From Paraliobacillus zengyii (GTDB taxonomy: Bacteria > Bacillota > Bacilli > Bacillales > Amphibacillaceae), in NCBI RefSeq assembly GCF_003268595.1, contig NZ_CP029797.1:62001-126000 (forward strand): a DNA stretch of 64,000 nt, written 5' to 3'. A model generated the notes under the pieces. It made no database searches, was not told the origin of the DNA, and saw nothing but the letters and a program-made list of their open reading frames with translations. The translations under genes and the position numbers were made by a program. Numbering within the stretch: position 1 is the first letter of the stretch; each line of letters opens with the position of its first letter. Positions 1 through 64,000 of this stretch are shown one piece after another.

Positions 1-153
1 GAAGAAACATATCCAGCAGTCTTTATTGTGGCTTTGGATCAAGAAGAAAATGCTTTTGAACGTGTTTCTTATAGTTATGCAGATGTTTTGACAGAAACAG
101 TAGAGCTAAACTTCATCGAAGGCAGGACTGCACTAGCAGTTGGAGAACAGTAG
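1..153 (+). CDS. veg: Veg protein, C-terminal part (5' truncated)
   Basis: The window opens inside a gene read in frame from base 1; 50 residues remain before the TAG stop. The end reads [19 protein letters not shown], which closely matches the C-terminus of B. subtilis Veg, a small protein of about 86 residues linked to biofilm matrix gene expression and strongly transcribed in growth. Position just upstream of an sspF homologue matches the veg-sspF order of B. subtilis. The start and promoter lie outside the window. The identification is from recalled family sequence and synteny. Confidence 0.88.
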
Positions 154-173
154 ACTTTGTTTACTGTTTTTTT
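146..173 (+). terminator. Probable veg terminator overlapping the stop codon
   Basis: AACAGTA (146-152) can pair with TACTGTT (162-168), followed by a run of T. The 5' arm overlaps the veg stop codon. The stem is only 7 bp, so this is a moderate call. Confidence 0.5.
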
Positions 174-282
174 GTGCTTTAATTTCCAATAAAACAAATA
201 ATTACTAAGGTTTATTTAATTGTTATTGCTCACACTATAAATGCAACCTATTTCATAAAAAGAAAGGAGCGATCTCTCTCCG

Positions 283-465
283 ATGAGCAGACGTAAAGGA
301 ATTATGTCCAATCAATTAAAAGAAGAGATTGCAAAAGAATTAGGTTTTTATGAAACAGTTCAAAAAGAAGGTTGGGGCGGTATCCGTGCTCGTGATGCAG
401 GTAATATGGTAAAGCGAGCAGTGGAAATGGCCGAAGAACAATTAATACGAGACAAATCCAATTAG
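283..465 (+). CDS. sspF: Small acid-soluble spore protein, alpha/beta-related (SspF-like)
   Basis: This 60-residue protein is a DNA-binding small acid-soluble spore protein homologue. It has the family signature [20 protein letters not shown] near residues 32-51, and its start MSRRKGIMS parallels B. subtilis SspF (MGRRRGVMS). Such proteins coat DNA in the forespore and are normally transcribed by sigma-G RNA polymerase. A GAAAGGAG ribosome site lies upstream of the ATG. It sits between veg and ispE as in B. subtilis and has its own terminator. No clear sigma-G promoter was recognised. Confidence 0.92.
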
Positions 466-484
466 TTGGGTTTGTCTCTTTTTT
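449..484 (+). terminator. sspF terminator
   Basis: A 13-bp stem pairs 449-461 with 466-478, including one G-T pair, and is followed by TTTTTT. It begins within the last codons of sspF, so the spore gene is transcribed separately from ispE. Confidence 0.8.
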
Positions 485-570
485 AAATATATAGTATGTT
501 ATCATTGGATAAAGTACGTAAGAGTGCGTAAAACGTGATTATGTAAAGAAGAATGAAGTGGGTGAATGGG

Positions 571-1422
571 ATGTATGTTTTAGAGAAGGCGCCAGCTAAA
601 ATTAACTTATCGCTGGATGTGTTACATAAACGTCCAGATAATTATCATGAGATTGAAATGGTAATGACAACAGTTGATCTGGCTGACCGAATTGAATTAA
701 CTAGCATTGATACGGATAAAATTGTAATGGGTTCAGAAAGTCGATTTATACCAAACGACGAACGAAACCTTGCTTATCGTGCGGCAAAGTTGATTAAAGA
801 TAAATACCATATAAATAAAGGTGTACATATAACGGTTGAAAAGTTTATTCCTGTAGCTTCGGGTTTAGCTGGTGGTAGTAGTGATGCAGCGGCTACACTC
901 CGTGGATTAAATCGACTTTGGTCGCTTAATATCCCAACTGCTGAATTGGCGGAGATAGGCTCTGAAATAGGTTCGGATGTTTCATTTTGTGTATATAATT
1001 CAACTGCTGTGGTAAGAGGGAGAGGCGAAAAAATCACAGAGTTACCATCGCCTCCAACTTGTTGGGTGGTGCTTGCCAAACCGATGATAGGTGTTTCAAC
1101 GCCAAGTATCTATCAGCATTTGGAATTAGATAACATTAAACACCCCGATACAGAGGGGATGATAGATGCGATCAAATCAAATGACTATATAAAAATGACG
1201 AATAAATTAGGGAATGTATTGGAAGGAGTTACGCTTCCTTTATATCCTGAAGTACAACAAATAAAAAATAAAATGATTAGTTCGGGTGCAGATGCAGTTC
1301 TAATGAGTGGGAGTGGTCCAACAATGTTTTCACTTGTTGCACAAGAAAGCCGAGCATATCGAATTTATAATAGTTTACGTGGTTTTTGTGAAGAAGTGTT
1401 TGTAGTACAAATGTTAGGGTGA
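571..1422 (+). CDS. ispE: 4-diphosphocytidyl-2-C-methyl-D-erythritol kinase
   Basis: IspE is the GHMP-family kinase that phosphorylates CDP-methylerythritol in the methylerythritol phosphate route to isoprenoids. The N-terminus [13 protein letters not shown] and the ATP-binding loop [20 protein letters not shown] are typical, as is the C-terminal motif LMSGSGPT. The ATG at 571 is preferred because homologues start only three residues before EKAPAKINL. An in-frame ATG at 553 would add six residues, and both have only weak ribosome sites. Length from 571 is 283 residues, close to the family norm. Synteny between sspF and purR supports the call. Confidence 0.95.
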
Positions 1423-1432
1423 AAACAAGGAC

Positions 1433-1461
1433 TTGATTAAACACGTATAAAATGATATATT
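1433..1461 (+). promoter_or_regulatory. Probable purR promoter (extended -10)
   Basis: TTGATT (1433-1438), a 17-base spacer and TATATT (1456-1461), preceded by TGA at 1453-1455, form an extended -10 sigma-A promoter in the ispE-purR gap. The predicted start falls just before a PurBox-like site. Confidence 0.6.
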
Positions 1462-1469
1462 TAATTAAA

Positions 1470-1482
1470 AATATTCGGGTTT
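1470..1482 (-). promoter_or_regulatory. PurBox-like operator before purR
   Basis: Read on the minus strand this is AAACCCGAATATT. It matches 11 of 13 positions of the PurR-binding PurBox as I recall it (AWWWCCGAACWWT). It lies just downstream of the predicted purR start point, where binding would give autoregulation. Only one box was found, whereas strong PurR sites usually have two. Confidence 0.42.
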
Positions 1483-1494
1483 TGAGGTGTGAAA

Positions 1495-2310
1495 ATGAAA
1501 AGAAGCGATCGGTTGATAGGAATGACACATTATGTTTTGGAACATCCAATGCAATTGATTTCGTTGCCATATTTCTCAGATAAATATTTAGCAGCAAAAT
1601 CATCTATAAGTGAAGATTTGGCTATCATGAATAATATGTTTCAAAAAGAAGGAATTGGTTATCTAGAATCAGTTTCTGGAGCTGCTGGTGGCGTTCGTTA
1701 TATTCCGCAGTATGCCCACCAAAAGAGTGAGGATTTTATTGAAAAGTTATGTCGTCGTTTAGAGGATCCGGAACGACTATTGCCAGGTGGTTATTTGTTT
1801 ATGAGCGATATTTTAGGTGAACCTGAGACAATAAGAGAAATAGGAAGGCTTTTTGCAACGGAATTTTCCTCACTAGGAATTGAAGCAATTGTTACTGTAG
1901 CAACAAAAGGAATTCCTTTAGCTTATGCAGTAGCTTCTTTCTTAAATGTTCCGGTTGTAATTGTAAGACGCGACCCGAAAATTACTGAGGGTTCTACCGT
2001 TAGCATTAACTATGTTTCTGGATCGACAAGAAAGATTCAAACAATGGTTCTAACAAAGCGTAGTTTAAAACAGGGTACAACAGTTTGTATCATTGATGAT
2101 TTTATGAAAGCTGGCGGTACAATTGATGGTATGAAAAATTTATTAAAGGAATTTAATGCCAATGTAGCTGCAATCGGTGTGTTAGCGGAGGCTGAAGATG
2201 AGGAAGAGGAACGCGTAGTAGAAGAATATACGTCACTTGTACAAATAGCTAACGTTGATGTGCGAAATAAGCATGTTGAACTACGTAAAGGTAACTATTT
2301 TGCTCACTAG
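1495..2310 (+). CDS. purR: Pur operon repressor PurR
   Basis: PurR represses purine synthesis genes in Gram-positive bacteria and is relieved by PRPP. The N-terminal winged-helix part (about residues 1-75) is followed by a phosphoribosyltransferase-like domain with the PRPP motif VCIIDDFMKAGGTIDG and the conserved segment TEGSTVSINYVSGS. The ATG at 1495 is chosen because GAGGTG lies five bases upstream; an in-frame GTG at 1489 is part of that site. The 271 residues are slightly shorter than the 285 of B. subtilis, with a shorter C-terminus. ridA, the usual next gene, is missing. Confidence 0.95.
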   Translation: MKRSDRLIGMTHYVLEHPMQLISLPYFSDKYLAAKSSISEDLAIMNNMFQKEGIGYLESVSGAAGGVRYIPQYAHQKSEDFIEKLCRRLEDPERLLPGGYLFMSDILGEPETIREIGRLFATEFSSLGIEAIVTVATKGIPLAYAVASFLNVPVVIVRRDPKITEGSTVSINYVSGSTRKIQTMVLTKRSLKQGTTVCIIDDFMKAGGTIDGMKNLLKEFNANVAAIGVLAEAEDEEEERVVEEYTSLVQIANVDVRNKHVELRKGNYFAH

Positions 2311-2437
2311 TAACATCTGTACGTAGAATCCTTAAAGCGTTATCATATTAGATTCTATAGGTATTTATGACATCTTTTTGGCTTATTTTTGTCAAGTTAA
2401 ACAAAAAACATAATTTAAACAAATAATTTTTAAATAT

Positions 2438-2459
2438 AAGCAGGATTTCCTGCTTTTTT
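2438..2459 (+). terminator. Hairpin with T-run after purR
   Basis: AAGCAGG pairs with CCTGCTT around a short loop and is followed by TTTTTT. It is positioned to end purR transcription. The same bases contain the -35 element of the spoVG sigma-H promoter, so the sequence seems to serve two purposes. Confidence 0.55.
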
Positions 2460-2466
2460 GTTGAAT
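2440..2466 (+). promoter_or_regulatory. Sigma-H promoter of spoVG
   Basis: GCAGGATTT (2440-2448) matches the sigma-H -35 consensus RNAGGAWWW, and GAAT (2463-2466) matches the -10 core. The 14 bases between AGGATTT and GAAT equal the spacing I recall for B. subtilis spoVG. This implies induction of spoVG at the start of stationary phase and sporulation. Confidence 0.75.
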
Positions 2467-2507
2467 CTATGGTAATAAGTTCAAATTGGGAAAAGGTGGT
2501 GAACATA

Positions 2508-2807
2508 ATGGAAGTAACAGACGTTAGATTACGCCGCGTGAATACCGAAGGAAGAATGCGAGCAATTGCTTCTATTACATTAGATCAGGAGTTTGTCGTG
2601 CATGATATTCGTGTAATTGATGGCAACAACGGTTTATTTGTAGCTATGCCTTCTAAAAGGACTCCAGACGGAGAGTTCAGAGATATTGCGCACCCTATTA
2701 ATTCTAATACACGTGCTAAGATACAGGATGCTGTATTAGAAGAGTATCATCAGGCTGGAGAAATAGATGAAGTAGAGTATGAGGAAGCAGGAGCAGGAGC
2801 TTCTTAA
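2508..2807 (+). CDS. spoVG: Septation regulator / RNA-binding protein SpoVG
   Basis: SpoVG is a small, highly conserved nucleic-acid-binding protein affecting septation, sporulation and virulence regulators in Firmicutes. The sequence [17 protein letters not shown] and the block [19 protein letters not shown] are nearly invariant in the family. The ATG at 2508 is chosen because homologues start at MEVTDVR and AAAGGTGGTGA stands just upstream; the longer in-frame reading from 2469 overlaps the promoter. The 99 residues match the family. A terminator follows, so it is probably monocistronic. Confidence 0.96.
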
Positions 2808-2830
2808 ATTGTTTCATCTGAATGACAGTA

Positions 2831-2861
2831 AGAGTCTAATCTAAAAAGATTAGGCTTTTTT
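2831..2861 (+). terminator. spoVG terminator
   Basis: AGTCTAATC (833-841 of this kilobase) pairs with GATTAGGCT (848-856), followed by TTTTTTG. Nine base pairs with one T-G pair. Confidence 0.8.
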
Positions 2862-3051
2862 GTTTATAGAACATATAAAGAATAGAAAGAAGTCTCGATA
2901 GATTTACCTCGTATTTTAATAATTACAAGGTTTTAAAAATAATAAAGTATGTAGAACGTTAAGTTAATTAAGTAAGGTATGAGATATTGTAGTATACTGT
3001 TGAAATGGTCGCTGTTTTAAGATATATTCGATAATGGATATCTAAAGATGT

Positions 3052-3079
3052 TTTGAATACGTAGATAAACTGTTATACT
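3052..3079 (+). promoter_or_regulatory. Candidate glmU promoter
   Basis: TTTGAA (3052-3057) and TATACT (3074-3079) are 16 bases apart, with TG one base before the -10 (extended -10). It lies 65 bases before the glmU start. The preceding 2862-3051 stretch is AT-rich and shows nothing else I can name. Confidence 0.45.
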
Positions 3080-3143
3080 TATCTCTAGGTTATAAAATAA
3101 AAATATTATTGAAATAGATACATATTGAATGGAGGAAAACTTC

Positions 3144-4520
3144 ATGACGAATAAATATGCTGTTGTGCTTGCTGCAGGACAAGGTACTCGAATGAAATCA
3201 AAGTTATATAAAGTATTACATCCTGTAATGGGACGCCCGATGGTGCAACACGTAATTGATCAATTACAAGCAGTGCAACTTAATAAAATTATTACGATTG
3301 TAGGTTTTGGAGCAGAAAAAGTGAAAGAACAACTCGGTTCTGATTCAGAATTTGTAATTCAGAAAGAACAATTAGGAACAGGCCATGCAGTAAGACAGGC
3401 TGAACCAATACTTCTAAATGAAGAAGGTGTTACACTCGTGATTTGTGGTGATACACCATTGCTAAGCAAAGAAACAATACAGGCGTTATTTGATCACCAC
3501 GAACAATCAGAAGCTAGAGCCACTGTTCTTACAACTTCTATAACGGACCCTAGTGGTTATGGTCGTGTTATTAGAGATGATAACAATAATGTTGCAAAAA
3601 TTGTCGAGCATAAGGATGCAACGGCGGAACAATTAGCTGTAAATGAAATTAATACAGGAACTTATTGTTTTGATAACCAAACATTATTTCAAGCACTAAA
3701 GAAAGTATCAAACGATAATGTACAAGGAGAATATTATTTACCTGATGTGATGGAGATTATAAAGAATGATGGTCAAAAAATTTCAGCATACCAAACAGAA
3801 GATGCTGAGGAAACTATCGGAGTTAACGATCGCATTGCATTAGCAAAAGCAGAAAAATTAATGAAGAACCGAATAAATAACAACCATATGAAAAATGGTG
3901 TTACTATTATTGATCCTGATCATACATATATAGAGCCAAAAGTCACTATTGCAAGTGATGTGGTGATTGAACCAGGTTGTGTTCTCCGTGGTGATACATC
4001 TATTGCTACTGATTGTGTTATTGGACCAAATAGTGAGATTAATAATTGTGATATAGGGGAAAATACTACCATAAAACAAAGCGTTGCCCAAGATAGTCAG
4101 ATAGGAAAAGACGTTCAAATTGGACCATATGCTCATATTCGTCCGGAAGCAGAAATAGGCGATGAAGTGAAAATCGGTAATTTTGTCGAGATTAAAAAAT
4201 CACGTATTGACTCAAAGAGTAAAGTATCCCATTTAAGTTATATAGGTGATGCAGAAATAGGTGAAAATGTAAACGTTGGTTGTGGAACGATTACAGTTAA
4301 CTATGATGGGAAAAATAAACATCTTACAAAAATTGAAGATGATGCCTTTATTGGTTGTAATTCAAATTTAATTGCCCCGGTTACGATTGGAAAAGGTTCT
4401 TATGTAGCAGCGGGTTCAACAATTAGCAAGAATGTCCCGACAAATGCGCTATCAATAGCCCGATCAAAACAAGAAAATAAAATAGATTATGCTGAAAAGA
4501 TAAAAAATAAACTTAAATAG
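3144..4520 (+). CDS. glmU: Bifunctional UDP-N-acetylglucosamine pyrophosphorylase / glucosamine-1-phosphate N-acetyltransferase
   Basis: GlmU makes UDP-GlcNAc for peptidoglycan and teichoic acid. The N-terminal half carries the nucleotidyltransferase motif [12 protein letters not shown] (residues 9-20). The C-terminal half is a left-handed beta-helix of hexapeptide repeats with the acetyltransferase signature [11 protein letters not shown] and the segment [15 protein letters not shown]. The ATG at 3144 is eight bases after GGAGG; the in-frame ATG at 3129 overlaps that ribosome site and is not conserved. Length is 458 residues, normal for the family. It is followed after 21 bases by prs, as in B. 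subtilis. Confidence 0.97.
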
Positions 4521-4541
4521 GTTAAATGGAGGTTCGACTAA

Positions 4542-5495
4542 ATGTCAACGGAATATAAAGATTCTTTTTTGAAAGTCTTTACGCTAAATTCTAATCCTAC
4601 TCTAGCTGAGGAGATAGCCGAGCAAATAGGCGTTACATTGGGTGAGTGTTCCGTCACTTCCTTTAGTGATGGAGAAATTCAAATTAATATAGAAGAAAGT
4701 GTGCGTGGCTGTGATGTATATGTTGTACAATCAACTAGTGGCCCTGTGAATCAGCATATAATGGAATTACTTATCATGATTGATGCGTTAAAACGCGCAT
4801 CAGCAAAAACAATTAACATCGTCATGCCTTACTATGGCTATGCAAGACAAGATAGAAAGGCGCGAGCAAGAGAGCCGATTACTGCGAAATTAGTAGCAGA
4901 CTTATTACAAGTAGCTGGTGCATCACGTGTTATCTCATTAGATTTACATGCACCACAAATTCAAGGATTCTTCAACATTCCGGTTGACCAACTAGTAGGT
5001 GTACCAATTTTATCAGATTATTGGTCTGAAAAAGGTTTAGAGGATGTCGTAGTTGTCTCTCCAGACCATGGTGGTGTGACTAGAGCAAGACAGTTAGCAG
5101 ATCGATTAAAGGCTCCTATTGCAATCATTGATAAGCGACGACCTCGTCCAAATGTAGCAGAAGTGATGAACATTGTTGGTAATGTGCAAGGGAAGACAGC
5201 CATTTTGATTGATGATATTATCGATACAGCAGGTACAATTACATTAGCGGCAGATGCTCTAATTGAAAGTGGAGCAAAAGAAGTGTATGCTTGTTGTACA
5301 CACCCAGTTTTATCAGGTCCCGCAATGGATAGGATTGGTAATTCATCTATTAAAGAATTGGTCGTAACGAATTCTATTGCGTTACCTAAAGAAAAACAAA
5401 CAGAGAAAGTTATTACATTATCAGTAGCGCCGTTGATTAGCGAAGCTATCATTCGTGTACACGAGCAATTATCAGTAAGTGTATTATTTGATTAA
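4542..5495 (+). CDS. prs: Ribose-phosphate pyrophosphokinase
   Basis: This enzyme forms PRPP from ribose 5-phosphate and ATP, feeding purine, pyrimidine, histidine and tryptophan synthesis. The catalytic flexible loop [17 protein letters not shown] is present near residues 98-114. The PRPP-binding motif DDIIDTAGT occupies residues 224-232. A TGGAGG ribosome site precedes the ATG. At 317 residues it has the standard length. It is probably cotranscribed with glmU. Confidence 0.97.
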
Positions 5496-5503
5496 CTATT
5501 TAT

Positions 5504-5528
5504 GTTTAACATTTTTATAATAGGGAAA
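5504..5528 (+). promoter_or_regulatory. Sigma-B promoter of ctc
   Basis: GTTTAA (5504-5509) and GGGAAA (5523-5528) are 13 bases apart, matching the general-stress sigma-B consensus (GTTTAA, 12-15 bases, GGGWAW). It lies 60 bases before ctc, whose B. subtilis homologue is a classical sigma-B gene. Confidence 0.8.
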
Positions 5529-5588
5529 TACAAGAGATACTAGGTAGATAAATATTAAAGTAGTGAAAATTATTGGAGGTCGAGAAAC

Positions 5589-6212
5589 GTGTCAGTAAAA
5601 CTTAAAGCAAATAGTAGAAAAGATTTAAAAAATTCAAGTACAAAGCAAATAAGAAGTGAAGGATTTATCCCAGCAGTTCTTTATGGTAATGATAAAGAGC
5701 CAAAAACGATTTCTGTTAACAGCATTCAATTGTTGAAAACAGTACGTGATGAGGGTAAAAACGCAATTATTTCATTGGATGTAGAAGGCGAAGTAGTGGA
5801 TGTAATGCTACATGATTATCAGGTTGAACCAATTAAAGATCAATTAATTCATGCAGACTTCTATATTGTTAACATGTCACAAGAAATGGATGTATTAGTT
5901 CCAATTCACTTAGATGGCGAAGCGCAAGGTACGAAAGATGGCGGTGTTTTACAACAACCATTATATGAATTATCAGTTCGTGCAAAACCGGCTGATATTC
6001 CTGAAGAAATAAAGGTTGATGTATCTGCATTAGAGATTGGTGATAGTATTATGGTCTCAGATCTAAAAGAAGGTAAAAACTTTGAAATCTTAGAAGATGA
6101 AAATGCAACAATCGTAACTGTTTCTGTTCCTGATGAAGAACCAGAAGAAGTAACAGAAGAAGAAGATGCAGAGCCAGAAGTTATTAATGAAAAAGCAGCA
6201 GAAGAAGAATAA
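5589..6212 (+). CDS. ctc: General stress protein Ctc / ribosomal protein bL25 (long form)
   Basis: Ctc is the L25/TL5-type protein that binds 5S rRNA in the 50S subunit, and in Bacillus it is stress induced. The N-terminal L25 domain (about 1-95) starts VKLKANSRKDLKNSSTKQIR. A C-terminal beta domain (about 100-185) follows, then a strongly acidic tail rich in Glu. The start is GTG, supported by TGGAGG 10 bases upstream and by homology. The 207 residues fit the long Bacillus form. The upstream sigma-B promoter supports stress control, and a strong terminator follows. Confidence 0.95.
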   Translation: MSVKLKANSRKDLKNSSTKQIRSEGFIPAVLYGNDKEPKTISVNSIQLLKTVRDEGKNAIISLDVEGEVVDVMLHDYQVEPIKDQLIHADFYIVNMSQEMDVLVPIHLDGEAQGTKDGGVLQQPLYELSVRAKPADIPEEIKVDVSALEIGDSIMVSDLKEGKNFEILEDENATIVTVSVPDEEPEEVTEEEDAEPEVINEKAAEEE

Positions 6213-6238
6213 TAACAACGAAAAATAGTTAAATAAAA

Positions 6239-6268
6239 AAGCTTGGGCTTGATTAGCCCAAGCTTTTC
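6239..6268 (+). terminator. ctc terminator
   Basis: A perfect 11-bp stem, AAGCTTGGGCT with AGCCCAAGCTT, closes a five-base loop. A run of A precedes it and a short T-run follows. It could act in both directions. Confidence 0.8.
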
Positions 6269-6507
6269 CGCTATGTATTAAATCAAATTAGTATACTTAT
6301 AAACTCAACTGTTTCAAATAAGCACTAATCATTGACTGTGTTATGTTTGGGCTATATTTGATCTTTTACTTAACAGTAATGAAAAAGGCCTGCTTTCTAA
6401 CATGTACGCTTGATAGAGGTTAAAATTAATATATTAGCTGCTTGTCACAGATTTTTATTATGCTTATTACAACAGGGGCTCACTTTGTGCTGATTGATTG
6501 TAGCGTA

Positions 6508-6613
6508 AGGCAGTCGACTCCTGCGGGAAAAGCAAGATCTGAAGATCCACTTCGTAAAGCGATTTTTCTTTACGAAGTTAGCCTGAAGACTTGCCCGCGG
6601 AAAGCGACTGCCT
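6508..6613 (+). repeat. Intergenic structured repeat, copy 1
   Basis: This 106-base unit is bounded by AGGCAGTCG and its exact inverse CGACTGCCT. Inside it carries the family blocks GACTCCTGCGGGA near the left and TTGCCCGCGGAAAGCGA near the right, so the outer stem extends with few mismatches. A perfect 11-bp inner hairpin pairs ACTTCGTAAAG (6549-6559) with CTTTACGAAGT (6568-6578). It belongs to the same family as the copies at 6664 and 55719. It lies in the 805-base gap between ctc and pth, and no protein-coding role is likely. Confidence 0.8.
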
Positions 6614-6663
6614 GTAGCGGAAATCAACATGGCAGTTACGACAGAGTCTATGGTATTTCAAAT

Positions 6664-6805
6664 AAAATTGACGAGACTCCAGTAGGAACAGCAAATGTTT
6701 TCGATGGGATGAGTAATCGCAATCCCACGGGCTGAAGATCCACTCGGAAGCGTTATTTGCTTCCGAGTTAGCTGAAGCCGTGCCTACGGAAAGGGAGTCA
6801 ATTTT
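6664..6805 (+). repeat. Intergenic structured repeat, copy 2
   Basis: This 142-base unit is bounded by AAAATTGAC (6664-6672) and the inverse GTCAATTTT (6797-6805). An inner 10-bp hairpin pairs 6742-6751 with 6759-6768. The interior is almost identical to the copy at 55719-55858, while the outer stem sequence differs but still pairs. Downstream, GCTACGACGG at 6832-6841 resembles GTTACGACAG at 6635-6644, suggesting two elements in tandem in the same orientation. Confidence 0.82.
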
Positions 6806-7017
6806 ATTTGAGAAGCTGGTGATAAACTCTAGCTACGACGGGGTTTCTCTCAAGTTCGTCAGATAAAAATGCAGATGATTTTAATAGAAGTATGAAGGAA
6901 ACTTCAATTTTGGATTGTAATACTTCCTTTTTAAACCAATGATTAAGTGCCTGTTGTACACTTTACACTGTGAAAGTTGAGTTATAAAGTAAATAGTAAG
7001 AGAAAGACGTGAACGCT

Positions 7018-7578
7018 ATGAAATGTATTGTTGGATTAGGAAATCCAGGTATGAAATATAAAAATACGCGACACAATATTGGGTTTATGGTTATGGATGA
7101 ACTAGCGAGACGCAATAAGTGGGAAATTAATAAAAAAAAATTTAATGGTGATTATACAATTGAAATGGTTAATCAAGAAAAAATAATTTTATTGAAGCCG
7201 CAAACTTTTATGAATTTATCTGGTGAATCATTACGCCCGTTAATGGAATTTTATGAATTAGAAGCTGAGGATGTTCTTGTCGTATATGATGATTTAGACT
7301 TACCAACTGGTAAAATACGTTTACGACAAAAAGGTGGTCATGGTGGACATAATGGTATAAGATCAATAATTGATCAATTGGGTACGAAAGATTTTAACCG
7401 ATTACGTATCGGGATTGATCGTCCAATAACTAACATGTCTGTAGTTGATCATGTTCTTGGGAAATTTGATAAGTCACAACTAGTATTAGTAAATGATAGT
7501 ATTGAAAAGGCAGTAGAAGCCTCAGAATCTTGGATGCAAAAGTCTTTTCAAGAAGTCATGAATGATTTTAATCAATAG
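7018..7578 (+). CDS. pth: Peptidyl-tRNA hydrolase
   Basis: Pth (SpoVC in B. subtilis) releases peptides from prematurely dropped peptidyl-tRNA. GLGNPG is followed by the catalytic His in NTRHNIGF (His19 from the chosen start). The conserved segments KPQTFMNLSGES and YDDLDLPTGKIRLRQKGGHGGHNGI are also present. Homologues begin right before the hydrophobic strand, which favours ATG 7018 over the GTG at 7009; the ribosome site AGAGAAAG is weak for either. The 186 residues are typical. No terminator separates it from fin. Confidence 0.96.
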   Translation: MKCIVGLGNPGMKYKNTRHNIGFMVMDELARRNKWEINKKKFNGDYTIEMVNQEKIILLKPQTFMNLSGESLRPLMEFYELEAEDVLVVYDDLDLPTGKIRLRQKGGHGGHNGIRSIIDQLGTKDFNRLRIGIDRPITNMSVVDHVLGKFDKSQLVLVNDSIEKAVEASESWMQKSFQEVMNDFNQ

Positions 7579-7668
7579 ACATATAATAGAGAACAGTAAA
7601 TGATGTATAAAGATACCTCCAGTGGACAGACTAATAAAAGGGAAAATGCGCTGTTGGAGGTTAAATGC

Positions 7669-7899
7669 ATGACAATAAATTATAAATGCAAACATTGTAG
7701 CCAAGTGCTAGGAACTTTAGAAGAACAAATGGTAGACACAAATACTTTGGGTTGGCAACATTTATCATTACAAGAAAAGAAAGAAATGATCCATTATCAA
7801 TCAAATGGTGATATTGAAATCCATGCGATATGTGAGGATTGTCAGGAAACATTAGAACATAACCCTGAATATCACGCGTTAGATTATTTTATTCAATAA
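7669..7899 (+). CDS. fin: Anti-sigma-F factor Fin
   Basis: Fin (formerly YabK) is a small forespore protein that inhibits sigma-F late in engulfment, helping the switch to sigma-G. The 76-residue product has two Cys pairs expected of its zinc sites, CKHC near residue 6 and CEDC near residue 56. It also has the conserved LGWQHLS and ICEDCQETLEHNPEYH. The ATG at 7669 is eight bases after GGAGG; the longer in-frame reading from 7600 is rejected. Its place between pth and mfd matches B. subtilis. Confidence 0.93.
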   Translation: MTINYKCKHCSQVLGTLEEQMVDTNTLGWQHLSLQEKKEMIHYQSNGDIEIHAICEDCQETLEHNPEYHALDYFIQ

Positions 7900-8054
7900 G
7901 AATTTTGGTGTAATGGAGTTTTTGATGAAAAAACAGTCGATAAAAAATGGTAGAAAAGCGAAAATGGCTTTGGTTTGTTAACCAAGGCATTTTTGTACGT
8001 TATAGATGGATTGGAAAGCATACACTGTATCGCATCGTTTTAGGGGGAAACATT

Positions 8055-11000
8055 ATGCAAGGAATAAAAGAGTATTTAAATAGCTATGATGATTTTAATT
8101 CGGTTATTGACGGCGTAAAAGTTGGTCTAAGTGAGCAACTTGTTAGTGGTTTATCTGGTTCAGCACGTAGTACGTTAGTTGCTATGTTACAAACCGCAGT
8201 TGATAAGCCGGTTTTACTAGTAACACATCAATTAACTCAAGCACAGCAGCTCTATGATGATTTAATTGAATTATCAGATCAAGACAATGTATATCTTTAT
8301 CCAGTAAATGAATTAGTAGCATCCGAAATCGCTATAGCAAGTCCAGAAATGCGAAGTCAACGAATTACCGCTCTAACAAAGTGGTCTCAAGCGAAAAATG
8401 GCGTATTAGTTGCACCTGTTTCGGCTTTAAAAAGAGTATTGCCACCAAAACATTATTGGGATACCTATCAATTAAGTTTTGAGATTGGAAAGGAGATCCC
8501 AATTAAACAGTATATGACATCATTACTGGAAATGGGCTACGATCGAGTCGACATGGTATCTAGTCCTGGTGAATACAGTATGCGCGGTGGGATTATTGAT
8601 ATGTATCCGATTACAGAGTCAAATCCAATACGGGTCGAGCTATTTGATGAGGAAGTGGATTCAATTCGTTTTTTTGATGCCGCATCCCAGCGTTCATTAG
8701 AGAAATTAGATCATATGACAATAACTCCTGTTACGGAGCTTCTTTTAACGAATAAGGATATACAACTAGGTGCAAATCGATTAGAAGCAGAATTAGCTGC
8801 ATCGTTAAAAAAATTAAAAGACTCTGGTGCAAAAGAAGTGTTGTCAGAAACAATTAGTCACGATATTGATCGAATGAAAGAGCTAGAACGTTTTCAAGAA
8901 ATGTATAAGTATGGTGGTTTTTTCTATGAGACTCCTGCTAGTTTACTAGACTATTTACCAAAAGACGGTTGTATTGTTTTAGAAGAGATGAGTCGTATAC
9001 AAGAAACCGCTATACATCTAGACGAAGAAGAAGCCCAATGGCATAACTCGCTGTTGGAAGTTAATAAAATGGTACGTGCTTTATTTATCTCTTATGATTG
9101 GCATACAGTTTGGCAAAAAATGACACACCCGAAAATTTATTTATCGGTATTTCTTCGTCATGTTCCAAACACAACACCACAAAATATTGTCAATCTTTCT
9201 TGTCGTGTCATGCAAGAGTTTCATGGACAAATGAATTTATTGCAAAATGAAATGGATCGTTGGAAGAAAGGCGATTATTCCATTATTGTTTTAGTTCCAG
9301 ACGCCCAAAGAGCTGAAAAGGTTCAGTCCATATTACGGGATTATGATATGGAAGCTGTTCTTGCTGACCAATCCATTTCGTTACCTACACAGAATATCAC
9401 CATTATGATTGGTGGGCTTAATGGAGGCTTTGAGTTACCGCTACATAAGTTGGCGATCTTAACAGAAAATGAATTATTCAAAAAAAATACGATACGTCCT
9501 AAAAGGAAACAAAAACAAAACATTTCAAATGCAGAACGAATTAAAAATTACCAAGAATTGAAAATTGGTGATTATGTTGTTCATGTTCATCACGGAATAG
9601 GTCGCTTTGTTGGTATTGAAACACTTGTTGTAAATGAAGTTCATAAAGATTATATGCTATTAAAATATTCTGGTGATGACAAGTTATTTGTACCAATTGA
9701 CCAGATTGACTTAGTACAAAAATATGTAGGATCAGAAGGAAAAGAACCAAAACTTTATAAGCTTGGTGGAACGGAATGGAAGAAAGTAAAAAGTAAAGTT
9801 CAATCTACAGTTGAAGATATTGCAGATGATTTAATTGAATTGTATGCAGAACGTGAGGCCGCAAAAGGATATGCCTTTGCAGAGGATACCGCTATGCAAC
9901 GTGAGTTTGAAGATGTCTTTCCTTATCAAGAAACAGAGGATCAACTACGGTGTATCGAAGAAATCAAACAAGATATGCAACGTATTCAACCAATGGATCG
10001 TTTGCTTTGTGGTGATGTAGGGTATGGTAAAACAGAAGTAGCGATTCGTGCAGCTTTTAAAGCGATCACAGAAGGCAAACAGGTCGCTATTTTAGTTCCA
10101 ACTACGATATTAGCTCAACAGCACTATGAGACGGTTACGGAACGTTTTCAAGATTATCCAATTAACATTGGCTTGTTAAGTCGTTTTCGTACCCGAAAAG
10201 AGCAAAAGGCTACACTAGAAGGTATGGAAAAGGGTCTTGTTGACCTAGTGATTGGTACACATCGTTTGTTATCTAAGGATGTTATTTACAAAGATATTGG
10301 TTTATTGGTTGTTGATGAAGAACAACGATTTGGTGTGAAGCATAAAGAAAAGATTAAACAATTAAAAACAAATATTGATGTGTTAACTTTAACAGCAACA
10401 CCAATACCAAGAACATTGCATATGTCTATGCTAGGAGTCAGAGACTTATCTGTAATTGAGACACCTCCAGCAAATCGTTTTCCGATTCAGACCTATGTAT
10501 TGGAGTATAATCCTGTTTTTCTAAGAGAAGCAATAGAACGTGAAATGGGACGTGGTGGACAAGTATTCTTCTTATACAATCGTGTTGAAAACATTGAAAG
10601 AATGGCACAACAGATTAGTTCATTAGTCGGTGATGCTAGAGTAGCCGTAGCTCATGGCCAAATGAATGAGTCAGAGTTAGAGAATATAATGCTAAGTTTT
10701 CTAGAAGGTGAGTATGATGTGCTTGTTAGCACTACTATCATTGAAACTGGTGTGGATATACCAAATGTAAACACATTAATTGTGTATGATGCTGATCGTA
10801 TGGGACTAAGTCAACTTTATCAGTTAAGAGGACGTGTAGGACGTAGTAATCGTATTGCATATGCTTACTTCACTTACCAAAAGGATAAGGTATTAACCGA
10901 AGTTGCGGAAAAACGATTACAGTCAATTAAAGAATTTACTGAACTTGGATCAGGTTTTAAAATTGCAATGCGTGATCTATCAATTCGAGGAGCTGGTAAT

Positions 11001-11606
11001 ATTATAGGTGCCCAACAACATGGATTTATTGATTCAGTAGGTTTTGATATGTATTCACAAATGCTAAAAGAAGCCATTGATAAGCGGAAAGTTGACTTGA
11101 CAGATGAAGTGGAAGTTGTACCATTCGAACCTGAAATGAAGCTTACGATAGATGCTTATATTCCAGATACGTATATCCCAGATGGTAAACAAAAAATCGA
11201 TATGTATAAACGTTTTCAAGCGATTACTACGTTGGAAGATGTAGAAGATGTTCGTGAAGAATTAACCGATCGTTTTGGCGATTATCCATTAGAAGTTGCA
11301 AATCTAATTGATGTTACAACTTTGAAAGTGGAAGCGAAAAAGAATAGCGTAGAATCGATTAAAGAGAAGAAGAAACAAATTGAAATAATAGTAGATCAAC
11401 AAAAAAGCCAAGAGATTGATGGAGAAAAATTATTTGAATATACCACGCAGTTTGGACGCGATATGCAACTTGGTACAGATAATCTAAATTTGAAAATTAG
11501 TTTTACATTAACAGAAAAAGTGTATCCCAAGCGCTATGAACACGTGTTAGCTTTTATCAAAGCTTTAGGAGCAATGCAACGAGATGTTATTAAAAAGGAT
11601 GTATAG
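8055..11606 (+). CDS. mfd: Transcription-repair coupling factor
   Basis: Mfd is a large DNA translocase that removes RNA polymerase stalled at lesions and recruits UvrA. The 1183-residue product has the UvrB-like N-terminal module (about 1-350). The RNA polymerase interaction domain (about 500-570) begins near LKIGDYVVHVHHGIGRFVG. RecG-like helicase domains follow, with Walker A GDVGYGKT (653-660), the DEEQ box, LTATPIPRTLHMS and QLRGRVGRS. A TRCF C-terminal domain closes the protein. The ATG at 8055 follows AGGGGGAAA and matches homologue starts; 36 extra in-frame codons upstream are not conserved. Confidence 0.97.
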   Translation: MQGIKEYLNSYDDFNSVIDGVKVGLSEQLVSGLSGSARSTLVAMLQTAVDKPVLLVTHQLTQAQQLYDDLIELSDQDNVYLYPVNELVASEIAIASPEMRSQRITALTKWSQAKNGVLVAPVSALKRVLPPKHYWDTYQLSFEIGKEIPIKQYMTSLLEMGYDRVDMVSSPGEYSMRGGIIDMYPITESNPIRVELFDEEVDSIRFFDAASQRSLEKLDHMTITPVTELLLTNKDIQLGANRLEAELAASLKKLKDSGAKEVLSETISHDIDRMKELERFQEMYKYGGFFYETPASLLDYLPKDGCIVLEEMSRIQETAIHLDEEEAQWHNSLLEVNKMVRALFISYDWHTVWQKMTHPKIYLSVFLRHVPNTTPQNIVNLSCRVMQEFHGQMNLLQNEMDRWKKGDYSIIVLVPDAQRAEKVQSILRDYDMEAVLADQSISLPTQNITIMIGGLNGGFELPLHKLAILTENELFKKNTIRPKRKQKQNISNAERIKNYQELKIGDYVVHVHHGIGRFVGIETLVVNEVHKDYMLLKYSGDDKLFVPIDQIDLVQKYVGSEGKEPKLYKLGGTEWKKVKSKVQSTVEDIADDLIELYAEREAAKGYAFAEDTAMQREFEDVFPYQETEDQLRCIEEIKQDMQRIQPMDRLLCGDVGYGKTEVAIRAAFKAITEGKQVAILVPTTILAQQHYETVTERFQDYPINIGLLSRFRTRKEQKATLEGMEKGLVDLVIGTHRLLSKDVIYKDIGLLVVDEEQRFGVKHKEKIKQLKTNIDVLTLTATPIPRTLHMSMLGVRDLSVIETPPANRFPIQTYVLEYNPVFLREAIEREMGRGGQVFFLYNRVENIERMAQQISSLVGDARVAVAHGQMNESELENIMLSFLEGEYDVLVSTTIIETGVDIPNVNTLIVYDADRMGLSQLYQLRGRVGRSNRIAYAYFTYQKDKVLTEVAEKRLQSIKEFTELGSGFKIAMRDLSIRGAGNIIGAQQHGFIDSVGFDMYSQMLKEAIDKRKVDLTDEVEVVPFEPEMKLTIDAYIPDTYIPDGKQKIDMYKRFQAITTLEDVEDVREELTDRFGDYPLEVANLIDVTTLKVEAKKNSVESIKEKKKQIEIIVDQQKSQEIDGEKLFEYTTQFGRDMQLGTDNLNLKISFTLTEKVYPKRYEHVLAFIKALGAMQRDVIKKDV

Positions 11607-11648
11607 TTCTTTTAACAAGCAACCATACTAAATATTACAACGGGTTAT

Positions 11649-11680
11649 TTCTGTTTCTATATAGCCATTCAGAAACAGAA
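11649..11680. other. Inverted repeat in the mfd-spoVT gap
   Basis: TTCTGTTTC (11649-11657) is the exact inverse complement of GAAACAGAA (11672-11680), with a 14-base loop. No T-run follows, so it is not a typical terminator. It could be a regulatory palindrome ahead of spoVT; its function is unknown. Confidence 0.4.
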
Positions 11681-11721
11681 CCAGTGTAATAATCATCAGA
11701 GAAAGAGAGGTAACACTCATA

Positions 11722-12255
11722 ATGAAAGCTACAGGAATTGTACGTCGCATTGATGATTTAGGAAGAGTAGTTATTCCAAAAGAGATAAGAAGGACGTTAC
11801 GAATAAGAGAAGGGGACCCATTAGAGATCTTTGTTGATCGTGAAGGGGAAGTGATATTAAAGAAATATTCACCAATTCGTGAACTTGGAACTTTTGCAAA
11901 AGAATATGCTGAAGCTATTTTTGAATCTATCGGAAATGGAGTTTTAATTTGTGACCGTGATAACTTTATAGCGGTAGCAGGTGAATCTAAAAAGGACTAT
12001 TTAGGAAAAAATATATCACAATCAATAGAAAAAGTTATGGAAGATCGGACAGGTTTAATGAAACCTGATAATGTCGCATTAGAATTAGTTGCTGATCAAG
12101 AAATATTGAATGCTTCTTACGTCATGCATCCAATTATCGCAAATGGAGATCCGATTGGCTGTGTCATTATATTTTCAACTGAAAAGTCAATGTCAACCGT
12201 AGAGCAAAAAGCAGCAGAGACAGCAGCAAGTTTCTTAGCGAGACAAATGGATTGA
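11722..12255 (+). CDS. spoVT: Stage V sporulation transcription factor SpoVT
   Basis: SpoVT is an AbrB-type regulator active in the forespore, modulating sigma-G genes. The N-terminal swapped-hairpin domain (1-50) contains MKATGIVRRIDDLGRVVIPK and REGDPLEIFVDREGE. A GAF-like domain (about 56-177) follows. The 177 residues match the family (about 178). A GAGAGG ribosome site precedes the ATG. It lies after mfd as in B. subtilis. The next conserved gene, yabM, is displaced by glcT-ptsG. Confidence 0.95.
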   Translation: MKATGIVRRIDDLGRVVIPKEIRRTLRIREGDPLEIFVDREGEVILKKYSPIRELGTFAKEYAEAIFESIGNGVLICDRDNFIAVAGESKKDYLGKNISQSIEKVMEDRTGLMKPDNVALELVADQEILNASYVMHPIIANGDPIGCVIIFSTEKSMSTVEQKAAETAASFLARQMD

Positions 12256-12264
12256 GAATATGAA

Positions 12265-12303
12265 AAAAAGTGATGGGCCTTATGGTTAGCCATCACTTTT
12301 TTT
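12265..12303 (+). terminator. spoVT terminator
   Basis: A 12-bp stem AAAAAGTGATGG / CCATCACTTTTT closes a 13-base loop and runs into T residues. Confidence 0.88.
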
Positions 12304-12397
12304 GCTTTATTATTACTTAGTACTTGCCAATTATAACGTTTGCATATAGGATTAATAGTAGTAATGGGATGAATGGCAATAGCTTTGGGGGATTGTT

Positions 12398-13240
12398 ATG
12401 GAACAAGAGCTTATGGTTGAAAAAGTCTTAAATAATAATGTCATTATTGCAACTCATCCGATTTATAAGGAAGTTGTTTTAATAGGAAAAGGCATTGGTT
12501 TTAACAAGAAACAGGGAGATGCTGTTCCGTTTGATCAAGCAGATAAGACTTTTCTATTAAAGGATAAGCAAGAAAAAGAACAGTATATGCATTTATTAGC
12601 TCATCTAGATAATGAGCTTATTAGCTTTATGAATGATATTTTGTTTTATATCGAAGAGCGAATGGGACATTCTTTGAATGAGCATATTCATGTTGCACTA
12701 ACGGATCATTTAGCATTTGCGATTAATCGCGTGCATAAAAATATTCAGTTTAACAGTCCATTTTTGTTTGAAATTGAATCACTTTATCCAAAAGAATATC
12801 AAGTAGCGACTGAAGTAGTGGCTAAGATAAAAGAACGGTTAGATGTGGTTTTCCCAGATGGAGAAGTTGGATTTATTGCTTTGCATATTCATAGCGCAGT
12901 CACAGATAAATCGCTACATGATATTAATAAGCATCATCAGTTAATTACTAAGATGATTAAAGTAATAGAGGAGAACTTAGAGGTAAAAGTAGAAAAAGGA
13001 AATGTTAACTACAATCGTTTAATTCAACATTTACATAGAGCTATTGACCGTGTTTATCAAGGGGAAAAACTAGGTGAGCAAAAAACATTAGCAGAAATGT
13101 TGAAGATGACTTATCCTTTATGCTATAATCTTTCATGGAAGTTAATCAAAGTGATGCAGAGACAATTAAATAGGCCAGTAGATGATACCGAAGTATTATA
13201 TTTGACAATTCATCTACAGCGTTTAACTGATAAAATTTAG
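12398..13240 (+). CDS. glcT: Transcription antiterminator GlcT
   Basis: GlcT is a BglG-family RNA-binding antiterminator that controls the glucose PTS gene. Residues 1-55 form the RNA-binding domain (VEKVLNNNVIIATHPIYKEVVLIGKGIGF). Two PTS regulation domains follow (about 65-170 and 175-280), with likely phosphorylation histidines in SLNEHIHVALTDH and ALHIHSA. Without glucose, phosphorylation by EII-Glc would silence it. ATG 12398 follows GGGGGATT. The 280 residues match B. subtilis GlcT. Its target RAT sequence starts at its own stop codon, just before ptsG. Confidence 0.95.
   Translation: MEQELMVEKVLNNNVIIATHPIYKEVVLIGKGIGFNKKQGDAVPFDQADKTFLLKDKQEKEQYMHLLAHLDNELISFMNDILFYIEERMGHSLNEHIHVALTDHLAFAINRVHKNIQFNSPFLFEIESLYPKEYQVATEVVAKIKERLDVVFPDGEVGFIALHIHSAVTDKSLHDINKHHQLITKMIKVIEENLEVKVEKGNVNYNRLIQHLHRAIDRVYQGEKLGEQKTLAEMLKMTYPLCYNLSWKLIKVMQRQLNRPVDDTEVLYLTIHLQRLTDKI
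13228..13236 (+). promoter_or_regulatory. Candidate ptsG promoter (extended -10)
   Basis: TGATAAAAT is an extended -10 (TG, one base, TAAAAT) within the last codons of glcT. A start about seven bases later would put the RAT at the very 5' end of the ptsG leader, as in B. subtilis. The -35 region is poor. Confidence 0.4.
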
Positions 13241-13272
13241 TTACGTGTTACTGATACGATCAGGCATGAGTA
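13241..13272 (+). promoter_or_regulatory. Ribonucleic antiterminator (RAT) for GlcT
   Basis: The sequence begins TTACGTGTTACTGATACGAT and runs into the 5' arm of the following terminator (AGGCATGAGTA). It is very like the B. subtilis ptsG RAT as I recall it. The two structures overlap and exclude each other: GlcT bound to the RAT would prevent the terminator from forming. Confidence 0.8.
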
Positions 13273-13347
13273 CAGAAGTTATCTTAGTTATTGATAGGAT
13301 ACACGTATCCAACCAATAACAAGAACTTTTATACTCATGCCTTTTTT
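13262..13347 (+). terminator. Conditional leader terminator of ptsG
   Basis: AGGCATGAGTA (13262-13272) pairs with TACTCATGCCT (13332-13342), followed by TTTTTTG. The enclosed loop has its own stem, GTTATTG (13287-13293) with CAATAAC (13314-13320), and a hairpin GGATAC / GTATCC inside it, giving a branched terminator. Its 5' arm overlaps the RAT. Confidence 0.85.
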
Positions 13348-13485
13348 GTGTGTTTATAACCTATAACTATTAGATTTAGTTGTTCTAGTGAGATTTTACA
13401 ATTATGAAAAACGCTATTACATTCATTATATTTAATTTATTACACATACTAGAACCTGCATTACTATAAAAAGGAGGAATTCGTA

Positions 13486-15504
13486 ATGTCAAACATATTT
13501 GGTACATTACAAAAAGTCGGGAAAGCACTTATGCTCCCTGTTGCGTTATTACCAGCTGCAGGTATTTTACTTGCATTTGGAACTAGTTTTGCTCAAGATC
13601 AATGGACAGAGCAGTTTACATGGTTTGCTAATCCGGGCGTATTAAAAGTTTTAGAGGTAATGGAAGCAGCTGGGGGAATTGTATTTGATAACTTACCGCT
13701 ACTATTTGCTGTTGGGGTAGCGATCGGATTATCTAAAGGAGACGGTGTGGCAGGACTTGCTGCAATCATTGGTTATTTGATTATGAATGTAACGATGGGT
13801 GTATTCGAAAATGTAACACCAGACATGGCAGCAAATGAACCAGCCTACACAAATATGTTAGGAATTGATACCGTACAAACTGGTGTTTTTGGTGGTATTA
13901 TAGTCGGTTTGCTTGCCTCGTTTCTCTATAATAGATATTTTAATATTGAATTACCACAATTCTTAGGTTTTTTTGCTGGGAAACGTTTTGTGCCAATTAT
14001 TACAGCATTTAGTTCACTAATTTTAGGTATTATCATGGTATTTGTATGGCCATTTGCACAAGATGGCTTAAACGCATTATCACACTTAATGTTAGAAACA
14101 AACCGTACACTTTCAACATTTATCTTTGGTGTAATTGAACGTTCATTAATCCCGTTTGGTTTACACCATATTTTCTATTCACCATTCTGGTTTGAGTTTG
14201 GACAATATACCAACGCAGCTGGAGAGATTGTACGTGGTGACCAAACGATTTTCTTCGCACAATTAAAAGATGGTGTAGACTTTACAGCTGGTAACTTTAT
14301 GACTGGTAAATTTCCATTTATGATGTTCGGACTTCCAGCAGCTGCACTAGCAATTTATCACACAGCTAGACCTGAAAAGAAAAAGCTTGTTGCAGGTATC
14401 ATGGGTTCTGCTGCACTTACATCTTTCTTAACTGGTATTACAGAACCACTTGAATTCTCATTTTTATTTGTAGCACCTATATTATTTGGTATTCATGCAG
14501 TTTTTGCAGGTCTATCATTTATGACGATGTACTTGTTAGATGTTAAAATTGGTATGACATTTTCAGGTGGGCTAATTGATTTTATCCTATTTGGAGTTAT
14601 GCCAAATAGAACGGAATGGTTCTGGGTAATTGTTGTTGGTCTTGTATTTGCTGTCATTTACTACTTTGGTTTCCGTTGGGCAATCTTGAAATTCAACCTA
14701 GCGACTCCAGGTCGTGAAAAAGCAGAAGAAGGCGATGATGATATACAAGAGAGTGGCGACGAAGATGATCGTCCATATGAGATACTTAAAGCAATGGGCG
14801 GACAAGAAAACATCACGAATTTAGATGCTTGTATAACACGCCTGCGTGTAAGTGTTGCTGATAAAGGAAATGTAGATAAAAAACGTCTGAAAAACTTAGG
14901 TGCTTCTGGTGTAATGGAAGTCGGCAATAACATTCAGGCAATATTTGGTACATCTTCAGACACGATTCGTGGCCAAATGCAAGATATTATTGATGGCAAA
15001 ACACCACGTCAAAAGGAAGAAGAAAGTGATTCAACATCGCCTATGATTTCTGGTAAAATCGACTTAAGTAGTCCAATGGCAGGTGAAATTTTACCAATTT
15101 CGGAAGTGCCAGATCAGGTTTTCTCACAAAAAATGATGGGTGATGGCTTTGCGGTTAAACCAACTGCAGGAAAAGTAGTTGCTCCAGTAAACGGAAAAGT
15201 ACTAAATATTTTCCCTACGAAGCACGCAATTGGTCTTCAAGCAGAAAATGGATTAGAACTATTGATCCATATCGGAATTGACACAGTGAAGCTTAAAGGT
15301 GAAGGTTTCACACAAAAAGTAGAAGAAGGACAAGAAGTGAAACAAGGAGATATCTTGATGGAAGTAGACTTAGATTATATTGCTGAAAATGCTGCATCAA
15401 CGATCACACCGATTATTTTCACTAATCTACAAGAAGGTCAATCTATAGAAGTTAAAGCAGGACAAGTAAATGAAAATCAAGGCGGAATCGTCGAGATAAA
15501 ATAA
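13486..15504 (+). CDS. ptsG: PTS glucose transporter subunit IICBA
   Basis: This is the glucose-specific enzyme II, which imports glucose with phosphorylation. The membrane IIC domain covers about residues 1-410 and includes the conserved [15 protein letters not shown]. An acidic linker leads to IIB (about 430-505) with phosphorylation Cys449 in [11 protein letters not shown] second linker leads to IIA (about 530-660) with phosphorylation His595 in [17 protein letters not shown]. An AAGGAGG ribosome site precedes the ATG. The 672 residues, slightly short of the about 699 in B. subtilis, retain all three domains. Expression should depend on the upstream RAT/terminator and GlcT. Confidence 0.95.
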
Positions 15505-15512
15505 ATAAATGT

Positions 15513-15551
15513 AACCTCTCTATCCTTAACAGGTTAGAGAGGTTTTTTTTT
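15513..15551 (+). terminator. ptsG terminator
   Basis: A perfect 10-bp stem AACCTCTCTA / TAGAGAGGTT is followed by eight T. Confidence 0.9.
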
Positions 15552-15604
15552 GTGGTATAATAGCATCCAGAAAGTATGATGTTAGACATAGAAAGGCACA
15601 TGCT

Positions 15605-17218
15605 ATGAAAAAAGAAAAATCAGATAAACAATTCTTTCAAGGAGCTCTATTGATCACACTAGCAGGGTTAATTAGTAAGATCTTAAGTGCAGGTTACCGG
15701 ATACCATTACAAAACATTACAGGAGATGTAGGTTTTTATATATATCAACAAATATACCCTTTTTTAGGAATGGCATTGATGCTCGGTTTGTATGGATTTC
15801 CCTCAGCGATATCGAAATTAGTTGCGGAACAAAATGAGACCGACGATGGACAAATGCCTCTTTCTTTTTATTATCCGATATTTGGTTTAACCTCCCTTTT
15901 TTCCATAAGCCTAGTAGTGGCTATTTACTATTGTGCCCCTTTTATAGCCCAACTAATGGGTGATATTCAATTAATTGATCCGCTAAGAATGACGGCACTA
16001 CCTTTCTTAGTTATTCCGCTTGTATCTGGATTGCGGGGAATTTTCCAAGGGTATAATAATATGCTACCAACTGCTAGTTCACAGATTATGGAACAAATTG
16101 TACGTGTTGGGTTTATAATTATGACCGCAATTTTTATAATTTCAAACCAAAAATCGTTATACATGATTGGCTCAGGAGCGGCTTTAGCTTCATTTTTAGG
16201 TGCTATTTGCGCATCTGTTGTATTATTACTATTTTGGAGAAAACAAAAAAGACAAACAACTGGCTTTGAAACGCGGTCTATTGATTGGAAGCGTACCGTT
16301 CGTGTTATCCTTGTCTATGGCATCGTAATTAGCATTAATCATATGCTACTACTGTTATTTCAATTTGCAGATGCGTTTACACTAATACCAGGTCTTTTGA
16401 AAAGCGATTTAGTCTTATTAGAAGCGCAGACTTGGAAAGGCATATTTGACCGCGGTCAACCATTGGTTCAGTTAGGAATCGTCATTGGATCCTCACTAGC
16501 ATTAGCATTACTTCCAACAATCACTACACAGCGTTTAAACAGTAAACCAGATCAATTTTACGATTATATAAAAAGCTCGTGGAAATTCAGCCTTTATTTA
16601 TCTGCTGGTGCCACCGCGGGATTGATTGCCCTTTTTCCTTATGTGAATATTTTGTTATTTAAAGATACAAGTGGTACGGTTACATTACAAATACTATCTA
16701 TCACAATTGTATTGGCGTCCTTAAGTATTACTACAGCAACTATTTTACAAGGGCTAGGATATGTCTATCGAACAGCTTTATTTGTACTTATCGGAGTAGG
16801 TTTAAAGTGGGTGCTAAATATATATTTGGTACCATACTTTGGAGTTGTTGGTGCATCAATGGCAACGGTAACAAGTGCCGCGGTTGTATTTGTTTTTAAC
16901 CTTTACCAAATTAAAAAAACATTACCACGTTTAAAACTAATTGATGTACCATGGTTACGTTTTTTCCTATCAATTAGTGGAATGCTCACTTTTATATTTG
17001 GAATGAACCGATATGGATATCAGTTATTGCAGGTGCAATCACGTATGGATCATCTAGGTTTTGTACTAGTGATAATTATCATAGGGGCCTTGATTTATCT
17101 TTTCTTATTAATACAATTAAAGGCTTTTACTGAAAAAGAAATCGACATTATACCGTTTGGGAACTTTATTTCGCAAATTATGAAAGGAGAGAAAGAAAAA
17201 AATGGTAGGAAGAATTGA
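15605..17218 (+). CDS. yabM: SpoVB/MurJ-type polysaccharide flippase family protein
   Basis: This 537-residue protein has about 14 hydrophobic segments and belongs to the MOP (MATE/MurJ/SpoVB) exporter superfamily. The opening FFQGALLITLAGLISKILSAGYRIPLQ is typical of the SpoVB-like group. Members move lipid-linked sugar intermediates across the membrane in wall, cortex or polysaccharide synthesis; the substrate here is not evident. In B. subtilis the gene at this place is yabM. Its end overlaps the start of yabN by 17 bases, so the two are translationally linked. Confidence 0.88.
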   Translation: MKKEKSDKQFFQGALLITLAGLISKILSAGYRIPLQNITGDVGFYIYQQIYPFLGMALMLGLYGFPSAISKLVAEQNETDDGQMPLSFYYPIFGLTSLFSISLVVAIYYCAPFIAQLMGDIQLIDPLRMTALPFLVIPLVSGLRGIFQGYNNMLPTASSQIMEQIVRVGFIIMTAIFIISNQKSLYMIGSGAALASFLGAICASVVLLLFWRKQKRQTTGFETRSIDWKRTVRVILVYGIVISINHMLLLLFQFADAFTLIPGLLKSDLVLLEAQTWKGIFDRGQPLVQLGIVIGSSLALALLPTITTQRLNSKPDQFYDYIKSSWKFSLYLSAGATAGLIALFPYVNILLFKDTSGTVTLQILSITIVLASLSITTATILQGLGYVYRTALFVLIGVGLKWVLNIYLVPYFGVVGASMATVTSAAVVFVFNLYQIKKTLPRLKLIDVPWLRFFLSISGMLTFIFGMNRYGYQLLQVQSRMDHLGFVLVIIIIGALIYLFLLIQLKAFTEKEIDIIPFGNFISQIMKGEKEKNGRKN

Positions 17219-18653
17219 AATAGTAGGTTTAGGTGCTGGGGATATTGATCAACTTCCGCTTGGCATTTATCGAAAGTTAACGAAGCAGGAATTACCGCTT
17301 TATTTACGGACAGTCGATCACCCTGTTATTGATGCGTTAAAAGCAGATGACATTACATATACTTCCTTCGATGCTATTTATGAAGCAAATGACCAATTTG
17401 AAGGAGTTTATCAAACGATTGCCAAAAAGTTAGTAGAAGCAGCAAAAAATACTGGATCTATTTTATACGCTGTACCAGGTCATCCTATGCTTGCTGAGAA
17501 GACGGTCCAATTATTACTGCAACAAACAGAAGTAGATGTAACTATAATCGGAGGACAAAGCTATTTGGACGCATTGTTCACAGCATTAAAGATTGATCCA
17601 ATTGATGGTTTTCAATTCTTGGACGCAACAAGTTACCAACGAAGTCAAATTGATTACCGTAATCAGATTGTTTTTTGTCAGGTGTACGATAGTTTTGTTG
17701 CTTCTGAAGTAAAGTTAACCTTATTAGAGGATCTACCACCAGAGCATCCTATTACTATTGTAGAAGCAGTAGGAAGCGGGAATGAATCGCTGCATACGAT
17801 CCCGCTAGTCGAGTTGGATCAAGGTGTTACGCTAAGTAATTTAACAAGTGTATATGTACCTCCGGTTAAAGAAGACCAGATTAATCAGAAGTTTTTTCGT
17901 CTACGTGACGTAATAGCTAAGTTGAGAGGACCGGATGGATGTCCATGGGATCAAAAACAGACACACCATTCCTTGCGCAACTATTTAATAGAAGAAGCTT
18001 ATGAATTAATTGATGCGATTAATCAAGAAGATGATGATGCAATTGCAGAAGAACTTGGTGATGTATTATTACAAGTTATGTTACATAGTCAAATTGGAGA
18101 AGATGCAGGTTATTTCACAATTGATGATGTTATAAAAGGGATTACGGATAAAATGATTCGAAGGCACCCACATGTATTTGATACAGTGGAAGTAAATGAT
18201 GAATTAGAGGTAATAGCTAACTGGGAAGCAATTAAAAGGCAAGAGAAAACCCAGCGTCCAATATCAATTTTGGACAGGGTACCAGATGCAGCTTCGCCGT
18301 TAATAAAGGCAGAAGGATTACAAAAAGAAGCAGCAAAAGTTGGGTTTGATTGGACAAACCCGGAGCCTATCTGGGATAAAGTTACAGAAGAGCTAGCAGA
18401 GGTTAAGGATGCACTTGAAAATGGAACGAATTTGCAAGTTGAAAAAGAATTTGGAGATATTCTATTTGCTATTGTTAACCTAGCAAGATATTATAAAATT
18501 AACAGTGAAATTGCTCTAGAGCAAACAAACCAGAAATTTATAGATAGGTTTCATTACATCGAAGCAGAAGTAAATAAAAGAGAATCGCTTTTGGAGTCAA
18601 TGACTCTGTTAGAATTAGATCAATTATGGCAAGAAGCTAAAAAATTAGAATAA
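17202..18653 (+). CDS. yabN: Tetrapyrrole methylase-MazG nucleotide pyrophosphohydrolase fusion
   Basis: YabN joins a tetrapyrrole methylase-like domain (about 1-220) to tandem MazG domains (about 245-345 and 380-475). The methylase-like part shows IEIVGLGAGDIDQLPLG and YAVPGHPMLAE. The MazG part shows CPWDQKQTHHSLRNYLIEEAYE with the metal-binding Glu pair, then GDVLLQVMLHSQI. MazG hydrolyses nucleoside triphosphates and cleans the nucleotide pool; the role of the methylase half is unclear. The 483 residues match B. subtilis YabN. A GAAAGGAGAG ribosome site lies inside the end of yabM. Confidence 0.93.
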   Translation: MVGRIEIVGLGAGDIDQLPLGIYRKLTKQELPLYLRTVDHPVIDALKADDITYTSFDAIYEANDQFEGVYQTIAKKLVEAAKNTGSILYAVPGHPMLAEKTVQLLLQQTEVDVTIIGGQSYLDALFTALKIDPIDGFQFLDATSYQRSQIDYRNQIVFCQVYDSFVASEVKLTLLEDLPPEHPITIVEAVGSGNESLHTIPLVELDQGVTLSNLTSVYVPPVKEDQINQKFFRLRDVIAKLRGPDGCPWDQKQTHHSLRNYLIEEAYELIDAINQEDDDAIAEELGDVLLQVMLHSQIGEDAGYFTIDDVIKGITDKMIRRHPHVFDTVEVNDELEVIANWEAIKRQEKTQRPISILDRVPDAASPLIKAEGLQKEAAKVGFDWTNPEPIWDKVTEELAEVKDALENGTNLQVEKEFGDILFAIVNLARYYKINSEIALEQTNQKFIDRFHYIEAEVNKRESLLESMTLLELDQLWQEAKKLE

Positions 18654-18679
18654 AAGTTTAGGGAGTGAGCAAATACATT

Positions 18680-18937
18680 ATGCGATTGGATAAATTTTTA
18701 AAAGTATCCAGATTAATTAAACGCCGTACATTGGCAAAAGAAGTAGCGGATCAAGGTCGTATTAGTATCAACGGTAACCAAGCAAAGGCATCATCGAATG
18801 TGGCGGTTGGTGATGAGTTAATCATTCAATTTGGTCAAAAACGATTAACGATTCTAATTGAATCCGTCCGAGAAGTTGTGAAGAAGGACGAGGCAACCAC
18901 CTTATATACAGTTAAAAAGGAAGAAGCTGTTAATTAG
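18680..18937 (+). CDS. rqcP: S4-domain ribosome-associated quality control protein RqcP
   Basis: RqcP (YabO) works with RqcH on stalled 50S subunits to add C-terminal alanine tails. The protein is almost wholly an S4 RNA-binding domain, MRLDKFLKVSRLIKRRTLAKEVADQGRI being split here only by description. The ATG at 18680 matches homologue starts. An in-frame GTG at 18665 would add five residues but lacks a usable ribosome site. GGGAGTG at 18661 is somewhat far (about 12 bases) from 18680. Length is 85 residues. Confidence 0.92.
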   Translation: MRLDKFLKVSRLIKRRTLAKEVADQGRISINGNQAKASSNVAVGDELIIQFGQKRLTILIESVREVVKKDEATTLYTVKKEEAVN

Positions 18938-18947
18938 TTTCTCTTTG

Positions 18948-18976
18948 TTCTAAACTTGTCCTTCCTGACATACATT
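18948..18976 (+). promoter_or_regulatory. Candidate sigma-E promoter of yabP-yabQ
   Basis: CATACATT (18969-18976) matches the sigma-E -10 consensus. The -35 region 14 bases upstream (TTCTAAA) is a weaker match. B. subtilis yabPQ is a mother-cell sigma-E operon, which supports this inference. Confidence 0.42.
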
Positions 18977-19001
18977 GTATGGATAAAGGGAGGGACTTTT
19001 C

Positions 19002-19304
19002 ATGGTTAATGAGACGAATTACTATCCATCAACGACTGTCCAAACAGAACATCAGGTTCGTATAAATAATCGAAGAAGTATTGATATTAGTGGCGTTAAA
19101 GAAGTTGATAGCTTTGATAATCAGGAATTTTTATTGCAAACTGTTATGGGTTACATCATGATTCGTGGTGAGAATTTACAAATCAAGAATTTAGATGTTG
19201 GTGAAGGGAATATAGCGATAAAAGGTAAAATATTTGAACTCTCTTATATTGATGAACAACAAGGAGATAAAGCTAAAGGACTCTTTAGTAAGCTTTTTAA
19301 ATGA
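19002..19304 (+). CDS. yabP: Sporulation protein YabP
   Basis: YabP is a YabP/YqfC-family protein made in the mother cell during sporulation. The 100 residues contain the family block ISGVKEVDSFDNQEFLLQTVMGYIMIRGENLQIKNLD only in outline: VESFDN/EFLLET-like text, then LDVGEGNIAIKGKIFEL, ending GLFSKLFK. A GGGAGGG ribosome site precedes the ATG. It overlaps yabQ by four bases (ATGA), showing a two-gene operon needed for normal cortex formation in B. subtilis. Confidence 0.93.
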   Translation: MVNETNYYPSTTVQTEHQVRINNRRSIDISGVKEVDSFDNQEFLLQTVMGYIMIRGENLQIKNLDVGEGNIAIKGKIFELSYIDEQQGDKAKGLFSKLFK

Positions 19305-19900
19305 CGCTGACAACGCAATTTGTTACGATGGCAGTAATGTTTATTAGCGGAGTTTATTTGGGTGCTGCACTTGATACGTTTCGACGGTTTGAAGTGTATT
19401 GGAATAAAAATGTTCTGTTTCATTACGGAATGGAAATAAGTTTCTGGCTCTTACAAACGCTTATCTTGTTCTATTCATTATTCTTGGTTAATCAAGGTGA
19501 ATTAAGAGTTTATATTCTCCTTGCTATATTATGTGGTTTTGCGACATATAAGAGCTTATTTGTTTCTGTTTATCTAGGTCTATTAGAACGTTTTATTGTT
19601 TGTATACGTGCTATTTATCGATTTTTTTATCAATTGGTACAAGTTATGTTCATTAAACCGATTATGTGGCTAATTCAACTGTTATTGGCTTTGCTGTTAC
19701 TGTTTGGCCGTGTTCTTTACTTTGTATTACGAATTATTTTTCGTATTATTTACTGGCCATTACAATTGATAGGTAAAGGCTGTTGGCTTCTATTACCTAA
19801 GACTGTGAAAAATTACTTCGTTTCTTTAGCAGGATTTTATAGTAGAATAGAGAATAATATAAGTAAAAGGTGGAAAAACAGCTGGAATAAAAGGAGGTAG
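19301..19900 (+). CDS. yabQ: Spore cortex biosynthesis protein YabQ
   Basis: YabQ is a mother-cell membrane protein required for spore cortex synthesis. The 199-residue sequence has several hydrophobic segments (about 3-22, 38-60, 67-88, then a long hydrophobic stretch at about 115-155). It has the family-like GVYLGAALDTFRRFE near residue 17. The C-terminus is basic. The start overlaps the yabP stop. divIC begins seven bases after its stop codon. Confidence 0.9.
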   Translation: MTLTTQFVTMAVMFISGVYLGAALDTFRRFEVYWNKNVLFHYGMEISFWLLQTLILFYSLFLVNQGELRVYILLAILCGFATYKSLFVSVYLGLLERFIVCIRAIYRFFYQLVQVMFIKPIMWLIQLLLALLLLFGRVLYFVLRIIFRIIYWPLQLIGKGCWLLLPKTVKNYFVSLAGFYSRIENNISKRWKNSWNKRR

Positions 19901-19907
19901 TTGCTAG

Positions 19908-20288
19908 GTGGGACGAAGAGAAAGAAAAGTAGCAAAGATAAACTCTAGATATATGGAACAATATGATGCACATGTACAAAGACAACGAAAGAAAAAGAGT
20001 AGACTGCGTCGTCGCCTAACACTATTTGCTATCATCGTAGGTGTCACTTTTGCAAGCGTCTTAACGTATCATATTAGTCAACGTGTGGTATACGCACAAA
20101 AACAAGAACAGTTAGAAACATTAGAAGAACAGGCAACAGCCTTGACGAATACGGAAAAAGACTTAGAAGAGGAAATTAAGTTATTAGAAGATGAGGAATA
20201 CGTTCTTCAAATTGCTAAAACGAATTACTTTTTTACAGAGGAAGGCGAGATAGTTTTCAAGCTTCCACAAGAAGATCCCGCCTATTGA
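19908..20288 (+). CDS. divIC: Cell-division protein DivIC (FtsB-like)
   Basis: DivIC forms a complex with FtsL and DivIB at the division septum. The 126-residue single-pass protein has a basic cytoplasmic N-terminus, one membrane helix at about residues 38-57 and an extracytoplasmic coiled coil at about 62-100 (KQEQLETLEEQATALTNTEK). The end resembles other DivIC proteins (YVLQIAKTNYFFTEEGEIVF). The start is GTG, placed by AAGGAGG about ten bases upstream. The gene is tightly linked to yabQ. Confidence 0.93.
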   Translation: MGRRERKVAKINSRYMEQYDAHVQRQRKKKSRLRRRLTLFAIIVGVTFASVLTYHISQRVVYAQKQEQLETLEEQATALTNTEKDLEEEIKLLEDEEYVLQIAKTNYFFTEEGEIVFKLPQEDPAY

Positions 20289-20363
20289 CACGCTTTTCAG
20301 TGCTTAGATATAATATAGATGTAGAACATCTTTTTTAAAATCTTAAGGAGGAGCATTTTTTTT

Positions 20364-20768
20364 ATGTCAATTGAAGTAGGCGGTAAGTTGCAGGGCAAGG
20401 TAACTGGTATTACTAATTTTGGGGCATTCATCGAACTACCAGGAGGTTCCACAGGGTTAGTGCATATTAGCGAAGTTGCCGATAAATATGTGAAGGACAT
20501 TAATGAACATCTAACTGTCGGTGATCAAGTAACGGTAAAGGTAATTAATGTCGAAAAAGATGGCAAAATTGGATTGTCAATTAAAAAGGCAATAGATAAC
20601 CCATCAAAAGGTAATCGAAAGAACAAGAATCCGAAGAAAAGCCGAGAGCGCGCCGAATCGTTTGAAGATAAAATGAGTAGTTTTTTAAAAGATTCTGAAG
20701 ATCGTTTAGCATCTTTACGTAAAAACACGGAGTCAAAACGAGGTGGTAGAGGTGCTAAGAAAGGCTAA
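20364..20768 (+). CDS. yabR: S1 RNA-binding domain protein YabR
   Basis: The 134-residue protein has one S1 domain (about 4-72): GGKLQGKVTGITNFGAFIEL, GLVHISEVADKYV and DGKIGLSIKKA. A basic low-complexity tail follows. It resembles B. subtilis YabR and general stress protein 13. RNA or ribosome binding is inferred from the domain. AAGGAGG precedes the ATG. This is the last gene of the conserved block before the accessory region. Confidence 0.92.
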   Translation: MSIEVGGKLQGKVTGITNFGAFIELPGGSTGLVHISEVADKYVKDINEHLTVGDQVTVKVINVEKDGKIGLSIKKAIDNPSKGNRKNKNPKKSRERAESFEDKMSSFLKDSEDRLASLRKNTESKRGGRGAKKG

Positions 20769-20848
20769 CTTACTGTCTAATTGATATGAATAAAATGCTA
20801 GCCTAAAAATACAGTGAACGTTAAATACAAATTTTAATATGCAGCATT

Positions 20849-20886
20849 AAAAAGGCCACTTTCGTTTTCTGCGATGGTGGTTTTTT
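20849..20886 (+). terminator. yabR terminator
   Basis: An A-run and CCAC pair with GTGG and a T-run, with a short inner CG stem. The stem has internal mismatches. Confidence 0.55.
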
Positions 20887-21042
20887 GATGTAATAAGACT
20901 TAAAAAATATAAGATTATCTAGTAACATAAAATTTGCTCAAGTTTTCACAAAATATACATACTTTCAATCTCTATAAGTCTTAAATATATGATAAGATTT
21001 ATTTGTAAGGTAATCAATCATACTTAATAGGGGGAAATAAAA

Positions 21043-21591
21043 ATGAAATTCAAACTATTTTTAGCAATGATTCTTTCAGTATCTTTATTAGCGGCTTGTG
21101 GATCTGATGAGGATGCTTCGTCAACAGAAGGTACAGAAGAGGAAACAACAGAAGAAGAAGCAGATGTAGTAACAACCGCTTCAATCGTTGACGAAGCAGA
21201 AGCTTTTGTTGATGCAGTTAGTGAAGACGGAACTTGGATTATTGCAACACTAAATGACATTGAAATCGATCAAGAAGTTGTAGTAGCTGGAGAGTTCCAC
21301 AATAGTGGCGATGAAGCAGAGGATATTTACCGTAAAATTGCAGTATACACGCAAGATGACGATCATAATATCACTGATTCCTTCACGCTTACAGTTCCAC
21401 AATTAACTGTACAAAGTGAAAACTTAAATTTCCAAGGCGGTACACTTGCTGGTGATGTTTATGTAGAGGCTAATGGCTTTCAACTTCATGAATCAGCAAA
21501 TATAGATGGAAATCTTACATTTGCAACTCAAGAATTTCAAGATTCAGCTGATATATCAGGTGAAGTTTCCGGTGAAACTACTGTAGAATAA
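21043..21591 (+). CDS. Lipoprotein with bactofilin-like C-terminus
   Basis: A lipoprotein signal (residues 1-19, lipobox LLAAC with Cys19) is followed by an acidic Ser/Thr/Glu linker (about 20-45). The folded region contains GTWIIATLNDIEIDQEVVVAG (split: GTWIIATLND, IEIDQEVVVAG). The last third has spaced short strands (GGTLAGDVYVEANGF, ANIDGNLTFAT, ADISGEVSGE) like the right-handed beta-helix of polymer-forming bactofilins. The mature protein should be anchored outside the membrane. I do not recognise a named family and infer no function. It stands alone with its own terminator at the edge of the accessory region. Confidence 0.75.
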   Translation: MKFKLFLAMILSVSLLAACGSDEDASSTEGTEEETTEEEADVVTTASIVDEAEAFVDAVSEDGTWIIATLNDIEIDQEVVVAGEFHNSGDEAEDIYRKIAVYTQDDDHNITDSFTLTVPQLTVQSENLNFQGGTLAGDVYVEANGFQLHESANIDGNLTFATQEFQDSADISGEVSGETTVE

Positions 21592-21604
21592 TTATTACTG
21601 TATT

Positions 21605-21638
21605 AAAAAAGCTACCATGAAACATGTGGTAGCTTTTT
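21605..21638 (+). terminator. Lipoprotein gene terminator
   Basis: AAAAAGCTACC pairs with GGTAGCTTTTT, followed by GA. The loop contains CATG repeats. Confidence 0.85.
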
Positions 21639-21684
21639 GATTCAACTAACAAAACACAGATGTCTGTGATTTTTTTTATTGAAA

Positions 21685-21713
21685 TTGGATACAATACTAT
21701 GGTAGGGTATATG
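21685..21713 (+). promoter_or_regulatory. csoR promoter with copper operator
   Basis: TTGGAT (21685-21690), 17 bases, TATATG gives a possible promoter. Across the spacer lies ATACTATGGTAGGGTAT (21694-21710), an imperfect inverted repeat close to CsoR operators (ATACCC...GGGTAT type). A repressor bound there would block the promoter, so copper-induced expression of csoR-copA-copZ is likely. Confidence 0.6.
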
Positions 21714-21740
21714 TATAAATAGTAAAAGGAAGTGTGTAAC

Positions 21741-22061
21741 ATGATTAATGAAGTGAATTTACCGACTGATAGCGATAAAAAACCAATTAAACCACGAAGT
21801 GAATCGGAGCAACAAAAAGTTATTAATCGTTTAAAGCGAATTGAAGGTCAGGTTAGAGGAATTCAAAAAATGGTCGAGGAAGAACGATATTGTATTGATA
21901 TATTAGTTCAAATAAGTGCAATTAATTCCGCGTTAAAAAATACAGGTTTTCAATTACTTGAACGACATATGCATCATTGTGTTTCACATGCAATTACGAC
22001 AGGAAATGGTGAAGAGTCAATTGATGAACTAATGAAAGTTATGCAACAGTTTTCAAAGTAG
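21741..22061 (+). CDS. csoR: Copper-sensing repressor CsoR
   Basis: CsoR is a four-helix DNA-binding repressor released by Cu(I). The product has RLKRIEGQVRGIQKMVEEER, then Cys51, His76 and Cys80, exactly the spacing of the Cu(I) ligands in the B. subtilis protein (Cys45, His70, Cys74). The ATG at 21741 lies nine bases after AGGAAG; an in-frame GTG at 21732 is less likely. It is the first gene of a copper module, 39 bases before copA. Confidence 0.95.
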   Translation: MINEVNLPTDSDKKPIKPRSESEQQKVINRLKRIEGQVRGIQKMVEEERYCIDILVQISAINSALKNTGFQLLERHMHHCVSHAITTGNGEESIDELMKVMQQFSK

Positions 22062-22100
22062 TAGAAAGATATAAGAAAGCTTTAATTGGAGGTGAATTTT

Positions 22101-24488
22101 ATGACTAAAAAAATTGATGTTGCGATTACAGGAATGACGTGTGCATCTTGTTCTACCCGAATAGAAAAAGCGCTAAACAAGATGGATGGTGTAAAAGCAA
22201 ACGTTAATCTTGCATTGGAAAAGGCATCGATTCAATATGATGAAGAAAAAGTCTCAGTTACTGATCTTTCGGAGAAAATATCAAAAATTGGATATGATAT
22301 TGGAACTGAAAAGGTCGAGTTTGATATATATGGTATGACTTGTTCCGCCTGTTCCGCTCGAATTGAGAAAGTTTTAAACAAAATGGACGGTGTGAAAGCT
22401 TCTGTTAACTTAACAACAGAGAAAGGTTTAGTCGAATATCAACCTGGTATTGTTAGTGTCGATCAAATTACCGAAAAAGTAGCTAAGTTAGGGTATGAGG
22501 CAAAAAGTAGTCAAGATAGGGAAGAACAAAAAGATCATAAAGAAGCTGAAATTAGTGAAAAGAAAATTAAGTTATTAATCTCATCCACCTTAACATTACC
22601 GCTACTTTATGCGATGGTTGGTCATCTGCCTTGGGATATAGGTCTCCCTATGCCTGGTGTCTTAATGAATCCTTGGATCCAGTTTATCTTAGCAACACCG
22701 GTCCAATTTTATATTGGAGGTCCATTCTACACAGGTGCCTATAAGAGTTTGAGAAATAAGAGTGCTAATATGGATGTGCTTGTCGCATTGGGAACATCCG
22801 CTGCTTACTTTTATAGCTTAGTAGAAGGTATTCGAGCAACAGTGAACACAGGTTACGTGCCACATTTATATTATGAAACAAGCGCTGTATTGATCACGTT
22901 AATCTTAGTAGGGAAACTAGTTGAAGCAATGGCTAAAGGAAGAACAACCGCGGCTATTTCTAAGTTGTTAAGTTTGCAAGCAAAAGACGCAACCGTCATA
23001 CGGGATAAAGTTGAAATGAAAGTCCCGTTAGAACAAGTAGTTTTAGGAGATAAGGTTGTTGTTAAACCAGGAGAAAAGATTCCTGTTGACGGTGTAATTG
23101 TTTCTGGGAAATCAGCTGTAGATGAATCGATGATTACAGGCGAATCAATTCCCGTTGAGAAAACAATTGATGATCATCTTTTTGGTGCGACGATTAATAA
23201 AAACGGCACATTACAAATAGAAGCTACAAAAGTTGGAAAGGATACTGCTTTAGCAACTATTGTAAAGGTAGTAGAGGATGCACAAGGATCAAAGGCACCT
23301 ATACAAAGATTAGCCGATGTTATATCCGGAATTTTTGTTCCAATAGTAGTAGGTATTGCGATCCTAACATTTCTAATTTGGTTCTTTGTGGTAGAACCAC
23401 AAAATTGGCCAGCAGCTTTAGAAGCATCAATTGCTGTTCTTGTTATTGCATGTCCTTGTGCATTAGGATTGGCGACACCAACTTCCATTATGGTTGGAAC
23501 AGGAAAAGGTGCAGAAACTGGAGTGCTTTTTAAAGGTGGCGAACATCTAGAGACAGCACATAAAATCGATACAATTATATTAGATAAGACAGGTACGCTA
23601 ACAAAAGGTAAGCCAGAAGTAACGGATATGCAATACTTTACAGGTGATGCGCTAGCCTATTTAGTTGCCGCTGAGAAGTCATCTGAACATCCACTTGCTG
23701 AAGCTATAGTTGAATATGGTAAGAAAGAGAGTGTTGATTTATTAGAAGCTGATGCATTTGAAGCCATACCTGGTCATGGTATTAAGGCAGATATAAACGG
23801 AAAAAGTATACTTGTGGGAACACGTAAATTAATGAAAGAAAGCAATATAGTATTTAGTAGCTATGAGGATCAAATGGAGAAATATGAAATAGACGGTAAA
23901 ACGGCGATGTTAATTGCAATGGATAATAAAATTGCTGGAATAGTTGCTGTAGCTGATACAGTAAAAGAAAATGCCAAAGATGCTGTTACGCAGCTAAAAG
24001 CACAAAACATTGGTGTCTATATGATTACTGGTGATAATGAACGTACTGCAAATGCAATTGCGAAACAGGTTGGGATTACTAATGTCTTTGCAGAAGTGTT
24101 ACCAGAAGATAAGGCGAATCATGTGAAAACACTTCAAGAGCAGGGCAAAAAAGTTGCAATGGTAGGTGACGGAATTAATGATGCACCCGCTTTAGCGACT
24201 GCAGATATAGGCATTGCTATTGGAACAGGTACAGACGTTGCCATTGAAACCGCTGGTATTACATTAGTAGGTGGAGACCTTGGTAATATTCCTAAAGCGA
24301 TTGGTTTAAGTCGTAAAACAATGACAAACATTCGTCAAAACCTTTTTTGGGCATTAGCGTATAACACAGCAGGAATTCCCATTGCTGCTTTAGGACTTCT
24401 TCAACCATGGATTGCTGGTGCGGCAATGGCATTCAGTTCAGTATCTGTTGTGTCCAATGCTCTACGTTTAAAACGCACGAAAATATAA
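22101..24488 (+). CDS. copA: Copper-exporting P-type ATPase CopA
   Basis: CopA is a P1B-type ATPase that expels Cu(I). Two N-terminal heavy-metal domains carry Cys14/Cys17 (GMTCASC) and Cys81/Cys84 (GMTCSAC). The transport motif CPC is at residues 451-453, the phosphorylated Asp495 lies in DKTGT, and the C-terminal hinge [10 protein letters not shown] is intact. The ATG at 22101 follows GGAGGTGA; upstream in-frame codons start at TTG and overlap the ribosome site. The 795 residues are normal. It lies between csoR and copZ, a common Bacillaceae copper operon. Confidence 0.97.
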
Positions 24489-24511
24489 ATAATAACTAGG
24501 AGGAATTAGTA

Positions 24512-24718
24512 ATGAAGCATATAACATTAGAAGTAAAGGGTATGACGTGTAATCATTGTGAAAAAGCGGTAAATGGTGCACTAGTTGAGTTAGATGGAAT
24601 TGATAAGGTAGAAGTAAACCTTGAAACAGGAAAAGTTGATGTAAGCTATGATGCATCTAAAGTTGATCAAGATAAAATGAAAGAAGCGGTTGAAGAACAG
24701 GGATATGATGTAGCGTAA
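24512..24718 (+). CDS. copZ: Copper chaperone CopZ
   Basis: This 68-residue heavy-metal-associated domain protein carries copper to CopA. The metal site is GMTCNHC with Cys13 and Cys16. AGGAGG precedes the ATG. It begins 23 bases after copA and is followed by a terminator, so it closes the operon. Confidence 0.95.
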   Translation: MKHITLEVKGMTCNHCEKAVNGALVELDGIDKVEVNLETGKVDVSYDASKVDQDKMKEAVEEQGYDVA

Positions 24719-24757
24719 TATCCTAATAATTTATTATTCCTAATAGTTCACCTCTAG

Positions 24758-24793
24758 GATGACTTCGATATATAATCGGAGTCATCTTTTTTA
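24758..24793 (+). terminator. copZ terminator
   Basis: A 12-bp stem, GATGACTTCGAT with ATCGGAGTCATC (one T-G pair), is followed by TTTTTT. Confidence 0.88.
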
Positions 24794-24976
24794 AAAGGTC
24801 AGAAAGATGAAAGAATAGCCACTTAAGTAAATCCCATTTATTTCATTATCTTCGAACCCTTTTTTTATAAATCTTTAATTTTGTCGAAATATGTCGATGT
24901 AAGAAGTGGACAATAAATATCTTTATGTTATTAATTATATTAAGCTTTATAGAGAAAGAAAGGAATTATAAACTAA

Positions 24977-26494
24977 ATGAATAAAAATAAATTAATGCTC
25001 ATGTTGGCATCGGGTGTCGTTTTTATATCGGTGGTTGTACATATTCTTCATAAACTTCATTTGATAAGTCCGATGCATGGAACGATCATGCTACCAGATT
25101 ACTACAATCTAGTTTCTACTATTATTTTAGTTATACCAATCCTGCTGTTGATTGTAACTTGTTTTTATTATGCAAAGAAAAAAGATCACCATAGCATTCC
25201 ACTGTTGATTACACTTACGCTAACATTCGCTAGTATAAGTACCATCACTGGTGGGGAGGGCATGGTTGAATATCACTTTTCTTTATTTATGGTAGTTGCT
25301 ATCTTAGCCTATTATGAAAATATAAAGCTATTGTTCATTATGACGAGTATTTTGGTTTTACAGCACTTACTAGGATTTTTTGTCCCTAGTTTTACTGTAT
25401 TTATTTTTGGCGCTTTAGAGTATTCTTTTTCTATGTTGTTACTGCATGCTCTTTTTCTAGCTATAACAACTGGAGCTACTACGTGGCAGATCTTATCTAA
25501 GACAAAACATACGGCATTGTTACAAAATGAAAACGAAAATAATCATATAATCATTGAAGAAATCATGAAGCAATTAACAGATACGAGTGAAAAGGTTTTA
25601 GATACAGTTAAGAATCTAAAGGATAGCTCACAAGAATCACAACTTATGAGTAATCAAATAACAACGTCTATTCAACAAATGACCGCCGATACGGATACCC
25701 AACTTACAATGGCATATGAAAGTGGCACGCTTTTAGAAGAAATGACTGCAGGTATTCAGCAAATAGCATCTAGTGCATCAATTGTTGTTAAAGCTTCGAG
25801 TCAAACAACGGAAGAAGCTAAACTAGGAAAAGAAACTGTGTTTGCAACGATCGATCAGATCGATGTAATTTCTAATTCTTTTGAAGACTTATCAAAAGTT
25901 ATTGTTAATCTAGAAAAACGGTCATCAGAAATTAATGAAATTATTACTGTTATATCGGATATTTCATCGCAAACAAATTTATTAGCACTTAATGCGGCAA
26001 TTGAAGCAGCAAGAGCAGGGGAATATGGTAAAGGATTTGCTGTAGTAGCAGATGAAGTTAGAAAATTAGCTGAACAATCGGAACAGTCTGTTGAGAAGGT
26101 TGGGAATTTGGTTAAAGAGATTCAAACTGATACAAATACTGCAACTAAATCTATGCAAACTGGAACAAAAGAAGTCAAAGAAGGGATCCGCTTAGTTAAC
26201 CAAACGGGTACCGTCTTTGAAAGCATTATTGTATCTGCGGAGAAGGTTTATAAACAAATACATGAAACATCAACAACATCAGACGAAATAGCTGCTAGTT
26301 CTGAACATGTTTCTACATCGATGCAAAACATGACGGCTGTTAGTAAAGGTACCGCAGAAAGTAGTGACCGTATTTCGAGCGCATCGGAAAAACAACAAGT
26401 ATCGATGGAAACTATTAATGAAATTGCTAACTCTTTAAATGATCTTGTTGATGAGCTAAATACCCTTACGCTTGACCTTGGTAACAAATCCTAA
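24977..26494 (+). CDS. Methyl-accepting chemotaxis protein with multi-helix membrane sensor
   Basis: The N-terminal ~185 residues hold about six membrane helices with little outside loop. No clear periplasmic sensor or HAMP domain is seen. A conserved-looking [14 protein letters not shown] occurs in one membrane segment. The rest is a signalling coiled coil with the CheA/CheW hairpin tip [19 protein letters not shown] and a methylation region. Such receptors probably sense within or near the membrane; the signal is unknown. It stands alone, with its own terminator. Confidence 0.85.
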
Positions 26495-26560
26495 CACATA
26501 TATTTTAACTTCTCTAAATTCATAAAATTATTGCTGAATTTTAAAATATAAGAAGCTTGT

Positions 26561-26592
26561 CCCCCTTTCTTGAAGAAGAAAGGGTTTTTTTT
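26561..26592 (+). terminator. Chemoreceptor gene terminator
   Basis: CCCTTTCTT pairs with AAGAAAGGG around a four-base loop, followed by eight T. Confidence 0.9.
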
Positions 26593-26605
26593 GGTCTTAT
26601 AGTTA

Positions 26606-26635
26606 TTGACAAAAATTATAAACATCAAATATAAT
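26606..26635 (+). promoter_or_regulatory. Consensus promoter of the marR-ABC operon
   Basis: TTGACA (26606-26611), 18 bases and TATAAT (26630-26635) are both exact sigma-A consensus hexamers. A large inverted repeat starts four bases later. Confidence 0.8.
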
Positions 26636-26638
26636 AGG

Positions 26639-26669
26639 TAGGTTACCTAATTATTAGTTAGGCAACCTA
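26639..26669. promoter_or_regulatory. Inverted-repeat operator, probably for the MarR regulator
   Basis: TAGGTTACCTAATT (26639-26652) and AGTTAGGCAACCTA (26656-26669) are inverted repeats matching at 12 of 14 positions with a three-base gap. The repeat covers the expected transcription start, the usual place for autorepression by a MarR dimer. Confidence 0.72.
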
Positions 26670-26703
26670 TCTAAGTAAGATAAAGAAATACGAGGTGTAC
26701 TAG

Positions 26704-27153
26704 ATGAATTTTTGGAATCAAGACTCAACTTCTCAACGATTAATAAAATCAGCTCGGCAATTTAGAAAGCTGGATTGGAATAAAGAGACGATTGGTAAAT
26801 TTAAACCAAGCGAGATAGAAGTACTATTTTGTATTAGAAAGTTAGGTGAAGAACAAGACGTCACTGTTTCAGATATTAGTAAATTTCTCCGTGTAACATC
26901 ACCTACTGTTACGCAAATAATTAATCGTCTAGATGAAAGTGGCTTAGTGGAAAGGCAGATCAATAAAGAGGATAGAAGGTCAATTAAAGTAACGTTAACA
27001 GATGAGGGAGATGTAATCACTGAACAAGCAGCAGAAAAATATGCCGCATCAATTAATGGATTAATTGAATTCTTAGGTGATGATCAAAGTGAACAATTAA
27101 TTAAATTAATGGACAAAGTATTCCTTTATTATAATGACAAAAAGAAAATTTAA
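26704..27153 (+). CDS. MarR-family transcriptional regulator
   Basis: The 149-residue protein has the MarR winged-helix core: VSDISKFLRVTSPTVTQIINRL (recognition region about 58-79), then the wing VERQINKEDRRSIKVTLTDEG. Such dimers usually repress drug or stress exporters and release DNA on binding a ligand. It lies 29 bases before a pair of ABC exporter genes and just after a large palindromic operator, so it probably represses its own operon. The inducer is unknown. Confidence 0.9.
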   Translation: MNFWNQDSTSQRLIKSARQFRKLDWNKETIGKFKPSEIEVLFCIRKLGEEQDVTVSDISKFLRVTSPTVTQIINRLDESGLVERQINKEDRRSIKVTLTDEGDVITEQAAEKYAASINGLIEFLGDDQSEQLIKLMDKVFLYYNDKKKI

Positions 27154-27182
27154 TATAGACAATACGGAGATGAATAATAGTA

Positions 27183-28910
27183 ATGTTAAAATTATTTCAA
27201 ATGCTTAAACCATATAGAGTATTTATAAGTTTTGTCCTGGTACTTGTGTCTATACAAACGTTATCACAATTGTATCTACCGACATTAATGGCTGATATTG
27301 TTGATAATGGAATTGTAAACGGAGATATCCCTTATATCACAAAAATTGGTGCGTTTATGTTAGTAGTAGCCTTGATTACGATGGTTGCCTCTATCCTTGC
27401 AAGTTTCTTTTCAGCTAAAGTCGCAGTAGGATTCGGTAAAGATCTGAGAAGACGTGTATTTAATCATGTAGAGAATTTTTCATTACATGAGTTTAATCAG
27501 ATTGGTACGTCATCATTAATTACAAGAACCACAAATGATATAAATCAACTTCAACAAGTGACGATAATGCTCTTGCGTATGTTACTTGCTGCACCAATGA
27601 TGGCTATTGGTGGAATCATTATGGCGGTCTCTAAAGATGCAAAGTTATCGCTTGTTTTTGTGGTTGCTATTCCAATACTTATTTTAACTATATCACTAAT
27701 AGCCATTAAAGGAATGCCATTATTTAAGGCTTTACAGAAAAAACTAGATCATTTAAATCTTGTTTTTAGGGAGTATTTAACCGGAATAAGAGTAATTCGC
27801 TCATTTAATCGGGAAAATTATGAAATGAAGCGGTATGACAAGATAAATAATGACTTTATGGATACAGCTACAACCGTTAATAAAATTATGGTATCACTTA
27901 TGCCAATTATGATGATCATCCTGAACTTCTCTACTATCGCAATCCTTTGGTTTGGAAGTATCCGAATAAGTAATGGTGGGATGCAAGTCGGAGATTTAAT
28001 GGCTTTTATTCAGTATGGCATGCAAATTATGTTCTCATTTATTATGGTTTCGATTGTTTTTGTTATGATTCCCAGAGCCCAAGTTTCATCAACACGAATC
28101 AATGAGGTACTCGAAATGAAATTTGAAATAAAAGACCCTATAAAACAAAAAAACAATAAAAATAAACAAGGATACATCGCATTTAATCATGTGAACTTTA
28201 GTTATCCTGGTGCAGAACAGGCCGCCATTTCTGATTTAACATTTGATGCAAAGCCTGGTGAAGTAACGGCAGTTCTCGGTGGAACAGGTTCAGGTAAATC
28301 AAGTTTAATTAATCTTATTCCTCGCTTTTACGATGTGACTAGCGGTAGCATCTTAATTGATGAAGTAGACATTCGTGATATGTCACAAGCCGATTTAAGA
28401 GATAAGATTGGATTAACACCACAAAAGGCAACGCTTTTTACAGGGACAGTTGCTGAAAATATTAGGTATGGTAAACAAGATGCATCAGATGAAGAGGTAA
28501 TACATGCAGCAACAGTTGCTCAAGCAAATGGATTTATTGAATCAATGGAAGGTAGCTATAATGCATCCATTACACAGGGTGGTTCTAATGTATCTGGGGG
28601 ACAAAAGCAACGATTAGCTATTGCTCGAACACTCGTGAAACGACCAGAAATTTATTTGTTTGATGACAGTTTTTCTGCGCTTGACTTTAAAACAGAAGCA
28701 ACTCTACGCGATGCTTTATCACAGGAAGTCAAAAAAGCTACAGTTATCATTGTTGCACAAAGAGTAGCAACTGTTATGGATGCAGACCGTATTATTGTTT
28801 TAAATGAAGGTAAAACAGCTGGTATTGGTACCCATAAAGAGTTAATGTCCAATTGTAACGTCTATCGAGAGATTGTATCCTCACAGTTATCAGAGGAGGA
28901 AATAGCATGA
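27183..28910 (+). CDS. ABC multidrug exporter half-transporter, degenerate-site subunit (YfiB-like)
   Basis: A six-helix membrane domain (about 1-310) is fused to an ATPase domain (about 330-575). Walker A is GGTGSGKSS and the signature is NVSGGQKQR. Walker B reads YLFDDSFSALD, with Asp in place of the catalytic Glu, and the switch His is replaced by Gln (VIIVAQRVAT). Those changes mark the subunit carrying the non-catalytic ATP site in heterodimeric exporters such as TM287/288 or BmrCD. Its partner overlaps by four bases. Substrate unknown, probably hydrophobic drugs. Confidence 0.9.
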   Translation: MLKLFQMLKPYRVFISFVLVLVSIQTLSQLYLPTLMADIVDNGIVNGDIPYITKIGAFMLVVALITMVASILASFFSAKVAVGFGKDLRRRVFNHVENFSLHEFNQIGTSSLITRTTNDINQLQQVTIMLLRMLLAAPMMAIGGIIMAVSKDAKLSLVFVVAIPILILTISLIAIKGMPLFKALQKKLDHLNLVFREYLTGIRVIRSFNRENYEMKRYDKINNDFMDTATTVNKIMVSLMPIMMIILNFSTIAILWFGSIRISNGGMQVGDLMAFIQYGMQIMFSFIMVSIVFVMIPRAQVSSTRINEVLEMKFEIKDPIKQKNNKNKQGYIAFNHVNFSYPGAEQAAISDLTFDAKPGEVTAVLGGTGSGKSSLINLIPRFYDVTSGSILIDEVDIRDMSQADLRDKIGLTPQKATLFTGTVAENIRYGKQDASDEEVIHAATVAQANGFIESMEGSYNASITQGGSNVSGGQKQRLAIARTLVKRPEIYLFDDSFSALDFKTEATLRDALSQEVKKATVIIVAQRVATVMDADRIIVLNEGKTAGIGTHKELMSNCNVYREIVSSQLSEEEIA

Positions 28911-30766
28911 GCAGGGAGATACATGATAAACAACCGAGAAAAGGCCTAGGGATGCCTTTGAAAAAGGCAAAGGATTTCAAAGGAACACTCAAGCGTTTGA
29001 TTGGCTATTTGGCTCCACATAAACTGAGGTTAATAGTCGTATTCTTCGCAGCTATCATAAGCACAATATTTACAATCTTAAGTCCAATATTTCTGGGAAA
29101 AGCAACAACTACGATCTTTGAAGGATTAATGGCTAAAGTAAATGGTGTTTCGGGTATAACAATTGACTTTGACTATATTGGCCAACTAATATTTATTTTA
29201 GTCTTTTTGTATCTGTTTAGTGCTGCTTTTAGTTATGTTCAACAGTTTATCATGGTAGAAGTTTCACAAAAGATAGTATATAAATTACGTAAAGATACAA
29301 ATGAAAAAGTAACTCGATTACCTTTAAAGTTTTTAGATTCACATTCTAATGGTGACATTTTAAGCCGTGCTACTAATGATATTGATAATATAAGCAATAC
29401 ACTTCAACAAAGTGTCACACAGGTAATTACTTCTATTGTTACAATTATCGGTATTATCATCATGATGTTTACAATAAGTCCATTAATGACAATAATCGTA
29501 CTTCTAACTTTGCCATTAAGTATTGTCTTGACAACGATAATAGTAAAAAAATCACAAGGGTACTTTAAAGGTCAACAAAGAACATTAGGTGATTTGAATG
29601 GACATGTGGAAGAAATGTACACGGGTCACCCAATAATAAAAGCGTTTAAACGAGAGGAAATAGCAGAACAGCAATTTGAAGAAATTAATGAGCAACATTA
29701 CCAGTATGGATGGAAAGCTCAATTTGTTTCTGGTGTTATTCAACCACTTATGGCATTTGTAAACAATATTGGTTATGTGTTGATTTGTGTAGTAGGTGCC
29801 GTCTTGGTAACACGCGGTACAATTCGAATTGGTGATATCCAGGCGTTTATTCAATACGCAAGACAATTTTCTCAACCTATAACACAAGCAGCAAATATCT
29901 CGAATATTATCCAATCAACAATTGCCTCAGCAGAACGTGTTTTTGAAATATTAGATGAAGAAGAACTTCCGGCTGAAGTTTCTGACGCCAAGGTAATTTC
30001 ATCGCCAAAGGGTGATGTGACTTTCGAACATGTAAGATTTGGATATAATAATAATGAGATCATCATTAATGATTTGAATATTGATGTTAAGAAGGGTCAG
30101 ACGATTGCAATTGTGGGGCCAACAGGTGCAGGTAAAACAACGTTAATTAACCTGCTTATGCGTTTTTATGATGTTAATCAAGGGAAAATTACGATTGACC
30201 AAGTTGATATTACAGAATTAAAGCGTGAGAGTCTAAGAAGTATGTTCGGTATGGTTCTTCAAGATACATGGTTATTTAATGGAACAATTAAAGAGAATAT
30301 TGCTTATGGTAACGAAAAAGCGAATGAGGAGGATATTATAAAAGCAGCTAAAATAGCTAATGCTGACCATTTTATTCGAACATTACCAGAAGGCTATGAC
30401 ACAAGATTAAATGAAGAAGCATCTAATCTTTCACAAGGGGAGAAGCAGTTATTAACTATTTCCCGGGCAATATTGGCTGATCCTACGATTATGATTCTTG
30501 ATGAAGCTACTAGTAGTGTTGATACTAGAACAGAAGGTTTTATTCAAACTGCCATGAATGAACTAATGAAAAACAGAACGAGTTTTGTTATTGCACATAG
30601 ACTTTCCACTATTAAAAAAGCAGATTGTATTCTCGTTATGAATGAAGGGAATGTGATTGAACAAGGAACGCATGCAGAACTTTTACGTCAAGAAGGATTC
30701 TATGCAGAGCTTTATAATAGTCAATTTACAACTCAAAAGACTTTGGAGACAGCGCCTGATTTTTAG
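28907..30766 (+). CDS. ABC multidrug exporter half-transporter, catalytic subunit (YfiC-like)
   Basis: This 619-residue half-transporter has a ~45-residue cytoplasmic lead, six membrane helices (about 45-340) and an ATPase domain. Walker A is GPTGAGKTT, Walker B is IMILDEATSSVD with the catalytic Glu, and the switch His is present (VIAHRLST). The signature reads LSQGE rather than LSGGQ, as expected for the partner that completes a degenerate site. ATGA overlap with the preceding gene indicates coupled translation and heterodimer formation. Confidence 0.92.
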   Translation: MSREIHDKQPRKGLGMPLKKAKDFKGTLKRLIGYLAPHKLRLIVVFFAAIISTIFTILSPIFLGKATTTIFEGLMAKVNGVSGITIDFDYIGQLIFILVFLYLFSAAFSYVQQFIMVEVSQKIVYKLRKDTNEKVTRLPLKFLDSHSNGDILSRATNDIDNISNTLQQSVTQVITSIVTIIGIIIMMFTISPLMTIIVLLTLPLSIVLTTIIVKKSQGYFKGQQRTLGDLNGHVEEMYTGHPIIKAFKREEIAEQQFEEINEQHYQYGWKAQFVSGVIQPLMAFVNNIGYVLICVVGAVLVTRGTIRIGDIQAFIQYARQFSQPITQAANISNIIQSTIASAERVFEILDEEELPAEVSDAKVISSPKGDVTFEHVRFGYNNNEIIINDLNIDVKKGQTIAIVGPTGAGKTTLINLLMRFYDVNQGKITIDQVDITELKRESLRSMFGMVLQDTWLFNGTIKENIAYGNEKANEEDIIKAAKIANADHFIRTLPEGYDTRLNEEASNLSQGEKQLLTISRAILADPTIMILDEATSSVDTRTEGFIQTAMNELMKNRTSFVIAHRLSTIKKADCILVMNEGNVIEQGTHAELLRQEGFYAELYNSQFTTQKTLETAPDF

Positions 30767-30869
30767 GTATAGCAAGAATGTGGTTTTTATAAACACTTCT
30801 CTTATGATCTAACTATGCTTTAGTAGATACGATAGGAGCAGTTTATATATTAGAAAGAAGGAACACAAC

Positions 30870-32264
30870 ATGGTTAACAATCAAGCTCAAGGCGAACAAA
30901 AACTTAATAAAGTACCGCTTATGATCGTACTAATATCAGGCGCATTTGCTGCTATTCTGAATCAGACGCTTTTAGCGACAGCATTGCCTCATATTATGGA
31001 AGATTTGAATTTAGATGCCAACACAGCGCAATGGTTGCAGTCTATTTTTATGTTAGTTAATGGAATAATGATACCAATTACAGCGTTTTTAATAGGGAGA
31101 TTTACGACACGTGGTTTGTTTCTTACAGCAATGGGATTGTTTGGTGTTGGCACATTGGTTTGTGCAGTAGCTCCGACCTTTTCGTTGTTAATGGTAGGAA
31201 GAATTTTGCAGGCCTCTGGTGCAGGTATTATCATGCCACTAATGCAAACCATTCTGTTTCTTATTTTCCCAATTGAAAAACGGGGAAGCGCAATGGGGAT
31301 GTTTGGATTAGTAATTGCTTTCGCACCAGCAATTGGACCAACTTTATCCGGTTATCTGGTCGATCAATTTCCTTGGCGTAGCTTGTTTTATGTTATTCTG
31401 CCGATAATTGCTATTGATATTATCGTCGCTTACTTCATTCTTAGAAATGTAACAGAGCGAAGAGATCAAAAAATTGATATACTATCGATTATGTTATCTA
31501 GTTTTGGATTTGGTGGTTTGTTATACGGCTTCAGTACGGCAGGAAATAGTGGTTGGGGTAGTTTAGAAGTAATTATTGCAATGATTGTCGGTGCTATAAG
31601 TCTATTATGGTTTATATTAAGACAATTGAAGTTAGACCAACCCATTCTTGAATTCAGAGTGTTTAAGAACAAAGTTTTCACTATAACGACCATTCTTGGT
31701 ATGATCGTCTTCATTGCTATGATTGGTGGATCTGTAATCTTACCTTTATTTATGCAAACCATGCTAGGTTTTACGGCATTAGAATCAGGTTTAATGTTAA
31801 TGCCAGGAGCTTTATTAATGGGTGTTATGAGTCCTATTGCTGGAAGGTTATTTGATAGATTTGGCGCAAGATGGCTTGCAATTATTGGCTTACTAATCTT
31901 AACCATTACAACGTTCATGTTTACCAATTTAACGGTAGAAACGACCTTTACTTTTCTCGCAGTTGTTAATGCAGGAAGAATGTTTGGTGTTGCACTGGTA
32001 ATGATGCCAGCTACAACAGCAGGTTTAAATCAGCTACCTATTGATTTAATACCACATGGTACCGCGATGAATAATACGATGCGTCAAGTAGCAGGAGCTG
32101 TTGGTGTCGCATTACTTGTAACTGTTATGACTAGCAGTGCATTGCCTGAAGAAGGAATGAGTGGTCTTATTCGAGGTGTAAATGTATCGTTTATTGTTGC
32201 GGGTTTTACAGCAATTATTGGTTTTGTATTAGCCTTCTTTATTAAAGGTAAAGTTAAGGAGTAA
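30870..32264 (+). CDS. MFS multidrug exporter, DHA2 (EmrB/QacA-like) family
   Basis: The 464-residue protein has about 14 hydrophobic segments. Typical DHA2 features are NQTLLATALPHIMEDL near the first helix, MVNGIMIPITAFLIGRF-like text in helix 2 and GRILQASGAGIIMPLMQT in helix 4. Members expel drugs or toxic organics by proton antiport. It starts 103 bases after the ABC pair with its own ribosome site (GAAAGAAGG). It may belong to the MarR-controlled group, but a separate promoter is possible. Confidence 0.9.
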   Translation: MVNNQAQGEQKLNKVPLMIVLISGAFAAILNQTLLATALPHIMEDLNLDANTAQWLQSIFMLVNGIMIPITAFLIGRFTTRGLFLTAMGLFGVGTLVCAVAPTFSLLMVGRILQASGAGIIMPLMQTILFLIFPIEKRGSAMGMFGLVIAFAPAIGPTLSGYLVDQFPWRSLFYVILPIIAIDIIVAYFILRNVTERRDQKIDILSIMLSSFGFGGLLYGFSTAGNSGWGSLEVIIAMIVGAISLLWFILRQLKLDQPILEFRVFKNKVFTITTILGMIVFIAMIGGSVILPLFMQTMLGFTALESGLMLMPGALLMGVMSPIAGRLFDRFGARWLAIIGLLILTITTFMFTNLTVETTFTFLAVVNAGRMFGVALVMMPATTAGLNQLPIDLIPHGTAMNNTMRQVAGAVGVALLVTVMTSSALPEEGMSGLIRGVNVSFIVAGFTAIIGFVLAFFIKGKVKE

Positions 32265-32399
32265 CTGGAAATTTGTGTTTTTAAGTTATGATATTCTATT
32301 AGTAGTAATAAAAACGAATGCCGAGTAACTATTATGAATAATTTTCATGGTAATTACTTGGTTTTTTGTATAGAAAATATAGGCGGGAGGAAATACTAG

Positions 32400-33242
32400 A
32401 TGGAGAAAGTGGCTGTTGTTACGGGTTCCTCAAGCGGTTTAGGTTTATTTACAACGATTGCCTTAGCGAATAAGGGGTTTACTGTCATTGCAACAATGCG
32501 TGATCCTAACAAATCGGATATATTCAGAACGATTACTACAAAGCATGCAATATTAGATAAAATCGAAGTATTCGCCTTAGATGTTACCAATGCGGAGTCT
32601 GTTGAAAAATTTCGTGTGAAGGTCGAGAGTTTAAATCGTCTTGACGTACTTGTCAATAATGCAGGTATTGCGATTGGTGGATTTGTAGAAGACATTTCAA
32701 TTGATGACTATCGTAGGCAGTTTGAAACAAATGTATTTGGATTGATGGCTGTTACACAGGCAGTAATTCCAAAGTTACGAAAACAAGCAAAAGGTACCAT
32801 CATTAATATGAGCAGTATAAGTGGTAAAGTTGGTTTTCCTGGTCTTTCTCCCTATGTGTCATCCAAACATGCCATCGAAGGTTATTCAGAAAGTTTACGT
32901 TTAGAAATGCAACCATACGGTGTACAAGTTGCTTTAGTTGAACCTGGATCATTTGCAACAAATATTTGGTCATCGGGAATGGAAATTGTAAACGGCACGT
33001 ATGATGAACAATCACCTTATTATACGTATATGAAACAGTTACTAACAACATTAGACAATGGAAAAGAAAGACATGGGGATCCTAGAATGGTGGCTGATCT
33101 AATTTGTAAGCTTGCAATGATGAAGCGTGTGGATAAATTTAGATATCCAATCGGAAGAGGTGTAAGTTTACAGTTTAGATTGAAACAATTGTTGCCATGG
33201 AGGCGTTGGGAACGTTTAGTTATTCATACGATATTAAAATAA
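32400..33242 (+). CDS. Short-chain dehydrogenase/reductase family oxidoreductase
   Basis: The classical SDR fold is shown by the cofactor motif TGSSSGLG (8-15), NNAG near residue 87, a Ser in NMSSISGK and the catalytic Tyr152-X3-Lys156. An Asp after the second strand region (FALDV) and TMRDP after strand 2 do not settle NADP or NAD preference. The 280 residues resemble the YusZ-like SDRs of Bacillus. The substrate is unknown. GGCGGGAGG precedes the ATG. It follows the exporter genes, but linkage is not proven. Confidence 0.88.
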   Translation: MEKVAVVTGSSSGLGLFTTIALANKGFTVIATMRDPNKSDIFRTITTKHAILDKIEVFALDVTNAESVEKFRVKVESLNRLDVLVNNAGIAIGGFVEDISIDDYRRQFETNVFGLMAVTQAVIPKLRKQAKGTIINMSSISGKVGFPGLSPYVSSKHAIEGYSESLRLEMQPYGVQVALVEPGSFATNIWSSGMEIVNGTYDEQSPYYTYMKQLLTTLDNGKERHGDPRMVADLICKLAMMKRVDKFRYPIGRGVSLQFRLKQLLPWRRWERLVIHTILK

Positions 33243-33309
33243 ATAGATCATTTTTTGCTATATTGTATTATAATAAGCTAGTAATAAAAGAATGCTAAAG
33301 AGGAGATAG

Positions 33310-33483
33310 ATGATGACCGAAAAGAAACTTAGTACGCAAGAAATAGTTAAGCAACAACTGGAAAGAAAGAAACAAGCTCAAGCTAATGGAAAAAATACAA
33401 TGAACTTAAATGGTTCAAGTCAACGTATGAAAAGCCAACAAACGAAAAAACCAAGTAATACACGAAGAAAAGTTGGCGGTTGA
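33310..33483 (+). CDS. Small basic protein of unknown function
   Basis: A 57-codon frame starts ATGATG after an AGAGGAGA ribosome site. The product begins MMTEKKLSTQEIVKQQLE and is rich in Lys, Gln, Asn and Arg, with no hydrophobic segment. It looks partly helical and then disordered, ending RRKVGG. A strong terminator stands 36 bases after the stop, which supports a real small gene. I do not recognise a family. A spore or nucleic-acid-associated role is possible from composition only. Confidence 0.62.
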   Translation: MMTEKKLSTQEIVKQQLERKKQAQANGKNTMNLNGSSQRMKSQQTKKPSNTRRKVGG

Positions 33484-33519
33484 TTACGTTCCCATCTAAA
33501 AAAATGTCTATATAGATAT

Positions 33520-33550
33520 AAAACGCATGTAAATCACATGCGTTTTATTT
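33520..33550. terminator. Bidirectional terminator between small ORF and chemoreceptor
   Basis: AAAACGCATGT (33520-33530) and ACATGCGTTTT (33536-33546) form a perfect 11-bp stem flanked by A and T runs. It serves the plus-strand small gene and the converging minus-strand chemoreceptor gene. Confidence 0.88.
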
Positions 33551-33575
33551 TGGTGTTTTTTAACTTGTTATAGTA

Positions 33576-35249
33576 TTAATCGGTATGATATTTACTTGTT
33601 GTATGTGCTAACGTATTTGATAATTGTAAAAGCTTGTTGCCAATTTCATTCGTTCCTTCCATTTGTTCAATTTGATTTTCACTAGCGGCCACCATTTCTT
33701 CTGAGCTTGCCAGTGTTTCTTGCGATACAGAAGCTAAATTATTTGCTGAAAGCTCTAACTGTGGCAACTCTCTTGTTATATCTGTTAATTCAGTATGCAT
33801 ATGTTTTATTCTACTACTTACATCCGTTATTTCATTCATTAATAGATCAAATGATTGTTTAGAGGTATCTGCCATCTTTAAAGTTGAGGTTGTTTTAAGT
33901 AGTACATGTTCAAATGCTAAGACGGCTTCGTTCGTTATCCCTTCCATGTTTGTAACAGTCTTAGTAATCTCTTCAGTTGCAAGTGAAGATTGGTCAGCTA
34001 GATTACGAACCTCCTGTGCTACTACCGCAAAACCTTTTCCTGCTTCACCAGCACGGGCTGCTTCAATTGAAGCGTTTAGTGCTAATAATTTCGTTTGATC
34101 GACAATCGTTTTTACTAAATCAACAAGACCTAGAATAGCATGAGAATTTTTCTTTACCTCTTTGATCGTGAGTGTTAATTGATTAAACTCTGTTTCAAAT
34201 TCACTAAATGTAAGAATTAATTTGCCAATATTCATTTCACCTGTTTGGGCAGATTGATTCATTTGTTCTGAGCGGTGAGACACACGCTCCATATTCATTA
34301 ACATGTGTTTCATTTTGGTATTCATTGTTTTAAAGGTTGATAGACTATCATCTGAACTACTTGCTGTTTGTTCTGCCCCAACTTTTACAATTTCAATAGC
34401 AGATATGAATTGATGGCTAGTTGAAAGGGTATGTTCTGAAGCGATTTTTAGCTCTTCGCCTGTAGATGACAATGCATTTGTCGTATTTTTCACTTCAGTT
34501 ATCATATTTATCATGTTTTCAATCATTGCATTATAGCTTTTATGTAATGAAATAAGTTCAGGTATCGTAGTTTGAATAGCTGGTGCAAACTTTAGATTTC
34601 CCTCGCGAACATATTTCATTGTGCTACGAAGGTAGTTAAGTGGTTTGGTAATTGATCGTACAAAGAGCATGCTGAGTAAAGTGGTAATTATTATGCTAAT
34701 GGCGGTAACAATAATAATAAAATAACCAAGATTGTATATTTGCCCCATATAAGAATCCGTAGGTACAATCATCGTGTAAATACCATCTATCTCTTTCATC
34801 TCATGGAAAGAGAGTGTATAATCTACGCCATCAATTTTTTGATGCATAATCCCATTGCTATTTTTGGATAAATCCTCAATAAATTGTTCTGATAATGTGG
34901 GTAGAGATTCACTACTAGTTTGAAAAGGAATAACTTCATTATTTTTGATGTAAAAGAAGTCAGAATTTATCCCATCTTGCTTCAGTTTTTCTTGTTGAGA
35001 TCGTACATTTGTTTCCAGTTGTTGTAGGAAATATGATGGGTCACTTACATAAACAAAGTTTAAGTTTTCTGCAATGTATTGCATTAAGTCGACTTCTCGT
35101 ACTAATCTATCTTCTATTGTTTGAATCGTTAATTCCTTTGCTTTTGTATAAGAGCTAAATCCAACTAGAATGATAGCAATTCCTAATAAGGAAATAAATA
35201 ATAGACTAAGCCTTGTACTTAAATTTAACTTTTTCATGATTTTCTTCAT
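33576..35249 (-). CDS. Methyl-accepting chemotaxis protein
   Basis: This 557-residue receptor has a membrane helix at about 14-32, an extracellular sensor of about 145 residues and a second helix near 175-200. HAMP (about 200-250, [17 protein letters not shown]) follows. The signalling hairpin has the tip [27 protein letters not shown] (given only as motif: [17 protein letters not shown]). The sensor is of the small Cache-like size; its ligand is unknown. TAATTAACCTCCAAT on the plus strand shows a GGAGG site before its start. It converges with the small gene at 33310. Confidence 0.9.
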
Positions 35250-35465
35250 TAATTAACCTCCAATAGTAGTTCAATTGTCCTATCTATAGGAGTATACAGA
35301 ACTTATATGAAGCTAGTATGAAGTTAAGGTAAATTTTTTTCTTAAAAGAATAATGAAACTAAAATGATTATTCTAATTTGCGACAGGATGTTACAATATG
35401 TATAATTCAGTAATAGAAGAAGGTTAAAAGTAGCCTACTAAACTTGCGAAAAGAGGGTTAAGCTT

Positions 35466-36401
35466 ATGTCAAAAATAGTTGTAATTCATGAAAATGATGA
35501 TTGGACTGAACATTTAACGAAACGTTTAGAGGCATTGGGTTTTCCTTATGAATTATGGCATTTAGATAAAGGAATTATAGATCTCAGCTCTATACCTCCA
35601 GAAGGTGTTTATTATAATCGAATGAGTGCATCTTCCCATTCAAGAGGGCACCGATTTGCCCCCGAATTAACAGGTGCTGTGCTAACATGGTTGGAAAGTC
35701 ATGATCGTACTGTATTTAATGGGAGTAAAGCATTAAATCTTGAACTTAGCAAAATTAATCAATACGCTGCATTAGAGAGAAGTGGTATAAAGACACCTAA
35801 AACTATTGGAGCAGTTGGACGTGACCAGATTGTTGAGGCAGCTAAAAAGTTAGGAAAAGTACCATTTATCACAAAACATAATCGTGCGGGTAAAGGGTTA
35901 GGAGTTCAATTGTTCTATTCAATTGAAGGACTAGCGTCGTATTTAGACGGAGATGACTTTGAGGAACCAATTGATGGTATAACACTGATCCAGGAATATA
36001 TAGAATCACCAAAATCTTTCATTACTAGAGCGGAGTTCGTCGGTGGCAAATTTATATATGCAGTCAGGGTTGACACATCTGAAGGATTCGAGTTATGCCC
36101 AGCTGATGCTTGCCGAATTGATGATAAGTTCTGTCCGGTAGGAGAAGAGGAAGAAAGACTAATGTTTGAAATTATTGAAGATATGGATACAGCACTAATT
36201 CAAAAATATGAGAATTTCCTTCGTGAAAATGATATTGCTGTTGCGGGTATTGAGTTTATTAGTAATGATAAAGGTGAGCTTTTCACCTATGATGTTAATA
36301 CAAATACAAACTATAATTCAGATGCAGAAGCCAAGGCGAATAAATTTGGAATGTTAGAACTTGCAACACTTTTAGGAAACGCTTTGAAACAAGAACAATA
36401 A
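35466..36401 (+). CDS. RimK-like ATP-grasp ligase of unknown substrate
   Basis: The 311-residue protein has an ATP-grasp layout: N-terminal Rossmann-like part (1-95), ATP-binding block PFITKHNRAGKGLGVQLF (about 135-152), LIQEYIESP (about 178-186) and the metal site GIEFISNDKGELFTYDVNTNTNYN near residues 258-281, split here at GELF. The EF...DVNTNTNY end is typical of RimK/glutamate ligase-like enzymes that join an amine to an acyl phosphate. It stands alone with its own terminator. The substrate cannot be deduced, and the neighbours (chemoreceptor, electron-transfer cluster) give no direct clue. Confidence 0.8.
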   Translation: MSKIVVIHENDDWTEHLTKRLEALGFPYELWHLDKGIIDLSSIPPEGVYYNRMSASSHSRGHRFAPELTGAVLTWLESHDRTVFNGSKALNLELSKINQYAALERSGIKTPKTIGAVGRDQIVEAAKKLGKVPFITKHNRAGKGLGVQLFYSIEGLASYLDGDDFEEPIDGITLIQEYIESPKSFITRAEFVGGKFIYAVRVDTSEGFELCPADACRIDDKFCPVGEEEERLMFEIIEDMDTALIQKYENFLRENDIAVAGIEFISNDKGELFTYDVNTNTNYNSDAEAKANKFGMLELATLLGNALKQEQ

Positions 36402-36414
36402 TATGCGATATAAG

Positions 36415-36456
36415 AAACCCCTTATCCTATTAGTCTATTGGATAAGGGGTTTTTAG
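36415..36456. terminator. Bidirectional terminator, ATP-grasp gene / dmkB-like gene
   Basis: A perfect 13-bp stem AAACCCCTTATCC / GGATAAGGGGTTT closes a 12-base loop, with T residues after it. It lies between converging genes. Confidence 0.92.
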
Positions 36457-36469
36457 AATTAGCTTATAA

Positions 36470-37450
36470 CTATCGATTTCTATTTAGTAAACTAGTAGTA
36501 ACGTGATATAAAGTATCTTTATAAGTGCCATCGGGAAGTTTTTGCATTTCTTTTAACGCCTTTTTTGTATATCTTTCAGCAAGTGCTTGCGCCTTTTCTA
36601 CTCCTTTTTCTTTTTCAAGTGTTGAAATGATTAGGTGTCTTTCTTGTTCGGTAAAAGGTTCTTGCTTATTCAATATATTTTTTAATGTTCGTGGGTCACT
36701 TTGCATTGCATAAATTAATGGAAGGGTATAGATCCCCTGTTGCAGATCTGACATGACCGGTTTACCAATCGTTTTTTCATTCCCTCTATAATCAAGAATG
36801 TCATCCATAATTTGAAATGCCATCCCGATATAATGGCCCATATTCCATGCTGTCATTGTCTGTTTACGTGAGGCCTTGCTTTCAATAGCACCTGAATAGC
36901 AACTGACTGCAAATAGTTGTGCTGTTTTCCCTGAAATTCGTGCTAGGTAACTTTTTACACTAGTAGGTGGCTGATATCGAGAATGTAATTGATCTAATTC
37001 GCCACTTAATATTTTCTCCATACTACGCGAGTTAAATTCTAAGTGTGCTAATGATGTAGCATGTCTTGAGAGAATAGTAAAACAAACGGAAAATAAATAG
37101 TCACCAGAATAAATCGCAAATTGATTGCCGTGTGTGGTGTGAATAGTCGGTTGTCCATGTCTTGATGACGCTCCATCGATTACATCATCGTGAATTAATG
37201 TAGCCATATGCAATGTTTCTAATGCTGCGGAAACAGCGATTGCTTTCTCTTTATCTTGTTCAGGTCCTATTTCAGAGCAAAGTAAGGAATAAGCAGGACG
37301 CAGTAATTTACCACCTGAGTAAATGAGGTCTTTAATTGTTTTCTCAATTGTTTTATCACGAACACGAATATGCGCATTGATTAGTTCTAACCCTTTTTCT
37401 AAGTCCGTTTTTAAAGCAGGGTAGTTATTCCACATAGGATGTACACGCAT
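36470..37450 (-). CDS. dmkB: Polyprenyl (heptaprenyl-type) diphosphate synthase, DmkB-like
   Basis: This trans-prenyl synthase extends FPP with isopentenyl units. The two Asp-rich motifs are DDVID (88-92) and DDILD (216-220), with GGKLLRP (46-52) for substrate binding. The ATG at 37450 has AAAGGGG eight bases upstream; an in-frame ATG at 37468 is less likely. The usual B. subtilis hepT lies next to menH and hepS, whereas this copy lies in an electron-transfer cluster. A role making the prenyl tail for a dedicated demethylmenaquinone pool, like Listeria DmkB, is therefore inferred. It is 29 bases after the EetB-like gene. Confidence 0.82.
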   Translation of the reverse strand: MRVHPMWNNYPALKTDLEKGLELINAHIRVRDKTIEKTIKDLIYSGGKLLRPAYSLLCSEIGPEQDKEKAIAVSAALETLHMATLIHDDVIDGASSRHGQPTIHTTHGNQFAIYSGDYLFSVCFTILSRHATSLAHLEFNSRSMEKILSGELDQLHSRYQPPTSVKSYLARISGKTAQLFAVSCYSGAIESKASRKQTMTAWNMGHYIGMAFQIMDDILDYRGNEKTIGKPVMSDLQQGIYTLPLIYAMQSDPRTLKNILNKQEPFTEQERHLIISTLEKEKGVEKAQALAERYTKKALKEMQKLPDGTYKDTLYHVTTSLLNRNR

Positions 37451-37479
37451 GATGAAAACCCCTTTCATTAAAAATCATG

Positions 37480-38010
37480 TTACTTTAATTCTTGTAAGTC
37501 TCTATAATAATGTAGCTTTTCAATATGTGTTAATAGGTAGTTAGCAGCAATTCCAATGGCAATACCAGATAGAATTCCAATAAAAGCTAATACAGGTAAA
37601 TATAAAAGAACGGTCCATGTTTGAGCAATCCAACTGGCTACGGTAAGTTGTCCGACATTGTGGAGCACAGCTCCTGTAGTACTGACACCGATTAAACTTA
37701 TCCGTTTCGAGCCGAGTTTCTTAACTGCTAGCATCCCGATAAAACTAAGAATAGCTCCAGCGGCACTATACATAAAAGTAGAAATAGTGCCTCCTAGTAG
37801 GGTGGCTAGGACTAAACGTATGGCTACAACTTTACCTGCATCTCTAACGGATAAGGTATATATGGCCATGCATGTAATAATATTAGCTAAACCAAGTTTT
37901 GCTCCTGGAGCGATTGCAAAAGGAAAAGGGATTGCACGTTCTAATAAACTAATAATCACCGCTTGCGCAGCTAATAACGATATATAAACAAGACGTTGAT
38001 TTTTGGTCAT
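37480..38010 (-). CDS. eetB: Gx transporter / heptaprenyl diphosphate synthase component I-like membrane protein (EetB-like)
   Basis: The 176-residue protein has about five membrane helices, including AIAPGAKLGLANIITCMAIY and a Gly-rich last helix. It fits Pfam Hpre_diP_synt_I, whose members resemble ECF substrate-binding subunits. In the Listeria FLEET locus such a protein (EetB, as I recall the naming) is paired with EetA and helps electron transfer. The ATG at 38010 follows GGAAGTGG; the longer frame to 38037 is less likely. No EetA (NusG domain II) gene is beside it. Its exact activity is not established. Confidence 0.72.
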   Translation of the reverse strand: MTKNQRLVYISLLAAQAVIISLLERAIPFPFAIAPGAKLGLANIITCMAIYTLSVRDAGKVVAIRLVLATLLGGTISTFMYSAAGAILSFIGMLAVKKLGSKRISLIGVSTTGAVLHNVGQLTVASWIAQTWTVLLYLPVLAFIGILSGIAIGIAANYLLTHIEKLHYYRDLQELK

Positions 38011-38066
38011 CGTGCCACTTCCAATCTCTTGCTGCATAGAATCTCGTGTTTCAACTAGACTTCATA

Positions 38067-38090
38067 TTTGTTGTCTTAAAAAACAACAAA
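38067..38090. other. Inverted repeat in the ndh2-eetB gap
   Basis: TTTGTTGT (38067-38074) and ACAACAAA (38083-38090) can form a stem ahead of the EetB-like gene. It is not followed by a T-run in that gene's direction. It may be a leader hairpin; its function is unknown. The rest of 38091-38205 shows no clear promoter that I can defend. Confidence 0.35.
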
Positions 38091-38205
38091 AGGTAAAAAA
38101 GAAACATGCGTTAATAATACTATGATACCAATGTTTCATTACTTTAGCACCATCATTGTGCATCCTTCTTATTTTCCCTTCATTGTTTTTAAAAAATGAG
38201 GGGAT

Positions 38206-38240
38206 GAATAGTGAAAGGCTTAAAGAACCTCTCACTATTC
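38206..38240 (-). terminator. Possible ndh2 terminator
   Basis: On the minus strand a 13-bp stem (one mismatch-tolerant G-T pair) lies ten bases after the ndh2 stop. The T-run comes nine bases later rather than at once, so efficiency is uncertain. Confidence 0.5.
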
Positions 38241-38249
38241 CTCTTCAAC

Positions 38250-40124
38250 CTACTTCTTATCTTGATAAATTGCTTGTTCTTTCCCATACCACCAGTTACC
38301 TACTTTGCGCTGAATGTAAGGTATTACCCAGTAGTCTAAACCGAACGTACGTCCAGAGCCATTTAATAAGGCAATTGCTGCTGGAAGGGCCCATATTTTA
38401 TCCCATCCAAGCATAGCGGATAGAGTAAACATTACGAGGAATCCAGCGCTTGCTGCACTTGCTAACCATGTGAATAGACCAGCAAGAATTGCTAACCCAA
38501 TTGCCAATTCAACAAACACCATGAATTTCTGCATGAAAACAGCCATTTCAGGCGTAGGCAAGACTATTTGCATAAACCATTCAAAAATACCAGGCATCTT
38601 GCTGAAAATAGGTGTTGACCATTCTGTAGCCGTTTCTGCTGCTTCACTTGCACCACTTGTGGTCGTTTGTAACCATTCAAACGGCATTCTGACTGTTGAT
38701 CCGACTAACCATGAATCCTCTCCTAGGCCATTAAATAGCTGAGGAATAGTTGAAAAACTAGCTGTTGCTGTTTCCCACGTTTCTTTACCCCATATTTTCG
38801 CACCAGCTTCCACTAGCCAAAAACCTGCTACGAAAAGACGTAATGGTAAACTCCATAGTACATTTCCATGTCTTGTTAAGAAATCGTGGAAAATATTACG
38901 TTTATCTTTTGTTTCAAAGAATTCGTGTCGGATATAATGAAACATATAATAGCCACTTCTGATTCCGAAGAAATAATAAAGGTTAACCATGTGCTTCATA
39001 AAGTTTGCTAACCAACCACTTAAGTGAACACCCATTAAATCAGCTACACCGTAACGAGCGCCAATTGACACCATCGTTCCGTGATATTTGCCTTCATACG
39101 CTTCTTTTTCTCCACCACTAATTTCAGCAATAATACTTTTAGCTGCTGTCATACCTGTTTGTTCAGCTGCTTCAACAATTTGTGGTGTTGCTTTACCTGG
39201 TTCTTCTTCATAATAAGCTAAGTCACCAATTACATAGACATTCTCAAAGTCTTCTGATTCCATATATTGATTTACTTTTAACCGACCTGCACGTGCTGTG
39301 GACATACCATAATCTTTGGTATCTGAATTCGCTTTGACCCCAGCTGTCCAAATTAATGTATGTGTAGGTACAGTTTCACCAGATTTTAAGATGATTTCAT
39401 TTTCCTTAACCTCAACTATAGGGGAATCTTTGAGAATTTTAACGCCTTTTTTTACTAAATAAGCTTCTGCTTTATCTGCATCTCTACGCTCAAGCATATT
39501 TAAGATCGTTGGGGCAGCTTCTACTACATATAATGTAATAGCATCTGGATCAATTTTATTGTTTTTTGCTAGACGTTCCTTCCATTCTACCAATTCCCCA
39601 ACCATCTCAATTCCAGTAAATCCAGAACCACAAACAGTAAATGTCAGCATCGCACAACGTGTTCCATCATCTTTTATGACAGCTGCCTGTGCAACGGTTT
39701 TTTCAATATGCTCGCGGAGTTTCACAGCATCTTCCCAAGACCATAACGTGAAACCATTTTCTTTTACACCAGGAGTTCCGAAATCATTTGGCTCTCCACC
39801 CATACCAAGAATTAAATAATCAAAATTATATTCTCCATGTTCCGTTGTAACTTTTTTTGCATCGTGATCTACATTGATTACATTGTCTGTTACTAATTTC
39901 ACTTTCGTACGGTTAAATAAGCGACGTAAGTCAAATTGAATTGCATCAGGCTCTACGCGGTGAGCAGCGACTTCATGTAATTCAGTCATCATTGTGTGAT
40001 AAGAATGACGGTCAATTAAAGTGATCGTAACAGAATCATCTTTTTTGTACTTTTTTGCAAGTTTTTGTGCGGCATGAACGCCAGCATAACCAGCACCAAT
40101 AACAATGATATTCTTGTTTGTCAT
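38250..40124 (-). CDS. ndh2: Type II NADH dehydrogenase with C-terminal membrane domain (Ndh2-like)
   Basis: The N-terminal ~430 residues form a two-dinucleotide-fold flavoprotein: FAD site VIGAGYAG (8-15), NADH site VCGSGFTGIE near 165 and VYVIGDLAYY near 300. The remaining ~195 residues contain about four hydrophobic helices like a DoxX domain, making 624 residues against about 390-400 for ordinary NDH-2. That long form is the mark of Ndh2 in the Listeria FLEET locus, which passes electrons from NADH to demethylmenaquinone. GAGTGC/GGAGT lies before its ATG. It diverges from the flavin transferase gene and has a Rex-like site in its promoter. Confidence 0.85.
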   Translation of the reverse strand: MTNKNIIVIGAGYAGVHAAQKLAKKYKKDDSVTITLIDRHSYHTMMTELHEVAAHRVEPDAIQFDLRRLFNRTKVKLVTDNVINVDHDAKKVTTEHGEYNFDYLILGMGGEPNDFGTPGVKENGFTLWSWEDAVKLREHIEKTVAQAAVIKDDGTRCAMLTFTVCGSGFTGIEMVGELVEWKERLAKNNKIDPDAITLYVVEAAPTILNMLERRDADKAEAYLVKKGVKILKDSPIVEVKENEIILKSGETVPTHTLIWTAGVKANSDTKDYGMSTARAGRLKVNQYMESEDFENVYVIGDLAYYEEEPGKATPQIVEAAEQTGMTAAKSIIAEISGGEKEAYEGKYHGTMVSIGARYGVADLMGVHLSGWLANFMKHMVNLYYFFGIRSGYYMFHYIRHEFFETKDKRNIFHDFLTRHGNVLWSLPLRLFVAGFWLVEAGAKIWGKETWETATASFSTIPQLFNGLGEDSWLVGSTVRMPFEWLQTTTSGASEAAETATEWSTPIFSKMPGIFEWFMQIVLPTPEMAVFMQKFMVFVELAIGLAILAGLFTWLASAASAGFLVMFTLSAMLGWDKIWALPAAIALLNGSGRTFGLDYWVIPYIQRKVGNWWYGKEQAIYQDKK

Positions 40125-40172
40125 AATAAATTTGCACTCCTCTAATAAAATTTAGAAATCTGAAAACTTCCA

Positions 40173-40190
40173 TTGTGAATCATTGAACAA
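40173..40190. promoter_or_regulatory. Rex-like operator at the ndh2 promoter
   Basis: TTGTGAATCATTGAACAA matches the Rex consensus TTGTGAA-N4-TTCACAA at all seven left and five of seven right positions. It sits ten bases downstream of the predicted ndh2 -10 (minus strand), over the transcription start. Rex leaves DNA when NADH rises, so ndh2 would be induced when NADH accumulates. Confidence 0.68.
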
Positions 40191-40199
40191 CTAATTTAT

Positions 40200-40228
40200 A
40201 TTTTACAGCTAGTTCTAGAAAGTGTCTA
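40200..40228 (-). promoter_or_regulatory. ndh2 promoter
   Basis: On the minus strand TAGACA (40223-40228), a 17-base spacer and TAAAAT (40200-40205) form a good sigma-A promoter. Confidence 0.65.
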
Positions 40229-40385
40229 GAGTTTTTAAAGATTATATATAAATAATTCTATAAAGTTCACAAGTTAGTAATAAAATAAAATAAACTAAAA
40301 AGTTCATTAAGTTTTCATATTTAAAGAAACAGCTATACAACAGGCTTTTCTCCATATAAACGTGGAAAAGGAACGGATCGTTAGA

Positions 40386-40414
40386 TAGACACTAAAAATA
40401 AGCGATGCTATACT
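40386..40414 (+). promoter_or_regulatory. fmnB-dmkA promoter
   Basis: TAGACA (40386-40391), 17 bases and TATACT (40409-40414), with TG one base before the -10. The -35 is the same hexamer as in the divergent ndh2 promoter. Confidence 0.65.
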
Positions 40415-40426
40415 TATAAAATAATA

Positions 40427-40444
40427 ATGTGATTTTGTTCACAA
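40427..40444. promoter_or_regulatory. Rex-like operator at the fmnB promoter
   Basis: ATGTGATTTTGTTCACAA matches the Rex consensus at five of seven left and all seven right positions. It begins 12 bases after the -10, mirroring the site at the divergent ndh2 promoter. Confidence 0.68.
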
Positions 40445-40506
40445 TTAGATTATTAGATTATAAGACAGATGTAAGTCTATTATTTTATAGAGAGGTTTTG
40501 ATAGTG

Positions 40507-41577
40507 ATGAAAATAAAAAACACAGCAATTATAATGTTTATTGTTTTATTTTTTTTAACAAGCTGTAGTTCAGAAGATAACGGTGTGATGGAAACACCTT
40601 ATAAGCAAACAGAGTTTTTAATGGGCACAGTGGTCACGGTTAAAATTTATAATGAAGAAAAAGAAACGGTTTTAAAAAAGGTGTTTGAACGAATGGAAGT
40701 CCTTGCTAGTCAAATTGGTTTAGAAGAGGATGCGGGGGTATCACAAATTGACGAGGTTAATGCTCAAGCGGGTATAGAACCTGTTATAGTATCGGAAGAA
40801 ATATTTCAGTTAATAAAAGCAGGCAAAGATTATAGTCAAAAAGCCGAGGGTTCATTTGATATTACGATAGGTCCTTTAACGTCACTATGGCATATTGGCT
40901 ATGATGATGCGCGTAAACCTGATCAAGAAGAGATTGATGCCGTTCTTCCATTAATAGATTATCGAAAGGTTATATTAGATGAAGAGAAGCATACGGTTTA
41001 TTTAAAAGAGAAAGATATGCGCATAGACTTGGGTGCAATTGCTAAAGGCTTTATAGCTGATCAAGTTAACAAAGTGCTTGAAGAAAATGATGTGACAACA
41101 GCTATTATCGATTTAGGTGGAAATATTTATGTGGAAGGAACCAATCCTTCTGGTAAAGAGTGGACTGTTGGAATTCAAGATCCGTTCTCAACACGTGGGG
41201 AAACGGTCGGTAAGATAGAAGCAAGTAATCAATCCATTGTAACCTCTGGAGTCTATGAAAGGTATTTAGAAGTAGATGGTGAAAGATACCATCATTTACT
41301 CGATCCAAAAGCAGGCTATCCATTTGATAATGAAATCGCAGGCGTAACAATTGTTAGTAAGAAGTCAATAGACGGGGATGCGTTGTCAACATTAATTTTT
41401 TCGAAAGGGTTAGAGGATGGAATGGCGTTTATCGAAAAACAGGATGGTGTGGAAGCAATCTTTGTGGATAAAGATAACAAGATCTTTCTTACTTCTGGCT
41501 TGGAGGATGAATTCGAATTAACGAATGAATCCTTTATAATCGGAGATAGTTCTTTGAAAAATGAAGGGAGCGAATAA
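40507..41577 (+). CDS. fmnB: ApbE-family flavin transferase lipoprotein, FmnB-like
   Basis: ApbE-type enzymes move FMN from FAD onto a Thr or Ser of a target protein outside the membrane. A lipoprotein signal ends in LTSC (Cys20). The ApbE core includes FLMGTVVTVKIY, GSFDITIGPLTSLW, DLGAIAKGFIADQV and DLGGNIYVEG, with the metal-site block GDALSTLIFSKG near 310. The ATG at 40507 follows GAGAGG; earlier in-frame codons cover the promoter region. In Listeria FmnB flavinylates PplA; no such target is seen here. It is the first gene of an operon with dmkA, one base apart. Confidence 0.87.
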   Translation: MKIKNTAIIMFIVLFFLTSCSSEDNGVMETPYKQTEFLMGTVVTVKIYNEEKETVLKKVFERMEVLASQIGLEEDAGVSQIDEVNAQAGIEPVIVSEEIFQLIKAGKDYSQKAEGSFDITIGPLTSLWHIGYDDARKPDQEEIDAVLPLIDYRKVILDEEKHTVYLKEKDMRIDLGAIAKGFIADQVNKVLEENDVTTAIIDLGGNIYVEGTNPSGKEWTVGIQDPFSTRGETVGKIEASNQSIVTSGVYERYLEVDGERYHHLLDPKAGYPFDNEIAGVTIVSKKSIDGDALSTLIFSKGLEDGMAFIEKQDGVEAIFVDKDNKIFLTSGLEDEFELTNESFIIGDSSLKNEGSE

Positions 41578-41578
41578 A

Positions 41579-42520
41579 ATGTCTATTTCAACATTTCTAA
41601 AATTAGTAGAAATTCAGACTAAGATAGCGAGCGTCTTTCCATTTTTAATTGGTTGCTTATTTGTTTATTATCGTTATGATACGTTCCAACCATTAAATAC
41701 AGCGATCTTTTTTGTTGCGATGCTTTCCTTTGATCTAACAACAACTGCGATTAATAATTATATGGATTTTAGAAAAGCCTCATCTGAAAGCTATCGAGAG
41801 AACCACAATGTGATTGGTCAATATAAAATCAGGGAGATTGTAGTCATTATTACAATTTTAAGTTTATTAACCCTGGCTACAGGTTTAGGAATCTGGCTTG
41901 TGTTCCGGACAGATTTATTCGTGTTATTAGTTGGAATGGTTTGTTTTGCAATAGGCATTTTTTATACATTTGGCCCGATTCCCTTGTCTCGCATGCCACT
42001 TGGTGAGTTATTCTCTGGTGTATCAATGGGATTCGGTATTGTATTCTTATCTGTATATGTCAATGCATTCGATCAAGGTATTTTACATTTATTATGGGAA
42101 GGTAGGACAGTTCTCTTTGAAGCTGATATTCTATTACTATTAGAGATTATGTTAGTTTCCTTCCCATGTATGTTTACCATAGCTAATTTGATGCTAGCTA
42201 ATAATATTTGTGACTTAAAAGAGGATATTGCCAATCATCGCTTTACACTGCCTTATTACATTGGAAAAAAATATGCTGTCTGGCTGTTTAATGGTTTATA
42301 TTTTCTTTCATTTTTAGCAATCTTAGTCGCAGTAATTCTCGGTCTATTACCACCTATTGTTATTATTGCACTATTAGTTAGTTATCCAGTCTATCAGCTA
42401 GTTCGTAAATTTAATCGGAAACAGATTAAATCAGAAACATTTTCTGTAGCGATAAAAAACCTGGTGTTAGTAAATGGTTCGGTTGTAACCATGTTAATGA
42501 TATCGATATTTATTCTTTAA
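41579..42520 (+). CDS. dmkA: UbiA-family prenyltransferase (MenA/DmkA-like)
   Basis: The 313-residue protein has about nine membrane helices and the two Asp-bearing motifs of UbiA enzymes, NNYMDFRKA near residue 60 and NNICDLKEDIAN near residue 210. MenA-type members attach a polyprenyl chain to 1,4-dihydroxy-2-naphthoate to make demethylmenaquinone. A second MenA next to fmnB and ndh2 fits the DmkA role in FLEET. ATG 41579 follows GAAGGGAG; the frame can also be read from 41561 inside fmnB. Substrate is inferred from context. Confidence 0.82.
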   Translation: MSISTFLKLVEIQTKIASVFPFLIGCLFVYYRYDTFQPLNTAIFFVAMLSFDLTTTAINNYMDFRKASSESYRENHNVIGQYKIREIVVIITILSLLTLATGLGIWLVFRTDLFVLLVGMVCFAIGIFYTFGPIPLSRMPLGELFSGVSMGFGIVFLSVYVNAFDQGILHLLWEGRTVLFEADILLLLEIMLVSFPCMFTIANLMLANNICDLKEDIANHRFTLPYYIGKKYAVWLFNGLYFLSFLAILVAVILGLLPPIVIIALLVSYPVYQLVRKFNRKQIKSETFSVAIKNLVLVNGSVVTMLMISIFIL

Positions 42521-42633
42521 CTCAACTTTCTCACTTAAAAAAAGCGCTAAAAATTGGCTGTTATGAGTTTGGCGTGTGTTCATTATAAAGGTTGACACTT
42601 TTAAAAATGTTTATTACTGCATACCCATAGACT

Positions 42634-42722
42634 CTGTCGTAACTGCCATGTTGATTTCTGCTACGGAAAGGGAGTCAATTTCATTTGAGGAGCGGGTAAG
42701 AACTTTATACCTCTTATGACAG
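42634..42722. repeat. Partial copy of the intergenic repeat family
   Basis: The left end CTGTCGTAAC (42634-42643) and right end CTTATGACAG (42713-42722) are near inverse complements. Bases 42625-42662 match, on the opposite strand, the segment at about 6615-6654 with one change. Then GGAAAGGGAGTCAATTTCA copies the right end of copy 2. It looks like an element that has lost its left half. It fills most of the 365-base dmkA-ecfA1 gap; no promoter is evident in the rest. Confidence 0.68.
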
Positions 42723-42885
42723 AATTCCTCTCAGTGCGTCAAGTCAAACGCACGGATGATTACAAAGTAGCGTGAAGTTAACTTCTGTTTTGGATCATTC
42801 TTGTTATATCAAGATTTAAGCGACTGTTTTATAGTGCGAAGGTTGAATTCTTTAATATATGTTAGAAGGGAAAGGAGAAAGTTTG

Positions 42886-43701
42886 ATGGAGCTATCTACA
42901 ATTTTAGAAGTACGAGATCTAGCATTTCGTTATGATTTACGAGTGAAAAAACAGACTTTATCTGATGTCTCCCTTTCTGTGAAAAAGGGCGAATGGGTTG
43001 CAATTGTTGGAGATAATGGATCAGGAAAATCCACTTTAGCCCGATTACTAGTTGGATTAATGGAAGTGGAAAAAGGAACAATCAATATTAATGGCCTTGA
43101 ATTAAATGAACTATCAAAATGGGATATTCGTAAACAAGTAGGGATCGTGTTCCAAAATCCTGAAAATCAGTTTATAGGTACAAGCGTTCAAGATGATATC
43201 GCGTTTGGTTTGGAAAATATAAATATGCCCTATGATGAAATGAAGAAAAGAGTAGATATCGCACTAGAATTAGTGGGAATGCGTAATCATGCATTAACGG
43301 ATCCTTCGCAATTATCTGGCGGTCAGAAGCAAAGAGTTGCGATCGCAGGTATTCTTGCCTTAACACCTAAATTAATCATTTTAGATGAAGCGTTTGTTAT
43401 GCTAGATCCAAAAAGCCGAAGTGGATTATTTGCTACTTTACAGAAGTTAAAAGAGAGAGAGTCAATAGCCATTATATCTATTACCCATGACCGAAATGAG
43501 GCAGCACTTGCTGACAGAATCCTGTTGATGGATAATGGCACAATTGTACAAGAAGGTACGCCAAGAGAGGTTTTTATGAAAAACAAACAACTAGAAGCTC
43601 CTTTTTCAGAACAACTTCGACGTAACTTGCAAGCCCGTGGTCGAAACATACCGGAGACTTATATGACAGAAGATGAACTGGTGACATGGTTATGCAAATA
43701 A
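42886..43701 (+). CDS. ecfA1: ECF transporter ATPase EcfA1
   Basis: This is an energy-coupling-factor ABC ATPase for vitamin uptake. Walker A is GDNGSGKST, the signature is LSGGQKQRVAIAG and Walker B is LIILDEAFVMLDP. The ATG at 42886 is eight bases after AAAGGAG; an ATG at 42859 adds nine unlikely residues. The 271 residues match the family. In B. subtilis ecfA1-ecfA2-ecfT follow rplQ; here the set follows the flavin/demethylmenaquinone genes. Whether another set exists elsewhere cannot be seen. Confidence 0.93.
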   Translation: MELSTILEVRDLAFRYDLRVKKQTLSDVSLSVKKGEWVAIVGDNGSGKSTLARLLVGLMEVEKGTININGLELNELSKWDIRKQVGIVFQNPENQFIGTSVQDDIAFGLENINMPYDEMKKRVDIALELVGMRNHALTDPSQLSGGQKQRVAIAGILALTPKLIILDEAFVMLDPKSRSGLFATLQKLKERESIAIISITHDRNEAALADRILLMDNGTIVQEGTPREVFMKNKQLEAPFSEQLRRNLQARGRNIPETYMTEDELVTWLCK

Positions 43702-44549
43702 AATTTGAAAATGTAACAGCAGATTATCAAATAGGACCGCTAAAAAATGCAAACGTAGTAAAGGACATAGTGCTGACACTGCCAACAAGGTCATTTACAG
43801 CAATAGTTGGCCACACTGGTGCCGGTAAATCAAGTTTATTGAAGACAGTTAACGGATTACTATTACCAAGTACGGGAAGTATCATCGTTGGCAATACAGT
43901 AATAACAGCAAATAAGGAAAAACAAGCACTAAAGAAAATAAGGAAACATGTAGGAATGGTGTTTCAGTTTCCAGAAGCACAATTATTTGCTGAAACAGTT
44001 GAAAAGGATATTCAGTTTGGGCCGATGAATTTTGGTGTATCAGTGGGTGAAGTAAAGGAAAGAACGAAACAAGCTATCTATGCAGTGGGATTAGATGAAG
44101 CCATATTAAAAATGTCACCTTTTTCCTTGTCAGGAGGACAACAAAGACGAGTGGCTATTGCTGGTGTTCTAGCGACGAATCCAGATGTCTTACTCTTAGA
44201 TGAACCCGGAGCAGGTTTAGATCCAGAGGGGAAACGAGGCATTTTATCAATGATAAAAAAGATTCATGTAGAAAGAGGACTAACAACAATTATTGTTACG
44301 CATGATATGGATGATGTTGCTAAATATGCTGAAGATGTAGTAGTAATGGAGAAAGGAACGATTGCCGCCCACCAATCAGTAAAAACCTTTTTTTCAGATC
44401 CTGAAAGATTGGAAAAATGGCATGTGGAATTGCCAGAGGCCAGAAAGCTGCAATTAAAAATAGAGCGACAAACAGGTGTTAAAATGCCAGATGTATGTTT
44501 GACAATCGATGAACTGACAGAAGGATTAATTGAGGTGGGCTTGGCATGA
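43686..44549 (+). CDS. ecfA2: ECF transporter ATPase EcfA2
   Basis: The second ATPase of the module has Walker A GHTGAGKSS, signature LSGGQQRRVAIAG and Walker B VLLLDEPGAGLDP. It begins inside the end of ecfA1 (overlap 16 bases) and overlaps ecfT by four bases, so all three are translationally coupled. A second in-frame ATG at 43692 is an equally possible start. With EcfA1 it forms the ATPase heterodimer that drives shared substrate-binding subunits. Confidence 0.93.
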   Translation: MVMQIKFENVTADYQIGPLKNANVVKDIVLTLPTRSFTAIVGHTGAGKSSLLKTVNGLLLPSTGSIIVGNTVITANKEKQALKKIRKHVGMVFQFPEAQLFAETVEKDIQFGPMNFGVSVGEVKERTKQAIYAVGLDEAILKMSPFSLSGGQQRRVAIAGVLATNPDVLLLDEPGAGLDPEGKRGILSMIKKIHVERGLTTIIVTHDMDDVAKYAEDVVVMEKGTIAAHQSVKTFFSDPERLEKWHVELPEARKLQLKIERQTGVKMPDVCLTIDELTEGLIEVGLA

Positions 44550-45358
44550 ATAAGCTAATATTAGGTCGTTACTTTCCTGGCGATTCACGGATACATCTTT
44601 TAGATCCACGAGCAAAATTAATTACTGCTATTTATTTTATAGGTATTATATTTATTGCGAATAACTGGCAAACTTATGTATTGTTAGGTCTTTTCACCTT
44701 TATCGTCATGTTTCTTTCGGGAGTGAAAATAAAAACCTATTTACGTGGTGTGCGTCCACTTATCTGGTTAATATTATTTACGGTGTTCCTTCAAGTATTA
44801 TTCACTGGCGGTGGAACGGTTTATATAGATTGGGGTCCCATAACGATTTCAACATTCGGTTTACTAAATGGACTATATATTTTTTGCCGATTTGTAATGA
44901 TTATCTTTATCTCAACCGTTGTAACATTAACAACAAAACCTATCGACTTAACAGATGGTATTAATTCCTTACTGCGTCCGTTACGTTTTTTTAAGCTTCC
45001 TGTTGATGAAATTGCATTGATGCTTTCTATTTCTTTACGTTTTATTCCGAATTTATTAGATGAAACACAAAAAGTGATGGATGCACAACGGGCACGAGGT
45101 ACTACTTTTGGAGAAGGATCACTAGTAGATCAAATGAAAAAACTCATTCCTATCATCATGCCGTTATTTGTTAGTTCTTTAAGAAGAGCGGAAAATATGG
45201 CTGATGTAATGGAGGTGAGAGGGTATCAATCAGACAAGCCTAGATCAAGTTTTCGAAGGCTAGCTTGGCAAAAATCAGATACTATTAGTTTGTTAGTAAT
45301 GGCGATTTTAACGGTAGTACTTGTTGTCTTACGTTCTAACGTAGTTACTTATTTATAA
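44546..45358 (+). CDS. ecfT: ECF transporter transmembrane subunit EcfT
   Basis: EcfT is the membrane scaffold of ECF transporters, linking EcfA1A2 to substrate-binding subunits. The 270 residues have about five to six hydrophobic helices and the coupling-helix motifs with Ala-Arg-Gly: DAQRARGTTFG near residue 178 and MEVRGYQSDKPR near 220. No substrate-binding (S) component lies in the window, so the vitamin is unknown; flavin is suggested by the neighbours and by the flavin transport of FLEET in Listeria. Confidence 0.93.
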   Translation: MNKLILGRYFPGDSRIHLLDPRAKLITAIYFIGIIFIANNWQTYVLLGLFTFIVMFLSGVKIKTYLRGVRPLIWLILFTVFLQVLFTGGGTVYIDWGPITISTFGLLNGLYIFCRFVMIIFISTVVTLTTKPIDLTDGINSLLRPLRFFKLPVDEIALMLSISLRFIPNLLDETQKVMDAQRARGTTFGEGSLVDQMKKLIPIIMPLFVSSLRRAENMADVMEVRGYQSDKPRSSFRRLAWQKSDTISLLVMAILTVVLVVLRSNVVTYL

Positions 45359-45370
45359 ATGAACAGAAAA

Positions 45371-45402
45371 AAACCTTCTTGATATATCAAGAAGGTTTTT
45401 CG
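45371..45402. terminator. Bidirectional terminator, ecfT / tRNA-Met
   Basis: Bases 45371-45398 are a complete 28-bp palindrome (AAACCTTCTTGATA and its inverse) flanked by A and T runs. It ends ecfT on the plus strand and the tRNA on the minus strand. Confidence 0.92.
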
Positions 45403-45403
45403 A

Positions 45404-45477
45404 TAGCGGCGGAGGGGATCGAACCCCCGACCTCACGGGTATGAACCGTACGCTCTCGCCAGCTGAGCTACGCCGCT
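45404..45477 (-). tRNA. tRNA-Met (CAT), elongator type
   Basis: Read on the minus strand the gene folds fully: acceptor AGCGGCG/CGCCGCT, D stem GCTC/GAGC, anticodon stem TACGG/CCGTG with loop TTCATAC, and T arm GGGGG-TTCGATC-CCCTC. Discriminator is A and no CCA is encoded. The A1-T72 pair and the absence of three G-C pairs in the anticodon stem argue against initiator tRNA. The body closely resembles the B. subtilis elongator tRNA-Met as I recall it. An Ile2 (lysidine) tRNA is a less likely alternative. Confidence 0.93.
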
Positions 45478-45502
45478 ACGTTATTTCAAAGGCACAAGTG
45501 AT

Positions 45503-45531
45503 ATCATACAATAGCGCTTAACTTGTGTCAA
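45503..45531 (-). promoter_or_regulatory. tRNA-Met promoter
   Basis: On the minus strand TTGACA (45526-45531), 17 bases and TATGAT (45503-45508) make a near-perfect promoter 26 bases before the tRNA. Confidence 0.85.
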
Positions 45532-45627
45532 TAGCATTTCATTAAAATGTTTCTAATGAATCAAGTAAGACAAAAATTTGCTATAATAGATAAAGGTGTT
45601 TTTTGAATATTAAATATAGTGGGGAAG

Positions 45628-45887
45628 TCCGACGTAACATACTGCTCTGACATATACGTCGCTTTCCGTGGGCACAGGAGTCTCTGTATATTTCCATCGC
45701 TAGAAAGAGGTATCCTCTCGTGAGTTGAAAATCATATTTTATAGAGAAATTAAACTCCATATTTCTATTTTTTGCATAGTTAATTTATTATAGAAAAAAC
45801 TAGTGGATTAATCTAAATCGACGATACTTTAACTGTACTAGCGGAAAGGGAACCCATTTGCTTCCGTAGCGGGTAAGTTACGTCGGA
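45628..45887. repeat. Element with 15-bp terminal inverted repeats and repeat-family remnants
   Basis: TCCGACGTAACATAC (45628-45642) and GTAAGTTACGTCGGA (45873-45887) are inverse complements at 14 of 15 positions. Inside are family fragments: TTTCCGTGGGCAC joined to AGGAGTCTC on one side (minus orientation, interior lost) and GCGGAAAGGGAACCCATTTG near the right. It looks like a decayed miniature element between the tRNA and the phosphatase gene. Confidence 0.68.
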
Positions 45888-45962
45888 GTGTATAGATTTT
45901 CTGTAAAAAGCTAGCTTTGTAAAAACAGCCTAAAGAAAATATTTATAGAGGAGAGAAAATAG

Positions 45963-46535
45963 ATGATTTGTTTAATTCGACATGGGGAAACTGATTGGAA
46001 TTTACAAGGAAGAATACAAGGGGGCACAGATATTGAATTAAATGAAAATGGCGTTAAACAAGCAGAGGCATGTAAAACATATTTTGAAGGTGCAGATTGG
46101 GATTTAATTATTGCTAGTCCTATGAAAAGAGCAAAGCGTACAGCAGAGATTATTAATAAAGCATTAAATGTAGATTTAGTGGAAATGTCCGACTTTAAAG
46201 AGCGAACGTTTGGTGAAGCAGAAGGTCTAACTTTAGCAGAGCGTAACAAACTTTTTCCGGATGGTAACTATCCAGGTCAGGAGTCAAAAGAAGATTTGGA
46301 AAGCAGAGTAATGGCTGGAATAGGCTTGATTAACAAGACTTTTCCTAATAAAAAAGTGTTACTTGTTGCACATGGTGCTGTAATTCATGCGATTTTATCT
46401 GTAACGTCGGGAGAAGAAATAGATTTTACTAATACGAAACTCTTAAATGCATGTTTGAGTAATATAGAATACACGGAAGATAAATGGCACGTACATAATT
46501 ATAATCAAATTGATCATTTAACAGTGGATAAGTAA
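45963..46535 (+). CDS. Histidine phosphatase family protein (PhoE/GpmB-like)
   Basis: The 190-residue protein has the catalytic LIRHGETDWNLQGRIQGGTD with the phosphorylated His of RHG at residues 6-8, and a second His in LLVAHGAVIHAIL near 140. The family includes broad phosphatases such as PhoE and YhfR, and also phosphoglycerate mutase-like or cobalamin phosphatases. The substrate cannot be fixed. GAGGAGAGA precedes the ATG, and a terminator follows. Confidence 0.88.
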   Translation: MICLIRHGETDWNLQGRIQGGTDIELNENGVKQAEACKTYFEGADWDLIIASPMKRAKRTAEIINKALNVDLVEMSDFKERTFGEAEGLTLAERNKLFPDGNYPGQESKEDLESRVMAGIGLINKTFPNKKVLLVAHGAVIHAILSVTSGEEIDFTNTKLLNACLSNIEYTEDKWHVHNYNQIDHLTVDK

Positions 46536-46577
46536 GAAGAAAACGAATCATCTATTGATGGCATACAACAACTTGCA

Positions 46578-46609
46578 AAAACATCTATCGTATCGATAGA
46601 TGTTTTTTG
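46578..46609 (+). terminator. Phosphatase gene terminator
   Basis: AAACATCTATCG and CGATAGATGTTT form a long stem with a three-base loop, followed by T residues. Confidence 0.9.
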
Positions 46610-46644
46610 CTAGTGAACTTTTTTCTTTCGTCGTTTAATGCATT

Positions 46645-46651
46645 TTCGACA
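46645..46651 (-). promoter_or_regulatory. 0A box (Spo0A site) upstream of spoIIE
   Basis: The minus strand reads TGTCGAA, an exact 0A box. Weaker matches are TGTTGAA at 46751-46757 and AGTCGAA at 46781-46787 on the plus strand, the latter about 27 bases before the spoIIE -35. Confidence 0.5.
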
Positions 46652-46813
46652 TATGAGAAGATTGACTTATATGCCTATCAAGACAGGCTATAAGCACTTA
46701 GAAGTGATGTTTTAAGGTGATAGTTAAATAGGGACTAACTTTTCACTTTATGTTGAAACTAGCTTATCTGTACGGAATGAAGTCGAACATTTTCATACGA
46801 GACCCTTGTTGTT

Positions 46814-46846
46814 TTGACAAAAAAATGAAAAGAATTGTGTTTTAAT
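46814..46846 (+). promoter_or_regulatory. spoIIE promoter with 21-bp spacer
   Basis: TTGACA (46814-46819) and TTTAAT (46841-46846) are separated by 21 bases. That long spacing is typical of Spo0A-activated sigma-A promoters such as B. subtilis spoIIE and spoIIG. 0A-like boxes lie upstream. Confidence 0.68.
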
Positions 46847-46875
46847 AAACAGCATACTAAACGAGGAGTGAAAGT

Positions 46876-49323
46876 ATGTTGGATACAATAACAGGAACAA
46901 AAGGATTACCCATCCATACGAATAAAGCGGATCAGTTAAAAAAATGGTGGAAGGAAAAACAACGGAATCTCCTATTTGAACAAGGGGGATTATTATATTT
47001 TGTCGCCTTTTTATTAGGACGAGCAGTTATCTTGGAATCATTGTCGCCATTTGCTCTAGCTTATTTAGCCTCTGTTTGGTTTGTTCGTAAGGAGAAAGTA
47101 AGGCCGTTAATAATAGTAATGATTATCGGTGCTACAACAGTAGGTATTGAGCATGGTTTATTTATAGCTACAGCCTCGTTTGTCTTTGTTTTCTTTGCAG
47201 CGATAGTAAAGCAAGTAAAGAACCAACAAAAGATTATACCATTTCTTGTTTTCTTTGCTAGTTTATTACCACGGGTTACACACTATGCCCTTTTTGATAC
47301 GCTCAATTCTTTTGAATGGACATTAGCGATTGTTGAGGCAGTATTAAGTGCTGTCCTTGTATTGATATTTATGCAGAGTATTCCGCTTTTATCACCAAAA
47401 AGATATAAACCTACACTGAAAAATGAAGAAATTATTTCTTTAATTATCTTACTTGCTTCCGTGTTGACTGGAACGATTGGTTGGGAACTACAAGGCGCCA
47501 ATGTAGAACAGATTGCTTCAAGATACCTTGTCTTATGGTTAGCTTATATTGGTGGTGCCGCGATAGGTTCCACGGTAGGGGTTGTTACGGGTCTTATTCT
47601 AAGTTTGGCAAGTGTTAGTAGCCTTTACCAAATGAGTTTATTAGCTTTCGGGGGACTACTAGGAGGTCTATTGAAGGAAGGAAAGAAGCTAGGGGTTGGT
47701 TTAGGTTTATTTGTCGGAACAGTATTAATCGGAATTTATGGCGGTGGAATTGCGACGCTGTTTCCTTCTTTATTAGAGACGAGTATCGCTATTTTATTAT
47801 TTTTCTGTACACCTGATCAATGGATAAGACAAATGTCTAGATATATACCAGGAACAAATGAACACACGATTGAACAACAGCAATATGTCCAAAAAGTAAG
47901 AGATGTGACTGCCAATCGAATCGAACAGTTCTCTGATGTTTTTGAGGCTTTATCAAAAAGCTTTGAAGGACAACCAGAGAAAGATATAGAAGATGATCAT
48001 GATCAGAAAGAATTGGATTACTACTTAAGTAATGTGACGGAGAAGACTTGCCAAAGTTGTTTTAAGAAGGATTGGTGTTGGGGACAACATTTTGATGAAA
48101 CATATGATTACATGACAGCCTTGAAACAAGACTTGGAAAAAGGACAATCACCAAATAAAATAACGCAATCAAAGTTTTCTAACCATTGTGTGAAATCACA
48201 AAAGGTAGTAGAAGTAATGAAAGAAGAATTGTCTTATTATGAGGCAAATCAAAAATTAAAAAAACAAGTTGGAGAAAGTCGACGTTTTGTAGCAGATCAA
48301 TTACTTGGTGTTGCTGAAGTGATGGGCGATTTTGCAAAAGAAATAGTGAAAGAAAAAGAAAACCATGAACAACAAGAATTAGAGATTATCGCTGCATTAA
48401 AACATTTAGGAGTAGAGATAGATAAATTAGAAATCTATAGTTTAAAAAAAGGTGATATAGATATTGAACTTGATTTCTCTGTTTATCAATATAATGGGGA
48501 GGGCCCAAAACTAATTGCCCCTGTCATTTCTGATATTTTAGAAGAAACAATCGTTATAAAAGAAGAAGAGATTTCCCCTTTACCAAATGGTTACTGCCAT
48601 CTTAGCTTTACATCCGCTAGAAAATATACTACCAATATTGGATTAGCACACGCTGCGATAGGTGGAGGATTTATTTCTGGTGATAGCTATTCAACAATGG
48701 AACTTAGTTCTGGTAAACATGCTTTGGCTATTAGTGATGGAATGGGAAATGGTGTACGTGCGCATGAAGAAAGTACGGAGACATTAAAACTATTAAAACA
48801 GATACTACATTCTGGTATTGATGAACAAGTCGCAATTAAGTCGATAAACTCCATCTTATCGTTACGAACAAATGATGAGATCTACTCGACATTGGATTTA
48901 GCGATGATAGACCTTCATCATGCAGGAGTTCAATTTTTAAAAATTGGTTCTACACCAAGTTTTATTAAGCGAGGAGAACAAGTTCATACGATAGAAGCTA
49001 GTAATTTACCAATTGGTATTATCCAAGACTTCGACGTAGATGTTGTGGATTTTCAATTAAAAGATGAAGACATATTGATTATGACCAGTGATGGGGTATT
49101 TGAGGGGCCAAAGCATATCGAAAACCCAGATATATGGTTAAAACGTAAAATAAAAGAATTGGAGACAAATGATCCACAAGAAATTGCCGACCTATTATTA
49201 GAAGAAGTTGTTCGAACGACGGCAGGGGTGATTGAGGATGATATGACTGTTTTAGTAGCTAAAATAACCAAATTCAACCCTAGGTGGTCAAGTATTCCGG
49301 TTTATCAAAAGCAAGCAAATTAA
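46876..49323 (+). CDS. spoIIE: Stage II sporulation protein E, PP2C phosphatase
   Basis: SpoIIE sits at the polar septum and dephosphorylates SpoIIAA to activate sigma-F in the forespore. The 815-residue protein has about ten N-terminal membrane helices (about 35-310), a central FtsZ-interacting region (about 325-580) and a C-terminal PP2C domain (about 590-805). The metal-site segment ALAISDGMGNGVRAHEES and DILIMTSDGVFEG lie in the PP2C domain. A Cys cluster (CQSCFKKDWC) occurs near residue 400. A GAGGAGTG site precedes the ATG. Length matches the family (about 827). Confidence 0.97.
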   Translation: MLDTITGTKGLPIHTNKADQLKKWWKEKQRNLLFEQGGLLYFVAFLLGRAVILESLSPFALAYLASVWFVRKEKVRPLIIVMIIGATTVGIEHGLFIATASFVFVFFAAIVKQVKNQQKIIPFLVFFASLLPRVTHYALFDTLNSFEWTLAIVEAVLSAVLVLIFMQSIPLLSPKRYKPTLKNEEIISLIILLASVLTGTIGWELQGANVEQIASRYLVLWLAYIGGAAIGSTVGVVTGLILSLASVSSLYQMSLLAFGGLLGGLLKEGKKLGVGLGLFVGTVLIGIYGGGIATLFPSLLETSIAILLFFCTPDQWIRQMSRYIPGTNEHTIEQQQYVQKVRDVTANRIEQFSDVFEALSKSFEGQPEKDIEDDHDQKELDYYLSNVTEKTCQSCFKKDWCWGQHFDETYDYMTALKQDLEKGQSPNKITQSKFSNHCVKSQKVVEVMKEELSYYEANQKLKKQVGESRRFVADQLLGVAEVMGDFAKEIVKEKENHEQQELEIIAALKHLGVEIDKLEIYSLKKGDIDIELDFSVYQYNGEGPKLIAPVISDILEETIVIKEEEISPLPNGYCHLSFTSARKYTTNIGLAHAAIGGGFISGDSYSTMELSSGKHALAISDGMGNGVRAHEESTETLKLLKQILHSGIDEQVAIKSINSILSLRTNDEIYSTLDLAMIDLHHAGVQFLKIGSTPSFIKRGEQVHTIEASNLPIGIIQDFDVDVVDFQLKDEDILIMTSDGVFEGPKHIENPDIWLKRKIKELETNDPQEIADLLLEEVVRTTAGVIEDDMTVLVAKITKFNPRWSSIPVYQKQAN

Positions 49324-49420
49324 CAAGCTTTTTGATAACTTAATAGTATAAAGTCCCTTTAATTTGTCGACAATGATGCTAAGTAAAAGCGATAGAAGAA
49401 AGGCAAAGGAGGAAGATGGG

Positions 49421-50161
49421 ATGAAGAAAGGGACGTTAAAGCAAATATTATTGATCACGGATGGCTGTTCGAATAAAGGCGAAGACCCTTCTATGGTAGC
49501 GGCTTTGATTGCACAACAAGGTATAACCGTCAATGTTATCGGTGTGTTAGAAGATGATCAAAGTGAGAATCCAATGGGGCTAGAAGAGGTGGAAGAGATT
49601 GCGTTAGCAGGAGAAGGTGTTAGTCAGATTGTTTACCAACAAGCACTCTCTCAAACAATTCAAACGGTGACAAAGCAAGCAATGACACAAACATTGCAAG
49701 GTGTTGTAAATCAAGAGTTAAAGCAAATATTAGGACCAAATCAAACCATCGAGTCGCTACCACCGGAACAACGAGGAGAAGTAATGGAAGTTGTAGAGGA
49801 GCTAGGCGAGACGTGTAATATAGAAGTTTTCGTTTTAGTTGATACAAGTGCTAGTATGCAGAATAAACTACCAACTGTTAAAGAAGCATTAATTGATCTA
49901 TCTATTAGTATGAATGCTCGAATCGGAAAAAATAAATTTGCAATTTCATCATTTCCCGGTAAAAGAAAGCCATTAACTAAAATTACAGATTGGTCAAATA
50001 AACTAGATTCTATTTCTTCTGTTTTCCCTAAATTAACAAGTGGGGGTATTACACCTACGGGCCCTGCACTAAAAGAAGCGATGTATCAGTTTGGGAAATC
50101 AAGATTAACAAGGAGTATGAATCAAAACGATGAATCAAACATCGAAGAAACAGGGAATTAA
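49421..50161 (+). CDS. yabS: VWA-domain protein YabS
   Basis: The 246-residue product matches YabS of B. subtilis, a von Willebrand factor A-like protein expressed early in sporulation with YabT. The segment ILLITDGCSNKGEDPSMVA near the start and the MIDAS-like DTSASMQNKLP near residue 145 indicate two half VWA units. The ATG at 49421 follows AAAGGAGG; upstream in-frame codons are rejected. It overlaps yabT by 32 bases. A role with the kinase YabT is inferred from synteny. Confidence 0.9.
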   Translation: MKKGTLKQILLITDGCSNKGEDPSMVAALIAQQGITVNVIGVLEDDQSENPMGLEEVEEIALAGEGVSQIVYQQALSQTIQTVTKQAMTQTLQGVVNQELKQILGPNQTIESLPPEQRGEVMEVVEELGETCNIEVFVLVDTSASMQNKLPTVKEALIDLSISMNARIGKNKFAISSFPGKRKPLTKITDWSNKLDSISSVFPKLTSGGITPTGPALKEAMYQFGKSRLTRSMNQNDESNIEETGN

Positions 50162-51098
50162 TCTAAGGCCAGGAACTGTTATGAGGGGAAAGTGGCACAA
50201 ACAAGTTTATGTTATAAGTAAACAATTGGGGCAGGGTGCTATAGGCTCAGTATATTTGTGCAAAACGAAGGACGGAAAAGAAGGCGCGCTAAAAATAAGT
50301 GATAAGGCGAATTCCATTACGACAGAGGTTAATGTATTGAAGCACCTTTCAAAGGTCCAAGGATCAAACCTTGGGCCTTCTTTATACGATGTGGATGATT
50401 GGACGGACCCAACGGGAATACGTTATACATTCTATGTAATGGAGTATGTAAAAGGTAAAGACTTACCAGCTTTCTTGCGAGAACGAGGAGAAGGCTGGTT
50501 GGGTATCTTGTTTGTACAATTGTTAAAAGACTTGGAACGTCTCCATAAACAAGGGTGGGTATTTGGAGATTTAAAGCTAGATAATGTCATTGTTACCTTT
50601 TCACCACCACGCTTACGCTGGATTGATGTTGGTGGTACGACATTAATTGGTCGATCAATTAAGGAATATACTGAATTCTATGACCGTGGTTATTGGCAGG
50701 TTGGATCTAGGAAAGCTGAGCCAAGCTATGATTTGTTTGCATTAGCAATGATGGCTTTACACTATGCCTATCCAAACCAATTTGATCGTGGACAGTATCC
50801 AATTAAAACATTGCAGGAAAAAATCAGACAATCAAAACAATTATCTCCCTATCAAACATGTTTAGAAAGGGCGCTGAAAGGAGAATACATATCAAGTCTT
50901 GAAATGGAAAAAGATTTAAGCCTGAAATTATTAAAGATAACAAAACCTAAAACTACTAATCATCCAACTTCCATGATGAACCAAAAACAACTTGCATCAA
51001 AAAACCATGTGAATACAGTATGGAGTGCGTGGTTGGAAAGTTTCGCAATTATAATGGTGGCTTTTGTGTTTTTTGTTATCTATTATCTAAGTACGTAA
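50130..51098 (+). CDS. yabT: Hanks-type serine/threonine kinase YabT
   Basis: YabT is a membrane-anchored kinase of sporulating cells that is activated by DNA and phosphorylates RecA in B. subtilis. The 322 residues have a Gly-rich loop LGQGAIGSVYLC (about 29-40), the invariant Lys in GALKIS, the catalytic loop as GDLKLDN in place of the usual HRD form and DVGG in place of DFG. One C-terminal membrane helix lies near 300-319. These substitutions also occur in B. subtilis YabT, so they do not mean inactivation. The start lies inside yabS. Confidence 0.92.
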   Translation: MNQTSKKQGINLRPGTVMRGKWHKQVYVISKQLGQGAIGSVYLCKTKDGKEGALKISDKANSITTEVNVLKHLSKVQGSNLGPSLYDVDDWTDPTGIRYTFYVMEYVKGKDLPAFLRERGEGWLGILFVQLLKDLERLHKQGWVFGDLKLDNVIVTFSPPRLRWIDVGGTTLIGRSIKEYTEFYDRGYWQVGSRKAEPSYDLFALAMMALHYAYPNQFDRGQYPIKTLQEKIRQSKQLSPYQTCLERALKGEYISSLEMEKDLSLKLLKITKPKTTNHPTSMMNQKQLASKNHVNTVWSAWLESFAIIMVAFVFFVIYYLST

Positions 51099-51208
51099 GT
51101 CAGATGGTCATTCTTTTGTAAAACCTAAGCGAAAGACTTCCTATGTGGTAGGGAACATGTTAGGATAGACTTGTTTACCATGCTAATGAAAGAAGTTGAA
51201 TCGGTAAA

Positions 51209-52612
51209 ATGTTTAAACAAGAAGTAGATACCTTTATTAAACGCTATGCATTATTCAAACCACACAGTACGTTGTTGATTGGTGTATCAGGTGGACCAGA
51301 TTCGATGGCTTTACTTCATTACTTAAATGTAATTAAAAAAGCATGGGATTTTCAGTTAATTGTTGTATCAGTAGATCATGGATTGCGTGGAGAAGAATCA
51401 AAAGTAGATGTGGATTATGTTTCGGCCTTTTGTGCGGAAAAAAACATAGCATTTTATCGCACGGCGTTAGATGTCCCGTCATTTAAAAAAGAGCATAAAC
51501 TAGGTACACAAGAAGCAGCTCGTAACATGAGGTATCGTTTTTTTGCTGATCAAATGGATCAACATAAAGCGGATTATTTGGTTTTAGGACATCATGGTGA
51601 TGACCAGATCGAAACAGTTTTGATGCGTCTTACCCGGACGGCTAATCCATCATCCTTAGCTGGAATCCCTGTTAAACGTCCGTTTGCTGACGGCGAGCTT
51701 GTGAGACCATTATTATCCGTGACAAAGGAAGAGATTGAATCGTATTGCCAGGAGAATGGGATTATACCAAGAAGAGACCCCTCAAATGAAGAAGATGTCT
51801 ACACTCGAAATTTTTTCAGAATTCATTTGTTACCTTTATTGAAAAAACAAAATCCTAACTTACATCGTTCTGTCAGAAAATTAAGCGAGTCGATTAGAGC
51901 GGATAATGCGTACATGAACGAACAAGCGGAAAAAGTGATGGATGAAATTGTACAACTATCAAATGAAGAAAAGCAAGTGACATGTTCAATTAAACTTTTA
52001 AAAAAGCATCCGTTTGCTTTACAAAGGCGCATATTTCATCTAATATTAAGTCATCTATATGATGTACTACCGAATGGTTTACATTTTGGTCATGAGGAAC
52101 AGTTTTTTGATCTTATACATAGTGAACGGGCAAATGTAACGATAGATTTGCCGAAAGATTTACAGATAACGAAATCGTATCAAACACTGTATTTTCACTT
52201 TCGAGAAGAAGAGATAGCATGTTTTTCTGCATATTTATCTGTTCCTAGTCAAGTATATCTACCGACAGGAGCAGTGGTTTCAGCCTCTTTTGTAACGGCC
52301 CCCACTGTGCAAGAAGATAAGAATAGACTATTCATTCCGATTAGTGATATAGAGCAAGATGTGCATCTAACCGTTCGATATCGACAAGATGGTGATCGCA
52401 TGTATGTAAAGGGGTTAGATGGTCGAAAAAAGATAAAAGATATCTTCATTGATAAGAAAATCCCTCTACATAAAAGGAATACATGGCCGTTAATAGTTGA
52501 TCAACAAGGAAATGTTCTGTGGGTAATTGGGTTAACAAAAGGTGCGGTCAAAGGATATTCTGGCGGGAGTCAATTTATTCAAATTGAATATAGAAGTAAT
52601 GAAAAAATCTAG
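51209..52612 (+). CDS. tilS: tRNA(Ile)-lysidine synthetase
   Basis: TilS modifies C34 of tRNA-Ile2 (CAT anticodon) to lysidine so that it reads AUA. The PP-loop SGGPDS is at residues 27-32, followed by [12 protein letters not shown] and [16 protein letters not shown]. Downstream are the substrate-binding and C-terminal domains ([30 protein letters not shown] in part: [12 protein letters not shown]). The 467 residues match the family. hpt starts 11 bases after its stop. Confidence 0.95.
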
Positions 52613-52622
52613 GAGGATCGGG

Positions 52623-53165
52623 ATGCACAAAGACATCGAAAAAATATTAGTATCACAGCAAGAAATTGAGGAAAAATGTAAAGAGCTTGGCGCGCAATTA
52701 TCTGAAGAATATAAAGATCGATTTCCACTAGCGATTGGGGTATTAAAAGGTGCTTTACCATTTATGTCGGATGTTCTTCGCTCTATGGATACATATTTAG
52801 AAATGGATTTTATGGATGTTTCCAGCTATGGTGGAGAAATGCGTTCTTCAGGTGAAGTGAAAATTGTAAAAGATTTAAACACAAAAGTTGAAGGTAGAGA
52901 TTTGCTTATAATTGAAGATATTATTGATAGTGGACTTACATTAAGCTATTTGGTTGATTTATTTAAATATCGTAAAGCAAATTCAATTAAGATTGTTACG
53001 ATGCTAGATAAACCTGCAGGCCGTACTGTTGACATTGTTGCTGATGTGGTTGGTTTTAAAGTGCCAAATGAATTTGTTGTTGGATATGGATTAGATTATC
53101 AAGAAAAGTATCGTAATTTACCTTATATCGGTGTTTTAAAGCCGCACATATATGGTGGAGAATAA
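52623..53165 (+). CDS. hpt: Hypoxanthine-guanine phosphoribosyltransferase
   Basis: Hpt salvages hypoxanthine and guanine with PRPP. The PRPP loop is [17 protein letters not shown], and [20 protein letters not shown] (20 residues) is the flexible catalytic segment. The ATG at 52623 is placed by AGGAGG just before it. The longer reading from 52542 lies within tilS. The 180 residues match the family. The tilS-hpt-ftsH order is standard in Bacilli. Confidence 0.96.
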
Positions 53166-53207
53166 GAAGAGTATGTAACATGACAGATCAAATAGTAGCA
53201 TATCTTT

Positions 53208-53245
53208 AAAAAAGGAAATGCAATTAGTTGTAATCGTCCTTTTTT
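53208..53245 (+). terminator. hpt terminator
   Basis: AAAAAAGGA pairs with TCCTTTTTT around a 20-base loop that can fold further. ftsH is therefore likely transcribed from its own promoter in the 46 bases that follow or by readthrough. Confidence 0.65.
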
Positions 53246-53291
53246 ATATGATACTATTTACTATAGTTTTCTCACTTGGAGGAGGTAGGCA

Positions 53292-55298
53292 ATGAATCGA
53301 ATAGTACGTAATGTGATCTTTTATTTTGTCATATTTTTAGTGGTGATTTCCGTAATGAATGTTTTCACTGGACAAAATAATCAACAAGAAGAATATAATG
53401 TAAGTGAATTTATGCAAGCACTTGATAATGGTACGATAGCAAGTATGGAAATGCGACCTTCAAATGGTGTTATGCGAATTGAAGGAGAGCTAGTAGGTAC
53501 GGATGAAGAACCTACTACATTTGTCACAAACGTTCCGGATAACAATGATATTGTCGCGAATGTTTATCAAAAAGCAAATGAGCAAGGTATTATAGATGTA
53601 CAAGAAGAAGAGCAACCAAGCGGATGGGTAACGTTCTTAACTACGATGATCCCGTTTGTTATCATATTTGTCCTGTTTTTCTTCCTTCTTAACCAATCTC
53701 AGGGTGGCGGAAACAAAGTCATGAACTTTGGTAAGAGTAAAGCGAAGATGTACAGTGAAGAGAAAAAGAAAGTCCGATTTAAGGATGTTGCTGGTGCCGA
53801 TGAAGAAAAGCAAGAGCTTGTAGAGGTAGTAGATTTCTTAAAAGATCCTCGTAAGTTCGATGCTATTGGAGCAAAAATACCTAAAGGTGTTTTATTAGTA
53901 GGACCTCCAGGTACAGGTAAAACGTTATTAGCAAGAGCAGTTGCCGGAGAAGCTGGTGTGCCATTCTTCTCTATTAGTGGTTCCGACTTCGTTGAAATGT
54001 TTGTCGGTGTTGGTGCATCACGTGTACGTGATTTGTTTGAAAATGCGAAGAAGAACGCACCAGGTATTATCTTTATTGATGAGATTGATGCAGTTGGTCG
54101 TCAACGTGGCGCTGGTGTTGGTGGCGGTCATGACGAACGTGAACAAACGTTAAATCAGTTACTTGTTGAAATGGATGGTTTTGGTGAAAATGAAGGTATT
54201 ATTATTATTGCCGCAACAAACCGTCCTGACATCTTAGACCCTGCATTACTACGTCCAGGCCGTTTTGACCGTCAAATTACAGTTGATCGTCCTGACCTAC
54301 GTGGTCGTGAAGATGTCTTAAAAGTACATGTGCGTAATAAGCCACTAGGTGACGATGTGGAGTTAAAAACAATCGCGATGCGTACACCTGGATTTTCAGG
54401 TGCAGATTTAGAAAACCTGCTTAACGAAGCTGCGTTAGTAGCAGCACGTACGAATAAAACGAAGATCGAAATGGTCGACGTTGATGAAGCAATTGATCGT
54501 GTTATTGCAGGACCTGCGAAGAAGAGCAGAGTTATCTCACCAAAAGAAAAAAATATCGTCGCATATCATGAAAGTGGACACACTATTATTGGAATGGTGC
54601 TGGACGATGCTGATATGGTTCATAAAGTTACAATCGTACCTCGTGGGCAAGCTGGTGGCTATGCTGTCATGCTACCAAAGGAAGATCGTTACTTTATGAC
54701 GAAACCAGAGCTATTAGATAAGATTACTGGTTTACTTGGTGGGCGTGTTGCTGAGGAAGTAATATTCGGTGAAGTTAGTACGGGGGCTCACAATGACTTT
54801 GAACGTGCAACGAATATTGCTCGTAAGATGGTAACAGAGTACGGCATGAGTGATGCAATAGGTCCTGTTCAATTTGCTAGCTCAGGTGGTCAAGTATTCT
54901 TAGGAAGAGACATGCAAAATGAATCTAACTACAGTGAAGCGATAGCATATGAAATTGATAAAGAAGTTCAAAGCTTTATTAATCAGTGTTATGCTCGTGC
55001 AAAAGAAATTCTAACGGAAAACAAAGATAAATTAGAATTAGTTGCGAAGACATTATTAGAGATCGAAACGTTAGATGCAAGACAAATTAAAGGTCTTTTT
55101 GAAGATGGTATCTTACCGGATCCAGTTGTTTTTGAACAAAATGAAACGGATACGAGTGGAGAAGATAAACAATCTTCAGATTCTAAAGATGTAAAAGTTA
55201 ACATTCAATCAAAATCAGAAGAAGATCATACATCTATTTCTTCCGAGTTTGATTCGAATGATGACGAAACTTCTGAAGATCCAGATAAAAAAGAATAG
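53292..55298 (+). CDS. ftsH: ATP-dependent zinc metalloprotease FtsH
   Basis: FtsH is a membrane-bound AAA+ protease for damaged membrane proteins and regulators. Two membrane helices (about 6-24 and 115-135) flank a small external domain. Walker A GPPGTGKT is at 204-211, Walker B is [11 protein letters not shown], and the second region of homology is [21 protein letters not shown] in part ([17 protein letters not shown]). The zinc site HESGH is at 426-430. The C-terminal ~60 residues are acidic and disordered. GGAGGAGG precedes the ATG. Confidence 0.98.
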
Positions 55299-55305
55299 TA
55301 TATGC

Positions 55306-55343
55306 AACTGGTGTAATCAATTAATTGATTACACCAGTTTTTT
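55306..55343 (+). terminator. ftsH terminator
   Basis: Bases 55306-55339 form a complete 34-bp palindrome (AACTGGTGTAATCAATT and its inverse), followed by TTTT. Confidence 0.92.
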
Positions 55344-55452
55344 ATCTAAATATCTTTTTTAAAAGACTGTTGTTTATGACTAAATAACCAAAGGCTCTGT
55401 CGTAACACTGCTATCGGCTACTTAAATAATTTACTGATTGCTACCACGCTAC

Positions 55453-55572
55453 GGTAGCAAATGGTCTCCCTTTCCGTGGGCACAACCTCAGCTATCTATA
55501 GAAGCAAAGACCACTTCTATAGAGGATCTTCGGTTTGTGCTGTTCCCACAGGAGTGTCAACCATTTGCTACC
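55453..55572 (-). repeat. Intergenic structured repeat, copy 3
   Basis: This 120-base unit has perfect 12-bp ends GGTAGCAAATGG and CCATTTGCTACC. Read on the minus strand it carries the family blocks ACTCCTGTGGGAACAGCA and GTGCCCACGGAAAGGGAG. An inner 10-bp hairpin pairs 55495-55504 with 55514-55523. The stem sequences differ from all other copies while pairing is complete. Confidence 0.82.
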
Positions 55573-55718
55573 TTCGCTGGATAGTGTATCTTTGTTCTAT
55601 ACAGGTGATAAAATTACTTTTTATTGTTTCTAACTCATGCTTTAGTTAGCCGTTAATTACCAATTATAGCGTCTTTTACGCCATTTTATTTAGCGGACTA
55701 AAACCAGTGGATCAAGCT

Positions 55719-55858
55719 AAATGGGCGAGACTCCTGCAGGAACAGCAAATGTTTTCGATGGGATGAGTAATCGCAATCCCACGGGCTGAAGATCCACTCG
55801 GAGGCGTTCTTTGCTTCCGAGTTAGCTGAAGTCGTGCCTGCGGAAAGGGAGCCCATTT
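55719..55858 (+). repeat. Intergenic structured repeat, copy 4
   Basis: This 140-base unit has ends AAATGGGC (55719-55726) and GCCCATTT (55851-55858), followed inward by GAGACTCCTGCAGG and CCTGCGGAAAGGGA. Its interior is nearly identical to copy 2 at 6664-6805, 49 kb away, with a few changes such as CCTACGG to CCTGCGG. Confidence 0.83.
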
Positions 55859-56131
55859 CGCTTGAGGAGCGGGGTATAAATTACTTTGTATTGCACTTTT
55901 TATAAAGTGCGTTATGTTACGACTAAGTTTCTCTCAAGTCTGAAGAGTGAAAAGTAACAATGTTTGTGAATAAAGTCATTCTGAAATATGGTGTATGAAT
56001 AGAGTTAAAAGTAAAGTCTAAGATCGATAGCATTTTTACTGTAATTTTTTAAGAAAGTCGCCACATTAACGAAGTGTAATACAATATGATATGATGGTAA
56101 AAATAAATATGGTAGAGTTGGTGAAAGAGTA

Positions 56132-56911
56132 ATGATATTTGTATTAGATGTTGGTAACACAAATACTGTTTTAGGGATTTTTGACCAAGACGAATTGAAA
56201 TACCAGTGGAGAATTAAAACGGATCGAGAAAAAACAGAAGATGAATTTGCGATGTTAATTAAATCGTTATTTGAGCATGAAGGTTTAACATTTGCTAATG
56301 TTAACGGTATTATTATTTCTTCTGTCGTTCCTCCTATTATGTATGCCTTCGACCGAATGGCTGAAAAGTATTTTGATCAAAAACCTTTAATTGTTGGTGA
56401 TCAAGCAGTTGAATTATTTTTGAAAATGAAATATCCTAACCCAGCTGAACTAGGAGCTGATCGTATAGTTAACGCAGTAGGAGCAATTGAAGCCTATGGT
56501 GCGCCCTTGATTATTATTGATTTCGGTACAGCTACGACATACTGCTATGTGAACGAAAATGAGGAATATGTAGGTGGTGCCATCGCGCCGGGTATTAATA
56601 TTTCACTGGAGGCACTGTATTCAAAAGCGGCCAAATTACCTAAAGTTGAAATTAAACATCCAAATGAGATTGTTGGGTTATCGACTGTTGAAGCAATGCA
56701 ATCAGGTGTATACTTTGGTTATGTGGGACAGGTTGATGAGGTTGTAAGAAGATTTAAGAAGGTGAGTTCTGAAGATACTAAAGTTGTTGCTACAGGTGGA
56801 TTGGCTACATTAATTGCAGGAGAATCAAGTATGGTTGATATTGTAGATCCTGTATTAACATTAAAAGGTTTATATGTTATCTATAAAAAATTGAATCATC
56901 ATACCGAATAA
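56132..56911 (+). CDS. coaX: Type III pantothenate kinase
   Basis: CoaX phosphorylates pantothenate, the first step of coenzyme A synthesis, and is insensitive to CoA feedback. The ATP site is [10 protein letters not shown] (6-15), with the conserved [12 protein letters not shown] near 109-120 and [12 protein letters not shown] near 131. The 259 residues match the family. A GTTGGTGAAAG site precedes the ATG. hslO follows after 34 bases. Confidence 0.96.
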
Positions 56912-56945
56912 GGTTAAAATCATTGTAATAAAGGAGTTTATATAG

Positions 56946-57815
56946 ATGGATTATTTAATTAAAGCAACAGCTTTTCAAGGAACAGTAAGAGCGTATGCTA
57001 TTCAATCAACAGAAACTGTAGAAGAAGCAAGAAAACGCCACGACACATGGGCGACTGCATCTGCTGCCCTTGGTAGGACAATTACAATTTCTACAATGAT
57101 GGGAGCGATGTTAAAGGGAGAAGACAAGTTGACTGTAAAGGTTGAAGGTGACGGACCTGTAGGACCTATCGTTGTCGATTCTAATTCAAAGGGAGAGGTT
57201 CGAGGATATATTACGAATCCCCATGTTGATTTTGATTTAAATAACAAAGGTAAATTGGATGTAGCACGTGCAGTTGGTACGTCAGGAAATATAAGTGTTG
57301 TAAAAGATCTTGGTTTAAAGGACTTTTTTACTGGCCAAGTGCCGATTGTTTCAGGCGAAATCGGAGAAGATTTCACCTATTATTTTGCTAACTCTGAACA
57401 AGTTCCATCTGCGGTAGGAGCAGGGGTATTGGTTAATCCGGATCACTCTATTTTAGCTGCGGGCGGTTTTATTATTCAAGTAATGCCAGGGGCAACTGAT
57501 GAAACAATTGGTGGTATAGAAACAAAAATTTCAACAATTGATCCGATCTCAACGTTAATTCGACAAGGAAGAACGCCAGAAGAAATTTTAGCTCTTATAT
57601 TAGGGGAAGAGAACATGAAGACACATGAAAGAATGTCTGTCCAATTTACATGTTCTTGTTCGGTAGATCGAATTAAAAATGCGATAAAAAGTTTAGGAAA
57701 TCAGGAAATTGACCAGATGATAGAAGAAGACGGTGGAGCAGAGGCTGTTTGTCATTTTTGCAATGAGCAGTACCAATTAGATGTGGATGATTTAAACGCA
57801 TTAAAACAAGTATAA
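56946..57815 (+). CDS. hslO: Redox-regulated chaperone Hsp33
   Basis: Hsp33 is a holdase chaperone switched on by oxidative stress through release of zinc from four cysteines. They are present as Cys236 and Cys238 (CSC) and Cys269 and Cys272 (CHFC). The N-terminal core contains [17 protein letters not shown] and the conserved [12 protein letters not shown]. The 289 residues match the family. An AAGGAG site precedes the ATG. The coaX-hslO-yacD order is conserved. Confidence 0.96.
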
Positions 57816-57826
57816 GGAGAAAACAC

Positions 57827-58726
57827 ATGACACGTAAGTTACTATTGGGGATGATTGTTCTGCTTTTGGTTACTAATATTGTAACAATTGCTATCTGGAT
57901 GATTGATCGAAATGATAATGAAGACGAAGAATTTACTGTTGATTTTGATCAAAATGAACCAGTTGCTACAATTGGTCAAGATGAGATTACCTATGGAGAG
58001 TGGATCAATCATTTAGAGAAGGCCTACGGTCGGGAGGCCTTGGAAGAGGAAATAAATGAAAAGGTAATTAGACAATTGGCAGAGGAAAAAAACATCTCGA
58101 TAAACGAAGAGGTAGTTGAGCTTGAATTATCACTATTATTCACGATGGAAGGTATACTGTCCGAAGCAGAAGTAGAAGAAAAAGAAGAGGAATGGTCAGA
58201 GAGTATTAGAAATAGACTATACTTGGAAGAACTAATAACAGAAGATATGGAAATAACAGATCAAGAATTACAAACCTATTACGACCAATATCGTGATCAA
58301 TACCAATTTTCTCAAACTATACAGTTATCACACATTGTAGTTTCAGATCAAACCACAGCGAACAAAGTAATCGATGAATTGGATGCTGGAGCTTCATTTA
58401 CTTCGTTAGCGCGTGAGTATACGGTGGATGAAGAGACGCGTAATGACGGTGGTTATTTAGGCTACTATACGGAAACGAGTAGTTTTTTACCTAGTGCTTA
58501 TTATGACCAAGCGATGTCCATGCAAGAGCATACGTATAGTGAACCATTTATAGTCGATGGTGGGGTTGCAATCCTATACTTACATCGAGAACTAGCAGAA
58601 ATAGATTTAAGTTATGACGCGCTGAAGGATCATCTTCGAAGAGAAGTAGCATTAGAAAAAATGGAAGTGTCCCCTTCAGCGGCAAGTTTATGGAATGAGT
58701 TAGAAATTGAATGGATTTATGAGTAA
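57827..58726 (+). CDS. yacD: PpiC-type peptidyl-prolyl isomerase family protein (YacD)
   Basis: The 299-residue protein starts with a membrane helix (about 5-25, no lipobox), so it should be anchored with its bulk outside. A SurA/PrsA-like helical chaperone part (about 45-150) precedes a parvulin domain (about 160-255) with [18 protein letters not shown] and [15 protein letters not shown]. It probably assists folding of secreted proteins. It starts 11 bases after hslO with AAGGAGA, as in B. subtilis. Confidence 0.9.
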
Positions 58727-58755
58727 AAAATTTTCTGTTTATTCTTGTAAATAAG

Positions 58756-58785
58756 TTGACAAAGCTAAGTGATGTGGCGTACAGT
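58756..58785 (+). promoter_or_regulatory. cysK promoter
   Basis: TTGACA (58756-58761), 18 bases and TACAGT (58780-58785). The 42 bases between the -10 and the start codon could hold a CymR site, but I cannot confirm one by eye. Confidence 0.6.
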
Positions 58786-58827
58786 GTAATTAAACGAATA
58801 AGAATACTCGGGATTAGGAGTGATAAA

Positions 58828-59754
58828 ATGAAAATAGCACAATCAATTAGTGAATTAATCGGTAACACACCAATTGTTAAATTAAATCGTACTGGTAATC
58901 AAGGGGATGCAGAGATTTATGTGAAGCTAGAATTCATGAATCCTGGTAGCTCTGTAAAAGATCGTATTGCATTAGCGATGATCGAAGCGGCTGAAGAAAG
59001 TGGAGAGTTAACACCGGATAAGACAATTGTTGAACCAACAAGTGGTAATACAGGAATTGGGTTAGCAATGGTCGCGGCAATTAAGGGCTATAAAGCAATA
59101 CTTGTTATGCCGGATACAATGAGCATGGAACGTCGTAATTTATTACGTGCATATGGTGCTGAACTAGTTCTAACACCAGGTGCAGACGGTATGAAAGGTG
59201 CCATTAAGAAGGCTGAGGAATTACAAGAAGTAAATGGTTACTTTATGCCACAGCAATTTAATAATGCAGCGAATCCTGCTGTACATGAACGCACAACAGG
59301 TAAAGAAATTGTTGAACAAATGGGTGATCAACTAGACGCATTTATCTCTGGTATTGGTACTGGTGGTACGATTACAGGTGCAGGTAAAGTGTTGAAAGAA
59401 AAGTATAAAGATATCAGCATAGTAGCTGTAGAACCTGAAGGCTCTGCAATTCTATCGGGAGGTACACCAGGTCCTCATAAAATTCAGGGAATCGGTGCTG
59501 GATTTGTTCCAGAAGTGCTAAATACAGAAGTATATGATGAAATTGTTACAGTTAGTAATGAAGATGCTTATGCAACTGCAAGAGAAGTGGCGCGTACAGA
59601 AGGATTGTTAGGTGGTGTTTCTTCAGGTGCAGCTATCCATGCAGCAAAACAAGTGGCGAAGAAGTTAGGTAAAGGGAAAAAGGTATTGGCTGTTATTCCG
59701 AGTAATGGAGAACGCTATTTATCTACACCGCTTTATCAATTTGATGAAGAATAA
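58828..59754 (+). CDS. cysK: Cysteine synthase A (O-acetylserine sulfhydrylase)
   Basis: CysK makes cysteine from O-acetylserine and sulfide using PLP. The PLP-binding Lys44 lies in NPGSSVKDR, and [16 protein letters not shown] plus [11 protein letters not shown] bind substrate and phosphate. The ATG at 58828 follows TTAGGAGTGA and matches homologues; an upstream in-frame ATG at 58756 overlaps the promoter. The 308 residues are standard. In B. subtilis pabB-pabA-pabC follow; here they are absent. Confidence 0.97.
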
Positions 59755-59776
59755 GCATTTGTTAGCATTGTGATAT

Positions 59777-59814
59777 AAAAAGGTGGCCCCATTTCAATGG
59801 AGGCTACTTTTTTT
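59777..59814 (+). terminator. cysK terminator
   Basis: AAAAAGGTGGCC (59777-59788) pairs with GGCTACTTTTTT (59802-59813), including two G-T pairs. Confidence 0.8.
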
Positions 59815-59958
59815 ATGAGCAAACTTATATTTGATTGTAACAATTAGATGCAATTTACTAGTAGATTAAAAGTTATAAATAATTTACAATTGCATGTGTA
59901 ACGGCTGATTGTTTTGTTTGTTTGATGTACAATAGATGTAAAAATAGGGGCGATCAAG

Positions 59959-60795
59959 TTGTATCGAAATATCAAAACAAGGCATGGTAATATTAACTTA
60001 GATAAAAAGACAGTAGTAATGGGAATCCTTAATGTGACACCTGACTCTTTCTCTGATGGAGGCAAGCACGATCAACGTGATCGTGCGGTTCAACATGCTA
60101 TTGCGATGGAACGTGCGGGAGCGGATATTATAGATATAGGTGGAGAGTCTACAAGACCTGGTCACGAACCGGTTTCTGAAGAAGAGGAGATAGCGCGTGT
60201 TATTCCTATTATAAAAAAAATAAGAGAACAAGTATCTGTGCCAATTTCAATTGATACGTTCAAAGCGGAAACGGCAAAACAAGCGATTTCTGCAGGGGCA
60301 GACATTATCAATGATATATGGGGTGCGAAAAGGGAGCCTGAAATAGCTGAGGTTGCTGCTACACATAAAGTTCCGATTATTTTAATGCATAATCGTGCAG
60401 ATCACGTGTATACATCTTTAATTGAAAATGTATTAGATGATCTTAGAGAAAGTATAAATATAGCCTTGAATAAAGGTGTGTTACAAGAACAAATAATCTT
60501 GGATCCTGGTATAGGTTTTGCTAAAAATGCCGTTCAAAATATGGAAGTTATAAGACATCTGGAGCAATTGTTAACACTAGATTATCCGTTACTATTAGGA
60601 ACATCACGAAAATCAATAATCGGAAAAACATTAGATTTACCTACTGATCAAAGAGATGTGGGAACGGGTGCAACTACATGCTTTGGTATAACAAAAGGTG
60701 TTGATATTGTCCGTGTGCATAATGTTGAAATGACTGTTCAACTGACAAAAATGATGGATGCGATGATCGGAAAAGGTGGTAAAGTAGATGGATAA
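59959..60795 (+). CDS. folP: Dihydropteroate synthase
   Basis: FolP condenses p-aminobenzoate with hydroxymethyl-dihydropterin diphosphate in folate synthesis. Motifs are MGILNVTPDSFSDGG (residues about 22-36), IDIGGESTRPG, and DPGIGFAK, ending with GTGATTCFGITKGVDIVRVHNV in part (KGVDIVRVHNV). The likely start is TTG at 59959, about eight bases after AGGGGCG, giving 278 residues; the first ATG at 60019 would cut into the conserved core. It overlaps folB by eight bases. Confidence 0.93.
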   Translation: MYRNIKTRHGNINLDKKTVVMGILNVTPDSFSDGGKHDQRDRAVQHAIAMERAGADIIDIGGESTRPGHEPVSEEEEIARVIPIIKKIREQVSVPISIDTFKAETAKQAISAGADIINDIWGAKREPEIAEVAATHKVPIILMHNRADHVYTSLIENVLDDLRESINIALNKGVLQEQIILDPGIGFAKNAVQNMEVIRHLEQLLTLDYPLLLGTSRKSIIGKTLDLPTDQRDVGTGATTCFGITKGVDIVRVHNVEMTVQLTKMMDAMIGKGGKVDG

Positions 60796-61153
60796 AATTT
60801 ATTTACATAAGTTAGCGTTTTATGGATATCATGGTGTATTTGCAGAAGAGAATAAATTAGGCCAACGGTATTATGTTGATCTTGAGTTAGAAATTGATCT
60901 GCAAAAAGCGGGGAAGTCTGATCAAATAGAGGACTCAATTGATTATGGACATGTTTATCAAATTACGAAAGAAATTGTTGAAGGGAAGGCATATCGGCTT
61001 GTTGAAGCTGTTGCTGAAAATATTTCGGAAAGATTATTGCAGACATTTGATCAATTAGCTGCATGCCGTGTGAAAGTGGATAAACCAGATCCACCAATTC
61101 CAGGCCATTATCAAGCGGTAGCTGTGGAAATATATCGGGAACAAACAAAATGA
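60788..61153 (+). CDS. folB: Dihydroneopterin aldolase
   Basis: FolB converts dihydroneopterin to hydroxymethyl-dihydropterin in folate synthesis. The 121 residues contain LHKLAFYGYHGVFAEENKLGQRYYVD in part (FYGYHGVFAEE with catalytic Glu, and LGQRYYVDLEL) and the late Lys region VKVDKPDPPIPG. Overlaps with folP (eight bases) and folK (four bases) show a tightly coupled folate operon. Confidence 0.95.
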   Translation: MDKIYLHKLAFYGYHGVFAEENKLGQRYYVDLELEIDLQKAGKSDQIEDSIDYGHVYQITKEIVEGKAYRLVEAVAENISERLLQTFDQLAACRVKVDKPDPPIPGHYQAVAVEIYREQTK

Positions 61154-61662
61154 AAGTAGCTTATATCGCGTTAGGATCAAATATAGAGCCGAGATATTCT
61201 TATCTAAAAAAAGCAATAAAAGAGTTGGAACAAATTGCGAAAGTCGTAGTTTTAAATAAGTCAGATGTTTATGAAACAGTACCTGTTGGATATACAGATC
61301 AAGCAAATTTCTTGAATATGGTTATTGAAATTGAGACGAGCCTATCCGCTTTTAACTTACTTGATTCATGCCAAGCTGTTGAAGGAAAGCTTGGTCGTAA
61401 TAGAGATATAAGGTGGGGGCCCCGAACAATAGACCTTGACATTTTATTGTATAATAAAGAAAATATGAAGACGGATAAATTAATTATTCCACATCCCAGA
61501 ATGCACGAACGTGCTTTTGTATTAGTGCCGTTACAGGATGTGAATCCTAATATTCATATCCAATCTATAAATAAAGATGTCTCACGTATTTTAAACGACT
61601 TACCAACAGAAGAGAAAAGAGGCGTAATCAAATGGATTCCATGCACTGGGGAAGAAGAATAA
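61150..61662 (+). CDS. folK: HPPK: 6-hydroxymethyl-7,8-dihydropterin pyrophosphokinase
   Basis: FolK activates hydroxymethyl-dihydropterin with ATP before FolP. AYIALGSNIEPR starts the protein. The ATP/Mg block is GRNRDIRWGPRTIDLDILLY (20 residues), then LIIPHPRMHERAFVLVPL. The 170 residues are normal. ATGA overlap with folB and a 31-base overlap with yazB show coupling. Confidence 0.95.
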   Translation: MKVAYIALGSNIEPRYSYLKKAIKELEQIAKVVVLNKSDVYETVPVGYTDQANFLNMVIEIETSLSAFNLLDSCQAVEGKLGRNRDIRWGPRTIDLDILLYNKENMKTDKLIIPHPRMHERAFVLVPLQDVNPNIHIQSINKDVSRILNDLPTEEKRGVIKWIPCTGEEE

Positions 61663-61859
61663 AGGCATTTCGTAAATTAAAAGGGTATACACAAATTCAA
61701 TTTGCAAAAAAAGTTGGGGTTTCTGTATCTGTCATGGGAGAAATTGAACGAGGGATGCGAAATCCTCCACATGATTTTTTGGTTAAGGCAACACAAATTT
61801 TAGAAATATCATTAGAAGAATTGCAGCCTGAGCTTGAGGATCAAGTACAACAAGTTTAA
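61632..61859 (+). CDS. yazB: XRE-family helix-turn-helix protein YazB
   Basis: The 75-residue protein is a lambda-repressor-like domain: RIKAFRKLKGYTQIQFAKKV, VSVSVMGEIERGMRNPP and LEISLEELQ. The B. subtilis counterpart YazB follows folK; its targets are unknown. ATG 61632 or 61641 are both possible; the former is given. dusB, which follows in B. subtilis, is absent here. Confidence 0.88.
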   Translation: MDSMHWGRRIKAFRKLKGYTQIQFAKKVGVSVSVMGEIERGMRNPPHDFLVKATQILEISLEELQPELEDQVQQV

Positions 61860-62108
61860 ATAAAGAGATAATATAGATGTATAGTACTGTCAATAAAATA
61901 AGAAAATGAAGGAAATGCTATATATGGACGATGAGAGAAACCTACTAACTTACAAATATTTGGTATGCGATTGATGAAGAACAAATGTATGAAGATTAGT
62001 GATAATGGAGATATGTAAAAAGAAGCGTTACATCTATAATGGCTTATTAGGAAATGGTAAGGTTAGCGAACGGTAAGTTTATAGTCTTCAACTAACTTAT
62101 ATTGAAAT
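61860..62108. other. Non-coding gap between yazB and lysS
   Basis: This AT-rich stretch has only very short frames (for example a 16-codon frame from 61924). It stands where dusB is found in B. subtilis. No recognisable remnant of a DusB coding sequence was seen, so I can name nothing in it. Confidence 0.4.
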
Positions 62109-62143
62109 AAAGGACTGCGCAGTATACACTGGCAGTCCTTTAT
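62109..62143 (+). terminator. Terminator of the folate-yazB operon
   Basis: AAAGGACTGC (62109-62118) and GCAGTCCTTT (62132-62141) form a perfect 10-bp stem with a 13-base loop. The T-run is short. Confidence 0.62.
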
Positions 62144-62261
62144 AGGTGTAATTCTTTGTTAATATGTTATGATTAGAAGCAGATTACTAATTAAAGAAGG
62201 TTTAGGGTGTAATTTCCTTTATACATAATAAACTAAATGAGTAAACGGGAGTGAAATGTAG

Positions 62262-63749
<1,488 letters not shown>

Positions 63750-63768
63750 TAAACTAGTAGTACTTTTA

Positions 63769-63803
63769 AAAACCTTGCAGCCACATAATTGCGAGGTTTT
63801 TAA
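63769..63803 (+). terminator. lysS terminator
   Basis: AAAAACCTTGCA (63769-63780) pairs with TGCGAGGTTTTT (63791-63802), including one T-G pair. Confidence 0.85.
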
Positions 63804-63906
63804 ATATTTTTATAGTCAATCATAATAATAGGATTGCATTTCAATCATAATAATGATATATTAATTGCTGTTGTACAGAACGTAATCAGCGGAGAGAAAT
63901 TATTTG

Positions 63907-63935
63907 TTGACAATATATCTGGACAATGGTATATT
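63907..63935 (+). promoter_or_regulatory. Strong promoter, probably P1 of an rRNA operon
   Basis: TTGACA (63907-63912), 17 bases and TATATT (63930-63935). It is followed by GC-richer leader bases and then a second -35 at 63994. Two promoters in tandem after lysS are typical of Bacillus rRNA operons. Confidence 0.68.
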
Positions 63936-63993
63936 GATCAGGTCGCTACTTTTCGACTGAAGAATAGCAAACGAAAATTATTATAAAAAATTC

Positions 63994-63999
63994 TTGACT
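63994..63999 (+). promoter_or_regulatory. -35 element of a second promoter cut by the window end
   Basis: TTGACT ends one base before the window edge. With an AT-rich run just upstream (AATTATTATAAAAAATTC region) it looks like the UP element and -35 of rRNA P2. The -10 lies outside the window. Confidence 0.5.
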
Positions 64000-64000
64000 T

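Follow-up and report, generated by a model that had tools for sequence, protein, structure and literature searches.

PplA is the surface flavoprotein that receives electrons in the FLEET system of Listeria. FAD export is ascribed to EetB (PMC9973259). The Listeria proteins named as flavinylated are PplA and FrdA, Ndh2 not being among them in the text available. The extracellular electron transfer (EET) loci of Alkalibacterium pelagium, Aerococcus, and Lactococcus are reported to be missing pplA; the available portions of these accounts name no replacement carrier and make no mention of the Ndh2 loop (PMC10572741, PMC8837199). Iron reduction without PplA in L. plantarum has been attributed to some oxidoreductase or pathway yet to be named (PMC9888254). 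ApbE enzymes without a known substrate occur in 4% of the genomes of a flavinylation data set (PMC8238504).

The spore-former Paraliobacillus zengyii carries a Gram-positive electron-export gene set at 36470-45358 of the window, the 64,000-nucleotide stretch of DNA analysed here. By its gene content the cluster belongs to the known FLEET system as a variant without PplA and, compared by description, shares the lack of pplA with the three loci named above. While FLEET and PplA-less loci are known, the proposal that Ndh2 may be a substrate of ApbE is new and is read from sequence.

Gene content and organization of the locus

Eight open reading frames fill the interval, each where the initial annotation had placed it:

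36470..37468, minus strand: DmkB, polyprenyl diphosphate synthase (PF00348 polyprenyl_synt; 54% identical to Listeria grayi DmkB, 34% to the genome's own HepT)
37480..38037, minus strand: EetB, ECF S-component, FAD exporter by homology (PF07456 Hpre_diP_synt_I; 72% to L. grayi EetB)
38250..40124, minus strand: Ndh2, 624-residue NADH dehydrogenase with DoxX-like membrane domain (Pyr_redox_2; 72% to L. grayi Ndh2)
40504..41577, plus strand: FmnB, lipoprotein FAD:protein FMN transferase of the ApbE family (PF02424; 51% to L. grayi FmnB)
41561..42520, plus strand: DmkA, DHNA polyprenyltransferase (UbiA; PRK13387 at 385 bits, cut-off 316; 58% to L. grayi DmkA, 29% to own MenA)
42859..43701, plus strand: EcfA1, ECF ATPase (ABC_tran; 49% identical to second genomic copy)
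43686..44549, plus strand: EcfA2, ECF ATPase (ABC_tran; 42% identical to second genomic copy)
44546..45358, plus strand: EcfT/FmnA, ECF transmembrane component (PF02361 CbiQ; 56% to L. grayi FLEET-locus EcfT, 38% to own second EcfT)

The identities to the L. grayi proteins bear out the FLEET orthology that the initial annotation had claimed. The clustering it described is also found elsewhere, and since 31 of 45 named loci of relatives have all eight genes arranged as here, the grouping is not due to chance. FmnB most likely starts at 40504, with a predicted lipoprotein signal ending in LTSC, rather than at the listed 40429. Its best solved relative is the L. monocytogenes FmnB structure 7esa (E 6.2e-132), and the alignment to 7esa finds the reported active-site residues kept in the window copy. 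EetB had been termed a "Gx transporter"; Pfam gives Hpre_diP_synt_I. A search of the whole window detected no riboswitch in the locus, tRNA alone reaching the gathering score.

Separate MenA, HepT, ECF, and ordinary NDH-2 copies lie elsewhere in the genome, the second EcfA1/EcfA2 copies being downstream of rpoA- and rplQ-like frames. The idea of a dedicated pathway had been said to fall if DmkA and DmkB were the only MenA and HepT, a reading that these further copies reject. DmkB scores 259.9 bits, below the HepT equivalog cut-off of 456.55 that the genome's own HepT passes at 500 bits. The locus may serve a separate demethylmenaquinone pool.

In the Listeria FLEET loci (L. grayi L062, L. riparia L064, L. 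booriae L065), the orthologues of DmkB, EetB, Ndh2, FmnB, DmkA, and the ECF T-component follow the same divergent order. All three contain pplA, which the window lacks, whereas only the window carries ecfA1-ecfA2 inside the locus; eetA is present in L. riparia and L. booriae but was not found in the L. grayi locus or the window's locus. The FLEET locus of Sporolactobacillus nakayamae (L067) resembles the window in its full set with in-locus ecfA1-A2-T, but has both pplA and eetA.

A putative regulatory site lies in the intergenic region:

40428..40443, no strand: perfect palindrome TGTGA-N6-TCACA, putative CRP/FNR-type site upstream of fmnB (intergenic comparison)

The palindrome is perfect in 37 of 43 intergenic regions, namely in the window and in 36 of 42 other loci (42 of the 45 named loci, without L074, L080, and L081). 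S. nakayamae has it, unlike the three Listeria loci. An A precedes TGTGA in most of the compared palindromes, which agrees less well with the Rex consensus. Weighed by eye, Rex may fit the palindrome less well than FNR does, and the locus may be under FNR control.

Absence of PplA and EetA

The missing pplA and eetA went unmentioned in the initial annotation. The FMN-binding domain PF04205 has no match anywhere in the genome (E 0.001), by which a PplA relocated elsewhere is rejected. An oversight by the Pfam model is likewise rejected, as PF04205 detects PplA at about 1e-14. For EetA, tblastn found no match within window positions 28001-52000, and the gap between EetB and Ndh2 measures 212 bases. 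Among the 45 named loci of relatives, pplA is found in 12 and eetA in 30. A route for NADH electrons to flavins outside the membrane had been suggested for this bacterium; it is not the Listeria route, because PplA is absent from the genome.

Ndh2 in a clade apart from ordinary NDH-2

Ndh2 had been described as an NDH-2 with extra membrane helices, and its DoxX-like domain (22.6 bits, just below the Pfam cut-off of 23.6) and modelled helices at 422-445 and 525-548 agree with this. A grouping with ordinary respiratory NDH-2s was the other outcome that, according to the initial annotation, would undo the dedicated pathway. In the tree, Ndh2 belongs to a clade with full SH-aLRT support, and the six ordinary NDH-2s compared, two of them from this genome, fall outside it, which rejects Ndh2 as an ordinary NDH-2. 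Compared by sequence with solved structures, the C-terminal domain has no relative, the one match being at chance level (E 0.56).

EET-type Ndh2 occurs in 26 of 150 genomes, the window's own included. In all 26, an ApbE (FmnB) gene shares the contig with ndh2 and lies no more than a few kilobases away from it, given an ApbE score split at 276 bits that was chosen after the scores had been seen (G091, next in score at 269.4 bits, lacks EET-type Ndh2). PplA is not encoded beside ndh2 in 25 of these genomes, and 21 have no FMN_bind domain at all. One operational rule assigns EET where a flavinylation-associated cluster encodes an NADH dehydrogenase (K03885) that has a transmembrane helix (PMC8238504), and by family and helix Ndh2 is such a protein.

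A flavinylation motif in the Ndh2 loop

The motif recognized by ApbE is D-x-x-[S/T]-G-A-[S/T], and seven residues suffice. Exchange of Asp for Ala has a minor effect, exchange of Gly for Ala halves flavinylation of a model protein, and surface loops accept labelling to a lower degree (PMC12052999). A motif of this type is found in Ndh2:

38646..38666, minus strand: codons for Ndh2 residues 487-493, TTTSGAS, ApbE-type flavinylation motif without Asp, proposed acceptor Ser493 (sequence comparison)

In the structure model, the motif loop follows the first membrane helix and is flanked by helices 422-445 and 525-548. It is rich in Ala, Ser, and Thr and of low model confidence, the motif falling in the low-confidence segment 488-502, and no flavin-holding domain is seen in it. 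One membrane helix (422-445) separates the loop from the cytosolic domain, and the net charge of the loop is negative; from this topology it probably faces outside.

A wide form of the motif is present in Ndh2 of all 31 PplA-less loci (the window and 30 of 33 PplA-less named loci, leaving out L074, L080, and L081, which are distant and differ in gene content). The canonical [ST]GA[ST] is found in 19 of them; the other 12 read SAA[ST] or SSA[ST], and the full motif with Asp is limited to 2 of the 31. Among nine proteins of these loci, only Ndh2 keeps the motif throughout, followed by DmkB with 4 of 28. Of 36 further genomes, 33 were taken in (all but G480, G208, and G318). At the motif positions, 22 Ndh2 representatives less than 75% identical have D in 11, any residue next, then T in 12, S/T in 19, G in 16, A in 22, and S/T in 22. 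The family columns therefore read D-x-x-[S/T]-G-A-[S/T] with invariant Ala and acceptor; two representatives, L080 and L176, miss the wide motif and both have AGAS. [ST]GA[ST] occurs in 14 of the 22 loops versus 0.55 after shuffling, and D..[ST]GA[ST] in 6 versus 0.03, a residue-shuffling statistic that leaves the shared ancestry of the loops in place. Outside the loop, 12500 residues contain one and zero matches, respectively. The loop count omits Ndh2 of L155 (span filter), whose loop holds DAASGAS, and of L034 (G082, match in two pieces).

The motif as a general DoxX trait is rejected, being found in 0 of 19 standalone DoxX proteins (19 recognized in 20 regions). It is also not tied to the loss of PplA, because motif-bearing Ndh2 and PplA coexist in many species.

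Proposed mechanism

Gene content, the absence of PplA, the conserved motif, the co-occurrence of FmnB and Ndh2, and the placement of the loop between membrane helices, all read from sequence, lead us to lean moderately towards a mechanism in which FmnB flavinylates Ndh2, which then moves NADH electrons to the outer surface in place of PplA. EetB and EcfA1-A2-T would export FAD. The FmnB lipoprotein would then attach FMN to the outer loop that joins membrane helices one and two of the DoxX-like domain, at Ser493 or at a hydroxyl close to it. Ndh2 would oxidize NADH in the cytosol and reduce the quinone made by DmkA/DmkB. The tethered FMN would accept electrons from the quinol or the membrane domain and reduce ferric iron, free flavins, or some other acceptor, as PplA does elsewhere. 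The covalent FMN, the electron path, and the identity of the quinone are each presumed here.

ApbE substrates without FMN_bind are described (DUF2271, DUF3570, Flavodoxin_4, FMN_red) and, like Ndh2, have an [S/T]GA[S/T]-like site and a gene beside apbE (PMC8238504, PMC11334425). Unlike these, Ndh2 is an NADH dehydrogenase of the membrane, and a single polypeptide would combine the donor, the membrane portion, and the flavin outside.

Several points count against flavinylated Ndh2. The window protein lacks the Asp and offers Ser, which is less liked by ApbE than Thr. The 12 PplA-less loci with SAA[ST] or SSA[ST] in place of the canonical site, the rarity of the full motif with Asp, the composition and low model confidence of the loop, and the naming of PplA and FrdA but not Ndh2 as flavinylated in Listeria weigh the same way. 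Lactococcus, reported to have all FLEET genes but pplA, belongs to a strain group with little to no ferrihydrite reduction (PMC8837199). Deletion of eetA/eetB in L. plantarum abolished flavin-dependent reduction, which was ascribed to EetA (PMC9888254), a protein missing from the window locus.

We give just under even odds to a generalization: EET-type Ndh2 across Bacillota would be an unrecognized ApbE substrate, with NADH inside, quinone in the membrane, and covalent FMN outside, and PplA an accessory that many lineages dispensed with. Were Ndh2 flavinylated, this NADH dehydrogenase would by itself be the smallest unit for electron export in Gram-positive bacteria, and one site would answer part of both the L. 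plantarum and the orphan ApbE questions.

Alternative explanations

Alternatively, Ndh2 and quinol could reduce diffusing FAD/FMN supplied by EetB-ECF, with FmnB acting on FAD or playing a minor part and the loop an unmodified linker. We regard this as unlikely, although the export module is retained at the locus, iron reduction by L. plantarum supplied with riboflavin needs Ndh2 but not PplA (PMC9888254), and free flavins promote iron reduction by cell extracts of Amphibacillus xylanus (PMC13398963). Such shuttling leaves unexplained why FmnB accompanies ndh2 in 26 of 26 genomes with its active-site residues conserved in the window, and why Ala and Ser/Thr are invariant in the loop.

Rather less probable is that FmnB modifies another unrecognized extracytosolic protein encoded elsewhere, perhaps at a non-canonical site. 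Genomes with an orphan ApbE and unknown substrates are documented (PMC8238504), and the genome-wide motif search covered the Asp-containing form only. In DNA, this search gave 15 canonical matches versus 14 in the reversed control: five end in TG and cannot code for Ser/Thr, and one lies in a pterin-binding enzyme. The remaining nine fall, for frames of at least 80 residues, in an FMN_red protein (two sites), proteins we read as glutamate synthase-like and Clp-like, and a 127-residue protein. The FMN_red/PAS protein, whose tail holds DAGSGA[ST] twice, is a candidate substrate of the genome's other ApbE. The 127-residue protein (G000:2985390-2985773) has a signal-like start, DLTSGAT, and no Pfam match, and speaks for this explanation; that none of the other proteins of the locus has the motif in every case favours flavinylated Ndh2 instead.

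Decay of the locus after loss of PplA and EetA, with EET gone, would account for the loss of two of the eight genes that make up Listeria FLEET but is highly improbable, given that L. monocytogenes activity is unaffected by EetA deletion (PMC9973259), that community data suggest a contribution of Amphibacillus, among other taxa, to indigo reduction (PMC10572741), that the remaining frames are all open and PplA-less loci of the same make-up recur across many genera, and that the FNR-type site is so widely kept perfect.

Layout of the locus

The locus at 36470-45358 is a real and intact flavin-based extracellular electron transfer (FLEET)-type locus of the kind that lacks PplA, the flavoprotein of the Listeria system. 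It lies in a single-contig genome of 3.73 Mb with a listed completeness of 100 (window, G000:C1:62001-126000). Its eight frames are found where the initial annotation had placed them and belong to the families it had named; the description of the organism as a spore-former agrees with a SpoIIE protein encoded in the window. The locus and its surroundings are composed as follows:

33576-35249 (-), methyl-accepting chemotaxis protein, adjoining the locus
35466-36401 (+), RimK-like ATP-grasp protein, adjoining the locus
36470-45358, the locus: dmkB, eetB, and ndh2 (-), then fmnB, dmkA, and ecfA1-A2-T (+)
40428-40443, perfect FNR-type palindrome TGTGA-N6-TCACA between ndh2 and fmnB

The dmkB, eetB, and ndh2 genes are transcribed opposite to the fmnB-dmkA-ecf side, on which fmnB shares 17 bases with dmkA and the ecfA1-A2-T frames overlap by 16 and 4 bases. 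The start of FmnB, an ApbE family protein, is probably 40504 and not 40429; its lipoprotein signal ends in LTSC. The nearest named counterpart of Ndh2 is from Paraliobacillus quinghaiensis (89% identical), which places the organism near that genus.

Orthology and dedicated copies

Identity to the Listeria grayi proteins is 72% for both Ndh2 and EetB, 58% for DmkA, 56% for EcfT, 54% for DmkB, and 51% for FmnB. Identity to paralogues in the same genome is 29% for DmkA/MenA, 34% for DmkB/HepT, 38% for EcfT, and 40% for FmnB and a second ApbE. The genome holds three UbiA, four polyprenyl synthase, and three CbiQ matches. A separate demethylmenaquinone pool had been proposed initially. DmkA and DmkB are not the sole MenA and HepT, further copies of both being encoded elsewhere. 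The other MenA adjoins menF- and menD-like frames, and HepT adjoins a menG-like and a HepS-like frame (names by our reading). HepT passes the HepT equivalog cut-off of 456.55 bits (500 bits), which DmkB fails (259.9 bits); DmkA exceeds the PRK13387 cut-off (385 versus 316 bits), and MenA passes PRK06080.1-1 and menA instead. A second ecfA1-A2-T set is located 3′ of rpoA- and rplQ-like frames.

Ndh2 is likewise distinct from ordinary NDH-2. In a tree of 55 rows built by a quick method, an SH-aLRT of 100 supports the separation of 49 Ndh2s of the extracellular electron transfer (EET) type from the six ordinary NDH-2s, which include two from this genome. Warnings about long branches that meet apply to L080 paired with L081 and to this genome's own pair of ordinary copies.

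Absence of PplA and, at the locus, of EetA

The Sporolactobacillus nakayamae locus carries pplA and eetA, and the L. grayi locus carries pplA. PplA is absent from the locus described here, and EetA is absent within 28001-52000 of the window. Neither gene is hidden in the spaces left in the locus, because these (379 and 212 bases) are too short. PF04205, which picks up PplA at an E-value of about 1e-14, has no match across the whole genome at E 0.001.

PplA is encoded at the locus in 12 of 45 named loci and not in the other 33, and FmnB is matched in all except L081 (44/45). Among 150 genomes, 26 including this one encode an EET-type Ndh2 (at least 788 bits; next match, 241.9 bits). All 26 have an ApbE close to ndh2 on the same contig (at least 276 bits), and 14 of the remaining 124 have some ApbE (top score, 269.4 bits). 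No FMN_bind match is present in 21 of the 26; in G008, G039, G060, and G074 the matching frames, 591-812 residues long, all lie on contigs other than that of ndh2; in G109, PplA-sized frames adjoin ndh2. The PplA-less kind is common in the family of the window, comprising 24 of 24 members with EET-type Ndh2. In a 398-genome sample of the class, 36 genomes besides this one match the whole Ndh2 C-terminal domain, all of them with ApbE and many also with PplA-like neighbors. PplA-less loci have been reported earlier in Alkalibacterium and Aerococcus (PMC10572741) and in Lactococcus (PMC8837199).

Caldibacillus thermoamylovorans (L049 8832-17623) and Bacillus kwashiorkori (L059 5472-14038) have two pplA-ndh2 pairs in one locus. 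In G091, a family member without EET-type Ndh2, ApbE lies between FMN_bind frames, one of them two-domain (G091:C1:3018352-3021672; L086, L091, L095); this set is a different flavinylated system.

A candidate flavinylation site in Ndh2

Hydrophobic stretches follow the dinucleotide-binding domain of Ndh2 at about 420-444 and 520-587. An AlphaFold2 model built on 34 sequences (mean pLDDT 81.2, pTM 0.66) places helices at 422-445, 525-548, 552-568, and 579-587. The loop between the first two, of negative net charge, is predicted to lie outside because one membrane crossing separates it from the cytosolic domain. The membrane part may be a small quinone-reactive domain, with which weak DoxX and TQO/DoxD matches agree.

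Conservation in the loop, whose length and sequence otherwise vary, is confined to the vicinity of residues 487-493, which read TTTSGAS in this Ndh2, with the Asp absent. All but residue 487 fall in a model segment (488-502) with pLDDT below 50. The ApbE motif is D-x-x-[S/T]-G-A-[S/T], and seven residues suffice; exchange of Asp for Ala has a minor effect, Gly for Ala about halves labeling, Thr is preferred over Ser, and a surface loop can be labeled to a lower degree (PMC12052999). Across 22 representatives under 75% identity, D occupies the first of these columns in 11, T the third in 12, and S/T the fourth in 19; the last three columns are G in 16 (A in four, S in two), A in all 22, and S/T in all 22.

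Motif matches in Ndh2 (loops of 22 representatives; mean after residue shuffling within loops; all 101 sequences; 12500 residues of representatives outside the loop; 31 PplA-less loci)
D..[ST]GA[ST]: 6; 0.03; 18; 0; 2
[ST]GA[ST]: 14; 0.55; 63; 1; 19
[ST][GAS]A[ST]: 20; 1.86; 99; 10; 31

The stronger argument is the persistence of the tetrad, since shuffling leaves shared descent in place: [A/S/T]-[G/A]-A-[S/T] is kept in L080, L081, L077, and L074 (39-63% identical overall) while its surroundings change. The motif occurs in none of 19 standalone DoxX proteins. Elsewhere in the PplA-less loci, the widest form is found in DmkB (4/28), DmkA (2/31), and FmnB, EcfA2, and EcfT (1/31 each), and not in EetB (0/30), EcfA1 (0/31), or EetA (0/17).

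L074 (Turicibacter) has two Ndh2 copies in one locus, the second with two SGAT sites in its long loop. More distant Ndh2s (34-38% identical) adjoin PplA-like and DmkB-like genes in L160-L178, from genomes of about 5-7 Mb, and their loop often has two D-x-x-S-A-A-S-like sites.

FmnB and other candidate substrates

In an alignment to 7esa, read by residue spacing, the active-site Ser, Glu, Arg, His, and Asp described in the Listeria enzyme (PMC8906456) are conserved in FmnB. The second ApbE is encoded with two FMN_red proteins (G000:C1:3115651-3118452, L102). One of these (398 residues) has a PAS domain and DAGSGAS and DAGSGAT in its tail, and is likely the substrate of the ApbE next door, a type already described (PMC11334425).

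The canonical motif has 15 matches in the genome DNA versus 14 in the reversed control. Five end in TG, which cannot encode Ser or Thr, and one (window 60655) lies inside a pterin-binding enzyme. Among the remaining nine, the motif-bearing frames of at least 80 residues are the FMN_red protein (two sites), glutamate synthase-like and Clp-like proteins (by our reading), and a 127-residue protein (G000:C1:2985390-2985773, L104) with a signal-like start, a perfect DLTSGAT, and no Pfam match. This last site is possibly due to chance.

Proposed mechanism

The hypothesis that Ndh2 carries the flavin in place of PplA is well motivated, if unproven. FAD would be exported by EetB/ECF, FmnB would attach FMN to Ndh2, and electrons from NADH would pass to quinone and the outer FMN and on to external acceptors. 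FAD export has been assigned to EetB, FmnA, and EcfA/A', and eetA deletion in Listeria leaves activity unchanged (PMC9973259). In L. plantarum, Ndh2 is required in four of four assays, and flavin-dependent iron reduction is independent of PplA, for which the authors invoke an unknown oxidoreductase or route (PMC9888254).

Against the mechanism, eetA/eetB deletion in L. plantarum abolishes flavin-dependent reduction, a loss ascribed to EetA (PMC9888254), which the present locus lacks. Little to no ferrihydrite reduction was seen in Lactococcus lactis, whose genus has been reported to lack pplA (PMC8837199), and the flavinylated proteins named for Listeria in the reports consulted are PplA and FrdA. 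Ndh2 flavinylation is unmentioned in the excerpts of PMC8837199, PMC9888254, PMC9094743, PMC12810646, and PMC10572741, a set that does not include the original FLEET descriptions from 2018 and 2019; in two of these five papers the term appears solely among the references.

Regulation

The palindrome is the sole match in the window with at most one mismatch; the window alone proves nothing, because 2.4 matches are expected by chance at such tolerance. Among 43 intergenic regions separating ndh2 from the divergent operon (the window and 42 named loci), it is perfect in 37 versus 0.01 expected from mononucleotide shuffling, the loci sharing descent, and not perfect in the three Listeria loci and in L056, L063, and L077. 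Three CRP/FNR-type helix-turn-helix matches in the genome exceed the cut-off. Two such frames, one incomplete, end in cysteine clusters (CENCPIVLC and CEYCPIEI), the arrangement of the iron–sulphur Fnr of Bacillus. Judged from these sequence features, anaerobic control of the locus is likely.
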